From Sphingobium sp. (GTDB lineage Bacteria > Pseudomonadota > Alphaproteobacteria > Sphingomonadales > Sphingomonadaceae), in NCBI GenBank assembly GCA_009360885.1, contig SPEL01000008.1:62001-126000 (forward strand): a stretch of DNA of 64,000 nt, in the 5' to 3' direction. Shown here piece by piece: positions 1 through 64,000 of the stretch; position 1 is the first letter of the stretch; every line of letters begins with the position of its first letter. The position numbers and the translations under genes were made by a program. The notes under the pieces are model-generated. The model had not been told where the DNA came from and made no database searches. It saw only the letters and a program-made list of their open reading frames with translations.

Positions 1-34
1 GTGGCGGCAGGCGCGATATAGGCTCCCGTCGCAC

Positions 35-62
35 AAGGGCGGCCCAATGGGGTCGCCTTTTT
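35..62 (+). terminator. Rho-independent terminator of an upstream gene
   Basis: An 11-bp stem (35-45 with 50-60, including G-T pairs) closes a 4-base loop and runs into a T tract ending at 62. It sits just before argD, so it most likely ends the transcript of a gene lying left of the window. In many sphingomonads that neighbour is gcrA, but none of it can be recognised in the first 34 bases. Confidence 0.6.
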
Positions 63-155
63 GCGTTGCACGCGCCCGGTGGTTATTCCGGCGCGCATTT
101 TTGTTTTATATTTGTTGGAACGCCGGTTCGCCCGGCCCGATTGAAAGGGAAGCTC

Positions 156-1346
156 ATGTCGATCACGCCGCTCATGCCCGTATACCCCCGGTGCGATGTG
201 CGTCCCGTGCGAGGTGAAGGCTGTTACCTGATTGGGGAACGAGGCGAGCGTTATCTGGATTTCGCGGCAGGTATTGCGGTGAATGCGCTGGGCCATGGTG
301 ATCCGCGTTTGGTGAAAACTATTACGGAACAGGCTGCGACGCTGATGCATGTGTCGAACCTCTATGGCAGCCCTCTGGGTGAGGAACTGGCGCAGATGAT
401 CGTCAATTCCACCTTTGCCGATACGGTGTTCTTCACCAATTCCGGCGCGGAGGCTGTCGAATGTGCGATCAAGACGGCGCGGCGCTATCATTATGCCAAG
501 GGTGCGCCGCATCGGCATAAGATCATCACCTTCGCCAATGCCTTTCATGGGCGGACGCTGGGGACGATCTCTGCCACGAATCAGCCCAAAATGCGCGATG
601 GGTTTGAACCGTTGCTGCCCGGTTTTGAGGTGATCGCCTTTAATGACCTTGCGGCGGCTGAGGCGGCCATTGACGAAAACACCGCCGGTTTCATGCTGGA
701 AACGGTGCAGGGCGAAGGTGGCCTGATGCCTGCGAGTGAGGAATTCCTCACTGGCTTGCGGACTCTGTGTGATGAACATGGCCTGCTCCTCATATTGGAT
801 GAAGTGCAATGCGGCGTTGGCCGTACCGGCACGCTGTTCGCTTATGAGCAATATGGCGTGACGCCGGATATTGTTGCTGTCGCCAAGGGCATTGGCGCGG
901 GTTTCCCACTGGGGGCCTGCCTCGCTACGGAAAATGCGGCGCAAGGCATGGTTGCTGGCACCCATGGCTCCACTTATGGCGGCAATCCGCTGGCCATGGC
1001 GGTCGGCAAGACCGTCTGGGGCATCATACAGGATGAGGATTTCCTCGCCCATGTGCGCCAGATGGGCGAACGTCTGCGCTCTGGCCTTGAACAGCTCATC
1101 CCCAATCATGATGACCTGTTTGAGAGTGTACGTGGACGCGGCCTGATGCTGGGCCTGCGTATGAAGAGCGATAGCCGTGCCTTTGTCGCGCATTTGCGGG
1201 ATAATCATGGCCTGCTGACGGTGGCTGCGGGCGATAATATCGTGCGTATTCTGCCGCCGCTGGTGATTGAGGAAAATCACATTAGCGAATGTCTGGAAAA
1301 GCTGTCAGCCGCCGCGCGGGATTATACCCCGCCTGTTGCCAGCTAA
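156..1346 (+). CDS. argD: Acetylornithine / succinyldiaminopimelate aminotransferase
   Basis: Class III PLP-dependent aminotransferase of 396 aa that converts N-acetylglutamate semialdehyde to N-acetylornithine in arginine synthesis; family members can also act in lysine synthesis. Visible landmarks are the PLP phosphate-binding region around FFTNSGAEA, the LDEVQCGVGRTG aspartate motif near residue 215, and the Schiff-base lysine K244 in AVAKGIGAG. The frame is open from position 66, but the ATG at 156 follows a good AAAGGGA site and matches the usual family length, so I start there. argF follows after 12 bases, giving an arginine operon. The family is certain; ArgD rather than another class III member is supported by the argF neighbour. 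Confidence 0.93.
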   Translation: MSITPLMPVYPRCDVRPVRGEGCYLIGERGERYLDFAAGIAVNALGHGDPRLVKTITEQAATLMHVSNLYGSPLGEELAQMIVNSTFADTVFFTNSGAEAVECAIKTARRYHYAKGAPHRHKIITFANAFHGRTLGTISATNQPKMRDGFEPLLPGFEVIAFNDLAAAEAAIDENTAGFMLETVQGEGGLMPASEEFLTGLRTLCDEHGLLLILDEVQCGVGRTGTLFAYEQYGVTPDIVAVAKGIGAGFPLGACLATENAAQGMVAGTHGSTYGGNPLAMAVGKTVWGIIQDEDFLAHVRQMGERLRSGLEQLIPNHDDLFESVRGRGLMLGLRMKSDSRAFVAHLRDNHGLLTVAAGDNIVRILPPLVIEENHISECLEKLSAAARDYTPPVAS

Positions 1347-1358
1347 AGGGAGGGGCAG

Positions 1359-2285
1359 ATGACCCGTCATTTTCTCAATCTGTCCGATGCGGGCAGTGAA
1401 GCAATTGAAGCAATGCTGAATGACGCCACGCGTCGGAAAACCGCACGTTTGGGACAGCCCAAGGGCGTGGCAGACAGTGATGCGCCGCTTTCCGGCCATG
1501 TTCTGGCGATGATTTTCGAGAAAAACTCGACCAGAACCCGCGTTTCCTTTGACATGGCGATGCGCCAGTTGGGTGGCTCCAGCCTGATATTGGATGGTGG
1601 CACGTCACAGCTTGGACGCGGTGAAACCATTGCCGATACCGCCCGTGTTCTCTCGCGCATGTGTGATGCGATCATGATCCGCACCAGCGACCATGAAAAA
1701 ATCGAGGAAATGGCGCATTATGCGACGGTTCCGGTGATTAATGGCCTCACGGACCTTTCTCATCCCTGCCAGATCATGGCGGATATGCTGACGGTGCGTG
1801 AACATGGCGTTGCCTTGCCGGGCAGCCAGTGGGCGTGGCTAGGTGATGGCAATAATGTGCTGCACAGCATCGTAGAGGCCGCTGGTTTGATGCACTTTGA
1901 TGTGCGCATGGGGTGCCCCGAAGGCTATGATCCTGACCCGGCCTTTGCCGAGGCCGCGCGGGCGCTTGGTTCGACCGTCACATTGACGCGTGACCCGGTT
2001 GAGGCGGCGCAGGGCGCAGACATCATCGTCACCGACACTTGGGTGTCGATGGGGCAGGCCCATGCCGAGGAAAAGCTAGCAGCGATGATGCCTTTTCAGG
2101 TTACGGAAGGGCTGATGGCGCAGGCGAACAAGGATGCGAAGTTCCTTCACTGCCTGCCCGCCCATCGCGGTGAAGAAGTGGTAGATGCGGTTATTGATGG
2201 CCCGCAATCCCTTATCTGGGATGAAGCCGAAAACCGCATACATGCCCAGAAATCCGTGCTTCTCTGGGCGTTAGGGCGTCTGTGA
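1359..2285 (+). CDS. argF: Ornithine carbamoyltransferase
   Basis: Cytosolic enzyme of 308 aa that makes citrulline from ornithine and carbamoyl phosphate. The carbamoyl-phosphate loop [12 protein letters not shown], the HPCQ motif and the ornithine-binding [13 protein letters not shown] motif are all present. Length is normal for the family. An AGGGAGG site precedes the ATG, and the gene is cotranscribed with argD (12-base gap). A hairpin followed by Ts closes the operon downstream. Confidence 0.96.
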
Positions 2286-2301
2286 GGTAAAAATGGAAAT
2301 G

Positions 2302-2341
2302 AACCGGGCGAGTGTTGCAATGGCTCTCGTCCGGTTGTTTT
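2302..2341 (+). terminator. Terminator of argDF
   Basis: Eleven-bp stem (2302-2312 with 2326-2336, one G-T pair), 13-base loop, followed by GTTTT. It lies 16 bases past the argF stop codon and before hslO. Confidence 0.65.
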
Positions 2342-2457
2342 CGGTGCGCGCGCTGATGGTGGTGCCCTGATATGCTAAAGCTGGCCTGAGCAGACGGGCG
2401 CTTGTTTTTGCGCATGTGCGCCCCCATTTCATTGCCGTTATGACATTTGAGACAGCT

Positions 2458-3411
2458 ATGACCACGCCAATTTCTGACCAGCCCGTTCACCCCGCTTCTG
2501 TTGATTGCGCATTGGGTTTCACTATCGCATCCCGCAATGCCCGTGGGCGGCTGGCCCGGCTTGGGCCGGCGCTGGAGGAAATCCTATCCGCCCACGCCTA
2601 TCCCCCGGTGATTGAAAAATTGCTGGCAGAGGCGCTGGTGTTGACGGCCTTGCTGGGCAGCACGCTTAAAAATGATGCTGGGCAGCTCACGCTTCAGGCG
2701 CAGACTGAGGTAGGTGCGGTGCGCTTGCTGGTTGCGGACTATGTGGCATCACCTGAAGGAGGCGTGCTGCGCGGCTATGCGCAGTTTGATGAGGACAGCC
2801 TTGTTGAACTGGGTGAAAATCCCTCGCTTTTTGGGCTGTTTGGCAAGGGGTATCTTGCGATCACCTTCGATCAGGCAGCCGTCGCTGGCGCAGAAGCCCA
2901 GCGTTATCAGGGTATCGTTCCGCTGGAGGGGGAGAGCCTTGGCGCAGCGGTGGAGCATTATTTCTATCAGTCGGAGCAAATCCCCAGCTTCGTGCGCATC
3001 GGTGTGCATCGGCAGGTCGATTCTACGATCATCGCAGGTGGGATATTGGTGCAGCATCTGCCCATTGGCGAAGTGGGGCGGGAACGGTTGCATGTACGCC
3101 ATGACCATCCGGAGTGGGAACATATTGCCGCGCTTTCTGCAACTCTTCAGGCGGATGAGCTGACCGACCAGACGTTGGGGCTGGACGATATTCTATGGCG
3201 CCTGTTCCATGAAGAAGACGAAGTGCGATTGACCAGCAATAGTGCGCTGTTCCATCGCTGCCGCTGTAATGAGGATCATTTCCGGGATATATTGTCGCGT
3301 TTCCCGCTGGAAGAGCGACAGGAGATGGCAGATGAGGCCGGGAATATCAATGTTGACTGCGCCTTTTGCAGCAGCATTTATCCGATTACGCTTGCCAGCC
3401 TGATGAACTAA
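2458..3411 (+). CDS. hslO: Redox-regulated chaperone Hsp33
   Basis: Cytosolic holdase chaperone of 317 aa, switched on when oxidants release its zinc. The C-terminal redox switch is intact: C268-x-C270 and C301-x2-C304 in the CRC...CAFC arrangement. The preceding domain has the normal Hsp33 length. The frame is open from 2416 with ATGs at 2416, 2440 and 2458; I take 2458 because the Hsp33 fold begins soon after and nothing upstream looks conserved, but no candidate has a strong ribosome site. In many alphaproteobacteria hslO follows argF, as it does here. Confidence 0.92.
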   Translation: MTTPISDQPVHPASVDCALGFTIASRNARGRLARLGPALEEILSAHAYPPVIEKLLAEALVLTALLGSTLKNDAGQLTLQAQTEVGAVRLLVADYVASPEGGVLRGYAQFDEDSLVELGENPSLFGLFGKGYLAITFDQAAVAGAEAQRYQGIVPLEGESLGAAVEHYFYQSEQIPSFVRIGVHRQVDSTIIAGGILVQHLPIGEVGRERLHVRHDHPEWEHIAALSATLQADELTDQTLGLDDILWRLFHEEDEVRLTSNSALFHRCRCNEDHFRDILSRFPLEERQEMADEAGNINVDCAFCSSIYPITLASLMN

Positions 3412-3542
3412 GGGGCGCTGGTACTTTGTTGGTTATGGGCGCCTGCTTATGGGGCGGCCCTTTCCCTTATTTTGCCGCATTTGCCCCTTATATCAGGGGC
3501 ATGAATGATGAAATGGCCCTCTTTTCGTATAGGAAAAAGGCA

Positions 3543-4004
3543 ATGGTGAATGGAAAAATCATGTCGTGTTTTCGGCAATATGCTGCGATGGGCATGTTGG
3601 TTCCTATCGGGCTGTTCAGTGCGTCCGCTCAGCTATCAGCCGAAACCGGGCAGGATGCGGCTGTGGGCGATATGAAGGCGCTTTCGCGCCTTGAAAAAGG
3701 CCTGTGGGACGTGCGGGAACGCGGCAGCTCTCCACGGGATCAACGCCCGGCACGCCGTTATTGTGTGCAGGATATGTCTCGGTTGATGCAGATTAACCAT
3801 GATGGCGTGTCGTGCCAGCATTATATTGTTTCAGATGGGGCGGACAAAGCCTCCATCACTTATCAGTGTAATGGCAAGGGCGCGGGGCGTACGGATTTGC
3901 GCGTGGAAACGCCGCGTCTGGTGCAGATAGAAACGCAGGGGCTGGCAGGGGGCATGCCCTTTTCAGAATCGCTGGAAGCCCGTTATGTCGGGCGGTGCCG
4001 CTGA
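3543..4004 (+). CDS. Exported DUF3617-type protein
   Basis: Predicted periplasmic protein of 153 aa. An N-terminal hydrophobic stretch (about residues 12-30) ending near SAQLSA looks like a signal peptide. The mature part has KGLWDVRERG, a C-x15-C spacing (YCVQDM...VSCQHY), a further Cys in ITYQCNGKG and a C-terminal ARYVGRC. This fits the DUF3617 pattern of small exported proteins whose function is unknown. The ATG at 3543 has a GGAAAAAGG site; the frame is open further upstream (3366), and an ATG at 3501 is an alternative start. No operon partner is evident. Confidence 0.7.
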   Translation: MVNGKIMSCFRQYAAMGMLVPIGLFSASAQLSAETGQDAAVGDMKALSRLEKGLWDVRERGSSPRDQRPARRYCVQDMSRLMQINHDGVSCQHYIVSDGADKASITYQCNGKGAGRTDLRVETPRLVQIETQGLAGGMPFSESLEARYVGRCR

Positions 4005-4059
4005 TGAACGGATTGCGGGGCGTCTTGCGCTCCTTACCGCAAGGGTTTAGCGGGAGACT

Positions 4060-4779
4060 ATGACTAATATGTTGAAGGATGACGCAGCCCACGGACCTCA
4101 GCCGAGCGCGGTTGTACTGCTCTCTGGCGGGCTTGATAGCTTCGTTGCTGCCGGTCTGGCGCGGGAACGGGGCATGCGTCTTTATGCGCTGACGATTGAT
4201 TATAATCAGCGTCACCGGGTTGAACTGGAATCGGCGCAAAAAATCGCAGAGTCTCTGGGGGTTGAACGCCATGTGGTGCTGCCGCTGGATCTCACGGCTT
4301 TTGGTGGTTCGGCCCTGACGGCGGATATTGATGTGCCGAAAGATGGTGTGGGGGCGAGTGGGGATGGAGAAATCCCAATCACTTATGTGCCTGCGCGCAA
4401 CACCATTTTTCTATCGCTGACACTCGGTTTCGCTGAGGTTGTGGGCGCGCAGAGCATTTTTATTGGCGTTAATGCGCTGGATTATTCCGGCTATCCTGAT
4501 TGCCGCGCTGAATTTATCACCGCGTTTCAGGCCATGGCTGATCTGGCGACCAGGGCCGGGGTAGAAGGCCATGGTGTCCGCATCGAAACCCCGCTGCAAT
4601 TTATGTCAAAGGCCGATATTGCACAGGAGGCTGACCGGCTGGGGCTGGATGCCGGGCTTAGCTGGTCCTGCTATGACCCAACGCCTGATGGCAAGCATTG
4701 CGGCTTGTGTGATAGTTGCCGTTTGCGGTCGCGTGGCTATATCGAGGCGGGATTGCCCGACCCGACCATCTACGCATGA
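4060..4779 (+). CDS. queC: 7-cyano-7-deazaguanine synthase
   Basis: ATP-dependent enzyme of 239 aa that converts 7-carboxy-7-deazaguanine to preQ0 on the route to queuosine in tRNA. It carries the PP-loop SGGLDS at residues 22-27 and the C-terminal zinc site C204, C214, C217, C220 in SWSCYDPTPDGKHCGLCDSC. Length is normal. Its stop codon overlaps the queE start in an ATGA arrangement, so the two are translationally coupled. queD and queF are not in the window. Confidence 0.96.
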   Translation: MTNMLKDDAAHGPQPSAVVLLSGGLDSFVAAGLARERGMRLYALTIDYNQRHRVELESAQKIAESLGVERHVVLPLDLTAFGGSALTADIDVPKDGVGASGDGEIPITYVPARNTIFLSLTLGFAEVVGAQSIFIGVNALDYSGYPDCRAEFITAFQAMADLATRAGVEGHGVRIETPLQFMSKADIAQEADRLGLDAGLSWSCYDPTPDGKHCGLCDSCRLRSRGYIEAGLPDPTIYA

Positions 4780-5435
4780 GTTATGCCGTCAAGGAAATGT
4801 TCCTCACCTTGCAAGGAGAGGGGGTGCGTTCGGGAAGGCGTGCTGTTTTTCTGCGTTTTGCGGGCTGCAATTTGTGGACGGGCCGGGAACAGGACCGGGG
4901 TAAGGCGATCTGCCGGTTTTGTGATACGGATTTTGTCGGCACGGATGGCGAAAATGGCGCGAAATATGCCGATGCTGCGGCTTTGGTGGCGAAGGCAGCC
5001 AGCCTTTGGGGCGATGGCTTAGGTGAACGATATATAGTGCTGACCGGCGGTGAGCCGATGTTGCAGGTGGATGATCCGCTGGTCGATGCATTGCACGGTG
5101 CCGGGTTTGAGATTGCGATAGAAAGCAATGGCACGTTGCCGGTTCACTCCGGGATTGACTGGATATGTATCAGCCCCAAGGCGGGGAGTGAGGTTGTGCA
5201 GCGCTGTGGAGATGAACTGAAGCTCGTCTGGCCCCAACCTTCGCCCGCTCTGGCCGGTCATGATTTTGCCGATATGGGGCAATGGGACTTTGCCAATCAT
5301 CTGCTGCAACCGCTTGATGACATAGATTTGCCTGCTGGCGATGACCGGCATCGTCTGGCCTGTATTGAGAAGGTGATGGAGCATCCTCATTGGCGACTTA
5401 CCCTGCAAACCCATAAAATGCTCGGTTTGAAATAG
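4776..5435 (+). CDS. queE: 7-carboxy-7-deazaguanine synthase (radical SAM)
   Basis: Radical SAM enzyme of 219 aa that contracts the pterin ring of 6-carboxytetrahydropterin to 7-carboxy-7-deazaguanine, the substrate of QueC. The cluster cysteines have the QueE-specific spacing C31-x14-C46-x2-C49 rather than the usual Cx3Cx2C. The TGGEPM motif for SAM binding follows. The ATG overlaps the queC stop; the frame is open upstream to 4716, but that part lies inside queC. Confidence 0.94.
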   Translation: MSYAVKEMFLTLQGEGVRSGRRAVFLRFAGCNLWTGREQDRGKAICRFCDTDFVGTDGENGAKYADAAALVAKAASLWGDGLGERYIVLTGGEPMLQVDDPLVDALHGAGFEIAIESNGTLPVHSGIDWICISPKAGSEVVQRCGDELKLVWPQPSPALAGHDFADMGQWDFANHLLQPLDDIDLPAGDDRHRLACIEKVMEHPHWRLTLQTHKMLGLK

Positions 5436-5519
5436 GCACTATTTCAATGAAGTACTGATTGGCCCTCTGATGAAATCAGAAGGGATTGAAGAGTACGGAA
5501 ATAAAGGGACTGAAAACGG

Positions 5520-5543
5520 AAAAGGCCGGAACATGTCCGGCCT
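5520..5543 (-). terminator. Terminator of the minus-strand pair 6572-5581
   Basis: Perfect 8-bp stem (5523-5530 with 5536-5543, GGCCGGA core) with a 5-base loop. Read on the minus strand it ends in TTTT. It lies 37 bases beyond the stop codon at 5581. A bulged hairpin at about 5463-5482 on the other side may serve queE. Confidence 0.7.
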
Positions 5544-5580
5544 CATCTCTTATTATTTTATAAAATAATGGGAATGATTG

Positions 5581-6267
5581 TCAGTTTTTAGCGGAATTAC
5601 GCTTGTTCCAGTCATTCATGCATTTGGCGGTCAGTACATCCTTCTTCCAGCATTTTTTGTCAAAATCAGGAAGAACCGTTGTGTAGCCATATCCGGGATT
5701 GTTGAAATATTGTTCACCGGTGGGTTTTAATGCCTTGCGTACTTCGGACAGGCGATTGCTGGCGAGCTGGTTGAACTGACCGCGCGGCGTAAATATTGCA
5801 TCCCGACCGATTTTTCCCATCACATTGCAAAAGTCTTTTTGTGCATGGACAGTGGAGTAGCCCAGATAAACCTTGGTATTATAGGCATCAAAGGCCCGGT
5901 CGCCGGGGCGGCCTTTGCCAACGGTGCGATGAAAATAGCCGGTCAATGTCGCCAGATTGCGCGCCAGTTCATCATCATGATGGGCGATGGCCGCATTATA
6001 ATTGCTAACCGTCAGCAGGCTGGGTTCAAAATCGCATTGAAGCGCCGCCACATTAAGGGCGGCCCGCATGTGCCAGACAAGCGCCGCGCGCTGTTCTTCG
6101 GGCGTTGCGCCGGGGATGTTCAGGCCCAGTTCCGGTTCTGCCCCGGTGACTGGTGCCCCGGAAAGGTCCGGCGCGGAGAAATAAAATTGTGCCTGCGCGG
6201 GTAAAGCGATGGCCGCACCAGCAAGGGCGAGGGCTGCGCTCAGGCTTTTGCGGGAAAGATATTTCAT
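5581..6267 (-). CDS. Exported protein of unknown function
   Basis: A 228-aa protein with a clear signal peptide (basic MKYLSRKS, hydrophobic core, AQAQ cleavage site near residue 27). The mature part is mostly polar and helical, with four cysteines that could pair in the periplasm. I do not recognise the family. The ATG overlaps the stop of the upstream lipoprotein gene (ATGA), with which it must be cotranscribed, and a strong terminator follows. The pairing suggests the two products act together in the envelope; that is inference. Confidence 0.75.
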   Translation of the reverse strand: MKYLSRKSLSAALALAGAAIALPAQAQFYFSAPDLSGAPVTGAEPELGLNIPGATPEEQRAALVWHMRAALNVAALQCDFEPSLLTVSNYNAAIAHHDDELARNLATLTGYFHRTVGKGRPGDRAFDAYNTKVYLGYSTVHAQKDFCNVMGKIGRDAIFTPRGQFNQLASNRLSEVRKALKPTGEQYFNNPGYGYTTVLPDFDKKCWKKDVLTAKCMNDWNKRNSAKN

Positions 6268-6572
6268 TGGTCTGCTACCACTTCGGTGTCTTCTTCGGGG
6301 GGGGATGCCTGAGTTGCATTGTGCGGGGCAGATGTGGTGCGGGTAGCGGCGCTTTCATTGCCGCTATTGACCACAGCGGTGCTTTCGGCCTGCACACCGT
6401 CCAGATCGGTCATAGCGTCGTTGATGGTGCCGTCCACCGTTTCAAGATCCTTCATCTGTATCGCGGTGCTGTTGCCAGTGCCCTTCTCGCCGCCACATCC
6501 GCTGGTCAGCGAAATGATGGAAAGAGCCGCAACAGTCATTATCATGCGCATCTTATTTGGGATGGGCGGCAT
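6264..6572 (-). CDS. Small putative lipoprotein
   Basis: A 102-aa protein with an N-terminal hydrophobic segment ending in LTSGCGG, an acceptable though imperfect lipobox with the lipid-carrying cysteine near residue 26. The rest is low-complexity and rich in Thr, Ala, Asp and Glu, as expected for a flexible periplasmic tail. The ATG is preceded by a strong AGGAGAGG site. It overlaps the next gene by four bases. Function unknown. Confidence 0.65.
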   Translation of the reverse strand: MPPIPNKMRMIMTVAALSIISLTSGCGGEKGTGNSTAIQMKDLETVDGTINDAMTDLDGVQAESTAVVNSGNESAATRTTSAPHNATQASPPEEDTEVVADQ

Positions 6573-6627
6573 TAACCTCTCCTGAAAGGGAATGAAGCGC
6601 GAACCTTAACGGGGGTATGGCCGATGC

Positions 6628-7329
6628 TCAAGCAGAACTGTCTTTGCTATCGAGGGAAGGCTGCAAAGCTGCGATAAACTGCGGGAAATGGCGGTGCAGG
6701 GCGTCATCAAATTCCGTCATGCTGACGGATTTTCCTAATTCAGCAAGGCTGGTCACGGGAAATTCGCTGATACCGCACGGAACGATACCGGCAAAATGGG
6801 TCATGTCCGGCGCAATGTTGACGGAAAAACCATGGAGCGTCACCCAATGTCGTACCCGCACGCCGATGGCCCCGATTTTGGCTTCACGGCCATCCAGAGT
6901 ATCCGTCCAGATGCCGATGCGCCCTTCGGCGGTGCGGGCTTGTACGCCAAAATCTGCGAGGCTACGGATGACCCAACCTTCTACCTCTTGCACGAAATGG
7001 CGGATGTCGCGGCCATGGCGCGTTAAATCAAGGTTGAGATAACCCACACGTTGCCCTGGCCCATGATAAGTATATTTGCCGCCGCGTCCGGCGTTATAAA
7101 CAGGAAAGCGCGGATCAATAAGGTCTGCCTCATTGGCGCTGGTCCCGGCAGTATAGAGAGGGGGGTGCTCGATCAGCCATATCCGTTCGGGCGCTGTGCC
7201 TGCGTGAATGGCTGCGGCGCGTGCCTCCATATCCGCAAGGGCGCGGTCATAAGGGATGAGGCCTGGTTCTACCGACCACTCAATGTCATTATTGCTGTCG
7301 TTCATGCACTTATCGGGGCGAAGGGTCAT
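6628..7329 (-). CDS. lipB: Octanoyl-ACP:protein octanoyltransferase
   Basis: Cytosolic enzyme of about 233 aa that moves octanoate from acyl-carrier protein onto lipoyl domains, the first step of lipoate assembly. The catalytic lysine (K151 in [10 protein letters not shown]) and cysteine (C185 in [10 protein letters not shown]) are both there, as are the [12 protein letters not shown] substrate-loop residues. The frame runs up to 7359. I choose the ATG at 7329, which has an AAGAGAAG site; the ATG at 7305 would give a more typical N-terminus but has no ribosome site. The next gene upstream is divergent. Confidence 0.92.
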
Positions 7330-7418
7330 AGCTTCTCTTGACTTGGGTTGCCGCACCAATCAAGGGCCATATGCACCTTAATATAGGGCAAGCCATTATA
7401 ACAGGAACGGGCGGGACG

Positions 7419-8174
7419 ATGAAATCATTGTCAATCAGTGCAGCATGGCAGGAAAGCAGCCTGTTTTTGCGAAGAGAGATTTCTCTGCTGCTTCCCGTCG
7501 CCTTATTGTTCATTGGTGTGCCGATGGCGGCGCTGTTTCAGGCAATACCGCCTTCGTTGCGACAGATCACACCGGGGCAGGGCGTGCCGGAGGTCGATAT
7601 GTCCTTCGCGGCGATATTGGTACTGTTCCTCGCACCGCTGGCGATGATTGGCGGGATGCTGACCCTATATGCGCTGGCGCTGAAGCCGGGGGTGAGCGTT
7701 CAGGAAGCCATGCGTCATGCGGTACGGCGGGTACCGGTGGCATTGGGTGCTACATTGCTGCTGGGCGCGGTGCTGATGGCCCCCATGGCGTTTGCGATGG
7801 CGGGGCCTGCGGGCAGTCTCGTGTTTCTGGTTGCGGTGATATTATTATCGGCGCGCCTGATGGCCTTGAATGCCGTGGTGACGGATCAGCCTGTGGGGCC
7901 GATCGCGGCTCTGCGTGAGAGTTGGTTGCTGGCGCGGGGGCACACGCTGCGACTGGTTGCGTTCATGTTGCTATTGTCCGTACCGGTGATGGTGGCGCAG
8001 ATTGTCGCGCAGGCGTTAATGGGGCTTATCGGTTTTGCCATTGGTGGTCAGGAGGCCGCGCAGCAATTTGGCGATTTCGGAACGGCAATGGCGACGGCTG
8101 TCGGGCAACTCATCATGGTGGTGATGACCAGCCGGCTGTATCGTCAAATGTTGGCGCTGCGCCTGAAGAAATAA
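7419..8174 (+). CDS. Multi-pass membrane protein, unknown function
   Basis: A 251-aa inner-membrane protein with about five to six hydrophobic segments, including stretches around residues 25-45, 65-90, 110-160 and 180-215. The segment with ALRESWLLARGHTLRL resembles the SW-x-L-x-x-G motif seen in the membrane domain of some glycerophosphodiesterases and related YckC-like proteins. No catalytic motif is visible. The ATG at 7419 has a GGGCGGGA site; the frame is open upstream to 7338 but that part overlaps the lipB leader. Confidence 0.65.
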   Translation: MKSLSISAAWQESSLFLRREISLLLPVALLFIGVPMAALFQAIPPSLRQITPGQGVPEVDMSFAAILVLFLAPLAMIGGMLTLYALALKPGVSVQEAMRHAVRRVPVALGATLLLGAVLMAPMAFAMAGPAGSLVFLVAVILLSARLMALNAVVTDQPVGPIAALRESWLLARGHTLRLVAFMLLLSVPVMVAQIVAQALMGLIGFAIGGQEAAQQFGDFGTAMATAVGQLIMVVMTSRLYRQMLALRLKK

Positions 8175-8194
8175 CCGCAAATCATTGAAATATA

Positions 8195-8830
8195 TCAGGG
8201 TGCCGGGATGATGGGTATATGAGGCGCGGCATCAACGGATAATAACCCTGTGATGCGCGGATCAGGGAATATTTCCACCATCTGGCGCACCGGGTGAAAG
8301 CCGCTTTTGATATAGAAGGCCAGCGCACGGGGGTGGTCGAGGGTGCAGGTTTGCACTGTTACCCGATCTATTCCCTTGCGCCATCCAAGCATCAGGGCCT
8401 GTGCCATCAGCCAGCGCCCAAGCCCTTGTCCGGTGAGTTGGGGGATAAGGCCGAAAAAGGCGATTCTGCACTCCCCAGCTATGCGGAAATCCAGCTCTAG
8501 CAAGCCGACCTCTATGCCCTGAGGGTCGATCACGGCGAAAATCTCTGTTCGCCTGTCGAACAATAGCAATTCTAGATCAATATCATTCATCGCAAGACGG
8601 GAAAACCACAGCCATGGCTCCCCCACCCGGCGAAAGAGTAGGCGATATTTTTCAGGAGTGGGCGCTTTCCAGCGGCTGAGCCTTAACGGCGATGAGCTGA
8701 GGGGCGCTGCCTTGGGCCGGTCATGCATTTCCAGATGGGTGACGATGGTGGCGACCTGACCCGGCTCCACTGGCCCTGATCTCACTGGCCCAGCTCCCAC
8801 TGGTTCTGTTTCCGCTGGTGTCGGGCCCAT
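8195..8830 (-). CDS. GNAT-family N-acetyltransferase
   Basis: A 211-aa protein whose C-terminal two-thirds is a GNAT acetyltransferase: the acetyl-CoA loop appears as QLTGQGLGRWLM near residues 136-147, followed by the helix and HPRALAFYIKSGF near the end. The substrate cannot be told. The first 45 residues are a Gly-Pro rich, repetitive extension (GPVRSGPVEPG), so a later ATG at 8728 is possible. It starts 10 bases past the hemF stop and is probably in the trmL-hemF transcript. Confidence 0.8.
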   Translation of the reverse strand: MGPTPAETEPVGAGPVRSGPVEPGQVATIVTHLEMHDRPKAAPLSSSPLRLSRWKAPTPEKYRLLFRRVGEPWLWFSRLAMNDIDLELLLFDRRTEIFAVIDPQGIEVGLLELDFRIAGECRIAFFGLIPQLTGQGLGRWLMAQALMLGWRKGIDRVTVQTCTLDHPRALAFYIKSGFHPVRQMVEIFPDPRITGLLSVDAAPHIPIIPAP

Positions 8831-8840
8831 TTTCTCTGCC

Positions 8841-9701
8841 TTAGCTCCAGCTTGCCATGGGAGGGAGGCTCATCAAAATTGCTTCGATATTGCCGCCGGT
8901 TTTGAGGCCGAACAATGTTCCTCGGTCATGGACGAGGTTAAATTCGGCATAACGGCCGCGCCATTCCAGTTGTTGGGCCTTGTCGGCTTCATTCCATTGT
9001 GCCCCCATGCGTTTGCGCACAATGGGGGGGAAGGCTGCAAGGAAGGCATCGCCCACGGCGCGGGTGAAGGCGAAATTGGCATCAAAGGCCGCGTCATCCG
9101 GGCATTCCAGATGGTCATAGAAAATGCCGCCAACGCCGCGATGGACCCGACGATGGGGGATATAAAAATAATCGTCCGCCCATTGTTTGAAACGCGGATA
9201 ATGCGCCGGGTCATGGGCGTCGCAGGCCTGTTTCAGCACATCATGGAAAAATTCGGTATCCTCGGCATACGGGAGGGGCGGATTGAGGTCCGCCCCGCCG
9301 CCGAACCAGCTTTTGGTCGTGGTGAGGAAGCGCGTGTTCATATGGACGGCGGGCACATGCGGGTTCGCCATATGCGCGACGAGGCTGATTCCGGTGGCGA
9401 AAAATTCGGGGTTTTCGCTCGCGCCATTGATGGTTTTGGCGAATTCCGGGGCGAAGCTACCGCCTACGGTAGAGACGTTGACGCCGACCTTTTCAAACAC
9501 CTTACCCTTCATCACGCCGCGCACACCGCTGCCGCCTTCGCCGGGGGCTACGCCTTCGCCTTCGCGGTTCCATGGGGTGTAGGTGAAGCTGGCATTGCTA
9601 TTGGCTTCGCGCTCTATTGCTTCAAATTCCGCGCAAATGCGGTCCCGCAATCCTTCAAACCAGATACGCGCCTGTTCTTGCTGATCGTTAAGCGGCTTCA
9701 T
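8841..9701 (-). CDS. hemF: Oxygen-dependent coproporphyrinogen III oxidase
   Basis: Oxidatively decarboxylates coproporphyrinogen III to protoporphyrinogen IX in haem synthesis, using O2 and no metal. At 286 aa it has the family length, with the conserved WFGGGADLNP and GGIFYDHLE regions and the C-terminal FNLVHDRGTLFGLKTGGN block. The chosen ATG overlaps the trmL stop as ATGA; the frame is open to 9713. Placement beside the cytochrome bc1 genes fits a respiratory role. Confidence 0.95.
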   Translation of the reverse strand: MKPLNDQQEQARIWFEGLRDRICAEFEAIEREANSNASFTYTPWNREGEGVAPGEGGSGVRGVMKGKVFEKVGVNVSTVGGSFAPEFAKTINGASENPEFFATGISLVAHMANPHVPAVHMNTRFLTTTKSWFGGGADLNPPLPYAEDTEFFHDVLKQACDAHDPAHYPRFKQWADDYFYIPHRRVHRGVGGIFYDHLECPDDAAFDANFAFTRAVGDAFLAAFPPIVRKRMGAQWNEADKAQQLEWRGRYAEFNLVHDRGTLFGLKTGGNIEAILMSLPPMASWS

Positions 9702-10156
9702 TGCGGGTAACATCCTGTTTGTCGGAGAGCTTCGCCAAGGGCGATGCCTGCAGATACAGCAATATTCAAGGACCGAAAGCCGGCAGCCATCGGAATGCGC
9801 ACACGGGCATCGGCCCGGTCATGCACATCATCAGGCACGCCCGCACTTTCTGACCCCAGCAAAATGACATCCTGCGGAGTGAATGTCATTTCTGGCAGGC
9901 GCGTGGCGCCATGAGAAGTCAGCAGGACGATTCGTCTTTGCTGCTGCGCACAGGCATTGAAAAAAGCATCGGCGTTCAGATGACGGTTAATATCAGCCGA
10001 TGCGCCATAATCCATTGCGGCGCGCTGTAGCTGGCGATCAGACGCGGGAAAGCCGCATGGCATGATGATGTCCAGCGGCACCGAAAAACAGGCAGCCAGG
10101 CGAATGATAGTGCCAACATTGCCAGCAATATCAGGTTGGTGAAGGGCAATTCGCAT
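9698..10156 (-). CDS. trmL: tRNA (cytidine(34)-2'-O)-methyltransferase
   Basis: SPOUT-class methyltransferase of 152 aa that 2'-O-methylates the wobble base of tRNA-Leu isoacceptors. Seen are the N-terminal HQPDIAGNVGTIIRLAACF motif, the GSESAGVPDD SAM-knot segment and the SLNIAVSAGIALGEALRQTG C-terminus. The open frame extends upstream to 10318, but MRIALHQP is the usual family N-terminus, so I start at 10156; no clear ribosome site precedes it. It is coupled to hemF. Confidence 0.9.
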   Translation of the reverse strand: MRIALHQPDIAGNVGTIIRLAACFSVPLDIIMPCGFPASDRQLQRAAMDYGASADINRHLNADAFFNACAQQQRRIVLLTSHGATRLPEMTFTPQDVILLGSESAGVPDDVHDRADARVRIPMAAGFRSLNIAVSAGIALGEALRQTGCYPQ

Positions 10157-10557
10157 AGTGGCGGGATAGTAAAATCCATCCTTTCTGTCACGACATTGTA
10201 AAACTAATTCCCCGAATTTGAAGTCTGTTCCATTATTCGGCGGGTGCTGAACGCATTTCAGCATCATCGGTGGCGGCGGTAATATTCCGTTTTTGATGGC
10301 TGATAGGCCTTTCAACATTTGCGTGAAGCTATAGCGATGCGGGAGGCAAATATTGGGAACAAAATATTAGGGAAAAATGCGTCTGGCAAAAACGGGCTAT
10401 GGGCGTTATCACAATATGAGGTTTGGACCGGAAGAGGGGGCCGTCGGTCAATGATAGGCTGATTTTATCCCCTGCACAGGATGGCCATCCGCATAACGGA
10501 AAAAACCGGAAATCGGGAATCCCGATATTTCGGCAATGGAGAACAGGGGTTGAATGC
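10157..10557. promoter_or_regulatory. Divergent control region trmL / petABC
   Basis: About 400 bases lie between the divergent trmL and petA genes. No gene is convincing: an open frame runs in phase with petA from 10423 but its sequence is low in family likeness. An AT-rich inverted repeat, AATATT at 10349-10354 and again at 10363-10368, sits in a candidate petA promoter zone. I cannot assign the -35 and -10 boxes with confidence. Confidence 0.35.
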
Positions 10558-11142
10558 ATGGCGACACTCGAAGAAAGTGTGACCGGTCATCTGCCTGATG
10601 AAAATGGCCCTCAGGATAATGGGGGGGTCCGCAGGCGGGATTTCATTAACATAGCGGCGGTTAGCTTCGCCGGGGCGGGCGGTGTTGTTGCGCTATTGCC
10701 GCTCATCAACCAGATGAACCCCAGCGCTGATGTGCTGGCGCTTGCATCGACCGAGGTCGATATTTCCGCAATAGAGCCGGGGCAGTCGATCAAGACGACA
10801 TTCCGCAGCCAGCCTTTGTTCGTTCGGCATCTGACGGCTGATGAAATCGCCAAGGCCGATGCGGTGGATGTAAAAAGCCTGCGTGATCCGCAAACTCTGG
10901 AAGAACGCACCGTTGACGGGCGCAAGGAATGGCTGATTACTATGGGGGTTTGCACCCATTTGGGTTGTGTTCCGCTGGGGGCTGGTGAAGGGGAGAATAA
11001 GGGTGAGTTTGGGGGCTATTTTTGCCCTTGCCATGGCTCGCATTATGATACCGCCGCCCGCATCCGTAAGGGGCCTGCGCCTACCAATCTGGTTGTGCCG
11101 CCCTACAGCTTCACCACCGACACATCCATTTTAGTGGGCTGA
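10558..11142 (+). CDS. petA: Ubiquinol-cytochrome c reductase Rieske subunit
   Basis: The iron-sulfur subunit of complex III, 194 aa, anchored in the inner membrane with its cluster head in the periplasm. A Tat-type RRRDF sequence (residues 25-29) precedes the single membrane helix. The Rieske ligands are C132 and H134 in CTHLGC and C156 and H159 in CPCHGSH, with C137 and C158 forming the expected disulfide. The start at 10558 lies behind an AGGGG site. First gene of petABC, followed by petB after 11 bases. Confidence 0.95.
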
Positions 11143-11153
11143 GGAGAGAACTA

Positions 11154-12491
11154 ATGAGTTTCCCTTGGGCGAAAGAATATACCCCAAAAGCGCCGGTGAT
11201 GAAGTGGATTGACGATCGTCTCCCCTTGCCGCGTTTCGTCTATAATGCTGTTGGCGGGGGCTACCCTGTGCCGCGTAACCTGAACTTCTTCTGGAATTTC
11301 GGGATATTATCGGGCCTTGCGCTGGTTATTCAGATTGTTACCGGCATCGTTATGGCGATGCATTATGGTGCCAATGATCTGGTTGCGTTCTGGACTGTTG
11401 AACATACGATGCGCGATGTGAACGGAGGCTGGCTGCTGCGTTATGCGCATGCCAATGGCGCCAGTTTCTTCTTCATCGTCATATATCTCCATATATTTCG
11501 CGGCCTTTATTATGGCAGTTACAAGGCCCCGCGGGAAATGGTGTGGCTGCTCGGCCTTGTCATCTTCCTGCTGATGATGGCGACCGCCTTCATGGGTTAT
11601 GTGCTGCCATGGGGACAAATGAGCTATTGGGGCGCGAAGGTCATCACCGGCCTGTTTGGCGCTATTCCGGTAGTGGGGGAACCGATCCAGACATGGTTGC
11701 TGGGTGGTTTTGCGCCGGGTAATGCGGCGCTCAATCGCTTCTTCTCGCTCCATTATTTGCTGCCCTTTGTGATTGTGGGTGTTGTCATCCTCCATATCTG
11801 GGCGCTGCATATCCCCGGTTCCTCGAACCCTACCGGGGTTGAGGTAAAGGGGCCGCAGGATACCATTCCCTTCCACCCTTATTATACGGCGAAGGATGGT
11901 TTCGGGGCGGGCCTATTCTTCATCGCTTTTGCGACGATGGTCTATTTCGCGCCGAATTTCCTCGGTCACCCGGATAATTATATCGAAGCCAATCCGCTAT
12001 CGACCCCCGCGCATATCGTGCCGGAATGGTATTTTTGGCCATTTTACGCGATTTTGCGGGCATTCACGGTTGATTTCTTCTTTGTGCCCGCCAAGCTGCT
12101 CGGTGTGCTGGCGATGTTTGCATCCATCCTGCTACTGTTCTTCCTGCCGTGGCTCGATACTTCGCCGGTGCGTTCTGGCAATTATCGCCCGCTGTTCAAG
12201 AAGTTCTACATCATATTGCTGATTGATGTGCTGGTGCTGGGCTATTGCGGTGGTGCGCCGGCGGAAGAGCCTTATGTGATGATTTCGCAAGTGGCTGCGG
12301 CTTATTATTTCGCGCACTTCCTTATCATCCTGCCGCTCATCGCCAAGATGGAAACGCCGCTGCCGCTGCCCGGTTCAATTACCGAAGCAGTGCTGGCGAA
12401 ACATGCTGGCGATGATGGCCTGCCGGTGAAGGATGATGAGCCAGCCGTAATTGCAACCGGGGATGAAACCGCCCCGCAACCAGCAGCATAA
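11154..12491 (+). CDS. petB: Cytochrome b of the bc1 complex
   Basis: A 445-aa membrane subunit of complex III with the eight-helix cytochrome b fold. Conserved features include [10 protein letters not shown]-like N-terminus, haem-ligand histidines in helices B and D (for example [11 protein letters not shown] and LHYLLPF), the [16 protein letters not shown] Qo-site segment and the PEWYF motif at the Qo site. The ~45-residue C-terminal extension is polar. AGGAGAG precedes the ATG. It is not fused to cytochrome c1, which follows as a separate gene. Confidence 0.97.
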
Positions 12492-12504
12492 GGGAGGGCA
12501 GACA

Positions 12505-13350
12505 ATGGTACGTTTTGGTGCATTTTTAGTCGGCCTGTTCTTTTCCGGCTGGTTGCTGATTTCCTTCATCATGGGCGCAATTGCCTATGTGACGGAGCCT
12601 GCTTCGCCCACGGCGGAGCATGAATTCCACCTGACGCCAAAGCATGTGTCCTTCAGCTTTGACGGTCCGCTGGGGCGCTATGACAAGCAGCAGCTTCAGC
12701 GCGGTTTTCAGGTGTATAAAGAGGTCTGCGCGGCCTGTCACAGCCTGAAATTCGTGGCGTTTCGTGATCTTGCGGCCCTTGGCTATAATGAGGCTGAGAT
12801 AAAGGCGATTGCGAAAGACTGGCCACTCAAAACGCCGGATGTAGACCCTGCAACAGGTGAAATATCCACGCGTGATGGCGTTCCTTCCGATCACTTCCCT
12901 AAGCCTTTCGCCAATAATGTGGCGGCGGCCGCTGCGAATAATAATGCCATCCCGCCTGATCTTTCGCTAATGGCGAAGGCACGGCACCATGGTTCGGCTT
13001 ATATCTATTCGTTGATGACCGGCTATAAGGATCAGCCAGCCGAGCTATTACGGAAATTCCCCGATAGCAAAACGCCGGAGGGCCTGTATTACAACCCCTA
13101 TTTCGCCAATCTCAATCTGGCGATGGCGCCGCCTTTGTCTATGGATGGTCAGGTAACTTATGGTGCGGGGCAACCTGAACCGACGGTTGACCAGATGGCG
13201 AAGGATGTTTCCGCATTCCTCACATGGACTGCGGAACCAAAGATGGAAAACCGCAAGAGCGCAGGCGTAGCGGTATTATTCTTCCTGATTATTGCAACAG
13301 CTCTGGCCTATATGTCTTATCGGAACATCTGGGCAGATCAGAAGCATTGA
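12505..13350 (+). CDS. petC: Cytochrome c1
   Basis: Periplasmic c-type haem subunit of complex III, 281 aa, which hands electrons from the Rieske protein to cytochrome c. A hydrophobic N-terminal segment exports it, the haem site is C75-A-A-C78-H79, the methionine ligand is in LAMAPPLS, and a C-terminal helix (about residues 250-270) anchors it. AGGGAGGG precedes the ATG at 12505, 13 bases past petB. An earlier in-frame start overlaps petB and is unlikely. Confidence 0.95.
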   Translation: MVRFGAFLVGLFFSGWLLISFIMGAIAYVTEPASPTAEHEFHLTPKHVSFSFDGPLGRYDKQQLQRGFQVYKEVCAACHSLKFVAFRDLAALGYNEAEIKAIAKDWPLKTPDVDPATGEISTRDGVPSDHFPKPFANNVAAAAANNNAIPPDLSLMAKARHHGSAYIYSLMTGYKDQPAELLRKFPDSKTPEGLYYNPYFANLNLAMAPPLSMDGQVTYGAGQPEPTVDQMAKDVSAFLTWTAEPKMENRKSAGVAVLFFLIIATALAYMSYRNIWADQKH

Positions 13351-13393
13351 CAGGAACTTGCCCTGTTATTGTGCGGGGTAGCTAAAAGGATAT

Positions 13394-13431
13394 GAGAGGG
13401 GCGCGGGGCTATTGGCCTACGCGCCTCTTTC
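13394..13431 (+). terminator. Probable terminator of petABC
   Basis: Twelve-bp stem (13394-13405 with 13420-13431, some G-T pairs) 43 bases past the petC stop. The right arm contains a T-rich stretch but there is no clean T tract after it. The rest of 13351-13622 shows no gene. Confidence 0.45.
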
Positions 13432-13622
13432 TCATGGGGAGGGGTGGAAAGGTCGCCGTGCCGGGAAAAGTCGCCATGCTATGTGCTGAATATGGTGTGG
13501 GGCGAAGGGAAGGCGGAGTTTCACGCAAAATGCACGCAAGGATTGGGTGCCGCTGTCCTGATGATAAGTGCCCTGATGTCCTAAGGCAAAACCCCGCCAA
13601 TCCGGTGGACTGACGGGGCTTA

Positions 13623-13697
13623 TGGTGGGCGTAGCAAGGATTGAACTTGCGACCCCTACGATGTCAACATAGTGCTCTACCACTGAGCTATACGCCC
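13623..13697 (-). tRNA. tRNA-Val (GAC)
   Basis: On the minus strand the sequence folds as a complete cloverleaf: acceptor GGGCGTA pairs with TACGCCC, the anticodon loop reads TTGACAT with anticodon GAC, and the T-loop is TTCAATC. The CCA end is encoded (13623-13625). It decodes GUC/GUU valine codons. Confidence 0.95.
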
Positions 13698-13800
13698 GTA
13701 AGGTGTGGTGGCTGTTAGCTGTGATCCAGCATTTGTGCAAGAGGTGAATCGGGCGTAGAAGTATTTTTTGAATAATTTCCAGAGTCGCTGGGGGGCGAAT

Positions 13801-15153
13801 ATGGCAGTAATTGTTTCACCATCGCGTGATCGGGAAGGGGGTAAGGCCGTTCAGCCTGTTTCCCCGCCTTGGTATCGGCATCTTTATGTTCAGGTTCTGA
13901 TTGCTATTGCGGCTGGTGTTGCGCTGGGGGTGTTTGCCCCGCACACCGGGGAAATGATGCAGCCTCTGGGGGAGGCCTTCATCAAGCTGGTGAAGATGAT
14001 TATCGCGCCGGTAATCTTCCTGACCGTTGTTACCGGCATTGGCGGGATGAGTGAATTATCCGGCGTGGGGCGTGTCGCGGGCAAGGCCTTTTTCTATTTT
14101 ATAACGGTGTCTACGCTTGCTCTGTTTGTCGGGCTGATTGTTGCCAATGTGGTGCAGCCCGGTGCGAATATGCATATTGACCCGGCGACAATGGATGGCG
14201 CGAGCGTCGCCCAATATGCCGAAAAAGCGCATGAAAGCACTCTCACAGCCTTTTTGCTGAATATCATTCCAGCGACATTGGTGGCGGCTGTAGCGGACGG
14301 CAATATATTGCAGGTGCTGTTTGTTGCGATCCTCTTTGGCATCTCCCTGACGTTGATCGGCGAAAAGGCGCAGCCGCTCATGACGCTGTTCGATTCCGCC
14401 AGCCATGCTGTATTTCGTCTGGTGGCGATATTGATGAAGGCTGCGCCCATTGGGGCCTTTGGCGCGATGGCCTTTACCATTGGCAAATATGGACTGGGGA
14501 CCTTAGCGAATCTGGCCGCATTGGTGGCGACATTCTATTTAACGTCCATATTTTTCGTGCTGGTGGTACTGGGGCTGATTGCCCGTATGACGGGGTTTTC
14601 CATCTGGCGTCTGCTGGTCTATTTGCGGTCGGAATTGCTGCTGGTTTTGGGGACATCTTCGTCTGAGGCTGCCTTGCCCAGCCTCATTGAGAAGATGGAA
14701 CGGGCTGGCTGTGAAAAAAGCGTTGTCGGGCTGGTTGTGCCAACCGGCTACAGCTTTAACCTTGACGGCACGAATATCTATATGACGATGGCGGCCTTGT
14801 TCATTGCACAGGCTTTTGATGTTGAACTGACGATCATGCAGCAACTGGGCTTGCTCTTTGTCGCGATGATTAGTTCCAAGGGCGCGGCGGGCGTTACCGG
14901 CGCAGGGTTTATCACTCTGGCCGCGACGCTGGCCATTGTGCCATCGGTGCCAGTGGCGGGTATGGCGCTGATATTGGGCGTTGATCGCTTCATGAGCGAA
15001 TGCCGCAGCCTCACCAACTTCATTGGCAATGCGGTGGCGACCGTCGTTGTTTCGGCATGGGAAGGGAAGCTGGACCGTGGGCGTCTTAATGCGGTGATGA
15101 GCGGCAAAGAGGTGCCGCCGACAGAAGATATGGAAACGATCATCCCCGATTGA
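13801..15153 (+). CDS. dctA: C4-dicarboxylate:cation symporter
   Basis: A 450-aa inner-membrane transporter of the DAACS (SLC1-like) family that imports succinate, fumarate or malate with protons or sodium. The signature regions are present: the serine-rich re-entrant loop TSSSEAALP, the [18 protein letters not shown] segment and a second loop around [13 protein letters not shown]. These match DctA better than glutamate symporters. The ATG at 13801 has a GGGGGG site; the frame is open to 13768. It is transcribed alone and ends in a hairpin terminator. Confidence 0.9.
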
Positions 15154-15215
15154 TCTGGCCTGATTGATCTGGACCGACTGATATGAAACGCCACAGATGG
15201 GCGAATAGCAAATGG

Positions 15216-15240
15216 GCAGGGGAGGGCATACCTCTCCTGC
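15216..15240 (+). terminator. Terminator of dctA
   Basis: Perfect 10-bp stem (15216-15225 with 15231-15240, one G-T pair) with a 5-base loop, followed by a T-rich stretch. It lies between the convergent dctA and cpdR genes and may serve both. Confidence 0.6.
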
Positions 15241-15328
15241 GTCCTTCTTTATTCAGTGCTTATGGCCAGATGAAGACGATAGTCGGGGCCGTTTAATCAG
15301 CCCCGTGAGAACAAGCTCCATCGCCTTG

Positions 15329-15700
15329 TTAGCCGCGCGCACTTTCCAGACCAAACATGCGGTCAACCTCCAGAACCAGATCCCGCAGGTGAAAGGGCTT
15401 GGATAATATCTTGGCCTGCGGCACGGCCTTGCCGGCCTTCAGCGTCACCGCAGCGAAGCCGGTGATGAACATCACTCGCATATCGGGCGCGATTTTCGCG
15501 GCGAGCTGCGCCAGTTCAATGCCATCCATTTCCGGCATCACAATGTCGGTCAACAGCAGATCGAATCGCTCCGTTTCCAGCAGAGGCAGAGCCGCCGTGC
15601 CACGATCAACCGAAACGACATCATAGCCAGATCGTTCCAGCGCTCGCGCCAGATATTGGCGCATTGCATCCTCATCTTCTGCCAGCAAAATACGAACCAT
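15329..15700 (-). CDS. cpdR: Single-domain response regulator CpdR
   Basis: A 123-aa receiver domain with no output domain. Acidic pocket residues (E8, D9), the phospho-acceptor D52 in LLLTDIVMPEMDG, and the conserved Thr and Lys (FITG, LSKPF) are all visible. In alphaproteobacteria CpdR, when unphosphorylated, primes ClpXP for degradation of cell-cycle proteins and sits at the end of the CckA-ChpT phosphorelay. The CpdR call rests on length, overall likeness and its place next to the divergent N-formylglutamate amidohydrolase, a common sphingomonad arrangement. Confidence 0.82.
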   Translation of the reverse strand: MVRILLAEDEDAMRQYLARALERSGYDVVSVDRGTAALPLLETERFDLLLTDIVMPEMDGIELAQLAAKIAPDMRVMFITGFAAVTLKAGKAVPQAKILSKPFHLRDLVLEVDRMFGLESARG

Positions 15701-15890
15701 TAGCTCAGCAACCCTGTCTCAGATTAAACATATGGGGTGGCCCGACGGATGGGCCACTCCTTCTGGCCCAACTTATGCTTCCTATTTGTAGCTAAGCGCT
15801 TAACATGGTGATGAAAAAATTGAAATATATGTTTAAGATATAGAAAACACTCGTAAAATAAAGGATCTGACAACGGTTTTTTCAACGAGA

Positions 15891-16805
15891 ATGCCATGGG
15901 CTTGTGGCCCGATATACGCATTTCACCCCGGTAACGGGCGGGTAGGCGGGCAGAATATGGGGCCGGTTATGATATCGGTTCCCCATGCCGGACGGGCTTA
16001 TTCTGCCGCCATGGCGGACCGTAGCCGTGTTCCGCCAGAGCGATTGATGAAGTTGGAGGATCGTTATGCAGACAGGCTGATCGCGGGCTTGCTGGAATGC
16101 GGATATCCGGCATTGGTGGCGCATTTGCCGCGGGCGGTGATCGATCTTAACCGTGATCCGCGGGATATTGACCCTAAAATGATTGCGGATATTCCCCGGC
16201 ATCTGCCGATCATACAGACAGCGAAACAAAGGGCGGGGCTGGGCCTGTTCCCGCGCAGCCTGCCGCGCTATGGCGGGCTGTGGCGCGGGGCGATGTCGTG
16301 GGCTGAGGCAGAAGGTCGCATAAAATTAGGGCATGAAGCCTATCATCAGCGTCTGGCGGAGGCGCTGAATCATTGTGCGGCTTACCACGATCAAATCATA
16401 TTGATGGATGTGCATTCCATGCCTCCGCTTGCAACTATGCAGGGCGATGGCAAGAGGGCGGATGTGGTGGTTGGAGACCTTTACGGTGCATCGGCGTCGT
16501 CTCGTTTATCAGAAATTGCCCTGAATGTGGTGAAGGCGCATGGGCTGGTCGGGGCGCTCAATCAGCCTTACCCCGGCTCTTATGTTTTGGAGCGGCATGG
16601 CAGGCCGCTGAATGGGCGGCACGCGATACAGTTGGAAATATCGCGCGATCTCTATCTGGACGATAGCCTTGCTGAGCCGGGAGAAGGAATGGCGGCTATG
16701 CAGGTGCTGTTGGTTGATATGGCAGAGCAGCTAACAAGGGCCGTATCGAGGGAGCCAAGGACCAGTCGGGATGATGGCCATGGCTGGGCTTGTGCCGCGG
16801 AATAG
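15891..16805 (+). CDS. N-formylglutamate amidohydrolase family protein
   Basis: A 304-aa zinc-hydrolase-like protein of the N-formylglutamate amidohydrolase family, which releases formate from N-formylglutamate in histidine breakdown. Family blocks seen are ISVPHAGRAY, the acidic LEDRYADRL segment, VIDLNRDPRDIDP, MDVHSMPP and RHAIQLEISRDLYLD near the C-terminus. No other histidine-utilisation gene is nearby, so the true substrate in this genome is uncertain. Start at 15891 follows AACGAGA; the in-frame ATG at about 15957 is an alternative. Confidence 0.8.
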   Translation: MPWACGPIYAFHPGNGRVGGQNMGPVMISVPHAGRAYSAAMADRSRVPPERLMKLEDRYADRLIAGLLECGYPALVAHLPRAVIDLNRDPRDIDPKMIADIPRHLPIIQTAKQRAGLGLFPRSLPRYGGLWRGAMSWAEAEGRIKLGHEAYHQRLAEALNHCAAYHDQIILMDVHSMPPLATMQGDGKRADVVVGDLYGASASSRLSEIALNVVKAHGLVGALNQPYPGSYVLERHGRPLNGRHAIQLEISRDLYLDDSLAEPGEGMAAMQVLLVDMAEQLTRAVSREPRTSRDDGHGWACAAE

Positions 16806-16837
16806 CCGCTTTCACGGATATTCTTTCTATGCCCTAT

Positions 16838-16867
16838 AAAAAACCACCCTATGCGAGCATAGGGTGG
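16838..16867 (-). terminator. Intrinsic terminator of the candidate sRNA
   Basis: Near-perfect stem of 10-11 bp (16844-16854 with 16857-16867, CCACCCTATGC) followed on the minus strand by six Ts. It is not needed for sapC, which has its own terminator upstream at 17098-17132. It may also stop plus-strand readthrough from the amidohydrolase. Confidence 0.8.
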
Positions 16868-16941
16868 CCAGGTTCAGGGAGGAAACATCTTCAGCAGAAG
16901 ATGCCCATGCGGCACCAGAAAGGGGAACAAGTGCCAGCACA
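16838..16941 (-). ncRNA. Candidate trans-acting small RNA with anti-SD motif
   Basis: About 104 nt on the minus strand between a sigma70-like promoter and a strong intrinsic terminator, with no credible reading frame. In 5'-3' order the RNA would form a hairpin closed by GGCAC/GTGCC (arms 16931-16935 and 16911-16915), a perfect 7-bp hairpin (16886-16892 with 16897-16903), then an unpaired stretch containing TTTCCTCCC (about 16876-16885), which is complementary to ribosome-binding sites, and last the terminator. This layout is typical of alphaproteobacterial sRNAs of the suhB/alpha-r14 kind, but I cannot confirm membership. The 5' end is inferred from the promoter. Confidence 0.6.
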
Positions 16942-16947
16942 ATAGTA

Positions 16948-16976
16948 TAATTAGGGAAACTGTTGCCATTTTTCAA
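16948..16976 (-). promoter_or_regulatory. Sigma70-like promoter for the candidate sRNA
   Basis: On the minus strand TTGAAA (16971-16976) is followed after exactly 17 bases by TAATTA (16948-16953); TATACT overlaps just downstream. Transcription would start near 16941. The surrounding 16945-17100 region is AT-rich and carries no gene. Confidence 0.5.
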
Positions 16977-17097
16977 CTGTTGATCTGTTATATTATTCTG
17001 GTTGAAAAAATGACTTGACAATAAAATGGCTAAAAACTGCTGTTTTTGCGCATGATGCGGAGCAATAATTTTTCTTAAATCGATGCTTCAGTCAATC

Positions 17098-17132
17098 AAA
17101 AACGCCCCAATCCAGTCGAGGAAGGGGCGTTT
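17098..17132 (-). terminator. Terminator of sapC
   Basis: Nine-bp stem (17100-17108 with 17124-17132, AAACGCCCC) read on the minus strand into a five-T tract. It lies about 90 bases beyond the sapC stop. Confidence 0.75.
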
Positions 17133-17224
17133 CGTGATTTGAGAGAGCCGAGTCGCTCTGGCCGCTTATCAATGCCTTACGGCTGGCCCGGTCAGAACGC
17201 TATGCGTCCTGACCACAGAGCCTG

Positions 17225-18010
17225 TTAAGCAACCGGGGCTGGTTGCGGTGCAGGAAAATTAGGAACCTTGCCCTGATCGACCTGCTGCTGGAAAATATCC
17301 CGCATCAATTGCAGCGAGAAGAGGTGAGCGTAGATCAGCGGCAGCATGCCGTTCTGGTTGATCTTACGGAGCTGATCGCCACGCAGCTCACGCAGCTTTT
17401 CTTCATTCACCATGCCAAAGCCACGATAGATGAAGGGCTGGTCATTATTCGGCGTCTGAATAGCGACTTCGCCATCCATGATGAGGTCCATGTCCTTCAA
17501 ATCTTTCATGAACAGGCTGGTGCGATGGGCGGCCTGTTCAAATTCTTCGCAGAATTTCAGGATGTTCTGCGTCAGTTCGGTTGGCTGCTTGTCATCATTG
17601 AGTAGGGCTTCACCATCTTCGAACTCACCGATCCAATCTACGCTGGGGTCAAAGCAAAGCGACAGATCCTCATTATCCGGGCGCAGCTTAGCCAGCATCC
17701 ACGGATAGCGGCGGACATAGGCCGGGACATAGGCCTGTCCACGCAGCTTGCCATCATCATCCAGAAATACGTTGACGCCTTCGTTGAGGCCCATCAGCGC
17801 GAGGGGGACGGGGTCTTCGCCTGCGGAAAAGATAATCGGTACGAAACGCTGGGCCGCTGAAAATTCATCAATGGTCAGCGGAACGGCGTGCTGGTTTTTC
17901 AGGAAAGGGGCTGTGTCCACCTGACGCACGCGAAAATTGCCATGCTCATTGCTGTTGAGCGGAATGAGGTCATTGTAAAAAATGGGCAGATTATTGGGCG
18001 CGCTGGCCAT
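17225..18010 (-). CDS. SapC family protein
   Basis: A 261-aa soluble protein of the SapC family (Pfam SapC), common in sphingomonads and Caulobacter and often found near TonB receptors and tryptophan halogenases. Conserved-looking parts are the VPLTIDEFSAAQRFVPIIFS region, the AYVPAYVRRYPWML segment and the C-terminal YRGFGMVNEEKLRELRGD. There is no signal peptide. The name comes from a Campylobacter surface-layer locus, but the biochemical role is unknown. GGAGATA precedes the ATG. It is a single-gene unit with its own terminator. Confidence 0.85.
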   Translation of the reverse strand: MASAPNNLPIFYNDLIPLNSNEHGNFRVRQVDTAPFLKNQHAVPLTIDEFSAAQRFVPIIFSAGEDPVPLALMGLNEGVNVFLDDDGKLRGQAYVPAYVRRYPWMLAKLRPDNEDLSLCFDPSVDWIGEFEDGEALLNDDKQPTELTQNILKFCEEFEQAAHRTSLFMKDLKDMDLIMDGEVAIQTPNNDQPFIYRGFGMVNEEKLRELRGDQLRKINQNGMLPLIYAHLFSLQLMRDIFQQQVDQGKVPNFPAPQPAPVA

Positions 18011-18167
18011 AGAGTATCTCCGTTGATTTTAGCAGGCCCCCGAAACAGGCAGGCAGACCAGCTTTATACATGGTTTAGAATATTGAAACGGGGGTATGAA
18101 AGTAGAAATGTTGCATTTTTATGGAATAGATGGTCTTTAATTATTGCTAACACAGGCGATAATTGCC

Positions 18168-19610
18168 TCAGCCCTCGGATGCAAGCGGGATAAGCTTCCC
18201 CGGATTCAGTATGCCTGATGGGTCCATTGCGCTTTTGATGGCGCGCAGGGCGAACAGGCGGGCAGGGGAGGATAAACGGCCCAGTTCCGCACGCTTCATC
18301 TGGCCAATGCCATGCTCTGCGCTGATGGAGCCGCCTGCCGCCATCACCGCATCATGGACGAAGCGGCTGATTTCTTCGCCGGATTGGGCCAGCCATGCCG
18401 GGCCATCGCTGGTTCCTTTGGGTGCGCGGACGTGGAAATGCACATTGCCATCGCCTAAATGGCCGAAGGAGGAGGCGGTGGTGCCGGGAAAGCGCAGCTC
18501 TGCGGCTTTGGCGGTGTTCACCATATAATCGGGCATGGCTTCCACTGGTACGCTAATGTCGAATTGCAGGGCTGGCCCTTGTGCCCGCTCTGCCTCGGAC
18601 AGGGATTCGCGGATGCGCCAGAAAGCCTCCGCCTGCGCCTTGTTACTGGCGATAGTAGCGTCTATGGCGTGGCCCGCTTCCATAAAATCGGTAATGGCGG
18701 TGGCAATGGCCATCTCCGCTTCGCTGGCATCCCTAGCGTCGCTGATGTCGAATTCGATCAGCGCATGCCATGGCGCGGGCGTGTCTATGGGGGATCGCAG
18801 GCTGGGGATATGGGAGAGGACATGGCCTAGTCCGTCCCCTGCGATAACCTCAAACCCCTCGATGTTATTGCCGAAACGGGCCTGCAACTGACGCAGCAAA
18901 GTGAGGGCGTCATGGGGCCGTTCCACCCCGACCCATGCCGTTGCTGTCTGGCTGAGGGCCGGGACGAGGCGCAGGCTGGCCGCGGTTACCACGCCCAGCG
19001 TTCCTTCTGCGCCAATCAGTAAATGCTTGATGTCATAGCCGCGATTGTCTTTTTTGAGCGCCGCCAGACCATCGTAAATTTCACCATTGGGGAGGACTGC
19101 CTCCAGCCCCTCGACGAGGCCGCGCATCGTACCATGGCGCAATACCTGCGTGCCGCCTGCGTTGGTAGAAACCAGCCCCCCAATGGTTGCGGACCCTTTT
19201 GCGCCGAGGCTTAGGGGAAAACGCCGCCCTATGCCTTCTGCGGCTTCGTGCAGGGTAGAGAGAATGACGCCTGCCTCACACACGGCGCGATTATGGTCGG
19301 CGCTGAGTTCACGAATCGCATTCATGCGGCGCAGGGAGAGGATGAACGCCCGCCCATCGGCAGGGGGGGTCGCACCGCCCACCATAGATGTGTTACCACC
19401 CTGCGGCACCAATTGTACCTGATGATCCCGCGCCAAGGCGATGACGGCGGCGACCTCTTGCGTGCTGGCCGGGGCGAGGATGGCCGGAGTCGCACCATGC
19501 CAGCGGCCTCGCCAGTCGCTGACCCACGGGGCAATGTCTCCTTCATCGGTGATGACCCCTTTGGGGCCTAGGACATTGCGAAAGTGCGGAATAAAGTCAC
19601 GGCTGGTCAT
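18168..19610 (-). CDS. FAD-linked oxidase (D-2-hydroxyacid dehydrogenase type)
   Basis: A 480-aa flavoprotein of the GlcD / D-2-hydroxyglutarate dehydrogenase / D-lactate dehydrogenase class. The PCMH-type FAD domain is in the first half (VQLVPQGGNTSMVGGATP, GLVSTNAGGTQVLRHGTMR, DIKHLLIGAEGTLGVVT). The C-terminal oxidase domain has FGHLGDGNVHFHV and SAEHGIGQMKRAEL. Such enzymes oxidise D-2-hydroxyacids and pass electrons to quinone or an electron-transfer flavoprotein. The exact substrate cannot be read from the sequence, and no partner subunit (glcE/glcF) is nearby. Confidence 0.88.
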   Translation of the reverse strand: MTSRDFIPHFRNVLGPKGVITDEGDIAPWVSDWRGRWHGATPAILAPASTQEVAAVIALARDHQVQLVPQGGNTSMVGGATPPADGRAFILSLRRMNAIRELSADHNRAVCEAGVILSTLHEAAEGIGRRFPLSLGAKGSATIGGLVSTNAGGTQVLRHGTMRGLVEGLEAVLPNGEIYDGLAALKKDNRGYDIKHLLIGAEGTLGVVTAASLRLVPALSQTATAWVGVERPHDALTLLRQLQARFGNNIEGFEVIAGDGLGHVLSHIPSLRSPIDTPAPWHALIEFDISDARDASEAEMAIATAITDFMEAGHAIDATIASNKAQAEAFWRIRESLSEAERAQGPALQFDISVPVEAMPDYMVNTAKAAELRFPGTTASSFGHLGDGNVHFHVRAPKGTSDGPAWLAQSGEEISRFVHDAVMAAGGSISAEHGIGQMKRAELGRLSSPARLFALRAIKSAMDPSGILNPGKLIPLASEG

Positions 19611-19712
19611 AAAACAGGATATTGACCTAATTCACCTGTTGTTCAACCGTATAACTTTATGGGACCATGCAAACTTTGCGATGAATGACGCAAATAAGGG
19701 GTAATCGGGGCC

Positions 19713-20267
19713 TTGTTGTCGTTTCTGCTGTTGACTATCGTTTCTCCGCCGTCGGCACCCGTCCGGGTGATCCCTCTGGCGCGCCTTCCTTATACCGCTG
19801 ATGATGAAGGAGCGGAAGAAAGGCGAAATGTCATTGATGATGAGGATGACGGCAGCCGGGACTGGCTTCCTGCTGGCACCCGCCTTGCCCAGCGCGTGAT
19901 AGAGCAGCGCGTTATCATTCGTGTGCCGATGATGCGACCGGGCAGGGCCGTTCAGGAGGAGCGAGCCGAGGAGGACGCCCCGCGCAAAGTTGAATGGGAA
20001 GAGCGTAAGGGGCCCCGCTGTATTCAGCTCAGCCAGCTTCGTGCTGCTACCCTGACGACATCCAATGGGGTGGATATGATGCTGCGGGATGGCACCCGCC
20101 TGCGGGCGCATTTTAGCCGGGAATGCCGTCCGGAGGATTTATATTCCGGCTTTTATATCAGGCCAGACAAGGATGGTTCCTTTTGTGGCGGACGGGACAG
20201 GTTGCTTGCCCGTGGCGGAGCAAGTTGCCTCATAACCGATTTCCGGCGGCTTGTGCCGCAGCGATGA
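19713..20267 (+). CDS. Exported protein of unknown function
   Basis: A protein of about 184 aa with a short hydrophobic N-terminus (residues 1-15) that may be a signal peptide. A charged linker of Arg, Glu and Asp follows, and then a compact C-terminal part with three cysteines (GPRCIQL, SRECRPEDLYSGFYI, GSFCGGRDR) and RDGTRLRAHFS. The frame opens with TTG at 19713 behind a GGGG site. I do not recognise the family. The coding pattern looks genuine because the frame stays open to a stop just before the helicase gene. Confidence 0.6.
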   Translation: MLSFLLLTIVSPPSAPVRVIPLARLPYTADDEGAEERRNVIDDEDDGSRDWLPAGTRLAQRVIEQRVIIRVPMMRPGRAVQEERAEEDAPRKVEWEERKGPRCIQLSQLRAATLTTSNGVDMMLRDGTRLRAHFSRECRPEDLYSGFYIRPDKDGSFCGGRDRLLARGGASCLITDFRRLVPQR

Positions 20268-20391
20268 AGCCGCCGCACCGGGAATGAAGGTAACGGATTT
20301 TCTTGACAAAGCCCTGCTTTTTCCGCATTGGCCCGCGCATAGATGAAGGCGAGGGGATTGTCTCCTGCCTGCCATATTGCCGGACCGCTGG

Positions 20392-21843
20392 ATGATATTT
20401 GCCGACCTCGGCCTTTCCAATGAATTGTTAAAGGCCGTCGAAGAAGCCGGTTATAGTGAACCTACGCCCATTCAGGCGCAGGCTATTCCGCCTGTGCTGA
20501 TGATGAAGGATCTGATTGGCATTGCCCAGACCGGCACGGGGAAAACCGCCAGCTTCGTTTTGCCAATGATTGATATATTGGCACAGGGGCGCAGCCGCGC
20601 TCGTATGCCACGATCACTGATTCTGGAACCCACGCGGGAACTGGCTGCGCAGGTCGCCGAGAATTTTGAGAAATACGGCAAATATCACAAGCTCTCTATG
20701 GCGTTGCTGATTGGCGGCGTTTCGATGGGTGACCAGATCAAGGCGCTGGAAAAGGGTGTGGATGTGCTGATCGCCACGCCGGGCCGGTTGATGGATCTGT
20801 TTGAGCGCGGCAATATATTGCTGACCGGTTGCGGCCTTTTGGTGATTGATGAGGCGGACCGGATGCTCGATATGGGGTTCATCCCCGATATTGAGTCGAT
20901 TTGCACGAAACTGCCTGCTAATCGCCAGACATTGCTGTTTTCCGCGACTATGCCGCCGCCGATTAAGAAACTGGCGGATAAATTCCTGACCAACCCAAAA
21001 TCCATTGAAGTGGCGCGGCCTGCAACGGCTTCTTCCAATATCGCCCAATGGCTGGTGAAGGTCGATTCGCGTAAGAAGCGTGAGAAGCTGCGCCATCTGT
21101 TGAAGGCGGAAAATGTCACCAGCGCAGTGATTTTCTGCAACCGCAAATCGACCGTGCGTGAGCTCAATAAGAGCATGCAGCGTCATGGGTTCGCCAGCGG
21201 CGAGATTCATGGGGATATCGATCAGAGCGCCCGTATTGCGGAACTGGAACGGTTTCGTAAGGGTGAGGTGAATATATTGGTGGCGTCTGATGTTGCGGCC
21301 CGTGGCCTCGACATTAAGGGCGTGTCCCATGTGTTCAACTTTGATGCGCCGTGGCACCCGGATGATTATGTTCATCGTATTGGCCGCACGGGACGTGCAG
21401 GCGCCAAGGGCACTGCCTATACCTTCGTGACTAGCGATGATGGCGAAGCAATTGATAATATCCAGAAGCTGATTGGTACGAAGATCAATTGGCTGGATAT
21501 GGGGGCAGACGAAGCCCGTGCCGCTGGTGATACCGTTGCTGTTAGCGAGAAAGCCGTTAAGAAATCTCGTAATCGTAAGGGTGAAAAAGCGGGGGCCGAT
21601 AAAGATAAGGTCGCCAGTGACAATCCCGCGAAAAGCGATAGCGATGATATAGCTGGCAAAGAAAAGCGCGGTAAGGACCGGCGGGATACTCGTGAACGGA
21701 ACGATGACCGGCGTGAAGATGAACGCGGCCCCCGGCGTCACCCTGATGTTGATGGAACATTGGAAGACGGCGCGTGGAATGGCCCTGTTCCAGCCTTCCT
21801 GAGCGTCGGCTTTAATGCAGATAACGATGGTGAAGACGCGTAA
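20392..21843 (+). CDS. DEAD-box RNA helicase, RhlE-like
   Basis: ATP-dependent RNA helicase of 483 aa with the full motif set: Q motif (PTPIQAQAIP), AQTGTGKT, PTRELA, GG, TPGR, DEAD, SAT, then in the second domain FCNRKSTV, VASDVAARGLDIKGV and HRIGRTGR. After about residue 380 comes a lysine/arginine and Asp/Glu-rich tail typical of helicases that bind RNA or the degradosome. RhlE-type by overall organisation. The ATG at 20392 lacks a clear ribosome site and an in-phase TTG lies at 20377. Confidence 0.93.
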   Translation: MIFADLGLSNELLKAVEEAGYSEPTPIQAQAIPPVLMMKDLIGIAQTGTGKTASFVLPMIDILAQGRSRARMPRSLILEPTRELAAQVAENFEKYGKYHKLSMALLIGGVSMGDQIKALEKGVDVLIATPGRLMDLFERGNILLTGCGLLVIDEADRMLDMGFIPDIESICTKLPANRQTLLFSATMPPPIKKLADKFLTNPKSIEVARPATASSNIAQWLVKVDSRKKREKLRHLLKAENVTSAVIFCNRKSTVRELNKSMQRHGFASGEIHGDIDQSARIAELERFRKGEVNILVASDVAARGLDIKGVSHVFNFDAPWHPDDYVHRIGRTGRAGAKGTAYTFVTSDDGEAIDNIQKLIGTKINWLDMGADEARAAGDTVAVSEKAVKKSRNRKGEKAGADKDKVASDNPAKSDSDDIAGKEKRGKDRRDTRERNDDRREDERGPRRHPDVDGTLEDGAWNGPVPAFLSVGFNADNDGEDA

Positions 21844-21914
21844 TTCACATTGTTTTGAATGGTTGTAATTATGTGCCTGCCTATTTGAAGGGCGGCATTC
21901 ATCCGGTGCCCTTT

Positions 21915-21938
21915 GCGGATTACTGGTAGTGAATCCGC
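21915..21938. terminator. Possible bidirectional terminator hairpin
   Basis: Seven-bp perfect stem (21915-21921 with 21932-21938, GCGGATT) in the 284-base stretch between the convergent helicase and iron-island genes. There is no T tract, so termination is only suggested by position. I see nothing else in this stretch. Confidence 0.3.
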
Positions 21939-22127
21939 AGTGGAAGATGTTGCTCTGTTATGGGCAGCGTGCTTTTCCAGCGTGTCGCTCATTTTGGCGG
22001 TTTGTAATCGTGATGACGTACTGAACCGGGTGAGAGAGCGGTTCTCCCTTACGAAACATTGATATTATGGATTATTCGGTCATTGGCCGGATATATTCTT
22101 TGATTATCGATGTCGAAACCCGGACGC

Positions 22128-22571
22128 CTATTTCATTGCATTTAAATAAGAAGGGCGGCTTTTTTCGAGGAGGCCATCCTGATGCCTTTGGTTCATCATC
22201 TCCATTGGGGGCGGTGGTGGCAGATGTATTCCCATAGCGTTTAATGTGCCCGCGCAGTGGACGATGTTCAGCGTCAGCGCCATGTCGCTATGGAAAGAGC
22301 GCGTATAGCCCAACACGCGCTGGCTTTGTGCCAGCCAGCCCAGCAGACTGAGTTCATCCATGGAGAGATAAGGTGCGCCGGGCTTTTGAATGACCAGTCC
22401 GTTTTTAGCCGCAAGCCCCCTAAGGCGTGAGAATTGCGCGATATAGATGTCGGTTTCGCTATTGTCGTCCCCTCGCATCATCCGCACGACCCGTTGTTCA
22501 ACTCCGGAACGACGCCGAAGGACAAGGCGTGTGAAGCGTAGCCTGCCTGCCCTGATCTTCTCTTGTTTCAT
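22128..22571 (-). CDS. Unknown protein, last gene of the FecIR receptor operon
   Basis: A basic N-terminal protein of 147 aa that I do not recognise. It has a Lys/Arg-rich start (GRLRFTRLVLRRRSG), a helical middle (IYIAQFSRLRGLAAKNGLVI, SMDELSLLGWLAQSQRVLG) and a run of prolines (LPPPPPMEMM) near the end. There is no signal peptide or membrane helix. The ATG overlaps the stop of the methyltransferase gene (ATGA), so the two are translationally coupled and probably act together. An earlier ATG at 22601 is less likely. Confidence 0.6.
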   Translation of the reverse strand: MKQEKIRAGRLRFTRLVLRRRSGVEQRVVRMMRGDDNSETDIYIAQFSRLRGLAAKNGLVIQKPGAPYLSMDELSLLGWLAQSQRVLGYTRSFHSDMALTLNIVHCAGTLNAMGIHLPPPPPMEMMNQRHQDGLLEKSRPSYLNAMK

Positions 22572-23863
22572 GGGGCAGATCCTCCCAATGCTGTGCCACA
22601 TTCATCGACAATCTTCAGGGTGATGCCATTGTCGGTGAACCATTGCGCTAATGCGCTGGTCCTTGCATTTTCGGGGGTCATCAGGGCTTTTGCCGGATGC
22701 ACTATTTCTTGCGTCATCAGCAGTTGCAGGGTCTGGAGCAACAAGCCCGTCTGCCCGGCATATGCCGGAATCTGGGTCAACTCAGCGAAGGATTTTGGGC
22801 CTGTTGCAAGAGAATGTAGCAAGGGTGAGAGGATTTCCTCTGTCCCTTCAATGGTGCCTATCGGTGTTGAAAAGGAAACCGGGCCTTTTGTGGGGGCGTC
22901 AGGCATCAGGTGAAAGAGAATCTTATTGATCTGCTTAGCGAAAGACTGATCGGTGCAGGGGTGGGGTTCTTTCTGAAAAAGGTCCATCCTCTGGTGGCTG
23001 CCCCGCGCCATATCTTTGAGGGTTTCCGACAGTGGTGGAATTTGAGTCTGCCTGATTATCCCTTGCAAATTGCCGGGTATGGAAAGCGAAGGATCAAGAT
23101 TACCGAAAATATCTGCACTGCCCAGATAGCCCAAACCAGCTTCCCCAATCTGGCTGTGAACATCCACCGAATGTTGCGGGTTCCAGTGATCGGTCAGAAA
23201 TTCATGCGCGAGATGGGCCGGATTCTTTTGTTCCAGATTATCGAGATGCTTCAGCATGGCAGGCTGGTCATTGAATAATCCTCTGTTACTCAACTGTCGC
23301 AACAGCTTTAACCCCATTTGTACCCGCTGAGATGAAGAACCGGGAATGTGGTGGGAAAAGACATTCAGCACATTCTGAAATGCTGTTAGTTCTGTAGAAC
23401 CGGGATGGCACATATAATGGAGATAGAAGAGACCGCCCGGTTTCAGGCTGGCAGTGACATTAGCGAGCAGGGCGTTCTTATGGTCTGGCGCTATCCATGA
23501 CCACACGCCATGGGACGCCATGAAATCAAATTTTTTATGGTTGCTGCGGAGAAATTCAGCAAAATCAGCATGAATGAATTCGATATTTGCAAGTCCGCAG
23601 GATATCGCTGCAGTGCGGGCTATTTGCAGATGCTGCTCATTGAAATCTACGCCGATGAAATGGCCATTGGGGTGGCAGGCTGCTGAAACGAGGAGATTCG
23701 TGCTTAGGCCGCAGCCCAGTTCGCAGAAGGTGAAGTGGGAGGCCGTATCCGGCGCAGAAAATCCCTGAAAATGGGCGGTGGCTGATAGCCAGACCGGCTG
23801 CATTTCCTTATGAAAAAACGCAGGATAACTGACGTCCGTTGTATAGCCGTCAGTTCTGTTCAT
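22568..23863 (-). CDS. SAM-dependent methyltransferase with regulatory domain
   Basis: A 431-aa protein. The N-terminal half is a class I methyltransferase with motif I FCELGCGLSTN (near residue 46), the acidic IGVDFNEQHL strand end and FIHADFAEFL. The middle looks like the methyltransferase regulatory domain (MethyTransf_Reg) found in such proteins, and the C-terminal part (about 340-420) is helical and winged-helix-like. Its substrate is not known. It lies 64 bases downstream of the TonB receptor and is coupled to the next gene, which ties it to the same signalling and uptake unit. Confidence 0.82.
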   Translation of the reverse strand: MNRTDGYTTDVSYPAFFHKEMQPVWLSATAHFQGFSAPDTASHFTFCELGCGLSTNLLVSAACHPNGHFIGVDFNEQHLQIARTAAISCGLANIEFIHADFAEFLRSNHKKFDFMASHGVWSWIAPDHKNALLANVTASLKPGGLFYLHYMCHPGSTELTAFQNVLNVFSHHIPGSSSQRVQMGLKLLRQLSNRGLFNDQPAMLKHLDNLEQKNPAHLAHEFLTDHWNPQHSVDVHSQIGEAGLGYLGSADIFGNLDPSLSIPGNLQGIIRQTQIPPLSETLKDMARGSHQRMDLFQKEPHPCTDQSFAKQINKILFHLMPDAPTKGPVSFSTPIGTIEGTEEILSPLLHSLATGPKSFAELTQIPAYAGQTGLLLQTLQLLMTQEIVHPAKALMTPENARTSALAQWFTDNGITLKIVDECGTALGGSAP

Positions 23864-23927
23864 GGTCTTTCTTCCTTATGCTGTGCGGCCCGGTAAAGTC
23901 AGCTTCACCGGGCCACTTATGTTAGGG

Positions 23928-26288
23928 TCAGAAAGTGACGTTTAATGACGTGCTGAAGCGGCGGCCATCCAGAACATAGGAAAAACCGTCTTCAGGCGTT
24001 ACCTTTTTGTTGGTGAGGTTATAGATGCCCAGATTTATCCTGACGTTCCTCTTGGCCTTATAAACGAAACCAGCATTATAGAAGGTGTAGGGCGGGTATC
24101 GGAAGTCATTCGTTCCTGATCCGCTGGAATTTGTGGTACGGCCAGATGTCTTACCACGATAGTTTAACTGCCCCCACAGCTTCCACGCATCACTAGCATC
24201 CCAATCCAGCGACGCATTGAACATATGTTCGGGTATGTCGTTGAGGGGTTTCCCCTTATTGGCACCGGATGTTTGTTCGGTTTCTGAATAGGTATAGCTG
24301 TGGCGATAGCGCAAGGTATCGATTATTTTCCAATCGACCGTCCATTCAACGCCCTGCAACTGTGCCGAATCGACATTTTCATAGGTCGTATAACCGAATT
24401 GATGCGCGGGGTATGTGACGCCACCATATTGGCATACGACATTTTGTGCGCAGATGCGGCCAGTGCGCAGCAGCTTATCCTCAAAATCGCTTCTATATGC
24501 GGTCAGACTGCTGGAGATGCCTGCCTCGCGGTTAACATAGCTGGCGCCCAGTTCATAGTTTACGGTTTTTTCCGGCTTCAGATCGGGGTTGCCGATGATA
24601 ACGCCGCCCATTGATGTGCTGCCGAAATCCGTCGCGGCGGAGCGCAGGCTGGGCACTTTATAGCCCGTTGTTACACCGCCCTTAAGGGTCAGGTTATCCG
24701 TTGCGGTATAGACGGCATAGGCCTTCGGGCTAAAACGAGTGCCGAAATTCTCGCTGTGATCGACGCGCCCGCTGAGCAACAGGGAAAGATCGTCGATGAC
24801 TTCCCAATTATCCTCAAGGAAAGCCGCATATTGCTTGCGATCCATTGTGACGACATCGGTTGGCACAACAAAACCGGGAAGGTTCAGGCCATTGGTGGCA
24901 CCATCCTCTAGCTTTTCATGGAAATAATTGAAGCCGCCCACGATTTTGTGACGAGACAGGGACAAGGCTGCCTGCGTATTGGCCACTAGCGTATCAAACG
25001 AAATGCCATATCCTGTCGTCGCGTTAATGCGCGTCGGGTTGGATGACGTGTCATAGTTGATGTAGCTGTTCCAGATCAGCTTGCCATAATTACCCTCGTG
25101 GGTGAGGAAGTAATTATCGCGCAGGGATTTAGAATAGCTGGCCGCCGCTGTTGCAGCCAGACTTTTCCCCGGTGTGGCGGTGCGTTCCTGTACGGTATGC
25201 CCGGCCCCTGCTGTAAATGTGTTCGCATCATCTAAGCGGAGGCTCAGCTTGGCACCAACGTTCCGGCGCTTAAACTCAGGGTCGGAAGCTGCGCTATCGC
25301 CCCCGCCAACGAAGTCAGCCTCATCCTGATAGCGCATCCCACCGGTAAGCTGGAGCGACAAACGATCCTTCAGGATAGGAATGTTGAGTGCAAGGCTGGC
25401 GTTGATGCCATCATTGGTCACGTCATTGCCGGGGCCAGCCTTTATATATTCCGTCGTAAAGCTACCACCAAAGTCGTTCATGACCTTTTTGGTGATGATG
25501 TTGATAACGCCGCCAATGGCGTCAGAGCCGTAAAGCGATGATGCAGGGCCGCGGATAACCTCAATACGGTCGATGGATTCCAGCGGAGGCAAGAAATTGA
25601 TCGGGGTGCCCGCCTGTCCGCCGTTCAGACCAAAGGCCTGGTTATCCTGTACTCGTTTGCCGTCAATCAGGAACAGCGTGTAATCGGCGCTCATCCCGCG
25701 CATCATGATGGATTGTTCGACACCGCCACCCTGAATATGGACCCCCGGCACGTTCATCAGAACGTCGGTCACATCAGTAAAGGAACGCTGTTTGATTTCG
25801 TCCGCCGTGATGACAGAGATGGAGGCTGGGGCGTTCTGGATATTCAGCGCATAGCCGGTTGCCGTGACAACGATGTCCGGGTCGGCAAGGACGCTTTCCC
25901 TTGACTGTTCACGCGGTGGCGGCCCCCGCCGCCCACGATCAGCCCGCAGGGAACCAGCCAGAGCGGTAACCCGAAAACCTCCTTTGCCGTCCGGGGAAGC
26001 GGTCAGGCCGCTGCCGTCTAGCAAGGTCTTCAGGGCCTGTTCTGGTGTATAATTGCCGTTTAGTCCCGCTGTGCGTTTGCCGCGAACCTGCGTGGAATCA
26101 ACAGCAATCATGATGCCTGCCTGACGCCCGAGCCGGGCAATGGCGGAACCGAGTGAACCAGCAGATATATCAAATGTGCGTGTGGCGGATGCCTGTGTCT
26201 GGGCATGGCCCGCCCCGGTTGTGCCAGCAGCGGCAGTGAACGCAATCGCTGCTGCCCCCCATAGCATATGCTTGTGAATTATACGCAT
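23928..26288 (-). CDS. TonB-dependent receptor with STN signalling domain
   Basis: Outer-membrane receptor of about 786 aa. A signal peptide (residues 8-30) is followed by an STN/secretin-TonB N-terminal domain (about 37-115: FDISAGSLGSAIARLGRQAG...), which in FecA-type transducers touches the FecR anti-sigma factor. The plug starts near DIVVTATGY and carries VIRGPASSLYGSDAIGGVINIITKK; the barrel ends in an aromatic residue (SLNVTF). The ligand is unknown; iron complexes are the best guess from the neighbours. I start at 26288, which has a TTGGGGGC site, rather than at the ATG at 26318, which has none. Confidence 0.92.
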   Translation of the reverse strand: MRIIHKHMLWGAAAIAFTAAAGTTGAGHAQTQASATRTFDISAGSLGSAIARLGRQAGIMIAVDSTQVRGKRTAGLNGNYTPEQALKTLLDGSGLTASPDGKGGFRVTALAGSLRADRGRRGPPPREQSRESVLADPDIVVTATGYALNIQNAPASISVITADEIKQRSFTDVTDVLMNVPGVHIQGGGVEQSIMMRGMSADYTLFLIDGKRVQDNQAFGLNGGQAGTPINFLPPLESIDRIEVIRGPASSLYGSDAIGGVINIITKKVMNDFGGSFTTEYIKAGPGNDVTNDGINASLALNIPILKDRLSLQLTGGMRYQDEADFVGGGDSAASDPEFKRRNVGAKLSLRLDDANTFTAGAGHTVQERTATPGKSLAATAAASYSKSLRDNYFLTHEGNYGKLIWNSYINYDTSSNPTRINATTGYGISFDTLVANTQAALSLSRHKIVGGFNYFHEKLEDGATNGLNLPGFVVPTDVVTMDRKQYAAFLEDNWEVIDDLSLLLSGRVDHSENFGTRFSPKAYAVYTATDNLTLKGGVTTGYKVPSLRSAATDFGSTSMGGVIIGNPDLKPEKTVNYELGASYVNREAGISSSLTAYRSDFEDKLLRTGRICAQNVVCQYGGVTYPAHQFGYTTYENVDSAQLQGVEWTVDWKIIDTLRYRHSYTYSETEQTSGANKGKPLNDIPEHMFNASLDWDASDAWKLWGQLNYRGKTSGRTTNSSGSGTNDFRYPPYTFYNAGFVYKAKRNVRINLGIYNLTNKKVTPEDGFSYVLDGRRFSTSLNVTF

Positions 26289-26375
26289 TATAGCCCCCAA
26301 TAATTTCGGTTTCTGCATGGGGGACGGATGAGAATTTTAAACGGCTCATAAAAATTTGGGAAAATGAAAAAGAAT

Positions 26376-27344
26376 TTAGCGCCGCCGCGTGACGGTGATT
26401 TCGCCATCCTCATGATAGCGGACCATAATATCGGCGGTGCTGGCCATGCCATCCAGCGTCTGACCTGCATTGAGCAGCGGGAAGCTGCCTGTAACCCTTA
26501 TCCCGCGTAACGACGCGGCGTTAAAACGGATCGGACGTTTACGATAACGATTGAGTTGGTTAATTATTTCGACGACTTCTGTGTCGTCGGCTTCCAGCCA
26601 TTCATTCGCTCCAATGCCCCCTGCGGTGCCTATCGACATTCCGGAGGAAATCTTTGTGCTTGTGATGCCCGCCTGCTGCCCCGCCGCCAGAATAGTGCAT
26701 CCATTCGGCATGGCTGGTTTCTCTGGGCATATCCGAACGCGGGATTCGATGACGGCAACCTGAGTATGATCTGCTTCGCGCCGAACAATGAAGCTGGTGC
26801 CAAGTGCAGTCGCGCTGCCATGCTGTGTCTTGATGATGAAGGGCAGGGGCTGGTCGCTATCAACTTTTGCCAATATCTGGCCGCGTATCAGGCGTATTTC
26901 TCGCTTTTTGCCGTTCATATAGACATTCAGGGCGGCATCAGAGCCTATCATTATCTCGCTGCCATCGTTCAGCACGACAGTGCGGATATGTCCTGATTTT
27001 GTCTGGTAATCGGGGAAAAGATCATGGACATAATTGCTTTGTATTGCTGCCCAGCCCGCAAAAGCGACAAAGGCGATGCTCAATATTGTCCCTATGCTTT
27101 GGTTCCGTCGCCGTTTCAGTACTTGCCGCAGCGCGTCTCGTTCAAATTTGTCGGTTTCTGTGACGCGTTTATCAAAGTCGCGCATGCGTTCAAGTGTGCG
27201 CAGGTGCAGGGGGTTGAGAGCGCACCATGCTTCAAATTCATTATATTGCTCATCCGTCATATCGCCGGAATCAAGCAAGGCCGCCCAATAAGCGGCCTGT
27301 TCAACCACATCCGATGTGGAATTTGGTGGCGAGCTTCGGGTCAC
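26376..27344 (-). CDS. FecR-family anti-sigma / sigma regulator
   Basis: A 322-aa single-span inner-membrane protein. The cytoplasmic N-terminus (about 1-78, AAYWAALLDSGDMT... then YNEFEAWCALNPLHL) is the sigma-binding DUF4880-type part. A membrane helix lies near 80-100, and the periplasmic FecR domain (about 115-215) and C-terminal part (SLRGIRVTGSF) would receive the signal from the receptor STN domain. It begins with GTG directly after the sigma-factor stop (TGAGTG), so translation is coupled. Confidence 0.9.
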   Translation of the reverse strand: MTRSSPPNSTSDVVEQAAYWAALLDSGDMTDEQYNEFEAWCALNPLHLRTLERMRDFDKRVTETDKFERDALRQVLKRRRNQSIGTILSIAFVAFAGWAAIQSNYVHDLFPDYQTKSGHIRTVVLNDGSEIMIGSDAALNVYMNGKKREIRLIRGQILAKVDSDQPLPFIIKTQHGSATALGTSFIVRREADHTQVAVIESRVRICPEKPAMPNGCTILAAGQQAGITSTKISSGMSIGTAGGIGANEWLEADDTEVVEIINQLNRYRKRPIRFNAASLRGIRVTGSFPLLNAGQTLDGMASTADIMVRYHEDGEITVTRRR

Positions 27345-27854
27345 TCAGTCGGCATAAGCTGCGGCATAGCATCGTGCATAAGCAAGCGCGATATGCCGCT
27401 TTACCGTGGCCAGAGAGATGTCGAGCTGCTGTGCGATTTGCTTATGTTCCAGCCCTTCGATGCGTCGAAGCAGAAAGGTTTTCCGGGCCTGAGCGGGAAG
27501 GGCATCCAATATCTGAAGAATGGCATTCAGCAATTGGCTTGCCTCGGTGATGCGTTCCGGGGTGATCGTTTCTGTGTCTGACTGGGCTACGGCCCATGCC
27601 GCGTTCAGGGCGCGCTTCACCTCTCTTGACCTTATATCGTCTATCAGCAAGCGTCGGGCAATGGTGGCAAGATAGCTTCGTGGGGAATCTGGTGCGACGG
27701 CCTGTGGTCGTGCCAACAACCGGCAAAAAGTGTCATGAGTGAGGTCGGCCGCGCGCTGCGGGCATTTTGTATGACGACGCAGCCAGTCGTTTAACCAGTG
27801 GGCATGAGATTCGTAGAGCAATTCAATGTTACGATTTGCCGTTACTGCATTCAC
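27345..27854 (-). CDS. ECF sigma factor, FecI type
   Basis: A 169-aa extracytoplasmic-function sigma factor with region 2 (about 10-75, including LTHDTFCRLLARPQ and SYLATIARRLLIDDIRSREV) and region 4 (about 105-160, LPAQARKTFLLRRIEGLEHKQIAQ... helix-turn-helix). This is the usual FecI layout. Its start is GTG at 27854 behind an AGGGGG site. First gene of the sigma-FecR-receptor-methyltransferase-unknown unit. A Fur-like palindrome lies about 75 bases upstream, which suggests iron control. Confidence 0.92.
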   Translation of the reverse strand: MNAVTANRNIELLYESHAHWLNDWLRRHTKCPQRAADLTHDTFCRLLARPQAVAPDSPRSYLATIARRLLIDDIRSREVKRALNAAWAVAQSDTETITPERITEASQLLNAILQILDALPAQARKTFLLRRIEGLEHKQIAQQLDISLATVKRHIALAYARCYAAAYAD

Positions 27855-27927
27855 TTCATGCCCCCTGATTACACCATTTGCGGCAATAGATGCGCCGCCG
27901 AATCCGCTACCATGTGAATAACGCTTA

Positions 27928-27942
27928 TGATAGTCATTCGCA
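27928..27942. promoter_or_regulatory. Fur-box-like palindrome upstream of the sigma gene
   Basis: TGATAGTCATTCGCA fits a 7-1-7 Fur half-site arrangement with 6 of 7 matches on the left and 5 of 7 on the right to TGATAAT-N-ATTATCA. It sits about 75 bases before the GTG of the FecI-type gene, overlapping an AT-rich promoter zone. Confidence 0.4.
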
Positions 27943-27984
27943 ATATATAATCAGCCAGTAAAATGCAAGACGGCACCCTGATGT

Positions 27985-28044
27985 GGTGGGTTTGAAATAT
28001 GCCTCATTATAACGGCCAGGCGCGGTGCATATTTCAAACCCACC
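27985..28044. repeat. Perfect 18-bp inverted repeat in an intergenic gap
   Basis: GGTGGGTTTGAAATATGC at 27985-28002 is repeated as its exact reverse complement at 28027-28044, around a 24-base loop. There is no T tract on either side. It sits in a 436-base gap (27855-28290) between two divergent units and 130 bases from the sigma-factor start. It could be a small mobile palindrome, an RNA hairpin or an operator; I saw no second copy in this window. The rest of the gap holds no convincing gene. Confidence 0.7.
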
Positions 28045-28290
28045 GTACTGGAATCGTAAAGTTACTGGTGCCCTTAGGTGGGTGAGCGGTGGCAATAGTT
28101 GGCCGCAATAAGTGGTTTGGTGTTTATGGCCGGGATGCTGATGGGAATGCAGGCTGGCATCAATTATGGGACGGAGTCATGGAGCTCTGACCTGCCCGAC
28201 CATGAATATCATTGTCTGACGCGGCGGAATTAGGGCAATAGTCATAGCCGGTTTGCATTCTATAATGCGCGAAACGAAGAGGGGGACTCC

Positions 28291-28821
28291 ATGCCATTAT
28301 ATGAATTTGAAGGGCAGGCACCGACATTGCCAGAGGATGGATCGGCATGGGTTGCGCCGTCGGCTGATCTGATCGGTGATGTGCAACTGGGCAAGGATGT
28401 GAACATATGGTTTGGCGCGGTTATTCGTGCGGATAATACGCCCATTGCCATTGGCGCGCGCAGTAATGTGCAGGAACAGGTCGCCATGCATAGCGACCCC
28501 GGTATTCCCTGCACAGTGGGGGAGGGGGTTACCATTGGCCATCAGGCCATGCTCCATGGGTGTACCATTGGCGATAACAGCCTGATTGGCATGGGCGCGA
28601 TCATCCTCAACCGGGCGATCATCCCCGAAAATTGCATTGTTGGCGCGGGGGCATTGGTGACAGAAGGCAAGACGTTTGAGCCGGGCAGCCTGATTGTAGG
28701 AAGCCCTGCCAAGGCCATCCGGCAACTGGATGAAGCGACCATTGCCATGCTGCGCCTGTCTGCGGAGAGCTATGCGGCGAAGGCAAAGAAATATGCGAAA
28801 GGTCTGCGCCGGGTGGATTAG
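28291..28821 (+). CDS. Gamma-carbonic-anhydrase-like hexapeptide protein
   Basis: A 176-aa trimeric left-handed beta-helix protein of the YrdA/PaaY gamma-carbonic anhydrase-like group. Hexapeptide repeats run from about residue 25 to 145. The three metal-binding histidines are in QVAMHSD and in GHQAMLHG. It may hydrate CO2 or only bind metal; related proteins differ. GAGGGGG precedes the ATG. It is a single-gene unit. Confidence 0.88.
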   Translation: MPLYEFEGQAPTLPEDGSAWVAPSADLIGDVQLGKDVNIWFGAVIRADNTPIAIGARSNVQEQVAMHSDPGIPCTVGEGVTIGHQAMLHGCTIGDNSLIGMGAIILNRAIIPENCIVGAGALVTEGKTFEPGSLIVGSPAKAIRQLDEATIAMLRLSAESYAAKAKKYAKGLRRVD

Positions 28822-28992
28822 TCCGGCGCGCTTTGTTTGCGAGGGGCGCGGGCTATTAATCGCCTGAGTCCATACGGTTTAAGTCACGGCTATGAATTAT
28901 TCCCTTCTGCCTCTGAGCGTCGAACCAGAAGGGAAGAGGTCAGCTATGCGTGGATCACGTCATCGTGGATGACGTCACCCCGAAAATACGCA

Positions 28993-29868
28993 TCACAGAT
29001 ATTGGGCAAATGTACTGAGCATCCTGCCCCATGCTTTTTCGGCCTGCTCCTTATCATAAACCGGCGAATCCAATGTGCACCAGCCATGCATCGCCGGGTA
29101 CACCTCCATCTCTACGGGCAGATTGGCATTTCTGGCGGTTTCAAACAGCGTGTCTTTGTCCTTCGGGGCGCGTTCATCATCATTGTGCGCAATGGCGAGG
29201 AGAAGGGCGGCCTTGATCTTGCCAAATTGCGCATGGGGGCTGTCGGGCGTGTCATTGACCATGCCGGAGCCATGAAAGGATGCCGCCGCGCCAACGCGCT
29301 CTGGCCGAGCGAGGGCGGTGCGAATGGTGAAGGGGCCACCCATGCAATAGCCGCTCGTGCCGATTTTGCGCGTGGTATCGACCTCCTTTTGCTGGTCCAG
29401 CCAGTCGATAAACGCGCCTGCATCGCTGATGGTACGCGCCGGGGTGATGGCTTCGCGCATCGGGGTGATTTTGGCGCTTCCCTCTGGTGTTCGCCATTGG
29501 GCAAAGCTGGTTAATATGGGGGCGGGGGCATTGCGATAATATTGGTTGACCGCCAGCACTGCATAGCCAGATGCCGCGAGGCGTGTCGCCATGACTTCAT
29601 AGGCTTCGCGCAGGCCAGCAATATCGGGCCAGAGGATGACGGCGGGGTGTTTTCCGGTGCTGGGGGCAACAAAAAACGCATCCGCCATACCATCAGGGGT
29701 AGGGATGTTGATCGTGCGTGATGCGGTCAGGGCGCCAGCGGCTTGTGCCTGTCCCGGCAGCATCGCCCATAGCGCAGACGCTGCTCCCGCAGCGCCAAAT
29801 GTGCGGCGGTCAAGCGGGTGACGGTTCATCCAGTCGCGGGCTTCTTTCTCGGTCAGCTCATCGCACAT
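28993..29868 (-). CDS. Exported dienelactone hydrolase family protein
   Basis: Alpha/beta-hydrolase of 291 aa. A Tat-like leader (DRRTFGAAGAASALWAM, residues 20-36) suggests export in folded form. The catalytic cysteine nucleophile is in SGYCMGG, an acid residue lies near AHNDDERAP and the histidine is in YPAMHGWC, as in dienelactone hydrolase. Such enzymes open lactones or esters; the substrate here is not known. AGAGGAG precedes the ATG. It lies 91 bases past fghA on the same strand and may be in that transcript. Confidence 0.85.
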   Translation of the reverse strand: MCDELTEKEARDWMNRHPLDRRTFGAAGAASALWAMLPGQAQAAGALTASRTINIPTPDGMADAFFVAPSTGKHPAVILWPDIAGLREAYEVMATRLAASGYAVLAVNQYYRNAPAPILTSFAQWRTPEGSAKITPMREAITPARTISDAGAFIDWLDQQKEVDTTRKIGTSGYCMGGPFTIRTALARPERVGAAASFHGSGMVNDTPDSPHAQFGKIKAALLLAIAHNDDERAPKDKDTLFETARNANLPVEMEVYPAMHGWCTLDSPVYDKEQAEKAWGRMLSTFAQYL

Positions 29869-29959
29869 GGCGCGCTCCTCTGCATCAATCGGGATTAACG
29901 CAGAGGATAGAGCATATCATCCGCACCGCAAGCATTGTTCGCCTCGACCGTCCTTCGCT

Positions 29960-30814
29960 TTACCCTTTCAGGCGCTCAGCATGCCAGGCTATATGATCCG
30001 CCATGAAGGTGGATATGAAATAATAGCTATGGTCATATCCCGGCTGCAACCGGATGGTGGCAGGCTGTCCTGCGCGATCGCAGGCTTCGCGTAGCAAATG
30101 GGTTTTAAGCTGTTCTGTCAGGAAGTTATCGCCTTCGCCCTGATCCACCAGCAAATCCGGCAGGCGCGCGCCGCCGTCAATCAACGCACAGGCATCATAT
30201 TCTGCCCATGCTGCCTGATCGGCACCCAAATAGCCACCCAGTGCCTTATGACCCCATGGGCAGTTTATCGGTGATACAATTGGCGAAAAAGCCGAAGTAG
30301 AGCGGAACCGCCCCGGATTGCGCAGGGAAATGGTCAATGCGCCATGGCCGCCCATGCTATGCCCGCTGATGCCTTGCCGTTCCATATCGACCGGGAAATG
30401 CTGCGCCACCAGTTCGGGCAGTTCCTTTTCGATATAATCGCGCATTTTATAATGGGCGCTGAAGGGGGCTTGCGTCGCGTTTACATAGAAACCCGCACCA
30501 AGGCCAAAATCATAGGCACCCTCTGCATCATCCGGCACGTCATTGCCTTGCAAATCCGGCCCGCGCGGAGATGTGTCCGGCGCGATGAAGATAATCCCAG
30601 CCTCTGCGCAGGCACGGCGGAACTCGCCCTTTTCCGTGACATTGGCATGGGTGCAGGTGAGGCCAGAAAGATACCAGAGGACCGGTAGCTTCGCGCCTTC
30701 TGCATGATCCGGCACGAAGACGGAGAAGGTCATCTCCGTCCCCGTTGTGGCGGAGGCGTGCTTGTATACGCCTTGCGTGCCGCCAAAGCTCTTATTGGTG
30801 GAGACTGTTTCCAC
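29960..30814 (-). CDS. fghA: S-formylglutathione hydrolase
   Basis: Cytosolic esterase of 284 aa that hydrolyses S-formylglutathione to formate and glutathione, the last step of glutathione-dependent formaldehyde oxidation. The catalytic serine is in GHSMGGHGAL, with the family blocks YLSGLTCTHANVTEKGEF and DNFL and the histidine in YDHSYYFI. The best start is GTG at 30814, 20 bases after the preceding gene, behind AAAGGGA; the frame is open further upstream to 30871. It works with the dehydrogenase two genes upstream. Confidence 0.94.
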   Translation of the reverse strand: METVSTNKSFGGTQGVYKHASATTGTEMTFSVFVPDHAEGAKLPVLWYLSGLTCTHANVTEKGEFRRACAEAGIIFIAPDTSPRGPDLQGNDVPDDAEGAYDFGLGAGFYVNATQAPFSAHYKMRDYIEKELPELVAQHFPVDMERQGISGHSMGGHGALTISLRNPGRFRSTSAFSPIVSPINCPWGHKALGGYLGADQAAWAEYDACALIDGGARLPDLLVDQGEGDNFLTEQLKTHLLREACDRAGQPATIRLQPGYDHSYYFISTFMADHIAWHAERLKG

Positions 30815-30834
30815 TTCATCCCTTTCTTTGGGGT

Positions 30835-31227
30835 TTATTCCTTGGGGCCGACATTGGGTGCATAGGCGCAAATCTTGTTGCCATCCGGGTCTCGCAGATA
30901 GGCACCATATTGGTTGCCGGGTGAATTGGGGCGAAAGCCCGGCTCACCTTCTGATGTGCCGCCCGCCGCGACGCCATTGGCATGAAAGGCATCAACAGTG
31001 GCATAATCCGCCGCGATAAAGCCCAATGTGTGGCCGTTGCCGAAGGTTGCGGGTTTGCCATCAGCAGGCGGCGCGATGATAACGGTGAAGCTGTGATCCG
31101 CCTTTGCATATAACAGGCCGGTCGGAATGGTTATTGCTTTTGAATAGCCCAGTAATGGCAGAACGGCATCGTAAAAAGCACGCGACTTTTCAATGTCATT
31201 GGTACCGAAATAGACGTGACTGAACAT
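30835..31227 (-). CDS. VOC-family (glyoxalase-like) protein
   Basis: A 130-aa protein of the vicinal oxygen chelate superfamily with two beta-alpha-beta-beta-beta units (FSHVYFGTNDIEKSRAFYDAVL and YLRDPDGNKICAY). It lies between the glutathione-linked formaldehyde dehydrogenase and S-formylglutathione hydrolase, with 20-75 base gaps, so it probably acts in the same process, for instance on a glutathione adduct. That role is inference. It is close to the glyoxalase/bleomycin-resistance subgroup often misnamed lactoylglutathione lyase. Confidence 0.82.
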   Translation of the reverse strand: MFSHVYFGTNDIEKSRAFYDAVLPLLGYSKAITIPTGLLYAKADHSFTVIIAPPADGKPATFGNGHTLGFIAADYATVDAFHANGVAAGGTSEGEPGFRPNSPGNQYGAYLRDPDGNKICAYAPNVGPKE

Positions 31228-31301
31228 TGAAGTATCCTTTTCCGGTTGGATAGGCCGGCGGATATACCCTATTATTGGGTTCCGGCCGGCCCTTTATAGT
31301 A

Positions 31302-32414
31302 TCAGAACACCACGACGCTGCGGATGCTCTTGCCTTCGTGCATCAGGTCAAAGGCAGTGTTGATCTCTTCCAGACCCATCACATGGGTAATCATCGGGTC
31401 GATCTCGATCTTGCCCTGCATATACATATCAACGATTTTCGGTACATCGGTGCGGCCCTTCGCCCCGCCAAAGGCTGTGCCGCGCCAGTTGCGACCAGTG
31501 ACGAGCTGGAACGGGCGGGTTTCGATGGTCTTCCCGGCCTCGGCCACGCCGATGATGATGGACGTGCCCCAGCCGCGGTGGCAGGCTTCGAGCGCAGTAC
31601 GCATGACATCGGTGTTGCCGGTGGCATCAAAGGTGTAATCCGCGCCGCCGTCGGTCAGTTCAATGATCTTCGCGACAACATCTTCGCGGCTCAGGCCCTT
31701 GCTGTTGAGGAAGTGGGTCATGCCGAAACGGCGGCCCCATTCTTCGCGGTCCGGGTTAATATCAACGCCGATAATCTTGTTGGCACCAGCAAGGCGTGCG
31801 CCCTGAATGACGTTAAGGCCGATGCCGCCAAGGCCGAAGATGACGACATTATCACCCACCTGCACCTTGGCCGTGTTGATGACCGCGCCAACGCCCGTCG
31901 TCACGCCGCAGCCGATATAGCAGCTCGACTGGAACGGGGCGTCCTCACGGATTTTCGCCACCGCGATTTCGGGGAGGACGGTGAAGTTTGAGAAGGTCGA
32001 GCAGCCCATATAATGATAAATGGGCTGACCCTTATAAGAAAAACGGGTGGTGCCGTCAGGCATCAGGCCCTTGCCCTGCGTGGCGCGAATGGCGGTGCAG
32101 AGGTTGGTCTTGCCCGAAAGGCAGCTTTTGCACTGGCGGCATTCGGGGGTGTAGAGCGGAATGACATGGTCGCCCGGCTTTACGCTGGTAACGCCCGCGC
32201 CGACTTCACGCACAATGCCCGCGCCTTCATGGCCCAGAACGGACGGGAAGATGCCTTCGCTGTCGAACCCATCCAGCGTATAGGCGTCGGTGTGGCAGAT
32301 GCCTGTGGCCATGATTTCGACCAGCACTTCGCCAGCTTTCGGCCCTTCGAGGTCCAGTTCAACGATTTCCAGCGGTTTCTTCGCCTCAAAGGCAACGGCG
32401 GCACGGGTCTTCAT
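31302..32414 (-). CDS. frmA: S-(hydroxymethyl)glutathione dehydrogenase (class III ADH)
   Basis: NAD-dependent zinc dehydrogenase of 370 aa that oxidises the formaldehyde-glutathione adduct to S-formylglutathione. The catalytic zinc site is in [10 protein letters not shown] and GHEGAG, the structural zinc cysteines are in [17 protein letters not shown], and the NAD fold is [14 protein letters not shown]. The start at 32414 follows AAGGAG; the open frame runs back to 32522 but overlaps the divergent regulator. First gene of the formaldehyde unit. The formate it leads to could feed the Fds formate dehydrogenase encoded 20 kb away. Confidence 0.96.
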
Positions 32415-32504
32415 TATAAATTCTCCTTCATCACCACCTTTACGAGAGGGAATGATTTGCAATAAAGACAATGAAAAGCAATTCACTGTTGCAGAAATGG
32501 AATA
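32415..32504. promoter_or_regulatory. Divergent promoter/operator region frmA - LysR
   Basis: Ninety bases separate the divergent frmA and LysR genes, the usual layout when the regulator controls its neighbour. An AT-rich core includes TTGCAATAAAGACAAT and a GCAA on the far side, giving TTGC...GCAA arms around 32456-32480, a weak candidate LysR site. Promoter boxes cannot be fixed. Confidence 0.35.
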
Positions 32505-33392
32505 ATGACCAATCGTTGGCATGGCATAGATGAATTTGTGGCGGTGGCGACGACCGGCAGCTTCGCCAGTGCGGCTAATGTACTACATATGCCGACATCC
32601 ACCGTAAGCCGCGCCATTGCCCGGCTGGAGGAGCAAATTCGCGCTCCGTTATTTTATCGCACGACGCGTCGGGTGACGTTGACGGAGAGCGGGCGGCTAT
32701 TCCTCGATCATTGCCGCCGCATCATTGATGAGCGAGAGGAAGCCTTCGCCGCGATCAGCCATTTGCGCGAACCGGGCGGCGAACTGCGCATCACCTGCTC
32801 CACCGCATTGGGGGAGGGGTTCGTCGCGCCAATCGTGCAGCGTTTCTGCATGGACTGGCCGCAGATCAGCATCACGCTGGACCTCAGCAATCGTTTGGTG
32901 GATTTAATTGGCGAGGGCTATGATCTGGCGATCCGCACCGGAGACCTCAGCGATAGCCGGATGGTCAGCACGAGAATCGCGTCGCGCAGGCTTTATAGCT
33001 GCGCTGCGCCGGATTATCTGGCGCGGGCCGGAACACCGCAGAGCATAGAAGAGCTAGCGGATCATCAATGCCTGATTGGTAGCGGCGCTACATGGCATTT
33101 TGCGGTCGATGGGGCGGGGCGCAGTTTTCGCCCGCGTGGGCGCTGGCGCTGCAACAGCGGCACGGCGGTCGTCAGCGCCGCGGTGGCGGGTATGGGGATA
33201 TGCCAGCTTCCCGAATCCTATGTTTTGCGCCATCTGGCGGCGGGGGAATTGGTGGAAATATTGCCAGAACATCGCCGTAAGGAGGAGCCCATATGGGCGG
33301 TTTACCCCGAAAGGCGCCATTTGATGCCCAAGGTGCGGTTGCTGGTGGACCGGCTGAAGGAGCAATTGGGGCCAGCATTGGTGGCGGTATAG
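32505..33392 (+). CDS. LysR-type regulator, divergent to formaldehyde genes
   Basis: A 295-aa transcription factor. The winged helix-turn-helix is at about residues 5-62 ([32 protein letters not shown]) and the periplasmic-binding-like effector domain spans about 90-290. It is close to the CrgA/DsdC-like subgroup ([15 protein letters not shown]). Divergence from frmA suggests that it controls the formaldehyde genes; the effector is unknown. Confidence 0.88.
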
Positions 33393-33476
33393 CGGGAGCT
33401 ATTGGCTGGATGGCGGCTGGATGGCAGATGGCTGCGGGGCTTGACCCTGCACGCGCTGCGGCCTAGCCATTGCGCG

Positions 33477-35858
33477 ATGAAGCGCGGATTTACCCTTTTC
33501 ATGCTGATGCTGGCTGTGCTGGCGCTGATGGTTCCTGTCGGTGGGTCTGCTGGATGGGCCATTGCGCAGGGCGCAACCAATAGCACGCAGGGCGCGACCA
33601 ATAGCACGCAGGGCGCGACCAATAACGCGCAGGGCGGGGGAGGCGGGATATCGTCTTTGCCTTCGGCGGCTGGGCCGCTTTCCTCCGGCGCATTTAATTC
33701 CGCCATTCCGCATATCTCCGCCCGGCTGGAGGCGGAGACACTATCCCCCGCCGCAGGTGGCCGCGTGACCCTTGCCTTTGTCATGGAGCCAGAAAAAGGC
33801 TGGCATGGCTATTGGGCCAATCCGGGTGATGCTGGTAAGGCGATGGAGTTGGAGTGGGGCCTGCCAAAGGGCATGGTTGCTGGTGAATTGCGCTATCCGG
33901 TGCCGTATGGTTTGTTGGTCGCGGGGCTAATGAACCATGTCTATAAGGGCCGTTATGCGCTGCTGACGGACCTTGATATTCCCGTAGGCCTTCCTGTCGG
34001 CACGAAGCTGCCGGTGCGGGTGAAGGCGCAGTGGCTTGCCTGTTCCGATACGGTTTGCGTGCCGGAACAGGCTGATCTGGCGCTTGATCTGGTGGTGGGG
34101 CATCCGGATACGCAGCAAGATAATGCCAGTTTTGATGAGTATCGCCGGATGTTGCCGCGCCCTCTTGGTGGGACTGCGCATTTTCAGGCGACGGAAGCTG
34201 GAGGCTTGCGCATCGCCATTCCGGTGCCAGCGGGCGCGAAGCTGAGCGACCTGCATTTCTTCCCCTTAACCCAAGGCATGAAAAACCACGCCGCGCCGCA
34301 AATCATCCGTCGATCGGGCGATTCTGTGGTGGTCGAACTCCCTGATTTCGCGTTGCCTGCGAATAAGACCATCGAGGGTGTGCTGCGTATCGGGCCGGAA
34401 CAGGGCATCGCCATTGGCGCGCAGGCGGGGGATGTAGCCCCCATTGACGGCGCGAATCTCGCCGCCGGTGTGGATGGCGCGGAGGAGGGAAGCGAGAAGG
34501 GGCTTTTCTCGGCTGATCTTTCCCGCAGCCTGTCAGAAAAAATCGCGGCGGGTGAAGTGTCGCTGATCCGTGTGGCGCTATTGTCTTTCCTCGGTGCCTT
34601 ATTGGGCGGGCTTATCCTCAACATCATGCCCTGCGTGTTCCCTATCCTCAGCCTGAAGGCGATGAGCCTGCTGCGGTCTGGCGCGGCGGCGCAGACTAAG
34701 GATGGTAACAAGCGGGCGCGCCGCGAAGCATGGGCCTATGCGGCAGGGGTGATCCTGAGCTGCGTGGCGCTGGGCGGTATCGTTCTGGGCCTGCGGGCGG
34801 GCGGGGAAAGCGTCGGCTGGGCGTTTCAATTGCAAAGCCCGGCGGTCATCGTGGTTTTGCTGGCGCTCAGCCTTGCGATTGCGATGAACCTTGCCGGTCT
34901 GTTTGCCCTCTCACCGGTGTCGGTTGACGGCACGCTGGCGACGAAACAAGGCCTTGCGGGGGATTTCTGGAGCGGCGTTCTCGTTGCATTTGTTGCGACG
35001 CCCTGTACCGGCCCCTTCATGGCGACGGCGCTGGGGACAGCGTTTCTGCTGCCTCCGCTGGCTGCGCTGGCGATATTCGCGGGGCTAGGCGTGGGGCTGG
35101 CGCTGCCGTTTCTGCTGCTCGCTTATATTCCGGCCCTGCGCGCTAAAATGCCGCGCCCGGGGCTGTGGATGGAGCGGGTGCAGCGCTGGCTGGCGGTGCC
35201 GATGGCGCTGACGGCGCTCGGCCTGCTGTGGCTGCTCTATCGGCAGGCGGGGGCAATGGGGCTGGCCATCGGGGTAGCCGTTGCGCTGGTCATCGGGGGC
35301 ATATTGGTCCTGTTAGGGCGGCGGCAACGCGCTGATACCGCCGCCAATGGGGTGCAGGGTGAACTTGCGCTGATCTGCGCCGGGCTATTGGCGGTCGCGG
35401 TTGGCGCGGCGGTGTTAGGGCCAATGGCGCGTTCGTCTGACCACGCAAACCTCTCCGGCATGGCATGGAGCGAAGCCGCTCTTGCTACGGCGCGGGGTGG
35501 TGACATGCCGGTTTTCCTCTACTTCACCGCTGACTGGTGCCTTAGCTGCAAGGTGAATGAGGCCGCCGCGATTGATAGGGCAGAGGTGCAGTCGGCCTTC
35601 GAAAAGGCCGGAGTGCAGGTGATGGTCGGCGACTGGACGCGGGGTGACCCGGATATTACGCGCTTTCTGGAGGAACATGGCCGCTCTGGCGTTCCGCTAT
35701 ATTTATGGTATCCGGCGGGCGGCGGAGAACCAAAGGAGCTGCCGCAGATCCTCACCCCGGATATGCTGAGGGGCCTCGCGGAGGCATCCGCAACCAATGA
35801 AGTGGAGGCATCCGCAACGAATAAAGCCGAAGCCTCCGCCCCGAATGAAAAAGGATGA
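33477..35858 (+). CDS. DsbD/ScsB-type thiol:disulfide reductase
   Basis: Inner-membrane protein of 793 aa that carries electrons from cytosolic thioredoxin to the periplasm. Layout: signal peptide (1-30), a low-complexity repeat insert, a periplasmic DsbD-alpha-like domain (about 75-360, with ACSDTVC), eight membrane helices (about 360-650) with the key cysteines in NIMPCVFP and VATPCTGPF, and a C-terminal thioredoxin-like domain with WCLSC near 690. The start at 33477 lacks a strong ribosome site; the frame is open from 33402. Seven-residue and eight-residue tandem repeats lie at either end. tlyA follows after 5 bases. Confidence 0.9.
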   Translation: MKRGFTLFMLMLAVLALMVPVGGSAGWAIAQGATNSTQGATNSTQGATNNAQGGGGGISSLPSAAGPLSSGAFNSAIPHISARLEAETLSPAAGGRVTLAFVMEPEKGWHGYWANPGDAGKAMELEWGLPKGMVAGELRYPVPYGLLVAGLMNHVYKGRYALLTDLDIPVGLPVGTKLPVRVKAQWLACSDTVCVPEQADLALDLVVGHPDTQQDNASFDEYRRMLPRPLGGTAHFQATEAGGLRIAIPVPAGAKLSDLHFFPLTQGMKNHAAPQIIRRSGDSVVVELPDFALPANKTIEGVLRIGPEQGIAIGAQAGDVAPIDGANLAAGVDGAEEGSEKGLFSADLSRSLSEKIAAGEVSLIRVALLSFLGALLGGLILNIMPCVFPILSLKAMSLLRSGAAAQTKDGNKRARREAWAYAAGVILSCVALGGIVLGLRAGGESVGWAFQLQSPAVIVVLLALSLAIAMNLAGLFALSPVSVDGTLATKQGLAGDFWSGVLVAFVATPCTGPFMATALGTAFLLPPLAALAIFAGLGVGLALPFLLLAYIPALRAKMPRPGLWMERVQRWLAVPMALTALGLLWLLYRQAGAMGLAIGVAVALVIGGILVLLGRRQRADTAANGVQGELALICAGLLAVAVGAAVLGPMARSSDHANLSGMAWSEAALATARGGDMPVFLYFTADWCLSCKVNEAAAIDRAEVQSAFEKAGVQVMVGDWTRGDPDITRFLEEHGRSGVPLYLWYPAGGGEPKELPQILTPDMLRGLAEASATNEVEASATNKAEASAPNEKG
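33567..33629 (+). repeat. Three tandem 21-bp repeats inside the DsbD gene
   Basis: Three copies (33567-33587, 33588-33608, 33609-33629) encode QGATNST, QGATNST and QGATNNA just after the predicted signal peptide. The third copy has diverged. Reading frame is kept because the unit is seven codons. Copy number may vary between strains. Confidence 0.85.
35781..35852 (+). repeat. Three tandem 24-bp repeats at the end of the DsbD gene
   Basis: Three eight-codon units (35781-35804, 35805-35828, 35829-35852) encode EASATNEV, EASATNKA and EASAPNEK at the C-terminus after the thioredoxin-like domain. They are imperfect and keep frame. Confidence 0.8.
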
Positions 35859-35863
35859 ATTAA

Positions 35864-36607
35864 GTGGCCGCGAAAATCAGGGTAGATCAGCTTCTGGTGG
35901 ATCGGGGGCTGGTTGAGAGCCGCAGCCGCGCTCAGGCGCTTATCCTTGCAGGGCTGGTCTATCATGGTGAGCAAAAGGTGGCGAAGGCCGGACAGCAGGT
36001 GGCACCTGATGTTGCGCTGGATGTGCGGGGGCGGGACCACCCATGGGTGTCACGCGGTGGGGTGAAGCTCGCCCATGGGCTGGAGCATTTCGGCTGGGAC
36101 ATAACTGGCGCCATCGCGATGGATGTCGGCAGTTCCACCGGCGGCTTTACCGATGTGATGCTGACTAAGGGCGCGGCGAAGGTTTATGCGGTCGATAGCG
36201 GCACCAATCAGCTCGCGTGGAAGCTCCGCACGGATGACCGGGTGATTGTGCATGAACAAACCAGCGCCCGTATATTGACGGCAGAGCATATCCCGGAACC
36301 CATTGACCTCATCGTCTGTGACGCGAGCTTCATCGCATTATCCAAGGTGTTGGAACGCCCGATGAGCTTTGCTGCGCCGGGTGCGCGTCTGCTCGCCCTC
36401 ATTAAGCCGCAATTTGAGGCCGGGCGAGAGGAAGTCGGCAAAGGTGGCGTCGTGCGCGACGCTGCCATTCACGAACGGGTCTGCGCAGAGGTGCAGGACT
36501 GGGTCGCAAATACACAGGGATGGGAGGTTGAGGGCATTACTACCAGCCCGATCACTGGCCCGGAAGGCAATGTTGAATTTCTGATTGCCGCCCACAACCC
36601 TGCCTAA
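35864..36607 (+). CDS. tlyA: TlyA-family rRNA 2'-O-methyltransferase
   Basis: A 247-aa protein with an N-terminal S4 RNA-binding domain (RVDQLLVDRGLVESRSRAQALILAG) and a C-terminal FtsJ-like methyltransferase (MDVGSSTGGFTDVML, VYAVDSGTNQL, ALIKPQFEAG). TlyA homologues methylate ribosomal RNA cytidines and are sometimes labelled haemolysins. The start is GTG at 35864, with AAAGGATGAA upstream inside the end of the previous gene. Confidence 0.93.
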   Translation: MAAKIRVDQLLVDRGLVESRSRAQALILAGLVYHGEQKVAKAGQQVAPDVALDVRGRDHPWVSRGGVKLAHGLEHFGWDITGAIAMDVGSSTGGFTDVMLTKGAAKVYAVDSGTNQLAWKLRTDDRVIVHEQTSARILTAEHIPEPIDLIVCDASFIALSKVLERPMSFAAPGARLLALIKPQFEAGREEVGKGGVVRDAAIHERVCAEVQDWVANTQGWEVEGITTSPITGPEGNVEFLIAAHNPA

Positions 36608-36864
36608 ATATATCGGCATTATTCCGGCTGACGGCGCGCAGCACTATGCCTTTCTGACTAATTATATATTGCCCGTTGCCTGAGAGGGATAATTATCTTG
36701 CGGTGCAATGTGAATCTGTGTTCACCTTCTTTTGTGGGCATTAGGATTCGACAGACGTGTCTTTGCGGCATCTAAGCTCGTTTTCAGGCGGCCCATATAG
36801 AGGAGCTATGGTTAACGGTTAACGCGCAACAGGGGCGCCATTTTACAGGCAGAGGGTGTTGGCA

Positions 36865-37428
36865 ATGAAAGATAATGCGCCGCAGGGGATAGCCTCTCAG
36901 GCACAATTACGTCTGTCTTATGTGCGTTGGGCGCTGGTGACGGTGCCATCCATAGTTTTCCTTGGCTTTCTCTCTGGCCGGGCGGCCAATAGCGGCTATG
37001 GCAATCCATGGTTTGCAGCGCTGGAAAAGCCCGCAATCATGCCGCCTGGATGGGTTTTTCCAGTGGCATGGACTGCGCTCTATATCCTGCTGGGTCTTGC
37101 ACTGGCGGTCATCCTCCATGCACGCGGGGCACGGGGGCGGGGCATCGCTATCGCTTTGTTCATGGTGCAGATGATCGGTAATTTGCTGTGGTCACCGCTC
37201 TTTTTCCGCCTGCATATGGTGACGGAGGCCTTGTGGTTGCTGATCGGTATATTTGTTGTTTCCGCGATAACGGCATGGCTGTTTGCGCGCATCCGCCCGG
37301 TTGCTGCCATATTGCTGCTGCCATATCTGCTTTGGCTTACTTTCGCGGGGGTTCTTAATTACCAAATTGACCAGTTAAACCCGGATGCGCCAACTGTGGT
37401 TGTACCATCGTTCAAAACCCGTATATGA
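36865..37428 (+). CDS. tspO: TspO/MBR-family membrane protein
   Basis: A 187-aa protein with five membrane helices of the tryptophan-rich sensory / translocator protein family. Typical are the PGWVFPVAWTALYILLG segment, NLLWSPLFF and WLTFAGVLNY. In Rhodobacter TspO binds porphyrins and tunes photosynthesis genes; here it may link to tetrapyrrole or stress signalling. AGAGGG lies upstream of the ATG. It starts 257 bases after tlyA and is probably transcribed alone; I see no gene in that gap. Confidence 0.93.
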   Translation: MKDNAPQGIASQAQLRLSYVRWALVTVPSIVFLGFLSGRAANSGYGNPWFAALEKPAIMPPGWVFPVAWTALYILLGLALAVILHARGARGRGIAIALFMVQMIGNLLWSPLFFRLHMVTEALWLLIGIFVVSAITAWLFARIRPVAAILLLPYLLWLTFAGVLNYQIDQLNPDAPTVVVPSFKTRI

Positions 37429-37461
37429 ACATATCCATATTATGTGAGTATCGAGGCTGTC

Positions 37462-37701
37462 ATGCAGAGTGAAAACCGTTTCTTTGACGATCTGGGCCGG
37501 GTGATTAATGGTGCCGCAGGTACATTGGCCGGTCTGGGGCGGGAGCTGGAGGCCAATGCCCGTGAAAAGACCAAGCAATGGGTCAGCGGTGCGGATTTTG
37601 TCAGCCGTGAAGAATTTGAGGCGGTTAAGGCGATGGCTGCTACGGCCCGCGAAGAAGTAGAAGAGCTGAAAAAACGTCTCGCTGCGCTGGAAGGCAAATA
37701 A
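37462..37701 (+). CDS. ubiK: UbiK-like ubiquinone accessory factor (BMFP)
   Basis: A 79-aa helical protein of the BMFP/UbiK family, thought to help ubiquinone synthesis at the membrane. It has the RFFDDLGRVINGAAGTL start and ends in a coiled coil, REEVEELKKRLAALEGK. The preferred start is the ATG at 37462 behind GAGG; a GTG at 37444 is in phase. Length matches the family. Confidence 0.85.
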   Translation: MQSENRFFDDLGRVINGAAGTLAGLGRELEANAREKTKQWVSGADFVSREEFEAVKAMAATAREEVEELKKRLAALEGK

Positions 37702-37907
37702 GGGCAGCGAGAGACGGCGCCGCACCTGATAAATGGCCTGCGTATCGGCTGGCTGAAGGCGGGGGAGAGCGTTATCCACATATATGTTGCTATTCGGGCG
37801 GATGGCTGGTTGCGCTTTTGCGCTGACCGCGCCATGCAGGCCCGGTGTGCAGGGCGTCTGGCCATCAGGTTCGGACGGCGCGGGGAACAGAAAAGCAGGC
37901 CAATGCC

Positions 37908-38414
37908 ATGATAGAAAATGATGAGTTCGAGCAGGATGAGCATGATGCTGAACCGCTGGACATGCTGGCCCGTTTTTTCGAGGCGAATGACTGGACCTTC
38001 CAGTATAATGGCGAAGACGAGATCATAGCATCCGTTCAGGGAAGTTGGACGCAATATGAATTTCGCGCCATCTGGCGGGCGGAAGATCAGGTTCTGCAAT
38101 TGCTGGCGCTCCCTGATATTCGCGTGGCAGAGGATATGCGCGCCACCGTTTATGAGGCATTGGGCCTGATTAACGAGCAACTCTGGCTTGGCCATTTCGA
38201 ACTATGGTCCAGCACGGGCATTGTCCTGTTCCGCCATGGTGCGCTCATCAGCGGTAATGACAGCATGAATTATGAACAGGCGCAGCTTCTGGTTGAGGTC
38301 GCACTGGATGAGTGTGAACGTTTCTACCCGGTGTTTCAGTTTGTTTTATGGGGCGGAAAAACCCCGACAGAAGCGATTGCCGCCAGCATGATTGAGACCA
38401 GAGGAGAGGCGTAA
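37908..38414 (+). CDS. YbjN-domain protein
   Basis: A 168-aa protein of the YbjN family (a sensory or chaperone-like fold related to type III chaperones). The characteristic FFEANDWTFQYNGEDEIIASVQG start and the WLGHFELWSSTGIVLFRHG segment are seen. The N-terminus is very acidic. Sphingomonads often have it just before proC, as here, with a two-base gap (stop 38412-38414, ATG 38417). Molecular role unknown. Confidence 0.82.
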   Translation: MIENDEFEQDEHDAEPLDMLARFFEANDWTFQYNGEDEIIASVQGSWTQYEFRAIWRAEDQVLQLLALPDIRVAEDMRATVYEALGLINEQLWLGHFELWSSTGIVLFRHGALISGNDSMNYEQAQLLVEVALDECERFYPVFQFVLWGGKTPTEAIAASMIETRGEA

Positions 38415-38416
38415 AC

Positions 38417-39238
38417 ATGGCCGATTTGGCTGATTTCTCTCGTCCGCTGTTTCTGGTGGGTTGTGGCAATATGGCGGGCGCGATGCTGTCCCGCTGGATG
38501 GAAGCAGGCCTGCGTACGGACGCTGTGACAGTGTTGCGTCCTAGCGGTAAACCGGTGGCGGATGGCGTACGGGTTATTGCCGCATGGCCAGACCGGCTGC
38601 CTGATAATGCCTTGGTTATCCTTGGTATGAAGCCGCAGCAACTGGGCGATATAGCGCCGTCTTTGCGCGGTCTGTGGCGCGATGATCTAACCCTGCTTTC
38701 CTTGCTGGCCGGGGTGACGGTGGGGCAGCTTGCCGACGTCGTGGCGTCGCTGGAAACAGCCGTGCGGGTAATGCCCAATACGCCGGTGGCGCTAGGCAAG
38801 GGTGTGTGTGCCCTTTATGCCGATGGTGCGCTGGATACGGCGCGGCGACAGGTGGTGGATCAGCTTTTTGCGCCATTGGGCCTCGCGGAATGGATAGCGG
38901 ATGAAGGGCAGTTTAATCTGGTAACGGCGCTGACAGGCTGCGGCCCGGCCTATCTTTATCGCTTTGTTGATGCGCTGACAAAGGGCGCGACGGCTCTTGG
39001 GCTGGAGGCAGCGCAGGCGCAGCGTTTCTCCATCGCGATGGTGGAGGGTGCAGCAGCCCTTGCGTCGCAAGCCGATGTTGACCCGGCGACTTTGGCGGAT
39101 CGTGTTGCCAGTAAAGGCGGCATGACGCGTGAAGGGTTGAATGTTATGGATGAGGGGCAGCGGATAGAGCAGCTAATGCTGGAAACGCTGCGCGCGGCGC
39201 AAGACCGAGGCGAGGAACTGGCCAGACTAGCTGGGTGA
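38417..39238 (+). CDS. proC: Pyrroline-5-carboxylate reductase
   Basis: A 273-aa NAD(P)H-dependent enzyme that makes proline from pyrroline-5-carboxylate. The Rossmann start LVGCGNMAGAML, the VRVMPNTPVALGKG block and the C-terminal signature GCGPAYLYRFVDAL and KGGMTREGLNVM are present. AGGAGAGG precedes the ATG. It is coupled to the YbjN gene and probably cotranscribed. Confidence 0.95.
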   Translation: MADLADFSRPLFLVGCGNMAGAMLSRWMEAGLRTDAVTVLRPSGKPVADGVRVIAAWPDRLPDNALVILGMKPQQLGDIAPSLRGLWRDDLTLLSLLAGVTVGQLADVVASLETAVRVMPNTPVALGKGVCALYADGALDTARRQVVDQLFAPLGLAEWIADEGQFNLVTALTGCGPAYLYRFVDALTKGATALGLEAAQAQRFSIAMVEGAAALASQADVDPATLADRVASKGGMTREGLNVMDEGQRIEQLMLETLRAAQDRGEELARLAG

Positions 39239-39368
39239 TACAAGCCCTGTCCTATTGAAATGGGCCATATTGGTTTGGGCCATGTTTAAATAGACTATGC
39301 TGAGATAGGCGTGACGGTGATGCGAAAGGCAGGAATGGGAAAGGCATGGGCCTTTACATGCTCCTGTT

Positions 39369-39863
39369 TCAAAGATGCTCCCTCAATGCGGCAACCATCT
39401 TACGGTCCTGATCGGGAATTAAGCCCTCCAGTACATGCCAGAAACCGGTGACAGATCCTTGCCCGGCCTGCTGATAGGCCGCCGCCATCCGGCTACGCAG
39501 CCCGTCAAATAATTGCATTTCGAGGTCTAGCCCTGCGGGTGTCAGGCGCAGCAATTTCTGCCTGCGGTCCTGCTCACCGGGATGGCTCTCCACCAAAGAA
39601 CGCTCAATCAGTTCATTCAGCACCCGGCCCAGCGATTGCTTGGTGATGGCAAGCAAAGCGAGCAATTCGCTGACCATCAGATCAGGCTGGCGCGCTATAA
39701 AATACAGCGCACGGTGATGGGCGCGGCCCAGCCCCTGTTTCGTGAGAATCGCATCAACCGAACGAGTGAGGTTTCCATAACCGAAATAGAGCAGCTCAAT
39801 GCCACGGCGGATTTCGTCTTCCCGCAAAAAAAGCGGGGATGCTGCTGAACCGGGAGGAATCAT
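39369..39863 (-). CDS. MarR-family transcriptional regulator
   Basis: A 164-aa winged-helix dimeric regulator. The recognition part is VSELLALLAITKQSLGRVLNELIERSLVES (about residues 65-94), followed by the wing RRQKLLRLTPAGLDLE. Family members sense small aromatic compounds or oxidants and repress nearby genes; no obvious target is adjacent. The start at 39863 has no strong ribosome site. The preceding 190 bases up to the tRNA hold no other gene. Confidence 0.88.
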   Translation of the reverse strand: MIPPGSAASPLFLREDEIRRGIELLYFGYGNLTRSVDAILTKQGLGRAHHRALYFIARQPDLMVSELLALLAITKQSLGRVLNELIERSLVESHPGEQDRRQKLLRLTPAGLDLEMQLFDGLRSRMAAAYQQAGQGSVTGFWHVLEGLIPDQDRKMVAALREHL

Positions 39864-40054
39864 GACGCACGGATTTGGTCCTTTTGCGCTCTCTTGGCAA
39901 GCTTTAAGCGTTCGGATGATCCATCATCAGCAATATTGTTGCCCCCAGAATGCAGAATAATGCAAATGCCATATTCCCTTTCGCGCAACAGACGTTATAT
40001 GCCCACCACAGGCACATGGTCGATCCGCCAAATCAGGCGGTGTCAATGTGATGC

Positions 40055-40129
40055 TGGGGCGTCGCCAAGCGGTAAGGCAGCGGCTTTTGATGCCGCCATG
40101 CGCAGGTTCGAATCCTGCCGCCCCAGCCA
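40055..40129 (+). tRNA. tRNA-Gln (TTG)
   Basis: Folds as a full cloverleaf with acceptor TGGGGCG/CGCCCCA, D-arm GCCAAGCGGTAAGGC, anticodon loop CTTTTGATG with anticodon TTG, T-loop TTCGAAT and an encoded CCA end at 40127-40129. It decodes CAA/CAG glutamine. Confidence 0.95.
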
Positions 40130-40199
40130 GTTTTGTTGATTGCATCAATGCATGATTCCACCAGATTGATAGAAGAACGCCCTGTAAACAGGCCAGCCA

Positions 40200-40363
40200 T
40201 CAATGCTCATGGCTGCGTTTATATTGCCCGAACCATCGGCAGATGAACCATAACGGAATCGCCAGCAGGGTCATCATTAGCCAGACATGGCCGATATGGA
40301 CAAAGCTGAAGAAGCCGTTTTGGCGTACGCATGCCCCGCTATGCCCAGAGCGGTGAAGGCCAC
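40200..40363 (-). pseudogene. Possible frameshifted small membrane protein
   Basis: Two frames joined at a four-A run (minus strand, 40318-40321) would together read as a small membrane protein of about 54 aa: VAFTALGIAGHAYAK from a GTG start, then NGFFSFVHIGHVWLMMTL, a hydrophobic segment, and a basic WFGQYKRSHEH end. Neither frame alone is complete, so it could be a broken gene, a slippery site or chance. Weak evidence. Confidence 0.25.
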
Positions 40364-40420
40364 GTTACGTCTGGCCTTGTGAATGAATGTGGCAATGAGG
40401 GAGGAGGTGCAAATTCCCCT

Positions 40421-41596
40421 TCAGGCGGCTTTGGTTGTTTCTTCGGTGCGCTGGGCATAGCTGGCGAATAAATGTGCGAAATGATCGTCCATGCTTTGCA
40501 CCATTGTGGCGCTTTGTCGGGCGCTCTGTTGGTGCAGATGCGGGCCGGATGTGATGAAGCGGCTGATGGCGCTCGCCAATGCGCGGGGGGAGCGGGCCTT
40601 ATACATCTCCCCTTGTCCGACGATGAACTGATCGGATGCGCCGCCTTCATCCGGGATGATAAGGGGGAGGCCGCTCGCCTTTGCCTCTGCTGCGACCATG
40701 CAAAATGTTTCGGCCTCACACCCATGGACCAGCGCATCGGCGCTCGCCAGCACGGAGGCAACTTCCTGCCGGTTGGTGATGGGGGCGGCAAGGTGAACAT
40801 GCGGATTATTGGCGGCGGAGCGGACGATGGCGCTCTGCTGTCGTCCGTTGCCGAAAAGGATGAAACCAACCTCATGCTGATAGCCTGCCGCCGTCACGGC
40901 CTCTATCACCATGGGCCAGCGTTTCTCGGCGGAATGGCGGCCCAGCCCCAGCAGCAATGTCGCCTGTTCCGGCAGGCCGCAGCGGGCGAGCATCCGTGCG
41001 CGCAGTTCCTGGCTGCGCAAGTCCGGGGAGAACAGCCCCGGCGTAACGCCCATCGGGATAGTCTGCACCTTATAGACGCCGCCAGCGGAAAGGCGCGCCG
41101 AGAGGCTGGCACTGGCGCTAACGACAATATCAAACTGGTCATTCAGCCGCCGCAAATGACGCCAGAACCAGTCAAAGCCCCGGTCGATCACATCCCGCGA
41201 CGCGACCGGGCGGAACCAGCGATAGGCATAAGCCGATAGCGGGTCTGCATGCATCACCAGAGAGCGCAGCGCATGGCCGCGCCAGCGGGCGACCATATTG
41301 GGGCTGCTCCATGGCGAGGATGCCTCGACCACATCGGGGGCGAGGCGGTCCAGCAGAGTGTGCAGCGCTGTTTCATCCGCGAAATAATGATAACGCGGGT
41401 CAAGCGGGAAACGCGGGGCGGCAACCGTCATAATGCATCCGGCGGCGCTTTGTTGAACCACCGCATCCCGTTCCCCCGGTGCGATGATGATGACTTCCTC
41501 CCGCCCCGGTCGTGCGGCCTGTAATTTCCGCTCAACATAGGTTTTTACGCCGCCCCCCTGCGGCGTGTAAAAGGCGCAGACATCAACGATACGCAT
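40421..41596 (-). CDS. Glycosyltransferase family 4 protein
   Basis: A 391-aa GT-B glycosyltransferase. The N-terminal acceptor domain starts MRIVDVCAFYTPQGGGVKTYVE. The nucleotide-sugar domain holds GLGRHSAEKRWP, FGNGRQQ and the E-x7-E element in HGCEAETFCMVAAEAKASGLP. Donor and acceptor are not known, though a hexosyl donor such as GDP-mannose or UDP-glucose is usual. GAGGATTAAG precedes the ATG. Last gene of the five-gene envelope operon, directly after the DUF2141 gene. Confidence 0.9.
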   Translation of the reverse strand: MRIVDVCAFYTPQGGGVKTYVERKLQAARPGREEVIIIAPGERDAVVQQSAAGCIMTVAAPRFPLDPRYHYFADETALHTLLDRLAPDVVEASSPWSSPNMVARWRGHALRSLVMHADPLSAYAYRWFRPVASRDVIDRGFDWFWRHLRRLNDQFDIVVSASASLSARLSAGGVYKVQTIPMGVTPGLFSPDLRSQELRARMLARCGLPEQATLLLGLGRHSAEKRWPMVIEAVTAAGYQHEVGFILFGNGRQQSAIVRSAANNPHVHLAAPITNRQEVASVLASADALVHGCEAETFCMVAAEAKASGLPLIIPDEGGASDQFIVGQGEMYKARSPRALASAISRFITSGPHLHQQSARQSATMVQSMDDHFAHLFASYAQRTEETTKAA

Positions 41597-41601
41597 GGGG
41601 C

Positions 41602-42111
41602 TTAATCCTCTATCGGGCCGAAGGAAATCAGCCCTTTGCGGTAGTTCATGATGATATTGGCTTTGGTGGGGCCATTGCCGATGGCCATGCTGGCGGTGGC
41701 TGCCCTAGGTTTGGAGCGGCCCAGTTTCGGATTGCCGCTAAAACCTATGCCGTCAGTGGACAGGCCAAATTTTCGGTTGGAATCCCGGTCATGCAGCAGG
41801 CTGAGCGCATAATTCCCCGCAGAAGGCGCGCGGATGCATATTTGCACCGGGCCAGATGCCGGAACGCCAATTTCCACCCGGCGGAACGTCTTGCCCACAT
41901 TGATGAGGACATTGTCATCGGCTAGAAAATCCGTGTCATTGGCGGGGTATAGCTCCAGCTTCAGCCTGCCGCGCCGGTCTTTGAGGCCCGTGACGGTGAT
42001 GATGGCTGCCGGGCTGCTTTCGCCGGGACGGCATTGCCCTTCCGCTTTACCCAGATCAGGGGAGGAGGGGACCGGCGCCCCGGCCAGAAGGATCGCTGCT
42101 ATCAGCATCAT
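41602..42111 (-). CDS. Exported DUF2141 protein
   Basis: A 169-aa protein with a short hydrophobic leader and a DUF2141 domain: TVTGLKDRRGRLKLELYPAN, GPVQICIRAPSAGNYALSLLHDRDSN and KFGLSTDGIGFSGN. Such domains are beta-rich and probably periplasmic. The start overlaps the stop of the membrane protein gene by four bases. It is followed after five bases by a glycosyltransferase gene. Its role in glycan export or assembly is inference from the neighbourhood. Confidence 0.85.
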   Translation of the reverse strand: MMLIAAILLAGAPVPSSPDLGKAEGQCRPGESSPAAIITVTGLKDRRGRLKLELYPANDTDFLADDNVLINVGKTFRRVEIGVPASGPVQICIRAPSAGNYALSLLHDRDSNRKFGLSTDGIGFSGNPKLGRSKPRAATASMAIGNGPTKANIIMNYRKGLISFGPIED

Positions 42112-43061
42112 TTCACGCGACCTTCTTCGATCAGGGCGGTGATACCCAATATGCCACCCACCAGCAGATGCGCGCCCAATATCAGGCTGGCCATCAGGGT
42201 GATGGCGGCGACAATTTGCTGGTCAAAACCCACCAGAACGACCGCCAGCCCTGCGAAAACCACATCCTTATTCGGCAGGAATGGCAGGCGGGAAAGCAAC
42301 TGCCGGGCGGTAGACAGGAGGAGCCACAGGCTGAGTGCTACGCTGGGCAGCAGCAAATGCCACATGATAGCGGTCAGCACGGTGGATAGGATGATGCGGA
42401 CCATATGCATCGCCGCAACAAACCATAATTCTGGCCTCGGCAGGGTAAACAGCCTCTTGCGCAACAGCATTGCCGCAATGGAGGAGCCAAGGATGAACAG
42501 AGCAGATAGCAGGAAGGCGGTGCTATCTATCCCCAGATGTAATGAGCCGATGAACGGAGCAGAGAGCAGTACCATCATCAGGGTAAAGATATTGCCGGTG
42601 ATGGCACTCAATATCGTTACATCCTTGATTGCGCCAAATGGGGCGGCGGTAATCTGGGCGTTGCGCCGTGCCCAGCTATAGAAATATACCTCCCCCAGAT
42701 AACCGAGAAGGATTTCGTTGCTGACCAGCTTGCGTAATAAGGCGGCGAAACCGCCTGCTGGTAATGACCATAAGCGGCGAAAAATGATCCATTCACAGGC
42801 TGGGCTGATGAGATAAGCCGCCGCGAATATGACCCAGAAAAAGGGAGAAGACGGGACCAGAGCCAGCAGCGAATGCAAATCCAGATGGCGAAGCTGATAA
42901 ATGACAACCGCGAGGATGAGAATGGAGGTGAGAGGGCCGACCCATCTGGTCCAGTTCTGGCCTTGCTTCACCAGCGGGGCTGGGTCAATGAAGGGAGCGA
43001 TGCCATCTGCATTATCAATGGGCGGGGGGGAAGGAGCCCCTGCTGCTGCATAATTGCTCAT
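42108..43061 (-). CDS. Flippase-like (LPG synthase TM-type) membrane protein
   Basis: A 317-aa protein with about eight membrane helices, resembling the lysylphosphatidylglycerol synthase transmembrane region / AglD-like group often annotated as flippase-like. No catalytic soluble domain is attached. It overlaps both neighbours by four bases. In glycan operons such proteins are thought to move lipid-linked sugars, but that has not been shown here. The N-terminal 35 residues are Pro/Ala-rich and cytoplasmic. Confidence 0.75.
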   Translation of the reverse strand: MSNYAAAGAPSPPPIDNADGIAPFIDPAPLVKQGQNWTRWVGPLTSILILAVVIYQLRHLDLHSLLALVPSSPFFWVIFAAAYLISPACEWIIFRRLWSLPAGGFAALLRKLVSNEILLGYLGEVYFYSWARRNAQITAAPFGAIKDVTILSAITGNIFTLMMVLLSAPFIGSLHLGIDSTAFLLSALFILGSSIAAMLLRKRLFTLPRPELWFVAAMHMVRIILSTVLTAIMWHLLLPSVALSLWLLLSTARQLLSRLPFLPNKDVVFAGLAVVLVGFDQQIVAAITLMASLILGAHLLVGGILGITALIEEGRVK

Positions 43062-44398
43062 GATGCGTCATTTCCCCATTGGGCGTTTGGGCGTGGTTGT
43101 TTTGATGGCAAAGTGGCAGGGATTGCCGTGGCCGGAATTGCAGCAGTAGGGAGTGTTATGGCGGAGGCTTGTCTGGCCTGTGGATGGGCGCGAAGCATGC
43201 TCTCGATAATGCCCAGATAATATTGCGCGGCCTGTTCAATGGTGAAGCGCTTTGCCTGATCGAGGCTGGCTTGCATGTCTTGCGATGACGGGCGCGCCTG
43301 TGCGATGGCGGCGGCCAGTCTCGCGGCATCACCAATGGGAACAAGCTGACCTAACGCGCCCTGCCTCAGCAGTGCAGGCATGGACCGGCTGCAATTGGTG
43401 GCGATGATGGGCAGGCCAGCTGCCAGCGCCTCTACTATCACCGCGGGGACGCCTTCATAATCGGATGACAGCAGGAATATATCATATTGGGGAAGGAGCC
43501 GTGCAGGGTCGCTGATATAGCCCCGGAATGTCACGCGCTCCGCCAGGTTCAGGCGCTGAGCCAGAGCCTTCAGCGCCCTCCGATCCGGCCCGTCACCGAT
43601 GATCGTCAGATGGTCATTTCCATTTGCACCCAGACTGAAGGCGCGCAGCATCAGGGCAATGTTCTTCTGCGCAGATAGCCTGCCGACCGAGACAAAATGC
43701 CTGCCATCAATGCGAGTGTGAATGGGGGAGGCGCTGGGGAGCGCAGTAGGTGTATGGGCATCCGCCACATCATCCTTAAGGGAGCGAATAAGGGAATTAT
43801 CGGGGGAAGGCGAGCAATCGGAGGAAGGCGCGGGAGTGCGTAATTGCTCAATCAGCGCATCAGATAAAGCAGGGTCTGGGATGATACTGATCTTGCTGAG
43901 CGGTACGCCCATTATGGTATGAATTTCGTCGGTCATCGGTTCTTCCATGCCGATGATATGGTCGAGATAGCGGGCCTGAAACTTCAACCAGAAATGATAA
44001 GGCGCACGCTGCCAAAGGGGTTGATCGCGCCGGTCAAGATCATTGCTGATCTTGGCGATGATGAGCGGGCATTGGCGGCCTAATATCAGCTTCATCGCCA
44101 CTGCGACGATGCTATAACTATTGCCTGCGCAGAATAAGACATCCGGTCGCTGCTGGCGGATGATGCGGGGTAGGGTTGCGATCATCCACAATGTTTCCCA
44201 CCGGGCGGTAGAAATCATCGGCTGGTCGGGGGTGATATAGTCCAGTTCCGCGCCAACATCCTGCGCCATGGCTCCGTCCCTACGGCCCAGAAAAAGCGGC
44301 GCATCCATGCCTTTTTCGCGCCATTGGCGGACTAGCCGCAAGGCAATGCGTTCCACCCCGCCCGGTTCAAAGCTATGGAGAAAAGTAAGGATCTTCAT
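43058..44398 (-). CDS. Glycosyltransferase family 4 protein with inserts
   Basis: A 446-aa GT-B glycosyltransferase. The acceptor domain begins FLHSFEPGGVERIALRLVRQW. The donor half has SVGRLSAQKNIALMLRAF, TIIGDGPDRRALKALA and SDYEGVPAVIVEALAAGLP. An unusual Ser/Pro-rich insert (about 205-235) splits the two halves, and the C-terminal tail carries Ala-Ile-Pro-Ala repeats. It lies three bases after the deacetylase gene and overlaps the membrane protein by four bases. Confidence 0.9.
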   Translation of the reverse strand: MKILTFLHSFEPGGVERIALRLVRQWREKGMDAPLFLGRRDGAMAQDVGAELDYITPDQPMISTARWETLWMIATLPRIIRQQRPDVLFCAGNSYSIVAVAMKLILGRQCPLIIAKISNDLDRRDQPLWQRAPYHFWLKFQARYLDHIIGMEEPMTDEIHTIMGVPLSKISIIPDPALSDALIEQLRTPAPSSDCSPSPDNSLIRSLKDDVADAHTPTALPSASPIHTRIDGRHFVSVGRLSAQKNIALMLRAFSLGANGNDHLTIIGDGPDRRALKALAQRLNLAERVTFRGYISDPARLLPQYDIFLLSSDYEGVPAVIVEALAAGLPIIATNCSRSMPALLRQGALGQLVPIGDAARLAAAIAQARPSSQDMQASLDQAKRFTIEQAAQYYLGIIESMLRAHPQARQASAITLPTAAIPATAIPATLPSKQPRPNAQWGNDAS

Positions 44399-44401
44399 CC
44401 T

Positions 44402-45163
44402 TCACGCTCCCCCGATGAGGTCGCTATAGCGCGATATTTGGTGTGACTGGCTGAGCGTGCCCACGGCGCGGTCAATACTGGTCATGATGGCGGGGACGGT
44501 AACATCACCGGGATGCACGCCAATGCGTGCTACCCGCGCCCAGCGCAAGGCGGGCGGCAATATCCGTGCCGCTAGCAAAGAAGAGGCGATCCGGCCCCTG
44601 CTGCGGCTCGCCCATGTCAGCACCGGGCTGCGGGCGATGACGCGGCCTGTTGTGGGTTGCCATATCTTCATATGGTCCTCCGCCAGCGCAAAGCCGCAAT
44701 CCGCAAGAGCCGCCAGCGCGCCCGGCCCATAGAGCCATGCTGGGGCGATGAATCCGGCGAGGGGACGCCCGCTAATATCCTCCAGCAGTGCCTTACCATC
44801 GCGCATCAAGGTGCCAGCGCTTTTACGGTCCAGCCCCAGAAATTCGCCTTCTCCCGCCGTCATATGCTGTGCGCGAATGCGGTCGAAACGGCTTTGATGG
44901 GCCGTTGGGTCACGATGGAACCAGCCATGAAGGAAAATATCCGCCCCACTTTCGGCCCATCCACGTAGGCGGGATGCATAAGCAGAACCGGGGTGAATAG
45001 GGGCTTCCCCCCAATGATTGGGGACAACGAGCAGAGCGATTTTGCCTGCATCGCCAAAGCGCGCCAGAAGATCATGGAGCCTGTCTGTCGCGCTTTCTGA
45101 CCTTGGGCCAACATCGTGGATGCTCAGGAGCAGCCGCCTGATAGGCCGGGGAGCTATGCTCAT
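44402..45163 (-). CDS. Polysaccharide deacetylase-like (DUF2334) protein
   Basis: A 253-aa protein of the NodB-like / DUF2334 carbohydrate esterase group. The metal-site motifs are SIHDVGPRS at the start, GADIFLHGWFHR, and a final RIGVHPGDV. The absence of a signal peptide suggests a cytosolic location. First gene of the minus-strand envelope operon (45163 to 40421). It probably trims acetyl groups from a lipid-linked or nucleotide sugar. Confidence 0.82.
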   Translation of the reverse strand: MSIAPRPIRRLLLSIHDVGPRSESATDRLHDLLARFGDAGKIALLVVPNHWGEAPIHPGSAYASRLRGWAESGADIFLHGWFHRDPTAHQSRFDRIRAQHMTAGEGEFLGLDRKSAGTLMRDGKALLEDISGRPLAGFIAPAWLYGPGALAALADCGFALAEDHMKIWQPTTGRVIARSPVLTWASRSRGRIASSLLAARILPPALRWARVARIGVHPGDVTVPAIMTSIDRAVGTLSQSHQISRYSDLIGGA

Positions 45164-45475
45164 ATCCGGCCTGTTGGAACAAAGGGGGCGGTGTCACGGG
45201 GGGATCGCCAGTCGGAAACTGCTGGGCCATACCGAAAATGCCATGACAAACCGGCAGCGTTCGGCATAGTAAATGATGAAGGCAAACCGGACGCTCTCAT
45301 AATATCCGGGGGCTTTACTGTAAGCCTATGTAGGAATGATGACAGCGTGGCAGTGTCTGCCGCGATAATGGATGAACGGGCATGGTTCGTGTTGGCCGCT
45401 ACACAGGCGGGGTTGGGGCGCATAGCATAGCAAATTATCAGCTTTGCGCAGAATATGGGGATTGGGAATCAGAGT
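45164..45475. other. Intergenic gap between divergent genes
   Basis: About 312 bases between the start of the glycan operon and the DsbB-like gene. No gene, clear hairpin or consensus promoter stands out; short open frames here have no ribosome site and no recognisable product. Confidence 0.4.
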
Positions 45476-45895
45476 ATGAATCAAATCATCACAGGCATAT
45501 CCACCGCGGCGCTGAACCGAAAAATTGTCGGTTATTTCGTGCTGGCCGTTGTACTGTTTACTTTGACGGTTGATGTGCTGGGCCTTGTGCATCCCTGCCC
45601 CTATTGCCGGACGGAACGTGCCGCGCTGGGTATCTTGTCGATCATCCTTCTAACGCCCTATCATCACATGGTTGCGGCCCGCTATCTGGCGGCTTTGGCT
45701 GGTGTCTATGGTCTGATTGTCGGGGTGATGCAGAATTTCAACCATGTGAAGAAAATCAACAAGGGCGAATTTGACTGGTTTGCCTTGCGCTTTGACCATC
45801 CGTGGATATTGTCCGGGTTGGCCGTTATGGCGATGATCTGGCTCTTGTTTCTGATTTTTGAACTTGCGAAACCATCCGCTGGCTCTGACACATAA
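45476..45895 (+). CDS. DsbB-like membrane protein with a single Cys pair
   Basis: A 139-aa protein with about four hydrophobic segments (near residues 18-38, 50-68, 68-85 and 110-132). After the first helix it has HPCPYCRTERAALG with C41 and C44, matching the first periplasmic CxxC of DsbB and its following arginine. The second Cys pair normally present in the loop between helices 3 and 4 is absent (NHVKKINKGEFDWFALRFD), so standard DsbB-DsbA disulfide relay cannot occur in full. ATG at 45476 has AATCAGAG upstream. Confidence 0.65.
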   Translation: MNQIITGISTAALNRKIVGYFVLAVVLFTLTVDVLGLVHPCPYCRTERAALGILSIILLTPYHHMVAARYLAALAGVYGLIVGVMQNFNHVKKINKGEFDWFALRFDHPWILSGLAVMAMIWLLFLIFELAKPSAGSDT

Positions 45896-45928
45896 CGGCT
45901 TACGCCCCTCAATAGGCCTGACCAGATT

Positions 45929-46318
45929 ATGCCGCACCCTATTGCCCTCAAAATCAAGATTCAGCTGTATTGCGGGGATGAGATTGCAATGGGGCCGGGT
46001 AAGGCGGATCTGCTGGAGGCTATAGTGGAGCATGGCTCCATCTCTGCGGCTGGGCGGGCACTGGGGATGAGCTATCGCCGGACATGGATGCTGGTGGATG
46101 TGATGAACCGCACATGGCGGGACAGGCTGGTGGAGACTGTGGCAGGAGGCAGCCGTGAACGCGGTGCGCGGGTGACGGAAACCGGCCTTGCGGTGCTGGC
46201 GGCCTATCGTGCTATGCAGGCGGCTGTGCGGGGCGCGGTGTCCCCCGTTGCCGATGCCGGACTGATGAAGTTGCTACGCGCAGAGCCTTTGCCGCAGGAT
46301 ATCCACAAGCGCGCCTGA
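45929..46318 (+). CDS. ModE-type winged-helix regulator
   Basis: A 129-aa DNA-binding protein that matches the N-terminal domain of ModE (GKADLLEAIVEHGSISAAGRALGMSYRRTWMLVDVMN, wing RGARVTETG). The C-terminal TOBE/Mop molybdate-binding domains are missing, so molybdate sensing would need another route. It stands 34 bases after the DsbB-like gene. Its presence about 5 kb from the formate dehydrogenase/Moco cluster makes control of that cluster plausible but unproven. Confidence 0.82.
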   Translation: MPHPIALKIKIQLYCGDEIAMGPGKADLLEAIVEHGSISAAGRALGMSYRRTWMLVDVMNRTWRDRLVETVAGGSRERGARVTETGLAVLAAYRAMQAAVRGAVSPVADAGLMKLLRAEPLPQDIHKRA

Positions 46319-46384
46319 CCCGTGGCGAGCTTTATGTGCAGTGTTGCAGAGGCTATGCGCAGGGGGCATGCGCGGCGTATCGGC

Positions 46385-47374
46385 CTATAGAGGCTTTCCA
46401 CAGGCGCTGTCTGGCCGTGATAATTGCGGGTTTTTCATCAGATTTGTACCGGTCAGGCTGCGGAGAAATGCTGTTAATGCCGGCATATCATTGTCGGTGA
46501 TTTGGGTGCCGGGATGACGGCGTATCGCGTCTTCCATCGTCGGGGATGTGCCATCATGCCAATAAGGGCCAGTGAGTGCGACATTGCGCAAAATGGGTGT
46601 GCGGAACCGCCCCGCATCGTCTGCGCGGCCCGTTTGTTCGATCAGGCCGGGATCAGCGCTTTTCGCTGGTTCCAGCCGATGATAGTTCGCATCGGTGAAA
46701 TTCGGACCTTTATGACAGGCTGCACATCCTGCGTTTTTGAATGTGACCATGCCCTGTTTCGCCAGAGGGGATAGGGCGCTGTTTTCCCCCGTTAAATGCC
46801 GGTCATAGGGGCTGTCATAGGATATCATCATGCGCTGAAATGCGCCCAACGATGCCGTAACGCTGGTAAAATCAATCTGGCCTTTGCGTTCAGGAAAGGC
46901 CTTGCGGAACATCTGGCGATAGCATTTGTTGGCGTTCAATCGCCGTGTTAGCTCGGCCTCCATATCCTTCATCCCCATCTCCAGCGGGTTTTCGCCGGTA
47001 AGGGGGATCATCGCTTGCTTCTCCAACGTCGTGGCGCTGGGGTCGGCATAAGTCAGGCGGGGCAGCCATGCGACATTGGCGAGGCCGGGCACATTGCGTT
47101 TGCCGGGCGTTTCATGCACGCCGGGTCGGGTCATATTACCATCGGCAAAGCCGCGCCTCTGCTCATGGCAGGATGCGCAGGACAAAGTACCATCCACCGA
47201 AAGGTCAGCATCGTAAAAGAGCAGGCGCCCCAGTTCCACTTTTGCGGCGGACATGGGATTATCAGCGGGCAAAGCGGGCGGCGCAATATATGCGGGGATG
47301 GGCCATTGCCAGCCGGAAACGGAAACTCCCGCCGTTGTCAGCAGCGCGCCTGCTGCCAGTATGAGGGTTTTCAC
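46385..47374 (-). CDS. MauG/MbnH-like di-haem cytochrome c peroxidase family protein
   Basis: A 329-aa exported protein with two c-type haem sites: C66-x2-C69-H70 (LSCASCHEQRRGFADG) and C217-x2-C220-H221 (CAACHKGPNF). The fold blocks (LGRLLFYDADLSVDGTLSCASCH, the RTPILRNVALTGPYWHDG loop with Y271 and H273) match the bacterial di-haem peroxidase family and look closest to MauG/MbnH/BthA-type members rather than plain CcpA. The gene lies 10 bases after the small periplasmic protein gene. Those relatives oxidise residues of a partner protein; the same could happen here. Confidence 0.85.
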   Translation of the reverse strand: MKTLILAAGALLTTAGVSVSGWQWPIPAYIAPPALPADNPMSAAKVELGRLLFYDADLSVDGTLSCASCHEQRRGFADGNMTRPGVHETPGKRNVPGLANVAWLPRLTYADPSATTLEKQAMIPLTGENPLEMGMKDMEAELTRRLNANKCYRQMFRKAFPERKGQIDFTSVTASLGAFQRMMISYDSPYDRHLTGENSALSPLAKQGMVTFKNAGCAACHKGPNFTDANYHRLEPAKSADPGLIEQTGRADDAGRFRTPILRNVALTGPYWHDGTSPTMEDAIRRHPGTQITDNDMPALTAFLRSLTGTNLMKNPQLSRPDSACGKPL

Positions 47375-47384
47375 GGCAATATTT

Positions 47385-47933
47385 TCACGGCAGCTTGGTC
47401 ACTAATGCTGTGATGTTATTCGTTCCATTCCCGGCAATTTGCAGGACATAGTCACCGGGGGTGAGGGCGTAATCTACCATTTTACGAATGCCGGTGCAGG
47501 CCGGCCCGCGACCATGGTTGACGGATTGAGCGGATTTTCCGTCCTTCACCACATCCACCCATGCCCCGGCGCCGAGTGCAACGCGCCATGTCCCGGCTTC
47601 TTTCACCGTGAAACTGGCGAGGCCGCCATGGCTGACGGAACCGCCCGGTTTTTCAGGACGCAGTGGATATTTGACGGACGGCGTGGGCAGCAGGGAAAGA
47701 GTGAACGCCTGCCCCGGCGTGATCTTTACGGATGTTGCCGACTTGTTGTCCTTTGCGCCCTTTAATGCGGCGGGTGTGGCCCATGATTCCATGCCTTGCG
47801 GCAGGGGGGTGGGCTGGTCACATGTCTGCGTATCCGCATGATTATGTGCCATCATATCCTGAGAGAATGCAGGGCCAGCCATCAGTGACAAGGCACCGGC
47901 GCAGACAAAAAGCATGGGCGATAAACTGGACAT
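47385..47933 (-). CDS. Small periplasmic protein paired with the di-haem peroxidase
   Basis: A 182-aa exported protein with a signal peptide (cleavage near residue 25). The mature N-terminus has M27, M28, H30 and H32 (MMAHNH), and later come C38, H102 (SVSHGGLASF), H140 and C146 (HGRGPACTGIR). This is a plausible metal site, with C38 and C146 able to pair. Close relatives in sphingomonads are sometimes mislabelled homogentisate dioxygenase; no dioxygenase signature is visible. ATG at 47933 follows AGAGGAAAG. It is divergent from the TonB receptor and cotranscribed with the peroxidase. Confidence 0.7.
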   Translation of the reverse strand: MSSLSPMLFVCAGALSLMAGPAFSQDMMAHNHADTQTCDQPTPLPQGMESWATPAALKGAKDNKSATSVKITPGQAFTLSLLPTPSVKYPLRPEKPGGSVSHGGLASFTVKEAGTWRVALGAGAWVDVVKDGKSAQSVNHGRGPACTGIRKMVDYALTPGDYVLQIAGNGTNNITALVTKLP

Positions 47934-48012
47934 GAAGGCTTTCCTCTGCGGTGTAACACTATATATGGCGCGATATAGCGAATCGGATAACCATAGAGAA
48001 GGGGAAATATTG
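47934..48012. promoter_or_regulatory. Divergent promoter region of receptor and peroxidase pair
   Basis: Seventy-nine bases lie between the start codons of the small periplasmic protein gene (minus) and the TonB receptor gene (plus), forcing shared control. It contains CTATAT...ATATAG arms with an 8-base spacer (about 47959-47978) and AT-rich candidate -10 boxes. No match to a known Fur or Zur site is obvious. Confidence 0.4.
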
Positions 48013-50163
48013 ATGCGCCGGACATTCGCGCTCTTACTGACATCTGCCTGTGCTATTGCGCCACTAACCGTGGCATTCGGTGCCCATGCCGAAGAAGCTG
48101 CCTCATCATCGACGGATGATCGTTTTGCTCTCGGCCAGATTGTGGTGACAGCGCCGCGTCCCGAAGGGATTGCCATTAACGGTAGCACCCTGTCTTCAGA
48201 TGCAATTTATGTGTTCAGCCGTAATTCGCTGGATGATGCCGTTAACATAATGCCGGGCGTTTCCGCCGGGAATAGTGGTGGTACGCGCAATGAGCGGCTG
48301 ATTTTCGTGCGCGGATTTGACCGGTTCCAGGTGCCGCTCTCTATCGATGGCATCCGCGTTTATTTGCCAGCCGATAACCGCCTCGATTTTGGCCGCTTTC
48401 TGACGACCGACATCGCCGAAGTGCAGGTCGCCAAGGGCTATGCATCGGTGCTGGATGGTCCGGGCGCAATGGGTGGGGCGATTAACCTCGTCACGCGTAA
48501 GCCCACCAAGGAGCTGGATATTGATGTGCGTGGCACGATCAATCTGGATGATGATGTCGATTATGCGGGCTATTCCACATCCGCGATGATCGGCACTAAG
48601 CAGGATAAATGGTATGCGCAGGCCAGCTATGCCCGCAGCTTTACCGACCATTGGAACCTTCCCAATGACTTTACCGCCCGCGTACCAGCGCAGGAAGATG
48701 GCGGTGAGCGCGATTTCTCCCGCACCCGTGACTGGCGCGCCAATATTAAGCTTGGCTTCACCCCCAATGCGACCGATGAATATGCGATCAGCTATACAAA
48801 GCAAGATGGCTCCAAGGGTGCCCCGCTGCACATCAGCGATACGGTAACAACGCCGCGTTACTGGGATTGGCCGAAGTGGGAAATCCAGAATCTCTATTTC
48901 CTCTCCACCACCGCATTGGGAGATCGCGCGACCCTCAAGACCCGCGCTTATTATAATCAGTTTGATTCCATGCTGCGCTCTTTCAATGATCGCACACAAA
49001 CCACGCAAAGCCGTGGTTATGCGTTTGATAGCCCTTATTGGGATAAGGCATGGGGCGGGTCTGCCCAGCTTGATTTCAAGGCAAGCGAGGCTGATACGCT
49101 GCGCCTTGCATTCCATTATCGCCATGATGAGCATGTCGAGGCGCAGACTGGCTTTGGTACTGGTGTTGGTGTCGTCGAACCAAAACAGACCCAGTCAGAG
49201 AACACCTATTCCTTCGCGCTGGAAAATGAACTTGCGATCACCGATGCGCTGCGTTTCACCATTGGCGGCAGCTATGACTGGCGTGAATTAAACCGCGCCG
49301 AAGAATATGGTTCGCCACTTGGTACCGATGGGCCAGCGACATTGTTTAGCTATCCGAAGCGTAATGCCGATACATGGAATGCACAGGGTCGCCTCGACTG
49401 GCAGGTGGATGATGCACTATCGCTGCATGCTAGTGTTTCTTCGCGCGCCCGTTTTCCGACCATCTTTGAACGGTTCAGCCAGCGTTTTCAGCAGGCCATT
49501 CCTAATCCGGATCTGAAGGCCGAACGCGCCACCAATGTTGAAATTGGCGGTAGCTGGGCTGGCGAACGTGTCAGCTTTGAGGCGGCTGCATTCTATAGCC
49601 ATGTTGAAGATGCGATCTTCGGTGTTCAGGTGTCGGGTTATCCCTGCACCGCGTCCACCACGCCGCCTGCAACGCCAACTCCGGGCTGTGAACTGCGTAA
49701 TATGACGCAGAGCCGCAATGTCGGCAGCGGCGATTATTATGGTGTCGAATTCGCCGGTGCGGTTACGATCCTGCCGGGCGTTGACCTCGGCGCCAATTAC
49801 ACATGGGTAAAGCGTGATCTGACCTATCGTGGCAGCGGCAATTTCCGCATGACCGGGGTGCCGACGCATAAGGGCTTTGTCTATCTGAACTGGGCCGTTA
49901 CGGACCGTTTGAAGATCGTACCGAATGCCGATCTGGCATCGAACCGCTGGACATTGTTCACCGCCACCCCGGCGGGGCAGGCGGCCCGTTATTACCGTAC
50001 CGGCGCTTATGCGAATATCGGCATAAGGGCGGATTATGCGGTGACGGATCAGATTGAGCTGGGCGTCGGTGCCAAGAATCTGCTGGATGATTATTATGTG
50101 CTGACCGATGGTTTCCCGGAACAGGGGCGGTCATTCTTTGCCAGCATCCGGGTGAAATATTAA
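48013..50163 (+). CDS. TonB-dependent outer-membrane receptor
   Basis: A 716-aa receptor. Signal peptide (1-27), TonB box GQIVVTA, plug (about 50-170) with LDDAVNIMPGVSAGN, VRGFDRFQVPLSIDGI and the AKGYASVLDGPGAMGGAINLVTRK closing segment, then a 22-strand barrel ending RVKY. There is no STN domain, so it does not signal to a FecR. It is divergent from the periplasmic protein / di-haem peroxidase pair, which suggests that all three handle the same metal or metallophore. GAAGGGGAAAT precedes the ATG. Ligand unknown. Confidence 0.92.
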   Translation: MRRTFALLLTSACAIAPLTVAFGAHAEEAASSSTDDRFALGQIVVTAPRPEGIAINGSTLSSDAIYVFSRNSLDDAVNIMPGVSAGNSGGTRNERLIFVRGFDRFQVPLSIDGIRVYLPADNRLDFGRFLTTDIAEVQVAKGYASVLDGPGAMGGAINLVTRKPTKELDIDVRGTINLDDDVDYAGYSTSAMIGTKQDKWYAQASYARSFTDHWNLPNDFTARVPAQEDGGERDFSRTRDWRANIKLGFTPNATDEYAISYTKQDGSKGAPLHISDTVTTPRYWDWPKWEIQNLYFLSTTALGDRATLKTRAYYNQFDSMLRSFNDRTQTTQSRGYAFDSPYWDKAWGGSAQLDFKASEADTLRLAFHYRHDEHVEAQTGFGTGVGVVEPKQTQSENTYSFALENELAITDALRFTIGGSYDWRELNRAEEYGSPLGTDGPATLFSYPKRNADTWNAQGRLDWQVDDALSLHASVSSRARFPTIFERFSQRFQQAIPNPDLKAERATNVEIGGSWAGERVSFEAAAFYSHVEDAIFGVQVSGYPCTASTTPPATPTPGCELRNMTQSRNVGSGDYYGVEFAGAVTILPGVDLGANYTWVKRDLTYRGSGNFRMTGVPTHKGFVYLNWAVTDRLKIVPNADLASNRWTLFTATPAGQAARYYRTGAYANIGIRADYAVTDQIELGVGAKNLLDDYYVLTDGFPEQGRSFFASIRVKY

Positions 50164-50248
50164 TTTTACCGACATAAGAGATAGCGGGGGATATTCACCG
50201 GATATTCCCCTCTATCCCCGGCGGCGGCATTCTCTTATAACTGGGGGG

Positions 50249-51166
50249 ATGCAGACGCGGCTGGTTGAATATTTCATAGCATTGGAACGGGAAGGGCATT
50301 TCGCCCGCGCCGCGGCCAGTTGCAATGTGTCGCAGCCCACCCTGTCATCCGGCATATCCGCGCTAGAGGCGCAGCTTGGCAAACGCCTCATCCTGCGGGA
50401 CCGGAAATATGCGGGCTTAACGCCGGAGGGAGAGGCGATTCTCCCCTGGGCGCGGCAACTCGTCGCCGCGACAGAAGCGCTGGGGCAGGCCGCTGAAACC
50501 GCGCGGGGGCCATTGACGGGTGAATTACGGCTGGGGGTTATTCCTGCGGCCATGCCCGCAATTGGTGAACTGGCCGAGGCGTTGCTGGCGCGCTATCCCG
50601 GTATCACTATATCGGTGCGGGCGCTGACATCGCGCCAGATTGAGCGGGAGCTGGCCGCATTTGAGCTGGATGCGGGTGTGACTTATCTCGATTTTGCGCC
50701 GCCCGCCCATATGCTGATGGTGCCTCTCTACCGCGAAAGGCTGATGCTGGTTTCTGCCAAAGGAAGCGTGGGGCTGAAGACAATGACGGAGGATAGCCCA
50801 CAGTGGGAGGACATCATCCGTCTGCCGCTGTGCCTGCTGCATCAGGGGATGCAAAACCGCCAGATATTGGATGCGCGGCTGGCGGGGCGTGGTCTGGCGT
50901 TGCGTCCATTGGTGACGGCGGACAGCTATGTTGCCCTCCTTGGTCTGGTTCAGCAGGGGCGGCTGCATTCCATCATCCCGGATAGCCATAAGGCCCTGCT
51001 GGATGGATTGGCATGGGCGGATATCCGGCCTTTACCCTTGCTGAATGAGGAAGAAAATCGGGTCGGCGTGATTATCCCGGACCGCACACCCATGGGGCCG
51101 CTCGCCCATGCAATATGGAGTGTAGCGAGTGAACTGCGCCTGTCCAATGGCTTTTCTGTTGTCTGA
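50249..51166 (+). CDS. LysR-type regulator next to formate dehydrogenase
   Basis: A 305-aa regulator. Its winged helix-turn-helix (FIALEREGHFARAAASCNVSQPTLSSGISALEAQLG) and effector domain (about 90-300) are complete. It lies directly upstream of the fds operon in the same direction, a position often held by an FdsR/FdhR-type activator that responds to formate. The ATG at 50249 has a GGGGGG run directly before it, an unusually tight spacing. Confidence 0.85.
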   Translation: MQTRLVEYFIALEREGHFARAAASCNVSQPTLSSGISALEAQLGKRLILRDRKYAGLTPEGEAILPWARQLVAATEALGQAAETARGPLTGELRLGVIPAAMPAIGELAEALLARYPGITISVRALTSRQIERELAAFELDAGVTYLDFAPPAHMLMVPLYRERLMLVSAKGSVGLKTMTEDSPQWEDIIRLPLCLLHQGMQNRQILDARLAGRGLALRPLVTADSYVALLGLVQQGRLHSIIPDSHKALLDGLAWADIRPLPLLNEEENRVGVIIPDRTPMGPLAHAIWSVASELRLSNGFSVV

Positions 51167-51274
51167 TAGAAGCCATCTATCAATCATAAATTTCTTCGAT
51201 TTGACCTGAAACCCCGTATAACAGCAAAATATGCTGATAGGTTGCCGCCAAATATAATCAGACGGCTATATATA

Positions 51275-51748
51275 ATGAACGGGATAAACGGGCAGATGGA
51301 TGAAGTGATAGAGGCGTGGACCACGCGATATGGCGCAACGCGTGACCAGTTGCTGCCTATGCTCCATGCCATTCAGGAAGAAGCAGGCTATGTGGATGAT
51401 GCGCTGGTCCCGGTGATTGCCAAGGCGCTCAACATCAGCCGCGCCGATGTGCATGGCGTCATCACCTTCTATCATGATTTCCGCCGCACCCCGCCGGGCA
51501 AGCATATGGTCAAAATTTGCCGCGCTGAAAGCTGCCAGTCTCGTGGTGGCGCGAAAATAGAGGCTGCCGCAGCACAGCGTCTCGGCGTGGCGATGGGTGA
51601 AACCCGCGCTGACGGGCAGATCAGCCTTGAGGCGGTATACTGCCTTGGCCTGTGTGCTACTGGCCCCAATGCGATGGTTGATGGCCGCCCGATTTCCCGC
51701 GTGGATGAAAAAGTGCTGGATCGTATCGCGCAGGAGGTTGCAGCATGA
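51275..51748 (+). CDS. fdsG: NAD-dependent formate dehydrogenase gamma subunit
   Basis: A 157-aa subunit, like NuoE of complex I, carrying one [2Fe-2S] cluster on C82, C87, C123 and C127 (CRAESC ... CLGLC). It passes electrons from the molybdenum subunit towards the FMN site of FdsB. The frame is open from 51242; I start at 51275, though an ATG at 51296 is possible. It overlaps fdsB by four bases. Confidence 0.93.
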   Translation: MNGINGQMDEVIEAWTTRYGATRDQLLPMLHAIQEEAGYVDDALVPVIAKALNISRADVHGVITFYHDFRRTPPGKHMVKICRAESCQSRGGAKIEAAAAQRLGVAMGETRADGQISLEAVYCLGLCATGPNAMVDGRPISRVDEKVLDRIAQEVAA

Positions 51749-53364
51749 GCGGCGCGAACGAGACGAATAAGGCGAAGGTCTATATCAGCCGTGACATGGC
51801 CTCTGTCGCCCTTGGCGCGGATGATGTTGCCCGCGCCTTTGCCGATGCCGGGTGCGACGTCGTCCGCACCGGATCACGCGGCCTTTTCAACATCGAGCCA
51901 TTGGTTGAAGTGGAGACGGCGCAAGGGCGTATCGGCTATGGTCCGGTCTGCGCCGATGATGTTACCACCGTGCTGGATGGCAGCCACGCCAACCGACTGG
52001 GTAAAGTGGAGGAGCTTCCCTTTTTCGCCAGCCAACAGCGGTTTACCTTCGCGCTGTGCGGTGTAATTGATCCTGTCAGTCTGGATGATTATGCGGCTAA
52101 CGGCGGCTGGAACGGCCTTATGCTGGCGCGCAGCATGGCTCCGCAGCAGGTGGTTGATGCGGTGAAGGCATCCGGCTTGCGCGGGCGCGGCGGTGCGGGT
52201 TTCCCCACCGGCATTAAGTGGCAGACAGTGCATGATGCTCCTGCAGGCGATAAATATGTCGTTTGCAATGCCGATGAAGGCGACAGCGGCACTTTCGCCG
52301 ACCGTATGCTGATGGAAGGCGACCCTTATTGCCTGATCGAGGGTATGGCGATTGCGGCCTATGCTGTGGGTGCGCACCACGGCTATATCTATACCCGCAG
52401 CGAATATCCCTTTGCCATTGATACGATGAAGGAGGCCATCAGGCGCTCTGCTCATATCATCGCACCCTTTACGCTGGAGGTGCGCGACGGTGCGGGCGCT
52501 TATGTGTGTGGTGAGGAAACGGCTCTTCTCGAAAGCATAGAGGGCAAGCGCGGGCAAGTGCGGGCCAAGCCGCCGCTTCCGGCGCTGGAGGGGCTGTTTG
52601 GGATGCCCACCGTCATCAACAATGTGCTGTCCATCGCGGCGGTGCCGTTCATCCTCTCCAAGGGGGCGGAGGCCTATGCGAATGTGGGCTTTGGCCGGTC
52701 CCGTGGCACCATGCCGGTGCAGATCGCGGGCAACGTCAAAAATGGCGGCCTGTATGAAATCGGCTTTGGCATTACGCTGGGCGAATTGGTGATGGATATT
52801 GGCGGTGGCACCGAAAGTGGCCGCCCGGTTCGCGCCGTTCAGGTGGGTGGGCCATTGGGTGCCTATTTCCCGCCGGAAATGTTTCATCTGCCGTTCGATT
52901 ATGAGGAATTTGCGAAAGCTGGTGGCCTCATTGGTCACGCAGGTATCACCGTATTTGATGATACGGTGGACATGGCCCATATGGCGCGCTTTGCGATGGA
53001 ATTTTGTGCGGCGGAAAGCTGCGGCAAATGCACGCCCTGCCGCATTGGTTCGACGCGCGGGGTGGAGGTGATGGACCGCATCATTGCCGCCCGTGACGAA
53101 CAAACCGCCGAAACCGCATCCCTCGGAGGAGGCGCGGGCTATCTGGCGAAGGCGCTTTATTCGCGTTCGCCTAGCCGCATCGATACCGGCATAGAGGCGC
53201 AGACGCAGTTGCTGCGCGATCTTGCCGATACGATGAAGTTTGGATCTTTGTGCGCTCTTGGTGGGTTTACCCCTTATCCGGTGCTGAGCGCTCTTGATTA
53301 TTTCCCCGAAGATTTTGGCGCGCCGGGAACGGATAACGCGCCCCATAAAGAAGCAGCGGAGTAA
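51745..53364 (+). CDS. fdsB: NAD-dependent formate dehydrogenase beta subunit
   Basis: A 539-aa subunit like NuoF. A thioredoxin-like N-terminal part (1-110) is followed by the FMN/NADH-binding domain with LRGRGGAGFPTG (about 145-156) and NADEGDSGTF. The [4Fe-4S] cluster ligands are C426, C429, C432 (ESCGKCTPC) and C503 near the end. It reduces NAD+ with electrons from formate. AGGAGG lies upstream within fdsG. Confidence 0.95.
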   Translation: MSGANETNKAKVYISRDMASVALGADDVARAFADAGCDVVRTGSRGLFNIEPLVEVETAQGRIGYGPVCADDVTTVLDGSHANRLGKVEELPFFASQQRFTFALCGVIDPVSLDDYAANGGWNGLMLARSMAPQQVVDAVKASGLRGRGGAGFPTGIKWQTVHDAPAGDKYVVCNADEGDSGTFADRMLMEGDPYCLIEGMAIAAYAVGAHHGYIYTRSEYPFAIDTMKEAIRRSAHIIAPFTLEVRDGAGAYVCGEETALLESIEGKRGQVRAKPPLPALEGLFGMPTVINNVLSIAAVPFILSKGAEAYANVGFGRSRGTMPVQIAGNVKNGGLYEIGFGITLGELVMDIGGGTESGRPVRAVQVGGPLGAYFPPEMFHLPFDYEEFAKAGGLIGHAGITVFDDTVDMAHMARFAMEFCAAESCGKCTPCRIGSTRGVEVMDRIIAARDEQTAETASLGGGAGYLAKALYSRSPSRIDTGIEAQTQLLRDLADTMKFGSLCALGGFTPYPVLSALDYFPEDFGAPGTDNAPHKEAAE

Positions 53365-53370
53365 GCCCAG

Positions 53371-56217
53371 ATGACCTTCACCCGCGAAACTGACCACGGA
53401 ACACCCGCCGCCATCAACACCGGCAAAACGGTCAACGTGACCATTGATGGTCAGAGCGTCTCCATGCCCGAAGGCACCAGCATCATGCGCGCGGCCTCTC
53501 TCATCGGTGGTTCTATCCCTAAATTATGCGCAACCGACCATGTAAAGAGTTTCGGCTCCTGCCGTCTTTGTCTGGTTGAGGTGGAGGGTCGCAATGGCTT
53601 CCCGGCATCCTGCACCACGCCGGTGGCGGAAGGCATGGTCGTGCGCACCCAGACAGAGCGGCTGAAGCAGCTTCGCCGGGGTGTGATGGAGCTTTATATC
53701 TCCGATCACCCGCTCGATTGCCTTACCTGTGGGGCCAATGGTGACTGCGAGCTTCAGGAACAGGCCGGCGCCGTGGGCCTGCGGGATGTGCGCTATGGCT
53801 ATGATGGTGCGACGAATATGGGGCAGGCTAAGGACCAGTCCAACCCCTATTTCGATTTTGACCCCAGCAAGTGCATTGTCTGCTCTCGCTGCGTGCGGGC
53901 GTGCGAAGATGTGCAGGGGACGTTCGCCCTCACTATCGAGAATAAGGGTTTTGAATCGAAGGTCTCCCCATCGCAGGGTGAGGCTTTTCTGGGGTCTGAA
54001 TGCGTATCCTGCGGGGCGTGCGTTCAGGCTTGCCCGACAGCATCCCTCATCGAGAAAAAGGTGGTGGAGGTCGGCACGCCTGACCGCAGCGTTGTGACCA
54101 CCTGCGCTTATTGCGGCGTGGGTTGCACCTTCCGCGCCGAGATGCGCGGCGAAGAACTGGTGCGCATGGTGCCATGGAAAGAGGGGAAGGCCAATCGCGG
54201 CCATAGCTGCGTCAAGGGCCGCTTCGCATGGGGCTATGCCCAGCATCAGGACCGTATCCTTAACCCGATGATCCGCGAAAGCGTCGATCAGCCATGGCGC
54301 GAAGTGTCATGGGAAGAGGCCATCGCCCATACCGCGTCAGAATTCCGCCGGATACAGGCGAAATATGGCGTGCGCAGCATTGGCGGCATTACATCCAGCC
54401 GGTGCACCAATGAGGAAACCTTCCTCGTGCAAAAGCTCATCCGTCAGGGCTTTGGCAATAACAATGTCGATACCTGTGCGCGGGTGTGCCATTCGCCCAC
54501 CGGCTATGGCCTCAGCCAGACATTCGGTACGTCGGCAGGGACGCAGGATTTCGACAGCGTGATGCAGTCCGATGTCATCCTCGTCATCGGTGCGAATCCG
54601 ACGGATGGCCACCCGGTATTCGCCAGTCGCATGAAGCAGCGTCTGCGTCAGGGCGCGAAGCTGATCGTAGTCGATCCGCGCCGGACGGACCTTGTAAAAT
54701 CCCCCCGTATTGAGGCGGAGCATCATCTGCCGTTGCGCCCCGGCACCAATGTTGCGGTGATGACGGCAATGGCGCATGTTATCGTCACCGAAAAACTCTA
54801 TGACGAAGCCTTCATCCGTGAACGCTGTGATTGGGACGAGTTTCAAGACTGGGCGGATTTCGTATCAGAATCCTCTCGTTCTCCCGAAGCTGTTGAGCCA
54901 CTGACCGGCGTGAACCCGCAGGAACTGCGCGCAGCCGCGCGTCTCTATGCCACCGGCGGTAATGGCGCGATTTATTACGGCCTTGGCGTGACGGAGCATT
55001 CGCAAGGTTCCTCTACCGTGATGGCCATTGCGAACCTTGCGATGGCAACCGGCAATATCGGGCGCGAAGGCGTTGGGGTTAACCCACTGCGCGGCCAGAA
55101 TAATGTGCAGGGTGCCTGTGACATGGGCAGCTTCCCGCATGAATTTTCCGGCTATCGTCATGTGTCGGATGATGCGACGCGCAGCCTGTTTGAAAAAACA
55201 TGGGGCGTTGAACTGTCCGCCGAACCGGGCCTGCGCATTCCCAATATGCTGGATGCGGCAACCGATGGCACATTCAAGGGCCTGTTTGTGCAGGGTGAGG
55301 ATATTTTGCAATCCGACCCCAATACCCATCATGTTGCTGCGGGCCTCGCGGCGATGGAATGCGTGGTGGTGCAGGATTTGTTCCTCAATGAAACCGCCAA
55401 TTATGCGCATGTGTTCCTGCCGGGTTCGACCTTCCTTGAAAAGGACGGAACCTTCACCAATGCCGAACGCCGCATACAGCGGGTGCGCAAGGTGATGGCA
55501 CCGCTTAACGGCTATGCCGACTGGGAAATTGTGCAATTGGTTGCCCGCGCTATGGGCCTCAACTGGGATTATACGCACCCGTCGCAGATCATGGATGAAA
55601 TTGCGGCGCTCACCCCGACCTTTACCGGCGTGCATTATGATCGTCTGGATGAAGAAGGTTCGCTCCAGTGGCCCGCCAATGATGCAGCCCCTGATGGTAC
55701 GCCTACCATGCATATTGGCGGTTTCGTACGCGGTAAGGGCAAGTTCGTCGTTACCGATTATGTGCCGACGGATGAGAAAACCGGCCCGCGTTTCCCGTTA
55801 CTGCTGACCACCGGGCGCATCCTCAGCCAATATAATGTCGGCGCGCAGACACGCCGCACCGACAATACCGCATGGCACCCTGAAGATTTGCTGGAAATCC
55901 ATCCGCTGGATGCTGAAAATCGCGGCATTAAGGAAGGGGATTGGGTCAGCCTGAAAAGCCGCGCAGGGGAAACCACATTGCATGCCCATATTACCGAGCG
56001 TGTTGCGCCAGGCGTCGTTTATACGACTTTCCATCATCCGGATACGCAGGCCAATGTCATTACCACCGATTTCACCGACTGGGCGACCAATTGCCCGGAA
56101 TATAAGGTGACGGCGGTTCAGGTGAACCTGTCTAACGGGCGGCCCAGCGACTGGCAGCAGGATTATAATGAGCAGGCTCGGATGAGCCGCCGTATCGAGA
56201 CGGAGGCGGCGGAGTAA
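53371..56217 (+). CDS. fdsA: NAD-dependent formate dehydrogenase alpha (molybdenum) subunit
   Basis: A 948-aa catalytic subunit oxidising formate to CO2 at a bis-MGD molybdenum centre. The N-terminal iron-sulfur part has [2Fe-2S] C53, C64, C67, C81, a His-Cys cluster H113, C117, C120, C126, two [4Fe-4S] motifs C168/171/174/178 and C211/214/217/221, and C245, C248, C252, C280 near the molybdenum. The Mo ligand is cysteine C373 followed by H374 (CARVCHSPT), so no selenocysteine is needed. GGAG precedes the ATG. Confidence 0.97.
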   Translation: MTFTRETDHGTPAAINTGKTVNVTIDGQSVSMPEGTSIMRAASLIGGSIPKLCATDHVKSFGSCRLCLVEVEGRNGFPASCTTPVAEGMVVRTQTERLKQLRRGVMELYISDHPLDCLTCGANGDCELQEQAGAVGLRDVRYGYDGATNMGQAKDQSNPYFDFDPSKCIVCSRCVRACEDVQGTFALTIENKGFESKVSPSQGEAFLGSECVSCGACVQACPTASLIEKKVVEVGTPDRSVVTTCAYCGVGCTFRAEMRGEELVRMVPWKEGKANRGHSCVKGRFAWGYAQHQDRILNPMIRESVDQPWREVSWEEAIAHTASEFRRIQAKYGVRSIGGITSSRCTNEETFLVQKLIRQGFGNNNVDTCARVCHSPTGYGLSQTFGTSAGTQDFDSVMQSDVILVIGANPTDGHPVFASRMKQRLRQGAKLIVVDPRRTDLVKSPRIEAEHHLPLRPGTNVAVMTAMAHVIVTEKLYDEAFIRERCDWDEFQDWADFVSESSRSPEAVEPLTGVNPQELRAAARLYATGGNGAIYYGLGVTEHSQGSSTVMAIANLAMATGNIGREGVGVNPLRGQNNVQGACDMGSFPHEFSGYRHVSDDATRSLFEKTWGVELSAEPGLRIPNMLDAATDGTFKGLFVQGEDILQSDPNTHHVAAGLAAMECVVVQDLFLNETANYAHVFLPGSTFLEKDGTFTNAERRIQRVRKVMAPLNGYADWEIVQLVARAMGLNWDYTHPSQIMDEIAALTPTFTGVHYDRLDEEGSLQWPANDAAPDGTPTMHIGGFVRGKGKFVVTDYVPTDEKTGPRFPLLLTTGRILSQYNVGAQTRRTDNTAWHPEDLLEIHPLDAENRGIKEGDWVSLKSRAGETTLHAHITERVAPGVVYTTFHHPDTQANVITTDFTDWATNCPEYKVTAVQVNLSNGRPSDWQQDYNEQARMSRRIETEAAE

Positions 56218-56222
56218 GGGAT

Positions 56223-56459
56223 ATGAGCCACGACGACAGCGAGATCATGTCCACCGGCGACCGGTTGATTTATATGGCCAACCAGATTGCGAAAAACCTT
56301 GCGGCGCGGGGCGATGAAGAGGCGATAGGGATTACCGCTGACCACATTAAAGCCTATTGGGACCCATTGATGCGTAGCCGTGTTGCGGACTTGCTTGCCC
56401 AGCGTTCCGACGAATTCTCGCCTATCGCGGCGGAGGCGGTGCGCCGGATACATTCTTGA
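56223..56459 (+). CDS. fdsD: Formate dehydrogenase delta subunit
   Basis: A 78-aa helical protein of the FdsD family, a small component of NAD-dependent formate dehydrogenases. Family pattern: DRLIYMANQIAKNLA then IKAYWDPLMRSRV. It has no cofactor motif. It starts five bases after fdsA and its stop codon overlaps the TTG start of the next gene. Confidence 0.92.
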   Translation: MSHDDSEIMSTGDRLIYMANQIAKNLAARGDEEAIGITADHIKAYWDPLMRSRVADLLAQRSDEFSPIAAEAVRRIHS

Positions 56460-57265
56460 ACGAAGATAATCTGTTGCATGATGTTACCTGCAAGCTGACG
56501 TTTAACCGCCTGACGCCTGATGGTTGCGAGCAGGTGGTTGAGCGGCCTCTGGCAGAAGAAGTACCAATAGCGGTGGAGTTTAACGGCATTGGTTACGCCG
56601 TGCTGATGGCGACGCCGGATCATATTGATGATCTGTTATTGGGTTTTGCGCTGGCGGAACGGCTGATCGGGCCGGGGGATGCTGCCTTCGCGGTGGAGGC
56701 CCACCGAACGGAGCAGGGCGTGATAGCCCGTGCTAATCTGTCTGTTGACCGTGTAGATAGCTTGTTTGACCGGGTGCGGCATAGGGCGTCGGAATCCTCC
56801 TGTGGCCTCTGTGGCATTGAAAATCTGGAACAGGCAATACGTCCTTTATCGCCCGTAACGGCGCGGTCAGAGGCCAGCCGGGCTGCGATTTTCCGGGCGT
56901 TGGGTGATTTGCGTGGGCATCAGCATTTGAACGCCGCAACCGGGGCGGTCCACGCGGCGGCCTGTGTATCGGCGGATGGAGCAATTCGGTTGGTGCGGGA
57001 AGATGTCGGGCGGCATAACGCCTTTGATAAGCTGATCGGTGCGATGAAACGGGCCGACATAGGTTGGGATGGCGGCTTTGCTTTGCTGTCGTCGCGCTGT
57101 TCTTATGAACTGGTGGAAAAGGCGGTGCTGGCGAATTGTCCGTTGCTCGTCACTATATCCGCGCCCACGGCATTGGCGACGCAAAGGGCAGAGGATGCGG
57201 GCCTGCCCATTATCGTTCTGGCGCGTAGCGATGCTGTGCTGGCGCGCGGGGCCGAGGTGCTGTAA
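56456..57265 (+). CDS. fdhD: Formate dehydrogenase sulfurtransferase (FdhD/FdsC)
   Basis: A 269-aa protein that transfers sulfur to bis-MGD before insertion into formate dehydrogenase. The reactive pair is in SSCGLCGIENL, followed by HLNAATGAVHAAAC and REDVGRHNAFDKLIG typical of the family. It starts with TTG at 56456, overlapping the fdsD stop (TTGA), so it is coupled to the structural genes. This weak start may keep its level below that of the subunits. Confidence 0.93.
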   Translation: MNEDNLLHDVTCKLTFNRLTPDGCEQVVERPLAEEVPIAVEFNGIGYAVLMATPDHIDDLLLGFALAERLIGPGDAAFAVEAHRTEQGVIARANLSVDRVDSLFDRVRHRASESSCGLCGIENLEQAIRPLSPVTARSEASRAAIFRALGDLRGHQHLNAATGAVHAAACVSADGAIRLVREDVGRHNAFDKLIGAMKRADIGWDGGFALLSSRCSYELVEKAVLANCPLLVTISAPTALATQRAEDAGLPIIVLARSDAVLARGAEVL

Positions 57266-57275
57266 GGGGAGCGCC

Positions 57276-57530
57276 ATGGCACAGCAGAAGATTTATTTTT
57301 TTGGGCGACTTGCCGAGCAATTAGGCCGCAGTCGTGAAGTGGAGATGGTGGAGGAACCGATCACCATCCGTGATTTGCGTGTTGCCCTTGCCGCGCAGGC
57401 GGTGGATTTCGCCGATGCCTTAGTTGACCCGCGTGTTCGTGCCTGCGTGGATGGTGTGATTGTTACCGATGATGCGCTGGTGCGCGCTGGGCAGGAAATC
57501 GCCTTCATCCCGCCCTTGTCGGGGGGCTGA
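57276..57530 (+). CDS. moaD: Molybdopterin synthase sulfur carrier
   Basis: An 84-aa ubiquitin-fold protein ending in the double glycine PLSGG that is thiocarboxylated to carry sulfur to precursor Z. It has YFFGRLAEQLGRS at its start. It is in the shifted frame behind fdhD with AAGGGGAG upstream, 10 bases past the fdhD stop. Confidence 0.93.
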   Translation: MAQQKIYFFGRLAEQLGRSREVEMVEEPITIRDLRVALAAQAVDFADALVDPRVRACVDGVIVTDDALVRAGQEIAFIPPLSGG

Positions 57531-57534
57531 GGAT

Positions 57535-58011
57535 ATGGCCATCACTATTCGCCTTGAGCCAGAAAATCTGCAACCGGATGCCGAATTGCGCGCTTTCATC
57601 ACCAGCTTGAACGGTGATGGTGCGGTCGTCAGCTTTACCGGCCTGATGCGCCCGACCAGCAAGGAAGGGGAGGCGTTGACCGGCCTGTTTCTTGACCATT
57701 ATCCCGGCATGACGGAACGCAGCATTTCTGACATAGCCACGGATGCGGCGGCGAAATTTGCGGTAGAGGATATACTTATCATTCATCGCTGCGGCCTAGT
57801 GCTTCCCGGTGCGGCGATTGTGTTTGTGGCGACGTCCTCCCCCCATCGTCGGGCGGCGTTTGAGGCCGCGGATTATCTGATGGACCGCCTCAAAAGTGAT
57901 GCTGGTTTCTGGAAACGCGAAGACACGGCCACGGGTTCGCACTGGATAGAACCAACGGCGCAGGACGCCAAAGACAAAGAACGCTGGAGCAACATACATG
58001 CCGGGAATTGA
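57535..58011 (+). CDS. moaE: Molybdopterin synthase catalytic subunit
   Basis: A 158-aa large subunit of MPT synthase that adds sulfur from MoaD to cyclic pyranopterin monophosphate. Motifs: GAVVSFTGLMR, LDHYPGMTE, HRCGLVLPGAAIVFVATSSPHR and a C-terminal FWKRED with the catalytic lysine. Four bases separate it from moaD and it overlaps moaB by 14 bases. Confidence 0.95.
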   Translation: MAITIRLEPENLQPDAELRAFITSLNGDGAVVSFTGLMRPTSKEGEALTGLFLDHYPGMTERSISDIATDAAAKFAVEDILIIHRCGLVLPGAAIVFVATSSPHRRAAFEAADYLMDRLKSDAGFWKREDTATGSHWIEPTAQDAKDKERWSNIHAGN

Positions 58012-58534
58012 TGAAAGTCTGCAATTTTACCCCCTCAATATCGCGGTTCTGACGGTTTCCGATACGCGGGATGAGGCAAGCGACCGTAGCGGGGCGCTGT
58101 TGGTGGAGCGGCTGACCGGCGCGGGGCATGTCCTTGCGGGCAAGGCGATCGTCACCGATGATGTGGACGCCATCCGTGCGCAGGTGAAGGTGTGGGTGGC
58201 GGATGAGGCGGTTGATCTCGTCATCAGCACCGGCGGCACTGGTTTTGCCCCACGCGATGTGACGCCAGAGGCGGTAAAGCCACTGTTCCGCCGTGAAATG
58301 GATGGGTTTTCGGTGGTGTTCCATCAGGCCAGCCTTGGCACAGTCGGCGTTTCCACCTTGCAATCCCGCGCCTTTGCGGGGCAGGCGGAGGACACCTTCG
58401 TATTCTGCCTGCCGGGTTCGACCGGCGCGTGCAAGGATGGGTGGGATCTCGTCCTCTCGCTGGAACTGGACAGCCGCTATCGCCCCTGTTCTCTCGCGGG
58501 GCAGATACCGCGTCTACGGCATCTGTGCGCATGA
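57998..58534 (+). CDS. moaB: Molybdenum cofactor protein MoaB
   Basis: A 178-aa MoaB/Mog-type protein that adenylates molybdopterin. It has [33 protein letters not shown] and [14 protein letters not shown]. Start and stop overlap with moaE and moaC show tight coupling within the Moco operon. Confidence 0.93.
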
Positions 58535-59034
58535 GCAGACTGACGCATCTGGATGAGGCGTCCCGTCCCCGCATGGTTGATGTGGGGGATAAGGATGTGA
58601 CCCGGCGCACGGCAGAGGCGCGGGGGCGACTGCGGTGCAGCGCAGAGGCTCTGGCGTTGGTGCTGGCGGGGAAGGCCCCCAAGGGCAGCGTCATCAATAC
58701 GGCAGAAATTGCGGGCATCATGGCTGCCAAGCGCACGCATGAGCTGATCCCGCTCTGCCATCCGCTCGCCTTATCGGGCGTCAAGCTTGTGATAGAACCG
58801 GATGAGACTTTGCCCGGTTTTCATGTGCGTGCCAGTGTCAAGCTGACCGGAAAAACCGGGGTGGAGATGGAGGCGCTAACCGCGGTCAGTGTCGCGTGTC
58901 TTACCCTCTACGATATGTTAAAAGCGGTCGATAAGCATATGATAATAGAGAATATTGATGTGATTGCAAAATCCGGTGGCCGCTCTGGTGACTGGACGGT
59001 TGATGACAATAATATGGCTGCGACCTCATGCTGA
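58531..59034 (+). CDS. moaC: Cyclic pyranopterin monophosphate synthase accessory protein
   Basis: A 167-aa enzyme working with MoaA in converting GTP to cyclic pyranopterin monophosphate. Active-site blocks are [32 protein letters not shown] and [10 protein letters not shown], with the final [13 protein letters not shown] overlap with moaB. Confidence 0.95.
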
Positions 59035-60212
59035 ATTATGAAGAAGCCCTCGCGCTCGTGGTTGACCTCGCAAAGCCTCTGGGCGCGGAGGATGTGTCTT
59101 TGTCCTCCGCCAATCGCCGGGTGCTGGCCGCGCCGCTCATTTCACGGGTTTCTTCCCCTCCGGCGGATGTTTCCGCTATGGATGGCTATGCTGTGCGTGA
59201 CGCTGACCTTGCCGAAACACGGAGCTTCCGCCTGATAGGCGTATCCTATCCCGGCACGGGTTTTGCGGGGAGTGTGGGGCAGGGTGAAGCCGTGCGTATT
59301 TTCACCGGCGCGCCTATACCCGATGGCGCTGACCGTGTGCTGGTGCAGGAAATCATCACGCGGGATGGCGATGATGTTCAGGTGACGGGGGAATGGGGAA
59401 AAGCCCGCCATATCAGGCTTATGGGCAACGACTTTAAGGCCGGTGATGAGATATTGCCTGCTGGTTGTCCCCTCAACGCGCGCTCTATCGTCGCGGCGGC
59501 GGGGGCAGACCGGGCGGTGCTGAGCGTGTGGCGGCAACCCAGAGTAGCGATCATTGGCACCGGTGATGAACTGGTGGAGCCGGGCAGCGCCGCTGAAACA
59601 GCGGGGCATATCCCCGACAGCCTGTCTTATGCTATTGCCGCTTTTGCCGAGGAACAGGGCGCAGTTCCCGTCAGCCGTCAGCGCTGCGGCGATAACCCGG
59701 AAATGATGAAGGCCATGGCCGCGCAGGCGTTGGCGCAGGCCGATGTGGTCGTCATTACTGGCGGCGCATCGGTGGGGGAAAAGGATTTTTCCAAAGGGGC
59801 TTTTGCAGCTTTGGGCGCGGAGATGATTTTCTCTAAGGTAGCAATCAAACCCGGAAAGCCGGTATGGCTGGCGCGGGTGGGGGATAGGCTGGTGCTTGGC
59901 CTTCCCGGCAACCCGACATCGGCGTTGGTGACGGCGCGGTTGTTCCTCGCGCCGTTGCTGGCGGGATTGGGCGGGCGTGACCCCAATGGGGTGACTTTAT
60001 GGCGGTCCGTCCCTGCCGCGCAGTCTTTGCCCGCAGGCGGTGACCGTGAAACCTTCGTTCGGGCTATCCTCGCCGATGGCAAAGTCTCTGCACTCCGCAA
60101 TCAGGATAGCGGGGCGCAACAGGCATTGGCGCAGGCCGGGGTGTTGATACGAATGGCGGTGGATGCGCCGCCCGTCGCAGCGGGCGAAACCGTGCAGATA
60201 TTGGACCTATAA
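59028..60212 (+). CDS. moeA: Molybdopterin molybdenumtransferase
   Basis: A 394-aa protein that inserts molybdate into adenylated molybdopterin. It shows [55 protein letters not shown] and FGLPGNP-like [12 protein letters not shown]. It overlaps moaC by seven bases. The permease gene follows after 18 bases. Confidence 0.95.
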
Positions 60213-60230
60213 GGGGCAGGGCAAAATATC

Positions 60231-60971
60231 ATGGATCCTATTACGCTTATCAGCATCATGGTCTTGTTCGCTTTGGCGGCGGCCCTTTATTCCAGCGTCG
60301 GCCATGGCGGGGCATCGGCGTATCTCGCCATCATGGCGTTGTTCGCGATACCGGCGATGACGATGCGCCCCACGGCGCTCACCATGAATCTGCTGGTCGC
60401 GGGGTTCGCCACCTATCGTTATGTGAAGGCGGGGGAATTTAACCCGCGCCTGTTCCTCTCCTTTGCGGTGACGGCGGTGCCTTTCGCCTATCTGGGCGGC
60501 ACCATCCATATTCCGCCGGAAATATACCGTCCGCTGGTGGGTATCGTGCTGTGGTGTGCGGCGCTGCACTTGCTGTTCAAATCCCGCATCATTGCGGGGC
60601 GTCCGGGCAAGATTCCGCCTCTCTATATTACCCTGCCAGTCGGGGCGGCTCTGGGCTTCCTTGCCGGGTTGACGGGCACAGGTGGCGGGATATTCCTCAG
60701 CCCGATCATCCTCGTGCTGGGATGGGCGCAGCCGCGCGTGACATCCGGCGTGGCGGCGGCGTTCATTCTTGTGAACTCCATCGCCGGGCTCGCGGGCAAC
60801 GTGGCGGCTATTCAATCTTTGCCGCCTGAACTGCCCTATTTCCTTTTTGCTGCCGGTGCGGGTGCATTGCTGGGTGTATGGCTGGGCGTGCGGCGCCTGC
60901 CGCAGCATCAACTGGCGCAATTATTGGGGCTGGTGCTGCTGGTCGCGGGCTGGAAGCTGCTGTTTACATGA
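60231..60971 (+). CDS. TauE/SafE (TSUP) family permease in the Moco operon
   Basis: A 246-aa inner-membrane protein with about seven or eight helices of the TSUP family, whose members move sulfite, sulfoacetate, other sulfonates or small organic anions. The two half-repeats start with SVGHGGASAYLAIMA and LTGTGGGIFLSPIIL. It lies between moeA and mobA with an ATGA overlap to mobA. The substrate is unknown; the position raises an anion linked to formate dehydrogenase or Moco synthesis. Confidence 0.85.
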   Translation: MDPITLISIMVLFALAAALYSSVGHGGASAYLAIMALFAIPAMTMRPTALTMNLLVAGFATYRYVKAGEFNPRLFLSFAVTAVPFAYLGGTIHIPPEIYRPLVGIVLWCAALHLLFKSRIIAGRPGKIPPLYITLPVGAALGFLAGLTGTGGGIFLSPIILVLGWAQPRVTSGVAAAFILVNSIAGLAGNVAAIQSLPPELPYFLFAAGAGALLGVWLGVRRLPQHQLAQLLGLVLLVAGWKLLFT

Positions 60972-61546
60972 CACTGGCGGTGGTCATTTTGGCGGGCGGA
61001 GACGGCGCGCGCATGGGCGGGGATAAGCCCTTGCGCCTGCTGTCTGGCCGTAGCCTGATGGACCATATGATAGACCACGCCCGTAAATATTCCGCGACCG
61101 TTGCTATTTCCCTGCGTCATCAGGGGCAGTTTGCGGTGCCGGATGATGTGGCCATTATCGAGGATAGAGAGGGCGAAGGGCCGGTGGCGGGTCTGATGGC
61201 GGCGGGCCGGTTTGCGCAGGATGCTGGGTGCGATAGGGTGCTGACTCTCCCTTGTGACACGCCCTTTGTTCCCGACGATCTGGTTGAGCGGTTGTCGGCG
61301 GCGCTCTCTCCCGTTCATAATGCTGCTTTGGCAATGAGCGGCGGGAGGCTTCACCCGGTTTGCGGCCTGTGGCGTAGTGATGCATTGGCGCAGGCGGAAA
61401 TGGTGCCGGGCGGGGCGCTAAGGCATTTCGCTGCGCAACTGGGCTATGCTATAGCGGAATGGAACGCGGAACCTTTTGACCCTTTCCTGAATATAAATCA
61501 TCAGGATGATTTGGTGATAGCAGAGCGCCTATGTCGAACCAATTGA
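60968..61546 (+). CDS. mobA: Molybdenum cofactor guanylyltransferase
   Basis: A 192-aa nucleotidyltransferase that links GMP to Mo-molybdopterin, needed for bis-MGD in FdsA. It begins with LAVVILAGGDGARMGGDKPL and has PCDTPFVPDDLV and the C-terminal FLNINHQDDL. ATGA overlap with the permease gene upstream and a 16-base overlap with moaA downstream. Confidence 0.93.
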   Translation: MTLAVVILAGGDGARMGGDKPLRLLSGRSLMDHMIDHARKYSATVAISLRHQGQFAVPDDVAIIEDREGEGPVAGLMAAGRFAQDAGCDRVLTLPCDTPFVPDDLVERLSAALSPVHNAALAMSGGRLHPVCGLWRSDALAQAEMVPGGALRHFAAQLGYAIAEWNAEPFDPFLNINHQDDLVIAERLCRTN

Positions 61547-62520
61547 TAGATGGCTTTGGCCGCCATATCACTTATGTGCGCCTGTCGGTGACGGACCGTT
61601 GCGATTTGCGCTGTCGCTATTGCATGTCCGAAAAAATGCAGTTCGTGCCGCGTAATGAGCTGCTGAGCCTGTCCGAATTGGCGGACCTCTCTGCCATCCT
61701 TATCGGGCGCGGGGTGCGCCGTATTCGCCTGACGGGCGGGGAGCCACTGGTCCGGCGTAATATCCTCAAGCTGGTGGAGGATATTGGCGCGCATATCGGG
61801 CAGGGGCTGGACGAAGTCACTCTCACCACTAATGGCACGCAATTGGGGGCTATGGCTCAGCCCCTCTACGATGCCGGGGTACGGCGGGTGAATGTCAGTC
61901 TGGATAGCCTGAAGCCCGAACAATTCCGTATGATTACCCGCAATGGTGATCTGGCACAGGTGCTTGCGGGCCTTGATGCGGCGGGGCAGGCTGGGCTGAA
62001 GGTCAAGATCAACATGGTCGCCCTCAAAGGTATGAATGAGGATGAGATAGAGCCGATGCTGCGCTGGTGCGGTGCGCAGGGGCATGAACTGACCCTCATA
62101 GAGGCAATGCCGCTGGGCGAAACTGGCGAGGACCGGACCGACCATTATATGCCGCTGGATGCGGTGCGGGATACTTTGGCGCGCCAGCATATGCTCGTAC
62201 CGACGCTTCATCGCACGGGTGGTCCGGCGCGCTATTATGATGTGCCGGAATTGGGGACGCGCATTGGCTTCATCACGCCCCATAGCAATAATTTCTGCAC
62301 AGGTTGCAACCGCATCCGCATTACCGCGACCGGCACGGTATTCGGTTGTCTGGGGCAGGACCAGCAGATTGACCTGCGCGATATCATGCGCAGCGAAGGC
62401 GTCGATGGCGTTAACCGGATATTGGATGCGGTGATGATCGCCAAGCCCAAGGGGCATGATTTCGACATTGGCACCAATCGCCCAGCCGTGGCGCGACATA
62501 TGAGCGTTACGGGCGGTTAA
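61531..62520 (+). CDS. moaA: GTP 3',8-cyclase (radical SAM)
   Basis: A 329-aa enzyme that starts Moco synthesis. The N-terminal [4Fe-4S] site is C24, C28, C31 (TDRCDLRCRYC), and the C-terminal cluster cysteines are in NNFCTGCNRIRITATGTVFGC region around residues 255-275. The chain ends in the functional GG. Last gene of the Moco array. A CCCCTG...CAGGGG hairpin at 62592-62609 lies downstream but lacks a T tract. Confidence 0.96.
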   Translation: MSNQLIDGFGRHITYVRLSVTDRCDLRCRYCMSEKMQFVPRNELLSLSELADLSAILIGRGVRRIRLTGGEPLVRRNILKLVEDIGAHIGQGLDEVTLTTNGTQLGAMAQPLYDAGVRRVNVSLDSLKPEQFRMITRNGDLAQVLAGLDAAGQAGLKVKINMVALKGMNEDEIEPMLRWCGAQGHELTLIEAMPLGETGEDRTDHYMPLDAVRDTLARQHMLVPTLHRTGGPARYYDVPELGTRIGFITPHSNNFCTGCNRIRITATGTVFGCLGQDQQIDLRDIMRSEGVDGVNRILDAVMIAKPKGHDFDIGTNRPAVARHMSVTGG

Positions 62521-62666
62521 TTTAGATTCTCGGCGTCCATAATAAGTGCCGGTTCCTTTTTCATCTCATCAAAAGATTATTTTTCTGCGAGCCCCTGTCA
62601 GATCAGGGGGTGATAAGTCGTCTTCATGGTAATGCATCAAAATGCGAGACATGAAGGGGTGAATAA

Positions 62667-63710
62667 ATGTCTATGCAGAAATATTATTTTTCATATTTTG
62701 GTAATTTTTTCAACAAAAATGAAATAAAACTGAAAAATTCACATACTATAAATGTAAATTACATCCAATATTTTGGGTGGATTGTGTCAATTTCTATATT
62801 GATGTCTGCAATATCCTTTCATTCTGCTTTGGCGCGTGAGAATGCTGCTGGTTCGACACGTGGCGCATTGCTGGAACGTCGCCTCGCCGGGCCGGATGGC
62901 TCCATCATGGTGGTGGCGCATCGGGGATGTTGGAAAGGCAGTTCGGAAAACAGTCTGGATGCTATTCGGGCCTGTATCGCTGCTGGTGTTGATATGGTGG
63001 AGCTGGACGTGCGAGCAACGCGGGATGGCACCCTCATCCTGATGCATGACGCCACGGTTGACCGCATGACTGACGGTACCGGCAAGGTCGAGGACATGGA
63101 CTGGGCCGACCTTAAAAAGCTGCACCTGCGTCAGGGGGGAGGCAAGGACGCGCCCCTGACCAGCCGCCATATACCGACATTTGAGGAAGCCCTTCGCGCG
63201 GCGAAGGACAAGATATTAATCAATGTCGATGCGAAGATTTTGCTCTCTTCGACCATATTGCAACAAATTGATGTGGTGGGCAGCCGCAAGCAGATATTGT
63301 TCAAGGCGGAGGCGCCTTATGCTCGCCTGATGGCCGACGCGCCATGGGTGCAGACCTTGCGGTTTCAGCCGATTTTGCGCGAACCCAACATCAAGGTGGA
63401 CCCCGCTGGCAATATCGCCGCTTATGACCCGATCCGCCCTGTCAGCTATGAAATCGACGTGAAGAACCGTGCTTTCACCCCATTACTGACCAAGGCGATA
63501 CAGGACCGTTGCGCGCGCTATTGGGTCAATAGCCTGTCGGGAAGAATTTATGATGACCGGGATGCCGTCACCAACCCGGATGCTGTCTGGGGCGAGTTGG
63601 TTCGCCTTGGGGTGAATGCTATTCAGACGGATGAGCCGATCCTCCTCAAAAACTATCTGAACCGCACCGATGCGCGGGGCCAGCAATGCGAGCCTGCTCC
63701 CGTCGGTTGA
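62667..63710 (+). CDS. Exported glycerophosphodiester phosphodiesterase
   Basis: A 347-aa enzyme of the GDPD family that cleaves glycerophosphodiesters. Core motifs are VVAHRGCWKGSSENS, DMVELDVRATRDG and LMHDATVDRMTDGTG near residues 83-130; the TIM-barrel runs to about 335. A membrane/signal segment (about 34-54, GWIVSISILMSAISFHSALA) exports it. The first ~35 codons are markedly AT-rich and Asn/Lys/Tyr-rich compared with the rest. AAGGGG precedes the ATG at 62667. A TonB receptor follows, suggesting phosphate or phosphodiester scavenging. Confidence 0.88.
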   Translation: MSMQKYYFSYFGNFFNKNEIKLKNSHTINVNYIQYFGWIVSISILMSAISFHSALARENAAGSTRGALLERRLAGPDGSIMVVAHRGCWKGSSENSLDAIRACIAAGVDMVELDVRATRDGTLILMHDATVDRMTDGTGKVEDMDWADLKKLHLRQGGGKDAPLTSRHIPTFEEALRAAKDKILINVDAKILLSSTILQQIDVVGSRKQILFKAEAPYARLMADAPWVQTLRFQPILREPNIKVDPAGNIAAYDPIRPVSYEIDVKNRAFTPLLTKAIQDRCARYWVNSLSGRIYDDRDAVTNPDAVWGELVRLGVNAIQTDEPILLKNYLNRTDARGQQCEPAPVG

Positions 63711-63776
63711 AGCCACGATACCGCAATAATTTCCCTTCCTTTTCCGTAATTTTCATACTCTGAAGGACCATTTACC

Positions 63777-64000
63777 ATGAAATCTATATCCTCTTTGTGC
63801 TGCGCCGTTGCAGGCTCAGCGCTCGCTGTCGCTTGCCTTGTCGGTTCTGCCCATGCGCAGGCCAATACCGCCCCTGCCGATGAAGACCAGACCTCTGCCG
63901 AGGTCGCGCAGGGGGACGGCTCGATCATCGTTTCCGGTTATCGCACATCCAACGCCGCCGCGATTGAGGCAAAGCGCAAGGCCATCGGCATCAGCGATTC
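63777..64000 (+). CDS. TonB-dependent receptor, 5' part (cut by window edge)
   Basis: The first 74 codons only. A signal peptide (MKSISSLCCAVAGSALAVAC... to AHAQ), an acidic linker, then IIVSGYRTSNAAAIEAKRKA, the TonB box and first plug helix typical of large sphingomonad receptors. GAAGGA precedes the ATG. Its place 66 bases after the phosphodiesterase gene suggests joint use. Confidence 0.85.
   Translation, partial: MKSISSLCCAVAGSALAVACLVGSAHAQANTAPADEDQTSAEVAQGDGSIIVSGYRTSNAAAIEAKRKAIGISD

Follow-up and report, generated by a model that had tools for sequence, protein, structure and literature searches.

The stretch of DNA analysed here (the window, 64,000 nucleotides of a Sphingobium contig) carries a short minus-strand segment between a SapC-family protein gene and a gene for N-formylglutamate amidohydrolase (FGase), and the question raised by this locus is whether the segment specifies a regulatory RNA and, if so, whether that RNA belongs to a known family. 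The first-pass annotation had proposed a trans-acting small RNA (sRNA) with an anti-Shine-Dalgarno (anti-SD) stretch, possibly of the suhB or alpha-r14 group or of a sphingomonad-specific family. The results showed that the locus is most likely a well-conserved member of an already described sRNA family that falls below threshold in Rfam, and we are highly confident that it represents, in Sphingobium, the alpha-R8 sRNA gene linked to FGase, whose orthologues are called MmgR in Sinorhizobium and SisA in Caulobacter.

The predicted sRNA, about 103-106 nt, occupies positions 16838-16943 on the minus strand, as judged from the promoter and terminator positions; its 5' end was placed from the -10 box at about 16943 or 16940, and its 3' end is at 16838. 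The promoter-like boxes TTGAAA-N17-TAATTA reported earlier are present on that strand, with the -35 element TTGAAA at 16971-16976 and, across a 17-base spacer, the -10 element TAATTA at 16948-16953. In the 30-locus alignment the -35 region is TTGAAA-like overall with an invariant TTG, and TAATTA aligns with TAATTA/TATCTA-like hexamers of the orthologues. Of the 77 loci with enough sequence (80 loci in total), 68 are preceded by a related -35 motif, CTTGNA, whereas the window's own region reads GTTGAAA. Most DNA matches within the genus start at query positions 81-96, i.e., near 16940-16925. At the other end lies an intrinsic terminator (16838-16869, minus strand) with a 12-pair stem, a 4-base loop and U6, found by the terminator scan and by covariation, and the six Ts that had been noted are at 16843-16838. 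Taken alone the scans are weak, with three promoters found versus a shuffled mean of 0.7 and two terminators versus a shuffled mean of 0.7.

Folding of the 108-nt segment gave -43.5 kcal/mol (z -4.53), and none of 200 shuffles was as good. Both of the perfect or near-perfect hairpins described previously were recovered on the minus strand by sequence and folding, namely hairpin 1 with a C-rich apical loop at 16907-16940 and hairpin 2 (CATCTTC-TGCT-GAAGATG, seven perfect pairs and a UGCU loop) at 16886-16903. They are followed on the same strand by the 10-mer UUUCCUCCCU at 16876-16885, an exact match to the described alpha-R8 seed; the sequence search placed TTTCCTCCCT at 16885-16876 of the minus strand. 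The 10-mer had been called unpaired, which holds for the centroid structure but not entirely for the minimum-energy fold, where two of its C residues pair with the GG before hairpin 2.

Compensatory changes were sought across sphingomonads, as the first-pass annotation had advised, in an alignment (A1) of 54 sequences hand-picked from 77 distinct ones, with near-duplicates and several sequences with long 5' regions left out. Two-sided changes occurred at 12 of the 21 pairs, and 97.9% of the cells were paired in comparison to 38-59% when the partners were slid by 1 to 3 columns. The number of cells with two-sided changes was 148 versus 51 in shuffled alignments, a value that none of 500 shuffles reached. 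Hairpin 2 and the terminator both covary: for hairpin 2 two-sided changes were seen at seven of the eight aligned pairs with 95.0% of cells paired, and for the terminator at five of the 13 pairs with 99.6% of cells paired. The seed region is invariant in A1, partly because the pattern used to select loci contained the seed.

A CCC-loop hairpin 1 with at least 6 pairs is found in 75 of the 77 distinct orthologues (the exceptions being L098 and L108), and in A1 the CCC and one T of its loop, which lie outside the selection pattern, are invariant in 54 of 54 sequences. Hairpin 1 was missing from the RNAalifold prediction for the 54 sequences of A1, which we attribute to clades that align poorly with each other. 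Inspection by eye suggests that several loci of other families have a 5' hairpin too. The idea that hairpin 1 is a Sphingomonadales extension was thus dropped; what may set it apart is the C-rich loop alone, and this conserved CCC loop is possibly the main novelty of the locus.

DNA matches to the locus were found in 90 of 94 Sphingobium genomes, and in the remaining four the model R1, built from Sphingomonadales copies only, matched at 7.3e-22, at 6.7e-8, weakly at 0.002, and in one genome not at all. At the level of the order, matches were found in 160 of 196 genomes; under strict filters no match was obtained in 36 of the 196, and the window's own family accounts for at least 19 of these. 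The locus is the single clear copy in its own genome, with R1 giving 8.2e-22 for it and 0.09 for the next separate locus. A pattern scan of a species-genome collection returned 84 stretches, of which 80 loci (L051-L130) were retrieved; their titles name genera such as Sphingobium, Sphingomonas, Novosphingobium, Qipengyuania and Erythrobacter, and some belong to metagenome-assembled genomes with less specific titles. Most orthologues are one base off the 10-mer. Among the 30 genus loci the exact 10-mer occurs in the window only and the other 29 carry UCUCCUCCCU, while the 80 other Sphingomonadales loci have the exact 10-mer in 14 cases and UCUCCUCCCU in 51.

The Rfam covariance-model search that had been recommended ranked RF00519 (suhB, 'mmgR') first, over the full model length, with 30.5 bits and E 8.9e-5, below the gathering cut-off of 41; at Rfam's own thresholds only two tRNAs are found in the window. 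The alpha-r14 (NfeR1) group was not named among the five Rfam matches up to E 10 in the Rfam copy used, which may list that family under another name or not at all. Alpha-R8 is described by three hallmarks, namely a terminator, the 10-mer preceded by a weak hairpin, and, in most species, linkage to FGase (PMC12559287). The window locus has the exact and mostly unpaired, single-stranded 10-mer, a Rho-independent terminator with a covarying stem, and an adjacent FGase gene (PF05013); a covarying hairpin stands directly upstream of the 10-mer, although its stem has seven perfect pairs where that of alpha-R8 is called weak. The sub-cut-off RF00519 match, the 10-mer, the FGase linkage and the covariation of hairpin 2 and the terminator are together consistent with the earlier proposal of an anti-SD sRNA that acts in trans and belongs to the suhB group.

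It could be argued instead that the RNA belongs to a sphingomonad-specific family, whose likeness to alpha-R8 came about by convergence on an anti-SD motif, since the window copy and all 16 orthologous loci tested miss the RF00519 cut-off, most orthologues depart from the 10-mer by that one base, and the hairpin 1 loop is C-rich. We consider this improbable, because a position near FGase is common to loci of other families (16 of the 28 retrieved) and the Sphingomonadales-only model R1 recovers members of RF00519. R1 had matches in 64 of 190 genomes of the class, and among the 30 loci retrieved FGase was found in 18 and the exact 10-mer in 21, or in 16 and 20 of 28 without the two loci of the window's own family; these counts score as a miss L148, which is short and unreadable at the expected offset. 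The RF00519 cut-off was reached by 20 of the 20 R1 loci scanned, all from other Alphaproteobacteria; the ten others of the 30 include the window, L148 and one near relative. R1 in this way connects the RNAs of Sphingomonadales with members of RF00519 outside the order. The earlier suggestion of a sphingomonad-specific family was therefore half right, in that there is a Sphingomonadales branch, but the family itself looks Alphaproteobacteria-wide.

With regard to gene neighbourhood, the sRNA is followed downstream by the convergent FGase gene (15891-16805, plus strand; PF05013, E 1.7e-59) and preceded upstream by the SapC-family gene (17225-18010, minus strand; PF07277, E 6.3e-70). A convergent FGase gene lies within 300 bases in 41 of the 72 loci with enough sequence; in the other 31 (e.g., L052, L057, L061), of which 27 are titled Sphingobium, FGase is absent within that distance and the sRNA is kept, suggesting that the RNA is maintained independently of this neighbour. 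Beyond FGase, a response-regulator gene (15329-15700) was observed in the window and likewise in the other-family loci L151, L155, L156 and L160; the arrangement of FGase and response regulator is possibly an ancient gene neighbourhood.

The sapC neighbour raises the possibility that the element belongs to sapC, as part of its 3' UTR or as an attenuator, and is not an independent gene, as it is on the sapC strand and, in 54 of the 63 loci with enough sequence, SapC is found upstream at a distance of no more than 1.5 kb. This reading appears very improbable, given that SapC is 2.4-3.2 kb upstream in seven of the other nine loci and is not seen in the sequence examined in two, that the promoter-like boxes are conserved, and that a terminator-like hairpin on the sapC side (17121-17105) lies between sapC and the sRNA, which bears out the separation from the sapC terminator noted in the first-pass annotation. 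Still more remote is a small protein gene, for which the window offers a 64-aa ORF with a signal-like segment (16827-17021, minus strand), and in 26 of 30 loci an ORF of 50 aa or longer runs through the seed, 18 of the 30 having one in the same frame as the window, but such an ORF lies in another frame in 16 of 30 loci, lengths vary from 51 to 410 aa, a 1-base insertion falls between seed and terminator in 61 of the 77 distinct sequences, and the stem changes are compensatory.

The assignment to FGase-linked alpha-R8 leaves the other RF00519 matches of the genus to be placed. RF00519 is over its cut-off in all 94 Sphingobium genomes, with 3 to 15 matches each at E <=0.1, a limit that admits chance matches (7 of 14 control genomes have one, only 1 of them over the cut-off). 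In the window's own genome the two best RF00519 matches are seed-altered paralogues and the window locus is third. The 12 loci inspected (L031-L042) have UCCUCUCCUA where the 10-mer would stand; ten are over-threshold matches from other species, and the two from the window's own genome score 48.4, over the cut-off, and 40.0, below it. The 11 inspected over-threshold matches in Sphingobium are thus changed-seed paralogues, and all 94 Sphingobium genomes contain CAGGCATCCTCTCCTA. In 32 of 42 paralogue loci (L031-L042 and L172-L201, some near-identical) GCAMTTGC was observed upstream of AGGCATCCTCTCCTA, in 31 of the 32 at 45-46 bases before AGGCATCC, and by eye the other paralogue loci have variants such as GCATTTGC at that position. 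This upstream element resembles a -35-type or activator site common to the paralogues; SisA-D of Caulobacter reportedly have no promoter motif in common (PMC12559287). Two paralogous copies on the same strand are often separated by about 6.3-7.4 kb (G001, G008, G009, G010, G016, G020 and others), which suggests a conserved locus between them. A tentative and rather doubtful proposal is that alpha-R8 of Sphingomonadales could be a two-seed RNA, with the 10-mer and, as another conserved site for pairing, the apical loop of hairpin 1 (CCCCCUUU or CCCCUCAU), and that it divides its labour with the separate, expanded paralogues (altered seed UCCUCUCCUA, shared -35-like TTCGCANTTGC).

As to its mode of action, the sRNA would be transcribed from a sigma-70-like promoter of its own, located between sapC and the FGase gene, and would fold into hairpin 1, hairpin 2, the mostly single-stranded 10-mer and the terminator, a structure based on sequence and folding and, for hairpin 2 and the terminator, on covariation. 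Together with Hfq, the 10-mer would pair with G/A-rich ribosome-binding sites on mRNAs from other loci and so block their translation; by analogy with SisA, such Hfq-dependent blocking is the most likely mechanism. For SisA, compensatory mutation showed that the 10-mer pairs directly with an mRNA leader, and in that system the CrfA RNA serves as a sponge (PMC12559287); MmgR limits polyhydroxybutyrate storage (PMC7143759, PMC8401924); and the SuhB RNA of Sphingopyxis binds the thnR leader and lowers thnR translation with Hfq (PMC6563040).

Complement searches of the genome with a 13-mer and the 10-mer, allowing <=1 mismatch, identified no target. The 13-mer complement gave five sites, of which one is the gene's own antisense, one (L169) lies 30 bases before the ATG of an 83-codon ORF, and the remaining three had no plausible start in view. 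The 10-mer complement gave 186 sites versus 127 for a control pattern. Two of these are exact, namely the own antisense and a second site without a close downstream start of a 90-codon ORF, whose reading frame carries what we take to be an alanyl-tRNA synthetase motif; besides the latter, only L240 (TTG start, 95 aa) was flagged among the 30 of the 186 sites retrieved. We also compared TonB-receptor loci, using 28 of the 30 fetched from 66 Plug matches (L221 and L228 had no ORF and were dropped). Pairing with the core was better for these 28 loci than for 55 ORFs of the window (p 0.004). The same difference was obtained with the 16S anti-SD control (p 0.003) and with the loop of hairpin 1 (p 0.002), and none with the core of the paralogues (p 0.80). 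We take the signal to reflect better-called ribosome sites and do not count it as evidence of targeting.

In general, the analysis indicates the canonical FGase-linked alpha-R8 gene of sphingomonads, which the Rfam cut-off misses in the window and in every orthologous locus tested, and in work on carbon catabolite control in pollutant degraders the wrong copy could pass for the MmgR/SisA equivalent. A search of titles and abstract beginnings found no publication on this locus in Sphingobium; the 2016 family phylogeny of Lagares and colleagues may include Sphingomonadales, and we thus make no claim to a first report.

In comparison to known systems, the window RNA shares with alpha-R8 (SisA-D of Caulobacter crescentus and MmgR of Sinorhizobium meliloti) the core after a hairpin, and the terminator; it shares the FGase neighbour with SisA, and it aligns with RF00519 at the GUUUCCUCCCU core. 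Unlike those RNAs, it has a C-rich hairpin 1 loop and one clear copy with the core in the genome, and its predicted length of about 104 nt compares with 77 nt for MmgR. The SuhB of Sphingopyxis granuli TFA is likewise a suhB-named, Hfq-dependent sphingomonad sRNA, but its length is 61 nt (PMC6563040), and by length it would fit the multi-copy paralogues with the changed core better than the window locus.
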